Both the position numbers and the translations under genes were made by a program. From an uncultured Chlorobiaceae bacterium (GTDB lineage: Bacteria > Bacteroidota > Chlorobiia > Chlorobiales > Chlorobiaceae): 18,773 nucleotides of DNA. The DNA lies in assembly GCA_903838095.1 (NCBI GenBank), contig CAILXE010000414.1, positions 1-18,773 of the forward strand, in the 5' to 3' direction. Below, piece after piece: positions 1 through 18,773 of the stretch. The first letter of the stretch is position 1; every line of letters starts with the position of its first letter. The notes beneath the pieces were generated by a model, which saw only the letters and a program-made list of their open reading frames with translations, searched no databases and was not told the DNA's origin.

Positions 1-149
1 AGCGTCATGGTGCGACCGAAACGGCGCATGGTGATTGCTCTTGATTCGGCTGCAAGAGCTTCAAGCGGACGGGGTGATGCGGGTGAGAGCATCTTTGCCA
101 GGGATGCTGTCTCACGATTGTCTGTAAGCCATTCCGGTAACGCTTGCAT
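1..149 (-). CDS. thiH: 2-iminoacetate synthase ThiH, N-terminal part (runs off the window)
   Basis: Reading the minus strand from an ATG at 149 gives an open frame to the window edge (49 codons). It begins [14 protein letters not shown] and reaches RRFGRTMTL, which matches the N-terminus of ThiH; the family continues with an iron-sulfur-binding CxxxCxxC that lies outside this window. ThiH is a radical SAM lyase that turns tyrosine into dehydroglycine (2-iminoacetate) for thiazole assembly by ThiG. Its ATG overlaps the thiG stop (TGATG, sharing base 149), so the two are translationally coupled. The assignment rests on about 50 residues and the thiS-thiG-thiH order. Confidence 0.85.
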   Translation of the reverse strand, partial: MQALPEWLTDNRETASLAKMLSPASPRPLEALAAESRAITMRRFGRTMT

Positions 150-922
150 CAGATTGTTCCCAGAAAGGTGAGAGGACTTGTTGCGACGGCTGAGCCACTT
201 CTCTCCATAAGGCCGGCCCTGATTGCTTTCCTTCCCGCAACAACCGCTTCAGCGAACGCCTCTGCCATTAATGGCGGGTTTCCCGCAGCCGCCACAGCGC
301 TGTTGACCAGCACTGCCGCGCATCCCATCTCCATAGCGAGGGCGGCTTCAGAAGGAGAGCGAAGTCCGGCATCGACAATAACCGGAATCCCGCTTTCACG
401 AATGATGATGTTGAGCATTTCTGAGGTTGCCAGTCCTTGCCCGCTTCCGATTGCTGAACCGAGCGGCATCACCGATGCGCACCCAACCTCTTCCAGTCTT
501 TTGGCGAGAACCGGGTCAGCGGCGATATAGGGCATAACCAGAAACCCTTCTTTTGCCAGAATCCGTGATGCTTCGAATGTTTCGATGGGGTCAGGCATCA
601 GGTGTTGAGGATTTGGATGAATTTCAACCTTGATAAAAGGGCTTCCCGAGAGTTCACGGGCAATATGGGCTGCGCGAACAGCTTCGGCAGCGGTTGATGC
701 GCCTGAAGTATTTGGCATCAGGGTGATGCCCTCAAGAGTCAAAAGAGGGCCGAAAAGATCATCTTCGGACTGTTCCCGGTTGAAGCGGCGGAGCGCCACA
801 GTCACAAGTTGTGCGCCTGACGCCCGAACCGCATCAATCATAACTGTTGAGTTGCTGAATTTGCCTGTTCCAAGAATCAGCCGTGAGGAGAAGGTATAAG
901 AGCCAAGCTGCAATAAATCCAT
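149..922 (-). CDS. thiG: Thiazole synthase ThiG
   Basis: This 257-residue protein has the usual ThiG length and features: the N-terminal [10 protein letters not shown] segment, the NTSG motif near residue 71, and the Schiff-base lysine in PFIKVE (K98). ThiG is a TIM-barrel enzyme that joins 1-deoxyxylulose 5-phosphate, dehydroglycine and sulfur from ThiS thiocarboxylate into the thiazole phosphate of thiamin. It starts 15 bases after thiS and overlaps the next gene by one base, so thiS-thiG-thiH is one transcription unit. No ThiF is encoded in the window, so ThiS adenylation must be supplied elsewhere. The ATG start is supported by the family N-terminus. Confidence 0.96.
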
Positions 923-937
923 AATTAAAGTAATCTG

Positions 938-1141
938 TTAGCCACCACCCGCAAACATAAGAAGTTCAACACGATCTCCTTCCTGAAGCTTGTGGGCAGA
1001 TCGTTTTTCCGGGCGGATAATCTGTTCATTGACCACTACTGCCAGGCTTTTTCCATCTGAACCGACGATCGAAAGAAGGTTGCTGACAGTCGAATCTGCC
1101 GGAAGTGGCTGTTGTTGTCCGTTCAGTTCAATAGTAATCAT
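938..1141 (-). CDS. thiS: Sulfur carrier protein ThiS
   Basis: This 67-residue protein has the beta-grasp (ubiquitin-like) pattern MITIELNGQQQPLP...STVSNLL and ends in the diagnostic ...LLMFAGGG. The C-terminal glycine is adenylated and converted to a thiocarboxylate that hands sulfur to ThiG. Length and C-terminus are typical. It is the first thi gene in transcription order. It sits 55 bases after the cystathionine gamma-synthase-like gene, on the same strand as the cysteine desulfurase further upstream. Cysteine desulfurases supply the sulfur for ThiS in known systems, so the placement is meaningful, but a direct link to the encapsulated desulfurase is inference. Confidence 0.95.
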   Translation of the reverse strand: MITIELNGQQQPLPADSTVSNLLSIVGSDGKSLAVVVNEQIIRPEKRSAHKLQEGDRVELLMFAGGG

Positions 1142-1196
1142 TTATGACATTTCTTCACTATTTCTTTAGGGTGGCTCTTTTGAAATTTCAACCAAC

Positions 1197-2339
1197 TTAT
1201 AGGTCTTGAAGCGCGTTCAGGAGGTCAGCCTCAAGATCGGCAACATTTTCGAGTCCGATGGAGAGGCGAACAAGGTTGTCTGTGCACTTTCTTCGATCCC
1301 GTTCCGCCTGTGAGAGAGCCCAGAGTGTCATTTTTGCTGGAGAGGATATCAGTGACTCAACCCCTCCAAGGCTGTCGGCAAGGACAAAAAGCTTTATTTT
1401 TGCCTGTAACTGTTCGACCGCAGGCAAGCCTCCTTTAAGTGCAAAGGTAACCATGCCGCCAAATCCGCTCATCTGCTTTTTTGCCAGTTCATGCTGCGGG
1501 TGCGATGGAAGACCAGGATAAAAGACCTGTTCCACTGCCGGATGCTGTTCAAGCACTGAGGCGAGGTGCATGGCGTTTGCTTCATGCTCCTTCATGCGGA
1601 TTTTCAGCGTTTTCAATCCACGGAGAATAAGCCAGCAATCCCAGGGTCCGGGGATTGCACCAGCCGCGCCCTGATAGTTTTTTATGGCAGTATGTACAGC
1701 CGCGTTTGAGGTAATCACTGCGCCTCCGATGACATCACTATGGCCGCCAAGATATTTTGTGGTGCTGTGGACGACAATATCAGCACCAAGCTCAATCGGA
1801 CGCTGAAAATAGGGACTGGCAAAGGTGTTGTCGACTGCGAGCAGGATGCCGCGTTCTTTTGCAAGCAGGGACAGCGCCCGGATGTCGGAAAGCTGAAGGA
1901 GCGGATTACTTGGTGTTTCAATCCAGATCATTTTTGTCGCTGGTGTGATGCAGGCGGCATAACTCTGAGTGGATTCGTTGTCAGTGTAGGTGGTTGTGAC
2001 ACCCCATGGTCGCAGAAGCTGTTCAAAAATCCGATAACTCCCGCCATAAATATCGTTTCCGGCAACAATATGATCGCCGGGTTTCAGTACTTGCAGAGCA
2101 GCCATCGTTGCGGCAACTCCAGATGCAAATGCCAGCCCATACTTGCCGTTTTCAAGCAGGGCAAGGGTTGCTTCAAGCGCTTTTCTTGTCGGGTTGCCTA
2201 TTCTCGAATAAAAAAACTCACTGCGATGGTCAAGGCTTTCTCGTCCGAAGGTGGATGTCTGGTACACAGGCACAGTGACTGAACCCGTATGGGGGTCAGG
2301 TGCCTGTCCGTCGTGTATGGCAAGAGTTTCAAACTGCAT
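1197..2339 (-). CDS. Cys/Met-metabolism PLP enzyme (cystathionine gamma-synthase / gamma- or beta-lyase type)
   Basis: The 380-residue protein belongs to the fold-type I Cys/Met metabolism PLP family. Visible marks are YSRIGNPTRKALE (substrate and phosphate region), SGVAATMAAL, the DNTFASPY segment with the PLP-contacting Asp, and the PLP lysine in HSTTKYLGGHSD (K195). This STTKYLGGHSD form is common to cystathionine gamma-synthases and bacterial gamma-lyases (MetB/MccB/MetC-like), so the exact reaction cannot be fixed by eye. It would interconvert cysteine and homocysteine sulfur. The chosen ATG gives the typical N-terminus (METLAIHDGQ-like: QFETLAIHDGQ) but lacks a clear ribosome binding site. 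It lies 147 bases after the desulfurase gene. Confidence 0.9.
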   Translation of the reverse strand: MQFETLAIHDGQAPDPHTGSVTVPVYQTSTFGRESLDHRSEFFYSRIGNPTRKALEATLALLENGKYGLAFASGVAATMAALQVLKPGDHIVAGNDIYGGSYRIFEQLLRPWGVTTTYTDNESTQSYAACITPATKMIWIETPSNPLLQLSDIRALSLLAKERGILLAVDNTFASPYFQRPIELGADIVVHSTTKYLGGHSDVIGGAVITSNAAVHTAIKNYQGAAGAIPGPWDCWLILRGLKTLKIRMKEHEANAMHLASVLEQHPAVEQVFYPGLPSHPQHELAKKQMSGFGGMVTFALKGGLPAVEQLQAKIKLFVLADSLGGVESLISSPAKMTLWALSQAERDRRKCTDNLVRLSIGLENVADLEADLLNALQDL

Positions 2340-2485
2340 CTGGTGTTGTTTGCTTTTGGGAACAATTCAATAAGTGCCTTCATTCCTGTAAGATAGAAAC
2401 TCAGGAGCGTGCTGCAAATTCCATGATCAATTCTCCTCGCTTGAAGCAATGTCGAAACGAAAACATTGCGCTTGAACAGGTTACG
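2340..2485 (-). other. Intercistronic region with hairpin and a 7-codon ORF with a strong ribosome binding site
   Basis: Between the desulfurase stop and the next enzyme, the minus strand carries a hairpin at 2446-2469 (7 bp GCAATGT/ACATTGC, 10-base loop). It is extended outward by an imperfect TTGAAGC/GCTTGAA pairing (2441-2477). It has no U-tract, so it is not an obvious terminator. Just after it is GAGGAG, nine bases before an ATG at 2424 that opens only seven codons (2424-2401). The true downstream gene start at 2339 has no comparable ribosome site. This could be a leftover of an older gene start or a small leader. The function is unknown. Confidence 0.4.
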
Positions 2486-4405
2486 TTATCGCCGCTGAAT
2501 ATGGTTAATGACATCGGCAAGCCGATCAATCTCATCTTTGGTGTTGTAGAAAGCCAGCGACGGTCGCACGGTTCCTTCAACCCCGAATCTTCGTAAGGAT
2601 GGCTGCGTGCAGTGGTGGCCGGCGCGGACGGCAATGCCTTCTCGATCAAGCAGCTTTCCAACCTCTTCATTCGGCAGATTGTTCAGCACAAAAGAGAGCA
2701 CGCCCACCTTGTTTCTTGCCGTGCCAATCAGGCGCAGACCCGGAATCCGGATCAGCCGTTCGGTGCCGTACTCTGTCAGCTCGTGCTCATACTGCGCAAT
2801 GTTTTCAAGCCCGATTTTGCGAACATAGTCGAGCGCTGCCCCAAGTCCGATGGCGTCGCCGATGGATGGTGTTCCAGCCTCGAATTTTGCCGGGGCTTCA
2901 TTGTAGACGGTCTCTTCAAAACGGACATCCTTGATCATGTTGCCGCCGCCCTGCCATGGCGGCATAACCTCAAGCAGTTCGCGCTTGCCATAGACGACAC
3001 CGATTCCGGCAGGGGCAAAGATTTTATGGCCGGAAAAGACAAAGAAATCGGCATCAAGATCCTGGACGTTGACCGGAATGTGGGCGACAGACTGTGCGCC
3101 ATCAACCAGCACTCTGGCGTCATACCGTTTGGCCAGTTGAATCATCTCCTTGACAGGCAGAATGGTTCCGAGTCCGTTTGAAGCCTGTGTCAGTGAAACA
3201 AGCCGTGTTCTGGGGCCAAGCAATTTGGTGTACTCTTCGAGAATGATTTCTCCCCGGTCGTTCACCGGCACAACCTTGATGCGAGCCCCTTTTTCCTGCG
3301 CGACCATCTGCCATGGAACAATATTGGCATGGTGTTCAAGAATGGAGAGCACAATTTCATCTCCCGGCTGGAGAAACTTTCTTCCCCAGGTCTGAGCGAC
3401 GAGGTTAATTCCCTCGGTTGTGCCCCGGACAAAGATGATTTCTGAGGTTGACCCGGCACCGATGAATTGCCTGATCTTTTCGCGAGCGCCTTCATAGGCA
3501 TCGGTCGCGCGAGCGGCAAGGGTGTGTGCTCCGCGATGAATGTTCGAGTTGTCGGTGGCGTAGAACTGAGCGAGGGCGTTAATGACGCTCAGGGGTTTCT
3601 GTGTTGTGGCCGCGTTGTCGAACCATGCAAGCGGTTTTCCATGAATCTTCTGGTGCAGAACCGGAAAGTCCTTGCGAATGGTGGTGACATCAAATCCCTC
3701 AGGTTGATGGATCGGCTGTTGTGGTTCTCGCAGGAAATAGTAAGGCTCTCCCGGCGATTCAGGAAGCGTGAAAGGAAGCTGAGTTGTATCAGGAAGCCCA
3801 AAACCGCTGTTTGGCCAGACCGGCGCCGGCGCTTTGCCGGGAAGCTCGGGTTGAGTGCTGGATGACGGGTTAAACCAATGCCCTGCAGGCAGATCAGTTC
3901 CAACGCGAAGGGTCTGAAAAACTTGCTCCAGAACGGGACTGCCTTGTTGCTCAGAGAACTCTCTGTAAAGCTTTTCCGCGTAACATTCATTTTCATCAGT
4001 CTGTGCAGGCAGTGAACGCCGCAGAAGCTGGTCAAGACCATTCGTTCCCTTTCCTTTCTCTGAATAGTTCTGCTGCTCAGTCAGTTTATTGGCATGGTGT
4101 TCAAGGGGTTCTGGCTCTTTTTCAGGAGTTTCCGGAAGAAAATAAAAATCGTGCACGGGCGGTGCGGGAGCGGCAGTAGTGGCCGGGAGATCCACACTAT
4201 CCTGTACACCTGTAAACGTTGTTTTATCGCGTAGCGTGGACGTTACTGACGATGGTGACTCCTGCGCATCGCTTTCACTTCTTGGGATACTTCCGGCTTC
4301 AGGTACTTCATTGAACAGACGGCTTGCAAGCTGGGCGATAAATGCAGGATTCAGCGCGTCACTTTCGCTTCCTGTGATGTTCGGATGTTGATATGCTCCA
4401 GGCAT
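2486..4405 (-). CDS. SufS-like cysteine desulfurase with long disordered N-terminal cargo-loading extension (encapsulin cargo)
   Basis: Residues ~238-639 are a group II (SufS-type) desulfurase. They contain the PLP lysine in FSGHKIFAPAG (K461), the LEHHANIVPW segment, and the persulfide cysteine in RAGHHCTQP (C599). It releases sulfur from cysteine as a persulfide. SufS is normally ~400 residues; here 1-237 is an extra Pro/Ser/Glu-rich, probably disordered extension. That is the known hallmark of desulfurases packaged in family 2 encapsulins through the N-terminus. Repeated short motifs stand out: SESDA at 13 and 43, and FYFL (87-90) and YYFL (222-225). The shell gene is 69 bases upstream on the same strand. 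No Shine-Dalgarno sequence is evident before the ATG. Confidence 0.93.
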   Translation of the reverse strand: MPGAYQHPNITGSESDALNPAFIAQLASRLFNEVPEAGSIPRSESDAQESPSSVTSTLRDKTTFTGVQDSVDLPATTAAPAPPVHDFYFLPETPEKEPEPLEHHANKLTEQQNYSEKGKGTNGLDQLLRRSLPAQTDENECYAEKLYREFSEQQGSPVLEQVFQTLRVGTDLPAGHWFNPSSSTQPELPGKAPAPVWPNSGFGLPDTTQLPFTLPESPGEPYYFLREPQQPIHQPEGFDVTTIRKDFPVLHQKIHGKPLAWFDNAATTQKPLSVINALAQFYATDNSNIHRGAHTLAARATDAYEGAREKIRQFIGAGSTSEIIFVRGTTEGINLVAQTWGRKFLQPGDEIVLSILEHHANIVPWQMVAQEKGARIKVVPVNDRGEIILEEYTKLLGPRTRLVSLTQASNGLGTILPVKEMIQLAKRYDARVLVDGAQSVAHIPVNVQDLDADFFVFSGHKIFAPAGIGVVYGKRELLEVMPPWQGGGNMIKDVRFEETVYNEAPAKFEAGTPSIGDAIGLGAALDYVRKIGLENIAQYEHELTEYGTERLIRIPGLRLIGTARNKVGVLSFVLNNLPNEEVGKLLDREGIAVRAGHHCTQPSLRRFGVEGTVRPSLAFYNTKDEIDRLADVINHIQRR

Positions 4406-4423
4406 AAGATAACAATTGTGAAT

Positions 4424-4454
4424 TCATGGCAGACAGTAAACGTGCCTGCCATGA
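4424..4454 (-). promoter_or_regulatory. Intercistronic hairpin between shell and cargo genes
   Basis: TCATGGCAG (4424-4432) and CTGCCATGA (4446-4454) form a perfect 9-bp stem with a 13-base loop. It lies between the encapsulin stop and the desulfurase ATG. There is no U-run after it on the minus strand, so it is more likely an mRNA-stability or processing element than a full terminator. Such an element could keep shell mRNA in excess over cargo mRNA. The palindrome is plain in the sequence; the role is inference. Confidence 0.5.
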
Positions 4455-4474
4455 TGGGTTGTCAAAGAGTTCTT

Positions 4475-5932
4475 TTATTTTGCTTTCGTTCCGGAGATGC
4501 GATGTTCGTAATCGTGATAGTATCCAACTTCGACATTCTCAAGCACAGCCAGAGCGTCATCGGTCAGTACAGCAAGAGATGAGTAGAGCGTAAGAAGATA
4601 AGAGGCAACACCAAGCTTGTCGAGTCCCATAAGCCTTGCCGAGAGGCTTGGGCTGATTTCACCGGGGATGCCAGCCTGGTGCAGTCCAACCACTCCCTGT
4701 TCATTTTCGCCGACGCGAACAAGAATGATATTGGTGGTGCCGTGGCCCGACTTGCTGTTTTTGTTGATTTCAAGCTTGTCGCACGGAACAAGTGGTACTC
4801 CACGCCAGGTGAGAACCGGAGTGCCAAAAAGGTTGATCGTCGGAGGCGGCACACCGCGCCATGTGCATTCGCGCTCGAATGCCGCAATGGCTTTGGGGTG
4901 AGCGATAAAGAAAGCAGGTTTTTTCCACACTTTGGTCAGGAGATCATCAAGATCGTCAGGTGTAGGGGTGCCATATCGGGTACTGATGCGTTGTCCGGGA
5001 TCAGCAGAATGCAGAAGACCAAACTCTCTGTTGTTGATAAACTCCCACTCCTGACGCTCCTTGATGCCCTCAATGGTCAGGCGCATCTGTTGCTCTATCT
5101 GGTTGAATGGTTCATTGTAGAGGTCTGAGACACGTGTATGGACTCGAACAACAGTCTGGATGGCCTGCAGTGAGTACTCGCGGGGTTTATTCGAATAATC
5201 AACATAAGTTTCCGGGATTTCGACATTTTCCTCAAATCCGGCAATAAGGTCAATGTGTTTTTCCCCATGCTTGTTGACGGTTGAACGTATTTTGAGGTAC
5301 TCTTCAACTGCTTTCTGAAACGACTCCTTGAGTGATGGAGATTCCCGGAACAGCTTTTCGATATCAATGCTGGACAAGGAGAAAAACGAACCGGGGGTGA
5401 TGGTGCGGATCGTGACGGATGATGGTTTTTCGGAAACAAGCTCCTCTTCACCGAAATATTCACCTTCGGACAGCAAGGCAATGCGGAGATCTTCTCCATG
5501 GAGTCCCTTGCTTAAGATTTCAACCTGCCCATGTGCGATAATAAATATTTTATGGCGCTCTTCTCCTTCAAGGATAAGGGTGTTGCCAAGTTCAGCCTCT
5601 TCAAGCATAAACTTTTTGGCAATCTGTCCAATTACTTCGTTGTCAAACGATGCAAAGAGCGGAATGCTTTTCAGCGCCTCAGGCCTGAACGACGCAATAC
5701 CGTCATGAAAATCGATGCCAATTCGTTCGGGTTTCTGAAGCTCAATTTTTGTTCTGTTGACACGATAGGTACCAGAAGAGACGTGAACCCAAGGGAGCAG
5801 CTTCAGGAACCATCTCGGGGTTATGGAATTCATCTGTGGCGGGGTCTTTGTCGTATTTGCAAGATTTCTTGCAACATGCGTGGTGACACTTCGCTGTAGA
5901 TAACTGTTGGATTCGGGTTGTGCGTTAGACAT
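4475..5932 (-). CDS. Family 2 encapsulin shell protein with inserted cyclic-nucleotide-binding domain (SrpI-like, 2B type)
   Basis: The N-arm ARNLANTTKTPPQMNSITPRW followed by LLPWV and GTYRVNR is the signature start of family 2 (SrpI-like, HK97-fold) encapsulins. The HK97 shell domain resumes at ~235-485, with PGEISPSLSARLMGLDKLGVA and the YSSLAVLTDDALAVLENVEV C-terminal part. Residues ~84-215 are an inserted cyclic-nucleotide-binding domain: PLFASFDNEVIGQIA, then a cassette GEYFGEEELVSEKPSSVTI (157-175). In the cassette the arginine that normally grips the cyclic phosphate is replaced (SS at 171-172), so classical cAMP binding is doubtful. At 485 residues it is longer than insert-free shells. 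It self-assembles into a protein compartment; the partner is the desulfurase encoded next. The start fits the family, though no ribosome site is obvious. Confidence 0.93.
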   Translation of the reverse strand: MSNAQPESNSYLQRSVTTHVARNLANTTKTPPQMNSITPRWFLKLLPWVHVSSGTYRVNRTKIELQKPERIGIDFHDGIASFRPEALKSIPLFASFDNEVIGQIAKKFMLEEAELGNTLILEGEERHKIFIIAHGQVEILSKGLHGEDLRIALLSEGEYFGEEELVSEKPSSVTIRTITPGSFFSLSSIDIEKLFRESPSLKESFQKAVEEYLKIRSTVNKHGEKHIDLIAGFEENVEIPETYVDYSNKPREYSLQAIQTVVRVHTRVSDLYNEPFNQIEQQMRLTIEGIKERQEWEFINNREFGLLHSADPGQRISTRYGTPTPDDLDDLLTKVWKKPAFFIAHPKAIAAFERECTWRGVPPPTINLFGTPVLTWRGVPLVPCDKLEINKNSKSGHGTTNIILVRVGENEQGVVGLHQAGIPGEISPSLSARLMGLDKLGVASYLLTLYSSLAVLTDDALAVLENVEVGYYHDYEHRISGTKAK

Positions 5933-5976
5933 AAGTTACGTTCAATGGTTTAAAGGTGGTTGATTACTGTCATCTT

Positions 5977-6891
5977 TCAAATACCGAGGCCATCGGTAAA
6001 ACTGCTTTCAACAGCAATTTGCTGCAAGACTCTCGAATTGGGCGGGACGCTTTTTGTCTGCCATACGTTGCCGCCGATAACAGAGTTTTTGCCGATGGTT
6101 ATTCTTCCAAGAATGTTTGCGTTGGAATAAATGACGACGTTATCCTCAATAATCGGATGTCGTGGCAGATTCTTGACAGGGTTTCCATTTTCGTCAAGGG
6201 CAAATTTTTTCGCACCAAGTGTTACTCCCTGGTAAAGCCTTACGTGACTGCCGATAATGCAGGTTTCACCAATGACGACTCCTGTACCATGATCAATTGA
6301 AAAATAGTCTCCAATGTGTGCGCCGGGATGAATGTCAATACCGGTTTCCGAATGGGCCATTTCTGTAATGATTCTTGGAATCAGAGGAACTCCAAGCGAC
6401 AGCAGGGTGTGTGCGGAACGGTAGTTGACCATTGCCCGAATGGAGGGATAGCAAAAAATGATCTCGCCATAGTTTTTCGCTGCCGGATCTCCGTCGTAAA
6501 TGGCTTTGACATCCGTCCATAATTTCTTCCTGATCTCCGGAAGAATTTCGATGAATTGGCGGGAGATGTCGACAGCGTTTTCAGTCGCATTTGCCGAGTC
6601 GTTGTTCTCTGTGTCGAAATGCTGAACACTCCGAATCTGTTCAGCAAGTAATCCATAGAGCTTTTCTATCCTTACGCCAAGGAAATGCTGCAGTGATTGC
6701 CGGCGCAATACTGGCCCTCCGAAATAACCCGGAAAGATTATCGACCTCAGAAGTTCAACAACCTCCTTAAGTTTTTCAATTGACGGCAGCAGATATTCAT
6801 GATGCCCGGAATAATCACCTTCAGTATCATCAGCGGGGCTCGATAAGAGCCTGATTGCCTCTTCTATGATACCGTCGTTTTTGGTTTCCAT
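5977..6891 (-). CDS. cysE: Serine O-acetyltransferase (CysE/SrpH type)
   Basis: This 304-residue acetyltransferase has an N-terminal helical part and a left-handed beta-helix of hexapeptide repeats. The active-site stretch is TGIDIHPGAHIGDYFSIDHG with TGVVIGET following (catalytic Asp/His region ~186-201). It makes O-acetylserine from serine and acetyl-CoA, the committed step to cysteine. It ends in DGLGI; a C-terminal Ile is what family members insert into the cysteine synthase active site to form the cysteine synthase complex, and that partner is the gene just upstream. AGGGAG precedes the ATG. In Synechococcus the same order (srpG-srpH-srpI) is sulfur-regulated. The gene symbol is by function. 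Confidence 0.94.
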   Translation of the reverse strand: METKNDGIIEEAIRLLSSPADDTEGDYSGHHEYLLPSIEKLKEVVELLRSIIFPGYFGGPVLRRQSLQHFLGVRIEKLYGLLAEQIRSVQHFDTENNDSANATENAVDISRQFIEILPEIRKKLWTDVKAIYDGDPAAKNYGEIIFCYPSIRAMVNYRSAHTLLSLGVPLIPRIITEMAHSETGIDIHPGAHIGDYFSIDHGTGVVIGETCIIGSHVRLYQGVTLGAKKFALDENGNPVKNLPRHPIIEDNVVIYSNANILGRITIGKNSVIGGNVWQTKSVPPNSRVLQQIAVESSFTDGLGI

Positions 6892-6942
6892 GATAAAAAG
6901 TCTCCCTCTGTCGGATGGTACTCCGCATTGATTAAGTTATGC

Positions 6943-7896
6943 TCAAATATTCACAGGTTCATTTTCAACCTGATAGAGCAGTGTTGAAAGATACCGTTCT
7001 CCAGTGTCAGGCAAAATGACGACAATCCGTTTTCCGCTGTTTTCCTCACGTTGCTCAAGCTGAAGGGCGGCATACACGGCAGCGCCTGAAGAAATTCCTA
7101 CAATAAGCCCTTCGGTTTTAGCCAGTTTTCGGCCAGTGCGAAGAGCATCTTCATTTTTCACAGGAATAATTTCGTCAATAATGGATGTGTTCAGAATGTC
7201 AGGCACAAAACCTGCGCCGATACCCTGTATTTTGTGAGGTCCTGGCTTTCCGCCGGCAATAACCTGGGAATCAAATGGTTCAACCGCAACAATTTTTATC
7301 TCCGGGTTCCGCTCTTTGAGTACCTCGCCAACACCGGTGATGGTGCCGCCAGTACCAACCCCGCTGACAAAAATATCGATGTCACCATCAGTATCACGCC
7401 AGATTTCTTCAGCGGTTGTTTTGCGGTGAATTTCAGGATTCGCAGGATTTTTGAACTGTTGCGGAACAAACGAGTTTTGATATTCTGCGTGCAGTTCATC
7501 GGCCTTTTTGATTGCACCGACCATGCCTTCCGGGCCAGGTGTCAGCACCAGTTCGGCGCCAAGAGCCTTGAGCAGATTTCTGCGTTCGAGACTCATGGTT
7601 TCAGGCATGGTGAGTATCAGGCGATAACCCTTGGCAGCGGCTATAAATGCCAGTGCAATGCCGGTGTTGCCGCTTGTTGGTTCTATGATGATGCTGTCTT
7701 TATTAAGCAACCCCTGTTTTTCAGCATCCTCAATCATTGAAAAACCTATGCGATCCTTGACACTTCCGCCGGGGTTAAAATATTCGAGTTTGGCAATAAT
7801 AGTGGCCTTGGCATCATGTTCACGATTGAAATTGCCAAGTTCCAGAAGGGGAGTGTTTCCGATAAGATCGGTCAGTGTTTTTGCGAGACGTCCCAT
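6943..7896 (-). CDS. cysK: Cysteine synthase A (O-acetylserine sulfhydrylase)
   Basis: This 317-residue protein is a fold-type II PLP enzyme. It shows [12 protein letters not shown] with the PLP lysine K47, the substrate loop TSGNTG (74-79), and the phosphate-binding glycine-rich [10 protein letters not shown]. It combines O-acetylserine with sulfide to give cysteine. Length and N-terminus ([10 protein letters not shown]) are standard. The serine acetyltransferase follows 51 bases later, and its C-terminal Ile suggests the two bind each other. There is a 108-base gap from the response regulator gene, where a promoter could sit, but I see no convincing -35/-10 pair. Confidence 0.96.
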
Positions 7897-8004
7897 AGCT
7901 TATGATAGTTAAATGATTGTTGTTGTCATGACTTTAAAGGTCGTCAATAAATGTATAAATGTAAATCCCGTTAAGCAGTCATCTTTTATACCGTAAATAT
8001 GGTA

Positions 8005-8658
8005 TCAGATATGGTATTCAATGTTGTCGATCAATCCCGCTTTTATGGCATACATAAGCAGTTCAGGGCTGCTGGAGACGCCAAGCTTTCGAAAAATATT
8101 TTTTCTGTGCGTCATCACGGTATGAAAACTTATGTGTTTTTTTGCCGCTATTTCTTTTGTTGAGAGCCCTCCTGAAATCAAACGAACTATTTCGATCTCT
8201 GAAGTGGTAAGAATGCTGGCATCTTCAAAAGGCGTCTCCTTTTTCAGCAGAATATCAAGAACATCTCCTGAATAATATTTTTTCCCTTTCAATGCGGCTT
8301 CAATAGCGTGAAAAATCTCTTCACGATCATCGGTTTTCAAGACGATGTTCTGAATACCAATATCATTTAACTCTTTTATGATGATGTTATTTATTGCATT
8401 TGTCAGTACAATGATTCCAGTGCCAGGATGCTTTTTTTTCAAGTCACCAAGTTCGCTGATTGAGTCAAACTCGAACAGGATATAATCGGTGATAATGAGC
8501 GAAATTTTTTCTTTTTGCAGATACTGTTCCAGGCCCGCCCTGGTCGATACCGTATACAGCGCCTCGTAGTGTGGTTTCAATATTGACTGAAGTGCCTCAT
8601 TTGTTAAAAACTGTGTATCAGCAAGGACAACAGAGATATTCCTTTTCATTGTATTCAT
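8005..8658 (-). CDS. NarL/FixJ-type response regulator (receiver + LuxR HTH)
   Basis: I place the start at the ATG at 8658 (217 residues), nine bases after an AGG, rather than at the TTG six bases upstream. The receiver domain (~7-125) has D14, the phospho-acceptor candidate D58 (IITDYI), T86 (IVLTNA) and K108 (IVLKTD). The usual acidic pair is reduced to one Asp and the usual Pro after Lys is missing. The LuxR-type HTH (~148-212) has LTTSEIEIVRLISGGLSTKEIA and ISFHTVMTHRKNIFRKLG. It is a DNA-binding regulator, probably of these sulfur genes (inference). No histidine kinase is in the window. It starts two bases after the HPr-like gene stop. Confidence 0.9.
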   Translation of the reverse strand: MNTMKRNISVVLADTQFLTNEALQSILKPHYEALYTVSTRAGLEQYLQKEKISLIITDYILFEFDSISELGDLKKKHPGTGIIVLTNAINNIIIKELNDIGIQNIVLKTDDREEIFHAIEAALKGKKYYSGDVLDILLKKETPFEDASILTTSEIEIVRLISGGLSTKEIAAKKHISFHTVMTHRKNIFRKLGVSSSPELLMYAIKAGLIDNIEYHI

Positions 8659-8660
8659 TG

Positions 8661-8927
8661 TCAAATACCTGCCCCGTGTTCAAAAACCTCTTGAATCATA
8701 GTGAGTGTTTTGTTTTCGTTATGGCCAGTGACTGTTACCTGGAGTGTTGTGCCAGCAATGGAGCACAGTGAAAGCATCTCAAGAAAAGATTCAGCATGAG
8801 CTTTTTCTCCGTTTTCTTTTTGAAAAATAACAGAGCATTGCTGTTCCCTGCTAATCATGAGGATTTTTGCAAGGGCACGAAAGTGCAGGCCTTCGAGAAT
8901 CTTTACTGTGAGATGCTTGTTCACCAT
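8661..8927 (-). CDS. HPr-like phosphocarrier protein
   Basis: From the ATG at 8927 the product is 88 residues, the normal HPr length; a longer frame exists upstream but overlaps the end of metY. GLHFRALAKI keeps the phospho-histidine (H15) and Arg17 of the HPr signature GLHARPA but loses the Pro. AESFLEMLSL keeps the regulatory serine region (S47, equivalent to Ser46). The rest, GTTLQVTVTGHNENKTLTMIQEVF, follows the HPr fold. In bacteria with few sugar PTS parts, such proteins usually act in regulation. It is squeezed between metY (31-base gap) and the response regulator (2-base gap), so it is cotranscribed. Its partner kinase is not visible. Confidence 0.85.
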   Translation of the reverse strand: MVNKHLTVKILEGLHFRALAKILMISREQQCSVIFQKENGEKAHAESFLEMLSLCSIAGTTLQVTVTGHNENKTLTMIQEVFEHGAGI

Positions 8928-8958
8928 GGTTTTGTTGTGAGAAAAAATGTAAAACGGA

Positions 8959-10263
8959 CTACTTGTTTTGTGTTTCCTCTGTCGGCAATACCGCGTCAAG
9001 GGCCTCGATCAGGTCGTCGGGATGCTCAAGGCCGATGGAAAGTCTTATCAGATCGGGAGAAAGACCACTCTGCAATTGTTGTTCTTCGGTCAACTGACTG
9101 TGGGAGGTACTTGCCGGATGGAGGATCAGGCTCTTGGCATCGCCAACATTGGCGAGATGCGAGAAGAGTTTGATGTTGTCGATGATCCCGACTGCGGCAT
9201 CGTAACCACCTTTCACTCCAAAAACAACCATGCCGCCAAACCCGTTCTTCAAATCTTTTGAAGCTTTAGGGTAAGATGGGTCATTTTTCAGGCCGGGGTA
9301 ACGCACCCATGCAACTCCGGGATGCTTTGCAAGATGTTCGGCAACCTTGAGTGCATTTTCTGAATGACGTTCCATCCGGACAGGCAGAGTTTCAATGCCC
9401 TGCAGCAATATCCAAGAGTTGTCAGGCGCTATGCAGGCACCGAGATTTCTCAGTGGCACCGTACGGAAGCGAAGGGCGAATGCTATTGGCGCAAGAGGTT
9501 CCGGAAGGTCAATGGCCCAGCGCAGGCCGTGGTAATTTTTGTCGGCCTCGGTAAAGAGCGGGTGGCGTCCGCCATTCCAGTTAAAACGTCCGGCATCAGT
9601 AATAATGCCTCCGATGCCAGCCCCGTGCCCTCCAAGCCATTTGGTCAGCGAGTTGATCACAATATCTGCGCCAAGGTCAATGGTTTTAAGCAGGTAAGGA
9701 GTGGTGAAGGTTGCATCGACAATCAGCGGCAGGCCGTTGCGGTGCGCCACCTCTGCAATAGCCTTGACATCAGTATAGTCGAGGACAGGGTTGCCGATCG
9801 TTTCTATAAAAAGGGCCCTGGTTTTATCTGTAATAGCTTTTTCAAAATTGGCAGGATCTTTCGGGTCAACAAAGGTGACATTGATGCCAAATTTCGGGAG
9901 AATGGCATCAAACTGGGTGTAGGTTCCGCCGTAAAGATTGTTGGCAGAAACTATGTTATCACCTGCTTCCGCGAGAGTAATGATTGTATTGAAAATTGCG
10001 GCAGTGCCCGAAGCTACTGCAACCGAGGCGGCACCTCCTTCAAGCCTGGTAACTCTTTGCTCAAGCGTGTCGGTAGTCGGGTTCATCAGCCTGGTATAGA
10101 TATTGCCAAGCTCCTTTAGTGCAAAAAGGTTTGCAGCATGTTCCGTGCTTTTAAAGAGATAGGAGGTGGTGCGATACACTGGCACTCCACGAGAGAGTGT
10201 GGCATCAACCGGCTGTCCTGCATGAAGGGCAAGCGTCTCAAAGCGATAGTGTTCTGAACTCAT
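8959..10263 (-). CDS. metY: O-acetylhomoserine sulfhydrylase (MetY)
   Basis: The start is the ATG at 10263, preceded at good spacing by AGAGG; the longer open frame upstream overlaps the DUF4395 gene and looks like junk. The 434-residue product is a Cys/Met-metabolism PLP enzyme of MetY length. It shows FETLALHAGQ, RGVPVYRTTSY, YTRLMNPTTDTLEQR, SGTAAIFN and the PLP lysine in NSLTKWLGGHG (K208). The C-terminal HPASTSHSQL and RLSIGLEHPDDL are typical of MetY. It makes homocysteine directly from O-acetylhomoserine and sulfide. It lies 37 bases after the DUF4395 gene, in the same predicted operon behind the cysteine-codon leader. Confidence 0.94.
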   Translation of the reverse strand: MSSEHYRFETLALHAGQPVDATLSRGVPVYRTTSYLFKSTEHAANLFALKELGNIYTRLMNPTTDTLEQRVTRLEGGAASVAVASGTAAIFNTIITLAEAGDNIVSANNLYGGTYTQFDAILPKFGINVTFVDPKDPANFEKAITDKTRALFIETIGNPVLDYTDVKAIAEVAHRNGLPLIVDATFTTPYLLKTIDLGADIVINSLTKWLGGHGAGIGGIITDAGRFNWNGGRHPLFTEADKNYHGLRWAIDLPEPLAPIAFALRFRTVPLRNLGACIAPDNSWILLQGIETLPVRMERHSENALKVAEHLAKHPGVAWVRYPGLKNDPSYPKASKDLKNGFGGMVVFGVKGGYDAAVGIIDNIKLFSHLANVGDAKSLILHPASTSHSQLTEEQQLQSGLSPDLIRLSIGLEHPDDLIEALDAVLPTEETQNK

Positions 10264-10300
10264 AGGATATCCTCTTTTTTTAGTGAAGTGTCTGTTATTG

Positions 10301-10783
10301 TTATGCTTGTTTTTGTTTATTGACCTGCGGCTTCTGCCCCAAAAGCCGGAAGCGCTGCAGGTTGAACTGATAAAACAGGAAGCAGCCGAAGCAAAAGCCT
10401 CCAAGCGCTACGGCAGCAGCAACTGCAACCACACCCGAAAAAATCCAGCCCACAAGAGGTGCGCCTGAAATGAAAGCGATCTGGGCGGCCCCGAGCAGAA
10501 TGGCGGCAATGGAGTTATTGAAGCGCATGAGCCTTGGATCTTCTGTTTCAGCATCCCTGTTTTGTTTGGCAAAAAGGCGTGATCCAATAAAGAAAATGAG
10601 ACTGCCCTGTTTGCCGAACACTATTGCTGAAAGAATGATCAAAAAGAGTAAAAGAGTTATTATGGGCTGCTGAAAAAGAATAGCAGTAATGACGCCTGCG
10701 AGCAGTACCCAGCGATTCAGTTTGACAATTGGTAATGGCACACCTCTTTCCGGAGTTGATGAAGCTGCTGATGTTGATGGCAT
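10301..10783 (-). CDS. DUF4395 family integral membrane protein
   Basis: This 160-residue protein has about four hydrophobic segments (~25-40, 41-56, 92-112, 113-138). The last ends in GFCFGCFLFYQ, so a CxxC pair (C131, C134) sits at the membrane edge. That pattern and a predicted DNRW-like start of the first helix (KLNRWVLL) match DUF4395 proteins, which have no settled function and are often near sulfur-transfer genes. The conserved cysteines suggest thiol/sulfur or redox chemistry at the membrane (inference). It is the first structural gene after the attenuator terminator and precedes metY by 37 bases. There is no strong ribosome site before the ATG. Confidence 0.8.
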   Translation of the reverse strand: MPSTSAASSTPERGVPLPIVKLNRWVLLAGVITAILFQQPIITLLLFLIILSAIVFGKQGSLIFFIGSRLFAKQNRDAETEDPRLMRFNNSIAAILLGAAQIAFISGAPLVGWIFSGVVAVAAAVALGGFCFGCFLFYQFNLQRFRLLGQKPQVNKQKQA

Positions 10784-10831
10784 AAAAGTTATATGTTTTG
10801 TTGACGTATGTTATGAGTTGGTGATTCAGAT

Positions 10832-10871
10832 AAAAAACAAAAAAGCCGACTCTGACACTCAGAGCCGGCTT
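10832..10871 (-). terminator. Intrinsic terminator (attenuator) ahead of DUF4395-metY
   Basis: A 13-pair stem (10859-10871 with 10843-10855, loop 10856-10858) is followed on the minus strand by a T-rich tract, T6-G-T6. The one imperfect pair is A/C on the plus strand but becomes a G-U wobble in minus-strand RNA, showing which strand it serves. It lies 35 bases after the stop of the Cys-rich leader ORF and 48 bases before the DUF4395 ATG. It could alternatively just end modE transcription, but its distance from modE (200 bases) favours an attenuator. Confidence 0.85.
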
Positions 10872-10905
10872 GAAAGATGTTACGTACTTCATGAAAGCAT
10901 GTGAA

Positions 10906-11001
10906 TTACGATCTTCTTCCCGATATCCCCGTGTCAGTATCGTGTTGCCATCGGCAACAGCAACAACACATCGAGAAGTTTTTTTCACTCATTGATTTCA
11001 T
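10906..11001 (-). CDS. Cys-rich leader peptide (five consecutive cysteines)
   Basis: This 31-codon ORF from ATG 11001 (or the in-frame ATG at 10992) begins MKSMSEKNFSMCCCCCRW and stops at 10908-10906 (TAA). Codons 12-16 are TGT TGT TGC TGT TGC. A run of five Cys codons upstream of a sulfur-amino-acid operon and a terminator is the expected form of a regulatory peptide whose translation senses Cys-tRNA. Polycysteine leader ORFs acting this way are known in mycobacteria. No clear Shine-Dalgarno sequence precedes either ATG, which is the main weakness. A GTG-initiated overlapping frame (10988) reads through the terminator and is less likely. Confidence 0.6.
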   Translation of the reverse strand: MKSMSEKNFSMCCCCCRWQHDTDTGISGRRS

Positions 11002-11070
11002 GATTCAAGCTTTTTCGGTTTCTTATTAACGATTGTTAACCATATTTCCGGTAATTTCCAAAAATTTTTT

Positions 11071-11880
11071 TTAGTTAACTCCGATAATAACACTTGAGGC
11101 CTTGAATGCCACGCAAGCATGGTCACCCTCTTTGAGTGACATTTTCTCTGAACTCCCATGAGTAATAACGGCAGAGATGACATTGCCGCCCCCGATTTCA
11201 ACGTCAACTTCGGTATTGACCGGCCCTTCTATAAGCTTGCTGATTATACCTGGCAAGATATTACGGGCACTTAACTTTGCATCGAGCAGCTCCTGGGCAA
11301 TAATGATAGAGCTTGCCTTGATGATGGCATAAGCATTGACACCCTCCTTCAGGCCAAGATTATCAACCGAGCCATTGGTGATAATAGAGACGATTCGACT
11401 GCCTCCATTGAGCAGAAGAACGACTTCCGAGTTAACCGATCCCTTGATGATTGTTTCCACGGTACCCGAAAAAATGTTGCGTGCACTGATTTTCATTGCG
11501 ATTCTTTTGAGAAATTGATAAAGATGGCTGGTCTCTCCGAGACGACCCTCAAGATTTTGTAAAAACTTCCGATGCTCTTCCTGAACAATCCTGAACTGCT
11601 CAATAACTTTTTTTCCTTCATTGGTCAAGATGGTGCCTCCGCCGCCCTTTCCTCCTGTCGTGCGGTCGACAAGAGGGTTTTCGGAGAGGTTATTCATCAT
11701 GTTGACAAGATGCCAAGCCGTCTTGTAGCTTATTCCAACGGCTTTGGCTGCACTGCTGATTGAACCGAGTTCATCGATTTTATCCAGCAGTGCAATTCGA
11801 TCTCCCCCTAAAAACCTGTTATCGGCTTTCTGGAACCAGATGCTTCCTTCCAGGCCGATCGATTGTTTGCTGTCGGTCAC
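11071..11880 (-). CDS. modE: ModE-type molybdate-responsive transcriptional regulator
   Basis: This 269-residue protein has ModE architecture. An N-terminal winged HTH (~25-95: LLDKIDELGSISSAAKAVGISYKTAWHLV, with the GGKGGGG wing) is followed by two TOBE/Mop molybdate-binding repeats (~130-195 and ~202-267; note ISARNIFSGTV and LSARNILPGII). ModE binds molybdate (or tungstate) and controls molybdate uptake and molybdoenzyme genes. The start is a GTG at 11880, supported by GAGG seven bases upstream. It is 106 bases after modD on the same strand. I see no canonical ModE operator in the nearby gaps. Confidence 0.93.
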   Translation of the reverse strand: MTDSKQSIGLEGSIWFQKADNRFLGGDRIALLDKIDELGSISSAAKAVGISYKTAWHLVNMMNNLSENPLVDRTTGGKGGGGTILTNEGKKVIEQFRIVQEEHRKFLQNLEGRLGETSHLYQFLKRIAMKISARNIFSGTVETIIKGSVNSEVVLLLNGGSRIVSIITNGSVDNLGLKEGVNAYAIIKASSIIIAQELLDAKLSARNILPGIISKLIEGPVNTEVDVEIGGGNVISAVITHGSSEKMSLKEGDHACVAFKASSVIIGVN

Positions 11881-11986
11881 TCTGTCGCCTCAGTTGTTTG
11901 TTACCAAAACTTACTTTTTGAAAGATACGGGTTTTCTGATGGATTTAAATCTTTTCATGAATCTTCATCATTTTACGACGATGGTT

Positions 11987-12847
11987 TCATGCGCTTTTTA
12001 CAGGACGCATGACAACGCCGATATCAGAAGGTTTGCCGAAATAGACCGATGAAAGGACAATGATATCAACGCCACTTTCAGCATAAGCCGCGGCATTGTT
12101 TTGATTTATGCCGCCAGCCACAGAAATTTTAACATTTGGCGCTTGTTGATGGATTTGAGGAACCAGCAGGGCCAGTTCTTCAGGAGATATCTTGTCGAGT
12201 TGCACCACGTCAACACCGGCGATAGCTGTCTTCAGTGCTTCTTCCGCAGTTTCTGCCTCTACAATGATTTTATGTTCAGGAACTTTACCTTTCAACGCCT
12301 TGACAGAGTCAAGAAACCGGTCAATCCCTCCACAAAATTCGGTATGCTGACGGAAAACAAGGATTGATTCTGACAGTCCAAGCCGGTGCGGCAATGCCCC
12401 GCCTGCGATTATTGACTTGAGAGCAACTTTTTTTGTTCCGGGAAAAGATTTTCGGGTTGTCACGACCGTGATGCCGGGATTAATCGCTTTTACCCGAGAG
12501 ACAATTTCCTCTGTTCTTGTGGCAATCCCCGACGCATATTCCAGCAGGTTCAGAGCAACTTTCCACCCCGCATGAAGCGTGTCAGCTTGCCCGCTTGCAG
12601 AGAGAATGATGCTGCCAGGATCAAGCTTTAAACCGCTTTTCATGCAGTGATGAACAGAGGCTCCGCATCGTTCCAGCACTCGCGCCGCCTCTTCCGTGCA
12701 GCAGATCACGGTGCTTTCCCGGGTTGTAAAGGTTATTTCTCCCTGCAAAGTGCCGATTCCGAGCAGCGAGGTAGTCAGATCACCATAAGGGACATCTTCC
12801 TGAATAAAGTGGTCAATATCCGAATCAAGGAGTCGATAGGGTGTCAT
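11987..12847 (-). CDS. modD: ModD, nicotinate-nucleotide pyrophosphorylase-like protein of mod loci
   Basis: The 286-residue product has the quinolinate phosphoribosyltransferase (NadC) fold: EDVPYGDLTT at the N-terminus, YASGIATRT, and TRKSFPGTKK. AGGALPHRLGLSES and VFRQH follow, and EVDVVQLDK-like and AGGIN segments come later. The PHRLGLSESILVF block is typical of ModD rather than NadC. Its biochemical role is not established; it travels with molybdate genes, here modE, which fits. The ATG at 12847 gives the family N-terminus. No ribosome site stands out. No modABC transporter gene is in the window. Confidence 0.88.
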   Translation of the reverse strand: MTPYRLLDSDIDHFIQEDVPYGDLTTSLLGIGTLQGEITFTTRESTVICCTEEAARVLERCGASVHHCMKSGLKLDPGSIILSASGQADTLHAGWKVALNLLEYASGIATRTEEIVSRVKAINPGITVVTTRKSFPGTKKVALKSIIAGGALPHRLGLSESILVFRQHTEFCGGIDRFLDSVKALKGKVPEHKIIVEAETAEEALKTAIAGVDVVQLDKISPEELALLVPQIHQQAPNVKISVAGGINQNNAAAYAESGVDIIVLSSVYFGKPSDIGVVMRPVKSA

Positions 12848-12990
12848 TGCGTGCAGTTTTTCAGGTTATAGGGGCAACCAGGAGCATCAAAATCCATGTC
12901 TCCGTTTCAGCAGAATATAGTCTTCCCGGTGAGTAAGCAGCAAGCATCATGTAACAAAAGCCGTGTAGATACTCATGAATTATTCAGCTT

Positions 12991-13010
12991 AAAACCCTTG
13001 TCTAAATTAT
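12991..13010 (+). repeat. 20-base direct repeat, copy 1 (left of the protease block)
   Basis: AAAACCCTTGTCTAAATTAT matches 18 of 20 bases with 16621-16640 in the same orientation. The pair brackets ~3.6 kb containing the protease, the inhibitor and the TPR scar. It could be a shared promoter-like element or a trace of insertion. Confidence 0.4.
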
Positions 13011-13054
13011 TGCTTACATATCCCTCTTTTTCGACTCACTTGTGTAATCGTGCA

Positions 13055-13210
13055 ATGGAAGTCAAACCAGTGACCCGGTACCATGCCAAAAGCTTTAAAA
13101 CAAAGTACGCCCGCATTCTTACGGTGATTCATGGCTGGTATGGCACTAACGCCAACAAGAAGAGTGATCTGTTTTGGTTTAAGGAAGATTCCTCACTGCG
13201 TTCGAAATGA
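13055..13210 (+). CDS. Hypothetical small basic protein (51 residues), weak
   Basis: The ORF begins MEVKPVTRYHAKSFKTKYAR and ends in DSSLRSK. It is Lys/Arg/Tyr-rich with no recognised domain and no ribosome binding site before the ATG. Its stop overlaps the next small ORF (ATGA). It could be real, a gene remnant, or chance. Confidence 0.2.
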   Translation: MEVKPVTRYHAKSFKTKYARILTVIHGWYGTNANKKSDLFWFKEDSSLRSK

Positions 13211-13398
13211 CTCCAGAGAGGGAGTTTCTTTGGAAAAAAAGTCAGATTCAGCAAAAGCTCTCTTGCAATACTCCTCTCTTGATGCTGAATATTGACGAAA
13301 AGCCTCTCCTGCCTTATGAAGCAAGGGTAAAAGCTTATTTCCCTTTAAAAGGGAGGGTTTTTTGGGAAATCAGTTTTCTTGTTGGTTTACAGAAGTAA
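13207..13398 (+). CDS. Hypothetical small protein (63 residues), weak
   Basis: It begins MTPEREFLWKKSQIQQKL, and its ATG overlaps the preceding stop by four bases, an arrangement typical of coupled genes. It is charged at the N-terminus and hydrophobic or aromatic at the end (GRVFWEISFLVGLQK). No family is recognised and there is no independent ribosome site. Confidence 0.2.
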   Translation: MTPEREFLWKKSQIQQKLSCNTPLLMLNIDEKPLLPYEARVKAYFPLKGRVFWEISFLVGLQK

Positions 13399-13472
13399 CA
13401 ATTGTGAATTGCCTGTTTATTTTTATTGGCAACTTTCAAACGAATTACACGATAGTAGAGTTTATCATTATT

Positions 13473-13854
13473 ATGCATAGAGATACTCTGAATCGCATGG
13501 TGGTCCGATGTAATATTTTCTGAAAATCGTACAGGCCAGAGCTATCTTTTTGTTCCAAGGGCTCTTTCGGCAGCAGATTTTACCGTTCTTACTTACAATC
13601 AGTTCTGCGGATCTGCCCGTTTTCATCAAGAGTGTCAGCTTGACAATACATTATCTTTTTACTTCAAGGAGCGAACCCGATACCGTTTGCATAGAGGGGA
13701 AACCCTGAAAAAGGCAGCAGCATTGACCGATCGGATAAAAAAAGCGCAACAGCAATTAATCTTTAACGATAAGGAGGAGTGGCATGGCTGGCTTGAACTT
13801 CATTCAACTGAAGGCGGACATCAAATCCCGTGGACTTACCTGGGTACCCATTGA
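13473..13854 (+). pseudogene. Broken ORF ahead of the protease gene (possible frameshifted gene)
   Basis: A 16-codon start (ATG 13473, ending RCNIF then TGA) abuts an uninterrupted frame (13492-13854) with no ATG of its own. That frame reads SENRTGQSYLFVPRALS and, later, FYFKERTRYRLHRGETLKK. Joining the two needs one frameshift near 13519, in a TTTT/AAAA context. The amino-acid make-up is protein-like and one part vaguely resembles a LysM repeat (YRLHRGETLKKAA), but I do not recognise the family. Its 3' end overlaps the first 71 bases of the protease gene, which is unusual for a live gene. Confidence 0.3.
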
Positions 13855-15799
13855 GTTGCCCGCTGATTCAAAACCGAGGGGGCTGGGGTGGAATCCTGCT
13901 CCAGCGGAGGTAACCCGTGCAGCACTGGAGACATCACAACGGTTGATGGTGACGCGGATGTCGCACCTGTTTCAGCAACCCATGACCCTTGGGAGTGCTC
14001 CAAAGGCCCTCGGTGGTCCTGCGGCAGCTCCTCCTTATCCGAGCACCTTCGATTGGCGAGCACGCGGTGTCATTGGCGGGGTGACCGACCAGGGCTATTG
14101 CGGCTCATGCGTCTCCCATGCCACAACCGGAGTTGTTGGCTCAATGGTCGGCGTTGAGCATGGTGGAGCAAGTGTCCATCTCTCGGAAGCGGATCAGCAC
14201 TTCTGCTCTTCACACGGTCCGAATTGTCACGGATGGAACAATGGCGACGCGCTGAACCAGATCAAGTCGCGTGGCGTAGTCAGTGACGCCGATTTTCCCT
14301 ATATGACCGCCTTTGATTCTCCCCCTGTCGGCGATCCGGCTGATCACCCTGATCATCTCTGGATTGCACACTGCCGTGCGGTTGCTGAACGGAACCGCAA
14401 GATCTACCAGATTACCGAAATTTCTGCCTGGACCGGCAATGATCGCAAAACCTATATTGCCAATGTCGGTCCGCTTGCCTGTGGTTACAGAGTCTATGAG
14501 GATTTCCGGCATTATGGCGGAGGAGTCTATCGTCATGTCTCCGGCGATTTCCTTGGTGGCCATGCTGTGATGGTAGTCGGATACTCGGACGTTGAAAATT
14601 GCTGGATTTGCCGCAACAGTTGGGGAGCCGGTTTTGGCGGCGCAGCCCGTGCGGATGGAACCGGTGCCGGCTACTTCAAGATCGGCTATGGTGAGTGTAA
14701 TATTGATGGCGAAGCCTTTTACGGGGCACAGGGTGTCATTGCTCCGGCTAACAGAAACTGGGGAGGCTGGTGGCCGGTTGCCGGTGGTGCGGCTGCTTCG
14801 GACTCGTCAGTTTTTGGTGTGTCACGCAGTCCCAACAAACTCGATATCTTCACCTCCGGCACCGATCATGGCACCTACACGGCGGCATGGCAACCGGGCG
14901 ATACGGCTTGGCGAGGCTGGTGGCGTGTGCAGGGCGGCGTTACAGCGCCGGGGACTTCAATTACGGCAGTTTCGCGCAATACCGACCATCTCGATATTTT
15001 CTGTGTCGGTACCGACCATCGCGTCTACACGGCGGCATGGCAGCATGGTGACACCTCATGGCGTGGCTGGTGGCCGGTTGCCGGTGGCGTAGCTGCTCCC
15101 GGAACATCGGTCTTTGGCGTCTCACGCAGTGCTGACCATCTCGACATTTTCTGCGTGGGCACCGATCATGGCACCTATACGGCGGCCTGGCAACCGGGCG
15201 ACACGGCCTGGCGCGGCTGGTGGCGTGTGCAGGGCGGCGTTACTGCGCCGAACACATCCATTACGGCAGTTTCACGTAATACCGACAAGCTCGATATTTT
15301 CTGCGTGGGTACCGACCACCGCATCTACACGGCGGCCTGGCAGGCGGGTGATACATCATGGCGCGGCTGGTGGCCGGTTGCCGGTGGCGTTGCGGCCCCT
15401 GGAACATCGGTCTTTGGCGTCTCACGCGCTCCAGACAAGCTCGATATTTTCGCAGTCGGTACGGACATGCATGTCTATACTGCAGCATGGAAGGCGGGTG
15501 ATACATCATGGCGTGGCTGGTGGCCGGTTGGCCATTTCAAGGTGGCTCCTGGAACCTCAATCCATGCTGTTTCACGCGGCCCCAACAAGCTCGATATTTT
15601 TGCTGTTGGCCAGGATGGCGGCATCTATTCAGCGGCATGGCAGGCGGGCGACACCGCATGGCGGGGCTGGTGGCGTATTCTTGGTGGCGCAGCCGCACCG
15701 AATACGATGGTGACGGCGGTTGTGCGGAGCGCTGACCATCTTGATATTTTTGCGGTTGGCACCGATCATCATATTTACACGGCTGCCTGGCAACCGTAG
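13784..15799 (+). CDS. Papain-like (C1A) cysteine protease fused to a seven-repeat beta-propeller (lectin-like)
   Basis: The 671-residue protein has three parts. Residues 1-~88 are probably a propeptide, with no signal peptide seen. Residues ~89-320 are a C1A peptidase: DQGYCGSCVSHA with oxyanion Q103 and nucleophile C109, GGHAVMVVGY with H260, and CRNSWGAGFGG with N278. The Trp that usually follows the catalytic Cys is Val. From 326 come seven tandem 50-residue units, each with WRGWW, PGTS or similar, VSR, LDIF, VGTD and YTAAWQ. This fits a seven-bladed propeller like PLL-type bacterial lectins, so sugar binding is plausible (inference). AAGGAGGAG just before the ATG is the strongest ribosome site in the window. 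A chagasin-like inhibitor gene follows after 40 bases. Confidence 0.9.
   Translation: MAGLNFIQLKADIKSRGLTWVPIELPADSKPRGLGWNPAPAEVTRAALETSQRLMVTRMSHLFQQPMTLGSAPKALGGPAAAPPYPSTFDWRARGVIGGVTDQGYCGSCVSHATTGVVGSMVGVEHGGASVHLSEADQHFCSSHGPNCHGWNNGDALNQIKSRGVVSDADFPYMTAFDSPPVGDPADHPDHLWIAHCRAVAERNRKIYQITEISAWTGNDRKTYIANVGPLACGYRVYEDFRHYGGGVYRHVSGDFLGGHAVMVVGYSDVENCWICRNSWGAGFGGAARADGTGAGYFKIGYGECNIDGEAFYGAQGVIAPANRNWGGWWPVAGGAAASDSSVFGVSRSPNKLDIFTSGTDHGTYTAAWQPGDTAWRGWWRVQGGVTAPGTSITAVSRNTDHLDIFCVGTDHRVYTAAWQHGDTSWRGWWPVAGGVAAPGTSVFGVSRSADHLDIFCVGTDHGTYTAAWQPGDTAWRGWWRVQGGVTAPNTSITAVSRNTDKLDIFCVGTDHRIYTAAWQAGDTSWRGWWPVAGGVAAPGTSVFGVSRAPDKLDIFAVGTDMHVYTAAWKAGDTSWRGWWPVGHFKVAPGTSIHAVSRGPNKLDIFAVGQDGGIYSAAWQAGDTAWRGWWRILGGAAAPNTMVTAVVRSADHLDIFAVGTDHHIYTAAWQP
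14759..15796 (+). repeat. Seven tandem 150-bp coding repeats with a 300-bp higher-order period
   Basis: Units begin at residues 326, 376, 426, 476, 526, 576 and 626, exactly 50 residues (150 bp) apart with no indels. Two versions alternate: PVAGG...SVFGVSR in units 1, 3 and 5, and RVQGG...SITAVSR in units 2 and 4. Stretches 300 bp apart (e.g. 14881 onward versus 15181 onward, and 15061 onward versus 15361 onward) are almost identical in DNA. Units 6 and 7 are the most diverged. This indicates recent duplication or gene conversion of a two-blade unit. Confidence 0.93.
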
Positions 15800-15839
15800 T
15801 ATTGGCTCAAGAAAACCAAACCTGAGGAGTGAAGATTAC

Positions 15840-16139
15840 ATGGCTGAAATAAATCCAATAGTTGTCATGGGTGTTGCCGGCAAAGTTGTTGATTTGCCTG
15901 TAGCACAAGGCCCTGCGACCGGGTATAGCTGGGTGCTTGATCTTCCTCCGGGTGTGGTTCGTGTTGAGGATGCGCCAGCCAAACAGAGTGATCATGGAAA
16001 GCTTCTGGGTGCATCCGCAAGCGGCGCGATGCGTGTGGTTGCACCCAAAGGTAATTTTCGGCTGACAGCTCGCCTTGTTCGGCCCTGGGAGCCGGGCAAT
16101 CCTGCAACAACCATGCTTATTGATCTGGTTATTGATTGA
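15840..16139 (+). CDS. Chagasin-like (I42) cysteine-protease inhibitor
   Basis: From ATG 15840, preceded by GAGGAG, the product is 99 residues. It shows the three inhibitory loops of the chagasin/ICP family in order. GPATGYSW (24-31) matches NPTTGYxW. LGASASG (56-62) sits where GxGG is expected and is degenerate. RPW (81-83) is exact. Chagasins plug the active site of papain-type proteases. No signal peptide is seen, matching the protease encoded 40 bases upstream; the two very likely form an enzyme-inhibitor pair that protects the producing cell or controls the protease. The family call rests on motifs and context. Confidence 0.85.
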   Translation: MAEINPIVVMGVAGKVVDLPVAQGPATGYSWVLDLPPGVVRVEDAPAKQSDHGKLLGASASGAMRVVAPKGNFRLTARLVRPWEPGNPATTMLIDLVID

Positions 16140-16186
16140 GAGGGTTTGCACCATTATTTCGGACTTTTGCCAGAAATAAGTATAAC

Positions 16187-16520
16187 AAGGAGATAGAGCA
16201 ACTCACCCTTGGCGGGAGAGCCTCATTTGGTCATGATTTTTCAGGTTATTTGGTGGGTGCGAAAAAAGAGGCGGCAGATTTCCGGAAAATATATCAGCAA
16301 ATCAAGAAGGATCGCAGTGTCAGTGCTGAACGGAAAGCCCTTTTTGACAAGATAGAACTGGCCAGAAACAATTTTGACTACAAAGAGGTTGACCGCCTGC
16401 TGGATGAGCTGAGAAAGAGCCTTGGCAATCCGCGAAAAGCAGCTTGGCCCCGACCATCCGAACACTCAAGCAGTCACAAACAACCTCAACGATCTTATCG
16501 ACAAAATGAAGAAACCCTGA
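16187..16520 (+). pseudogene. Gene scar: unknown helical ORF joined out of frame to the last repeat of a TPR protein
   Basis: After an AAGGAG at 16187-16192 a frame without any ATG encodes a charged helical segment (AKKEAADFRKIYQQIKKD, then FDYKEVDRLLDELRKSL). At 16413-16520 a different frame encodes ERALAIREKQLGPDHPNTQA and then ...LIDKMKKP plus a stop. This is the characteristic final unit of NB-ARC/kinesin-light-chain-type TPR proteins. The upstream repeats are missing. The best reading is a deletion or recombination junction leaving the 3' end of a TPR gene. Whether the first part was ever part of the same gene is unknown. Confidence 0.45.
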
Positions 16521-16620
16521 ATCCTTCACGGTCGTTTCCTGCGGGGACGATAATGTGCCAAGCTGAAGCTCGGCGCTACCGGAAAAATGAATTCATCTCT
16601 CCCCGGCATCCGCAAATATC

Positions 16621-16640
16621 AAAACCCTTGCCTATATTAT
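16621..16640 (+). repeat. 20-base direct repeat, copy 2 (right of the TPR scar)
   Basis: AAAACCCTTGCCTATATTAT is the partner of 12991-13010. It lies in the 267-base gap (16521-16787) before the truncated mod gene. I see nothing else in that gap. Confidence 0.4.
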
Positions 16641-16787
16641 CACTGGCATTTCCCGGTACTATCAAGCGATAACTGATTTCTGTTTGCATGAGGCCTTCAT
16701 CTGCTCTTGTGTCTGAAGTGCAGGGAAAAAAGAGAGTTCTCTGCACCATTCGCTGGTCGATGAACTAACCCCCACATTATCAAGACT

Positions 16788-17213
16788 ATGGCAGAGATCC
16801 AGCCCGAAAACATGAAAGGAACCACGCTCGACATAGCCGCCGAAAACCGTGCCCGGCTGAAACAGCTCTTTCCAGCCGTCTTTACCGAAACCCGCAACGA
16901 TAAAGGCGAACTTTGCAAGTCCATCGACATCCTCCTCAAAGCCGGATTTACTCTGACCGGCAACATCGAAACCAAAACCATCACCTGCAAAGAACTCTTC
17001 TCCGTCTCCGATGGCGCACTTCTGCTCTGCCTTGAAGAGAGCGTTACCAAGGAACTGATTGACGCGGTAATTGAGCTCAACCCCCAGCAGTTTCTCTGCC
17101 TCGACTCCGCATTCCACAGCAACGACCAGCTCAAAGCCAACGCCGTGCAAACCTTCAACGCTCACAACATGCAGAAGGAAAAGCACAACCAGAGTCTCTT
17201 TAAAACGATATAA
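16788..17213 (+). pseudogene. mod: Type III restriction-modification methyltransferase (mod) with the catalytic core deleted
   Basis: The 141-residue ORF joins the start of a type III Mod protein to its end. Residues 1-~46 (GTTLDIAAENRARLKQLFP, then VFTE) are the start. Residues ~47-141 (DILLKAGFTLTGNIETKTI, then LLLCLEESVTKELIDAV) continue into QFLCLDSAF and NDQLKANAVQTFNAHN, the Mod C-terminus. A normal Mod is ~600 residues or more. The AdoMet site (FxGxG) and DPPY catalytic motif are absent, so it cannot methylate. The frame is intact, with start and stop, as after an in-frame internal deletion around codons 46-48. It precedes the putative antitoxin by 12 bases, keeping the operon order. 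Confidence 0.82.
17127..17167 (+). repeat. 41-base direct repeat (mod tail), copy 1
   Basis: It encodes QLKANAVQTFNAHN at the end of the truncated mod gene. It matches 18733-18773 at 36 of 41 bases; nearly all differences are at synonymous codon positions (one Ala/Thr change). The two copies bracket the HTH-Doc pair. Confidence 0.85.
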
Positions 17214-17225
17214 CAAAGAACGGAT

Positions 17226-18251
17226 ATGGCAAAAGATTTGACAGTCTCTGCGGTAGACCGGCAGAACATCCTCAACAACCCCTTCGCTGTCGCCGAAATC
17301 CAGAAAAGCATCGGCATGAAGGGAATCGAGTTCAATGGGAGGATAGTTGTCCTCAAGGAGCAAGTTGCTTTGTTTTTTGAGGTTAGTCCGAGAACTATTG
17401 ATAATTATCTTTCGAACAACGAGAATGAACTTCGTCAAAACGGTTACGAGGTTTTGCGTGGTAAAGTATTAAAAGAATTTAAATTAGCTCTTTCTGATGG
17501 GTATGTTCACGAAACAGATTTCGTGAACATCATGAAAACCCCGCAATTAGGTGTTTTCGACTTCCGGGCCTTCCTCAATCTGGCCATGCTCATCACTGAA
17601 AGTGAACGCGCAAGATTGTTGCGCCAGGCTATGCTTGATATTGTGATTGATACCATCAACAGCCGGACGGGAGGAGGAACAAAATACGTCAACCAGCGGG
17701 ATGAAGATTTTGTCGTATCCTATTTCGTAGAAGAAAATTATCGCAAACAGTTCACCGATGCGCTGCGAGACTGTGTTGATATGGGTAACTTCAAATACCC
17801 CATGTACACCGACAAAATTTATGTGAGCATTTTCCGGGAGAAAGCGAAAGAGTACAGAAAAATACTGCGACTTCAAGAACAAGAGGAGGTACGAAATACC
17901 TTTTACAGTGAAATACTTGATCTGATAGCTTCTTACGAATGCGGCTTCGCCGCCTCGCTTCAGCAGCAGTACAGTGAGTACGGTCGTAAGCTTACCTCAT
18001 TCGAGGTTGATGCACTCTTTCTACAGTTCGAAGCGCAACCACACTGGAAACCCTTGATCGAAAAATTTCGAATGAAAATGGCCAGCCGTGATCTTGCTTT
18101 TCGTGATGCCCTGCATGAGCGGTTGAAAGAGTATGTTACCCCGTTGCAAGCCGAAGAGTTTGAACGGTTCATAGGTGAAAAGAGCGCTGAACTGAATAAG
18201 CGTATCGAAGAAGCCAAGGATGTCATGAAACGCCTCAAGGAGCGTGAATAA
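17226..18251 (+). CDS. Large HTH protein, probable antitoxin/regulator partner of Doc
   Basis: The 341-residue protein has a putative helix-turn-helix near 44-65 (VVLKEQVALFFEVSPRTIDNYL). A central region follows (DFRAFLNLAMLITESERARLLRQA), with NSRTGGGTKYVNQRDE, and then a long charged helical C-terminus ending in EEAKDVMKRLKERE. It resembles the DNA-binding proteins, loosely RhuM-like, often encoded directly before Fic/Doc toxins and inside type III restriction-modification loci. Its stop overlaps the Doc start by one base (TAATG), so the two are coupled; an antitoxin or autorepressor role is inferred from that. The exact family is not certain. Confidence 0.65.
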   Translation: MAKDLTVSAVDRQNILNNPFAVAEIQKSIGMKGIEFNGRIVVLKEQVALFFEVSPRTIDNYLSNNENELRQNGYEVLRGKVLKEFKLALSDGYVHETDFVNIMKTPQLGVFDFRAFLNLAMLITESERARLLRQAMLDIVIDTINSRTGGGTKYVNQRDEDFVVSYFVEENYRKQFTDALRDCVDMGNFKYPMYTDKIYVSIFREKAKEYRKILRLQEQEEVRNTFYSEILDLIASYECGFAASLQQQYSEYGRKLTSFEVDALFLQFEAQPHWKPLIEKFRMKMASRDLAFRDALHERLKEYVTPLQAEEFERFIGEKSAELNKRIEEAKDVMKRLKERE

Positions 18252-18703
18252 TGCCACTGATTTATATTACCATAGATCAGGTAGCAGCAATTCATGCTAA
18301 TACAATAGATATCTCGGGTGGAGGCTCTCACGGATGGTTCGATGAGCATGCAAAGGGAAGACTTGAAAGTGTTCTCGAACATATTCAAAATGATGATTAC
18401 TATCCGACGTTTCTTGATAAAATCACACACCTATTTTATTGTTCAGATAACTTCCATTGTTTCAATGATGGCAACAAACGAATTGCTATTACGCTCTCTG
18501 TGCAATTCCTGTTATTCAATGGCTACATGTACTGTGTCTCTGATTTCATGCGGGAGATGGAAAACATCAGTTATCATCTGGCCGCAGGTAGAATAGATAA
18601 AGAGTTTCTCCGCGACCTTATTGAGGCTGTTATCAATGAGAGCTATGATGACAACGAGGAGCTGAAACTAAGGCTCTTGAATGCCATACAGGAAGAGTTA
18701 TGA
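18251..18703 (+). CDS. Doc/Fic-family toxin (death-on-curing type)
   Basis: The 150-residue protein has the Fic/Doc core motif HCFNDGNKR (H69 to R77), matching HxFx(D/N)xNKR of Doc proteins. It also has the N-terminal pattern GGGSHGWFDEHAKGRLESVL, typical of this group. Fic/Doc enzymes transfer AMP or phosphate to target proteins; P1 Doc phosphorylates EF-Tu and stops translation. The motif has Gly-Asn-Lys, so Doc-like kinase activity is likelier than AMPylation, but this is not settled. It overlaps the upstream HTH gene by one base and the following ORF by four (ATGA). It sits where a res gene should follow mod. Confidence 0.85.
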   Translation: MPLIYITIDQVAAIHANTIDISGGGSHGWFDEHAKGRLESVLEHIQNDDYYPTFLDKITHLFYCSDNFHCFNDGNKRIAITLSVQFLLFNGYMYCVSDFMREMENISYHLAAGRIDKEFLRDLIEAVINESYDDNEELKLRLLNAIQEEL

Positions 18704-18773
18704 AACTGAAATTCGATACAACTCCCAGTTGCCAGCTAAAGACCAACGCCGTTCAAACCTTCAACGCCCACAA
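18700..18773 (+). pseudogene. Chimeric ORF start: res N-terminus fused to mod C-terminal sequence (runs off the window)
   Basis: ATG 18700, overlapping the doc stop, opens with MKLKFDTTPSCQL, which looks like the N-terminus of a type III restriction endonuclease (Res, typically MKxKFDxxxxxQLxAI). It then continues KTNAVQTFNAH, which is the Mod C-terminus, not Res. The switch is at the shared QL. So the res gene appears truncated after ~13 codons and replaced by a second mod tail. Only 74 bases are visible. Confidence 0.6.
18733..18773 (+). repeat. 41-base direct repeat (mod tail), copy 2
   Basis: It encodes QLKTNAVQTFNAH and runs to the window edge, in the same orientation as 17127-17167. 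The mostly silent differences show that two separately evolved mod tails are present, rather than a fresh duplication. Confidence 0.8.

Follow-up and report, generated by a model that had tools for sequence, protein, structure and literature searches.

A candidate cysteine-responsive attenuator with a poly-cysteine leader upstream of sulfur-related operons in Chlorobium

Here, we analyse a stretch of 18,773 nucleotides (the window) from contig CAILXE010000414.1 of an uncultured Chlorobiaceae bacterium, in which a short leader ORF and an intrinsic terminator sit between modE (11880-11071) and a DUF4395 gene (10783-10301, PF14340) on the minus strand. The DUF4395 gene is the first gene behind the leader and is followed on the same strand by a metY-type sulfhydrylase ORF (10404-8959, TIGR01326 above cut-off), whose true start is probably near 10257 because the family match begins at residue 54-56. 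Profile matches then identify an HPr-like protein, a LuxR-type response regulator, cysK and cysE (8999-5977; cysE scored below the cut-off of TIGR01172 and above that of NF041874), a Family 2 encapsulin shell with a SufS-type cysteine desulfurase (5932-2486; NF041163 and TIGR01979 above cut-off, NF041166 with 796.8 bits against a cut-off of 800), and a cystathionine gamma-synthase/lyase-type enzyme with thiG (2339-149; PF01053, PF05690). The HPr-like protein (8999-8661), located between metY and the response regulator, was matched in some relatives only. The desulfurase is the probable cargo of the encapsulin, whose shell carries a cyclic-nucleotide domain and which, together with the cysteine desulfurase, lies inside a cysteine cluster; encapsulin and desulfurase were not found at this place in loci L044, L046, L047, L056, and L063, which keep cysK-cysE-metB. 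The run had been predicted to extend to thiH, but the last gene of the window is thiG (922-149, PF05690) and no scanned ORF matched thiH. One long transcript downstream of the leader is possible, as the minus strand between 10843 and 1 holds just two further terminator-like sites (3891-3879 and 768-750), each of them weak and intragenic. The other end of the window encodes a papain-family protease (13784-15799, PF00112) and a Fic/DOC protein (18251-18703, PF02661).

The leader ORF (11001-10906, minus strand) comprises 31 codons, MKSMSEKNFSMCCCCCRWQHDTDTGISGRRS, from the ATG at 11001 to the TAA at 10908-10906; inspection of the window sequence by eye revealed no clear Shine-Dalgarno motif ahead of this ATG. 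Direct reading verified the predicted five tandem Cys codons, TGT TGT TGC TGT TGC, at 10968-10954, which we regard as the regulatory codons, and also the predicted 7-bp hairpin TGTTGCC-GAT-GGCAACA (10959-10943, minus strand), which spans the last two of them and is likewise obtained by folding. Since 11 neighbouring window genes use Cys at 20 of their 3759 codons, the chance of five tandem Cys codons in an ORF of 31 codons is about 1e-10. Raw counts of TGY repeats were discarded as uninformative: strings of four TGY in any frame occur 41 times in the genome of the window, and two genomes gave 41 and 50. Downstream on the same strand, a terminator scan located the intrinsic terminator, a stem-loop AAGCCGGCTCTGA-GTG-TCAGAGTCGGCTT of 13 pairs (10871-10843) with a T-rich tail to about 10832, in agreement with the strong terminator expected downstream of CTGACAC; it is the sole terminator-like site in 10600-11300, where 0.6 are expected in shuffles. 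The entire leader (10836-11001) folds with a z-score of -4.07, and none of 200 shuffles folded equally well.

The heptamer CTGACAC (10937-10931), proposed as the antiterminator, is indeed the exact complement of GTGTCAG (10858-10852), that is, of the terminator loop and 3' arm. While this pairing stands, the element is larger than had been proposed: the putative antiterminator segment CTGACACGGGGATATCGG (10937-10920, minus strand) reaches both arms, as 10937-10931, 10928-10926, and 10923-10920 jointly pair with the 3' and 5' arms of the terminator (duplex of -18.5 kcal/mol, p 0.03 versus shuffles). Single folds further suggested a tentative anti-antiterminator helix P1, formed by a strand ahead of the Cys codons (10978-10970, minus strand) and a partner at 10924-10916. 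We rejected P1 as a feature of the family; it reached p<=0.05 against shuffles in merely 8 of 49 leaders, and p was 0.10 in the window.

The leader combines a short ORF in which codons for the controlled amino acid stand in tandem, an intrinsic terminator between this ORF and the structural genes, and, just past the regulatory codons, a segment that by pairing and position appears able to exclude the terminator. From this anatomy, its conservation, its specificity for Cys, and the gene context, all read from sequence, we propose with a probability of roughly four in five that the leader is a cysteine-responsive, ribosome-mediated transcription attenuator. Briefly, RNA polymerase, starting from a presumed promoter ahead of the leader, would transcribe the leader with a ribosome trailing on the leader ORF, which is predicted to be translated. 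If Cys-tRNA is plentiful, the ribosome would reach the stop codon at 10908 and cover the 3' half of the antiterminator, so that the terminator (10871-10843) could fold and end transcription. If Cys-tRNA is scarce, the ribosome would stall on the Cys codons and leave 10937-10920 free just ahead of it; this segment would then capture first the 5' arm of the terminator and then part of its 3' arm, and the polymerase would read through into DUF4395-metY-cysK-cysE. The predicted direction of the response is thus induction by cysteine shortage, on a transcript whose length is likewise predicted.

A DUF4395 match was present in 77 of the 98 genomes of the order. The original prediction had proposed to align the leader across relatives and to look for conserved tandem Cys codons and covarying stems. 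We took 71 DUF4395 loci from a second collection and sought an ORF within 700 nt upstream; 44 of these loci have one with at least three tandem Cys codons, which are kept in Chlorobium as had been expected. The other 27 loci include 11 from outside Chlorobi or from an unnamed phylum, six of Chlorobaculum type (L079, L080, L081, L083, L092, L097), five Chlorobiaceae loci with another terminator plus L052, and four with fewer or spaced Cys codons (L064, L071, L073, L084). The different terminator (GCCGGATCA...), found upstream of DUF4395 at L050, L062, L072, L082, and L089 with no ORF of three tandem Cys codons, possibly represents a changed signal. Two of these DUF4395 copies, L062 and L082, lie on one contig (JAAXWS010000022). 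Together with the window, 48 loci made up a set of 49 leaders; outside it remained 23 loci, namely 15 without the terminator pattern, the five with the other terminator type, L052 (with the terminator but no visible Cys ORF), and the Chloroflexota loci L093 and L096. An alignment of 46 rows (A1; without L071, L084, and L088) was used for covariation, and 35 of its rows for a covariance model (R1).

The longest Cys run ranges from 1 to 7 codons in the 49 aligned leaders and is at least four in 35 of them, and TGC and TGT interchange at aligned Cys positions. The gene order behind the leader is largely kept in relatives, with encapsulin-SufS present or absent. The nearest relative found was Chlorobium sp. 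L227-S-6D, with a 97% identical DUF4395 protein. Of the 65 genomes in the window's genus, 50 had an R1 match with an E-value no higher than 3e-13; C. ferrooxidans belongs to this genus (L041 and G024 denote one and the same site). The sister genus, to which Chlorobaculum sp. 24CR belongs, gave weaker full-length matches (E 1e-5 to 5e-8) directly upstream of DUF4395 in four of 21 genomes (G006, G007, G011, G019). These comparisons show a poly-Cys leader and terminator to be conserved ahead of the sulfur cluster in Chlorobium.

In the 46 aligned leaders, 94.1% of the terminator cells are paired and five pairs have changes on both sides; none of 500 shuffles matched the paired percentage, the number of both-side pairs, or the covariation score, and 188 of 500 matched the number of pair types. 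RNAalifold returned the terminator as the only structure of the leader alignment. In the typical leader, the Cys run is followed by a block like TTCTGACAnnnGGATATCGGG, which encodes SDTGISG or SDKRISG and has the potential to pair with both terminator arms as one extended helix. In this antiterminator, 89.8% of 735 cells in the 46 leaders form standard pairs, as compared to 25-49% if slid by 1-3 columns. Its variation is largely one-sided, with columns 80/172 being G-C in one leader and A-U in most. Shuffles reached the observed covariation score in 9 and the number of both-side cells in 4 of 500 cases, and the percentage paired, the number of both-side-change pairs, and the number of pair types in 51, 268, and 125 of 500, respectively. 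The covariation of the antiterminator is therefore modest, several measures being matched by many shuffles; as its bases also build the terminator, the room for variation is limited. The antiterminator duplex beat a shuffled leader segment at p<=0.05 in 43 of the 49 leaders, which are related sequences and thus not independent. Of the stems that were anticipated to covary, the terminator did, with its five both-side pairs, and the antiterminator did modestly, whereas the hairpin over the Cys codons was found again in some relatives and was absent from the single folds of most.

The position of the ribosome requires one revision of the original prediction, in which a ribosome at the stop codon covers CTGACAC. 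Assuming that a ribosome covers 16 nt on the 5' side and 13 nt on the 3' side of the first base of the A-site codon, the usual footprint at the stop (about 10924-10895) misses CTGACAC and covers the part that pairs with the 5' arm. The distance from the last Cys codon to the stop has a median of 45 nt in DUF4395-class leaders (10-90% range 42-48). We masked the nucleotides under a ribosome stalled on the last Cys codon and assessed the pairing of the nascent 5' arm of the terminator. The fraction of its bases paired with the segment 8-28 nt past the mask, a range picked after an unrestricted 5'-arm test had been run, was 0.55 versus 0.17 in shuffles for 25 non-redundant DUF4395-class leaders (all 25 above the shuffle median, 10 at p<=0.05) and 0.56 versus 0.14 for 47 non-redundant leaders of other operons (44 above the median, 27 at p<=0.05). 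The unrestricted test was weak, reaching p<=0.05 in 11 of 67 other leaders and 2 of 49 of the DUF4395 class (mean z 0.23 in the latter), and a plain duplex test on the other-operon leaders was not significant (5/67, mean z -0.39). When the ribosome was modelled at either position, 5'-arm capture was higher by more than 0.1 for the Cys codons than for the stop in 38 of 67 other leaders (the reverse in 7) and in 17 of 48 DUF4395-class leaders (the reverse in 8). Mean capture in the DUF4395 class was 0.57 on Cys, 0.52 at the stop, and 0.51 with no ribosome, and the window gave 0.56, 0.45, and 0.53, respectively, in a folding model that describes equilibrium and cannot settle a kinetic switch. The modelled ribosome effect is thus clear for the other operons; in the DUF4395 class it has the fitting direction and a small size, with the bare RNA near the stalled state.

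A motif search upstream of the leaders further revealed a palindrome, TTAACAATCGTTAA (11039-11026, minus strand), a possible operator that ends 24 nt ahead of the leader ATG. With at most one mismatch, TTAACNATNGTTAA occurs within 120 nt upstream of 47 of the 48 DUF4395-class leaders for which enough upstream sequence was available and in none of 48 controls, consisting of one base-shuffled copy per leader. It is also found upstream of DUF4395 in all six Chlorobaculum-type loci without a leader (L079, L080, L081, L083, L092, L097) and ahead of a sulfate ABC transporter leader in the genome of the window. A transcription factor that acts at initiation via this palindrome may form a second layer of control. 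The motif was dismissed as a regulon-wide operator, being present with at most one mismatch in just 2 of 76 other leaders (0 of 76 shuffled); L134 has TTAACNATNGTTAA upstream of its leader.

The surroundings of the leader bear on a more trivial explanation, in which the terminator does no more than end transcription of modE, with the Cys ORF being a product of chance or decay. This would suit the window itself, where modE lies on the same strand and ends at 11071, 200 nt ahead of the terminator. Elsewhere, however, the leader is kept where modE was not found in the fetched flank (L038, L044), where it is on the other strand (L048, L056), or where it is 6 kb away (L060); the palindrome precedes 47 of 48 leaders, and the leader-terminator pair also precedes other operons. 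We consider this explanation extremely improbable.

Beyond DUF4395, model R1 returned full-length secondary matches, of which 20 were fetched. In 19 of them a short ORF starting at ATG places two or more consecutive Cys codons at the match, and the remaining one (L137) offers nothing beyond CYC. A second model (R2), built from 18 of these secondary leaders and five DUF4395-class leaders and applied at E<=1e-4, gave 147 matches in 50 of 98 genomes, every one in the window's genus. At least three copies were found in 21 of its 65 genomes, with a maximum of nine per genome, DUF4395 copies included. Among the 79 R2 matches not upstream of DUF4395 whose DNA was fetched, 72 have at least two and 51 at least three consecutive Cys codons; these counts lean towards Cys because the ORF with the longest Cys run (starting at ATG, GTG, or TTG; 67 ATG and five TTG among the 72) was picked. 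As R2 itself contains Cys codons and its count used the best ORF, a third model (R3) was built without the Cys codons and applied at E<=0.001 to 10 genomes outside its training set, chosen for several R2 matches, with ATG-initiated ORFs entering the match being counted. Of its 51 matches, 30 have at least three tandem Cys codons (next Leu, 6) and 39 at least two (next Ile, 12), which is a fairer test of Cys specificity than the R2 count.

Retention of the Cys codons under this Cys-blind model also speaks against a riboswitch that binds a metabolite such as SAM, homocysteine, or O-acetylserine, with an incidental ORF. The conserved leader sequence and terminator and the sulfur context could be accommodated by such a riboswitch. 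Yet RNAalifold returned the terminator alone, and no Rfam family reached its gathering score in the window, with two weak matches in the leader to unrelated families (E 0.11 and 0.51). A riboswitch is accordingly very unlikely in our judgement.

The additional copies of the presumed attenuator differ in detail from the DUF4395 class. In many other-operon leaders the encoded tail differs (DIKVFAPM and similar), and the usual terminator arm is GCCGATTC rather than GCCGGTTC. Their Cys codons are mostly TGT (206 TGT, 43 TGC), and the 11 window genes favour TGC (18 versus 2). At L246 (G038:C47:11774-11908 and 11971-12104, minus strand), two tandem Cys attenuators are arranged 62 nt apart ahead of one gene. 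The scope of regulation originally proposed, DUF4395-metY and perhaps the run to thiH, is too narrow and, with regard to thiH, was not borne out; the same device stands ahead of other operons.

We grouped the first genes behind these copies and scanned representatives of the groups. The targets include porin O/P family proteins and another group (L136, L142) whose members begin like signal peptides and lack a Pfam match; we infer these to be porins as well. Further targets are BadF/BadG ATPases, one of them followed by HGD-D proteins that are related to the double-cubane reductase model but score below its cut-off; radical-SAM proteins, some merely weak matches; NifH-like proteins, neighboured by a nitrogenase component-1-like protein; ABC ATPases that have SsuA-family binding proteins in their vicinity; PNPOx-like proteins; a short-chain dehydrogenase; an arylsulfotransferase-family protein; and HlyD-type proteins, with an AcrB-family protein behind that of L137. 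In the genome of the window, one copy (contig C367) precedes a sulfate ABC transporter (its binding protein and ATPase exceed the cut-offs of TIGR00971 and TIGR00968, respectively, and a permease-type protein lies between them) and another (contig C475) precedes a porin O/P protein, an SsuA-family protein scoring above the TIGR01728 cut-off, and a protein that matches radical-SAM weakly. No cysS was found among first genes, that of the window being DUF4395 and the scanned representatives of the other target groups having none. Seven genomes carry several copies on a single contig, spread over 16-41 kb (G059:C9 with L210-L211, G084:C4, G069:C40, G057:C29, G075:C189, G066:C18, and G072:C72). In G059 the Cys attenuators are accompanied by genes of the nitrogenase-like, HGD-D, radical-SAM, SsuA-like, and ABC kinds; this stretch resembles an island for sulfur scavenging, and such operons are candidate organosulfur salvage systems, with uptake deduced from the transporters and the attenuator tag.

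Many targets belong to sulfur uptake or biosynthesis, which argues against the alternative that a Cys-rich peptide senses a metal, the redox state, or a thiol-reactive compound rather than the charging of Cys-tRNA. Cys-containing copper-responsive leaders exist in proteobacteria, some leaders here have spaced Cys residues (CGRCSCC in L073, CMCCGIKC in L064), and one class of targets pairs an HlyD-type protein with a downstream AcrB-type pump. Against these stand the Cys run length, which ranges from 1 to 7, and the steady distance of the antiterminator from the Cys codons. Sensing by the peptide itself is thus unlikely, and we continue to favour Cys-tRNA as the signal.

It is tempting to propose, and we hold it to be somewhat more likely than not, that the poly-Cys device has spread to up to nine sites per genome in about one in three of the searched Chlorobium genomes (at least three matches in 21 of 65) as a master switch for sulfur starvation, with each copy tagging a sulfur-supplying operon. 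The nitrogenase-like, HGD-D/double-cubane-like, radical-SAM, and porin operons would then serve organosulfur salvage, a reading that is based on their being tagged by the attenuator. As the same device stands before other sulfur-related operons of Chlorobium, it would sense the supply of cysteine for an entire regulon.

Attenuators of the trp/his type in enterobacteria have a leader peptide with codons for the regulated amino acid and mutually exclusive terminator and antiterminator structures. The Chlorobium leader resembles them in its regulatory-codon leader peptide and in its predicted mutual exclusion of terminator and antiterminator. In contrast to these systems, its putative antiterminator lies inside the leader ORF just past the regulatory codons, one signal would serve many operons, and P1 as the counterpart of a 1:2 hairpin beats shuffles in 8 of 49 leaders. 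Polycysteine leader ORFs of mycobacteria were reportedly described by Canestrari et al. in 2020, as leaderless according to the title, and a 2026 study is said to deal with attenuation in Mycobacterium tuberculosis. PMC9094748 cites Cys-rich short ORFs ahead of genes in mycobacteria that are predicted to be cysteine-responsive, in line with the original statement that such leaders are known in mycobacteria; that statement knew of none described for green sulfur bacteria, and searches of the open-licence literature yielded none either. Both systems have Cys-rich short ORFs before genes, several per genome, and a predicted cysteine response, whereas the Chlorobium leaders have an intrinsic terminator and a putative antiterminator inside the ORF. 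In Rhodobacterales, the uORFC-8-2 motif is, according to PMC8632094, a short Cys ORF exclusively upstream of cysS for which ribosome-mediated attenuation was proposed. It shares with the Chlorobium leaders the short ORF with tandem Cys codons and the terminator stem with a U-run; it has two Cys codons, usually at positions 14-15, where Chlorobium has longer runs, and it precedes cysS exclusively, where the Chlorobium leaders precede sulfur operons and the first gene of the window is not cysS. The T-box upstream of hisS in Chlorobia, mentioned in PMC2965389, is a different device.

We found no cysteine leader in Chlorobi in the open-licence literature, where the described kinds encountered are those of mycobacteria and of Rhodobacterales cysS. 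As far as searched, the kind of mechanism is known, and its lineage, its multi-operon use, and its in-ORF antiterminator are new. To our knowledge, no sensor of sulfur need has been described in photoferrotrophic Chlorobi. Assimilatory sulfate reduction under sulfate limitation in these organisms (PMC5498476) fits a sensor of sulfur shortage. The leader described here is a candidate sensor of sulfur need in Chlorobium, and it marks several operons without assigned function, including those for nitrogenase-like reductases, as probable sulfur-scavenging systems.
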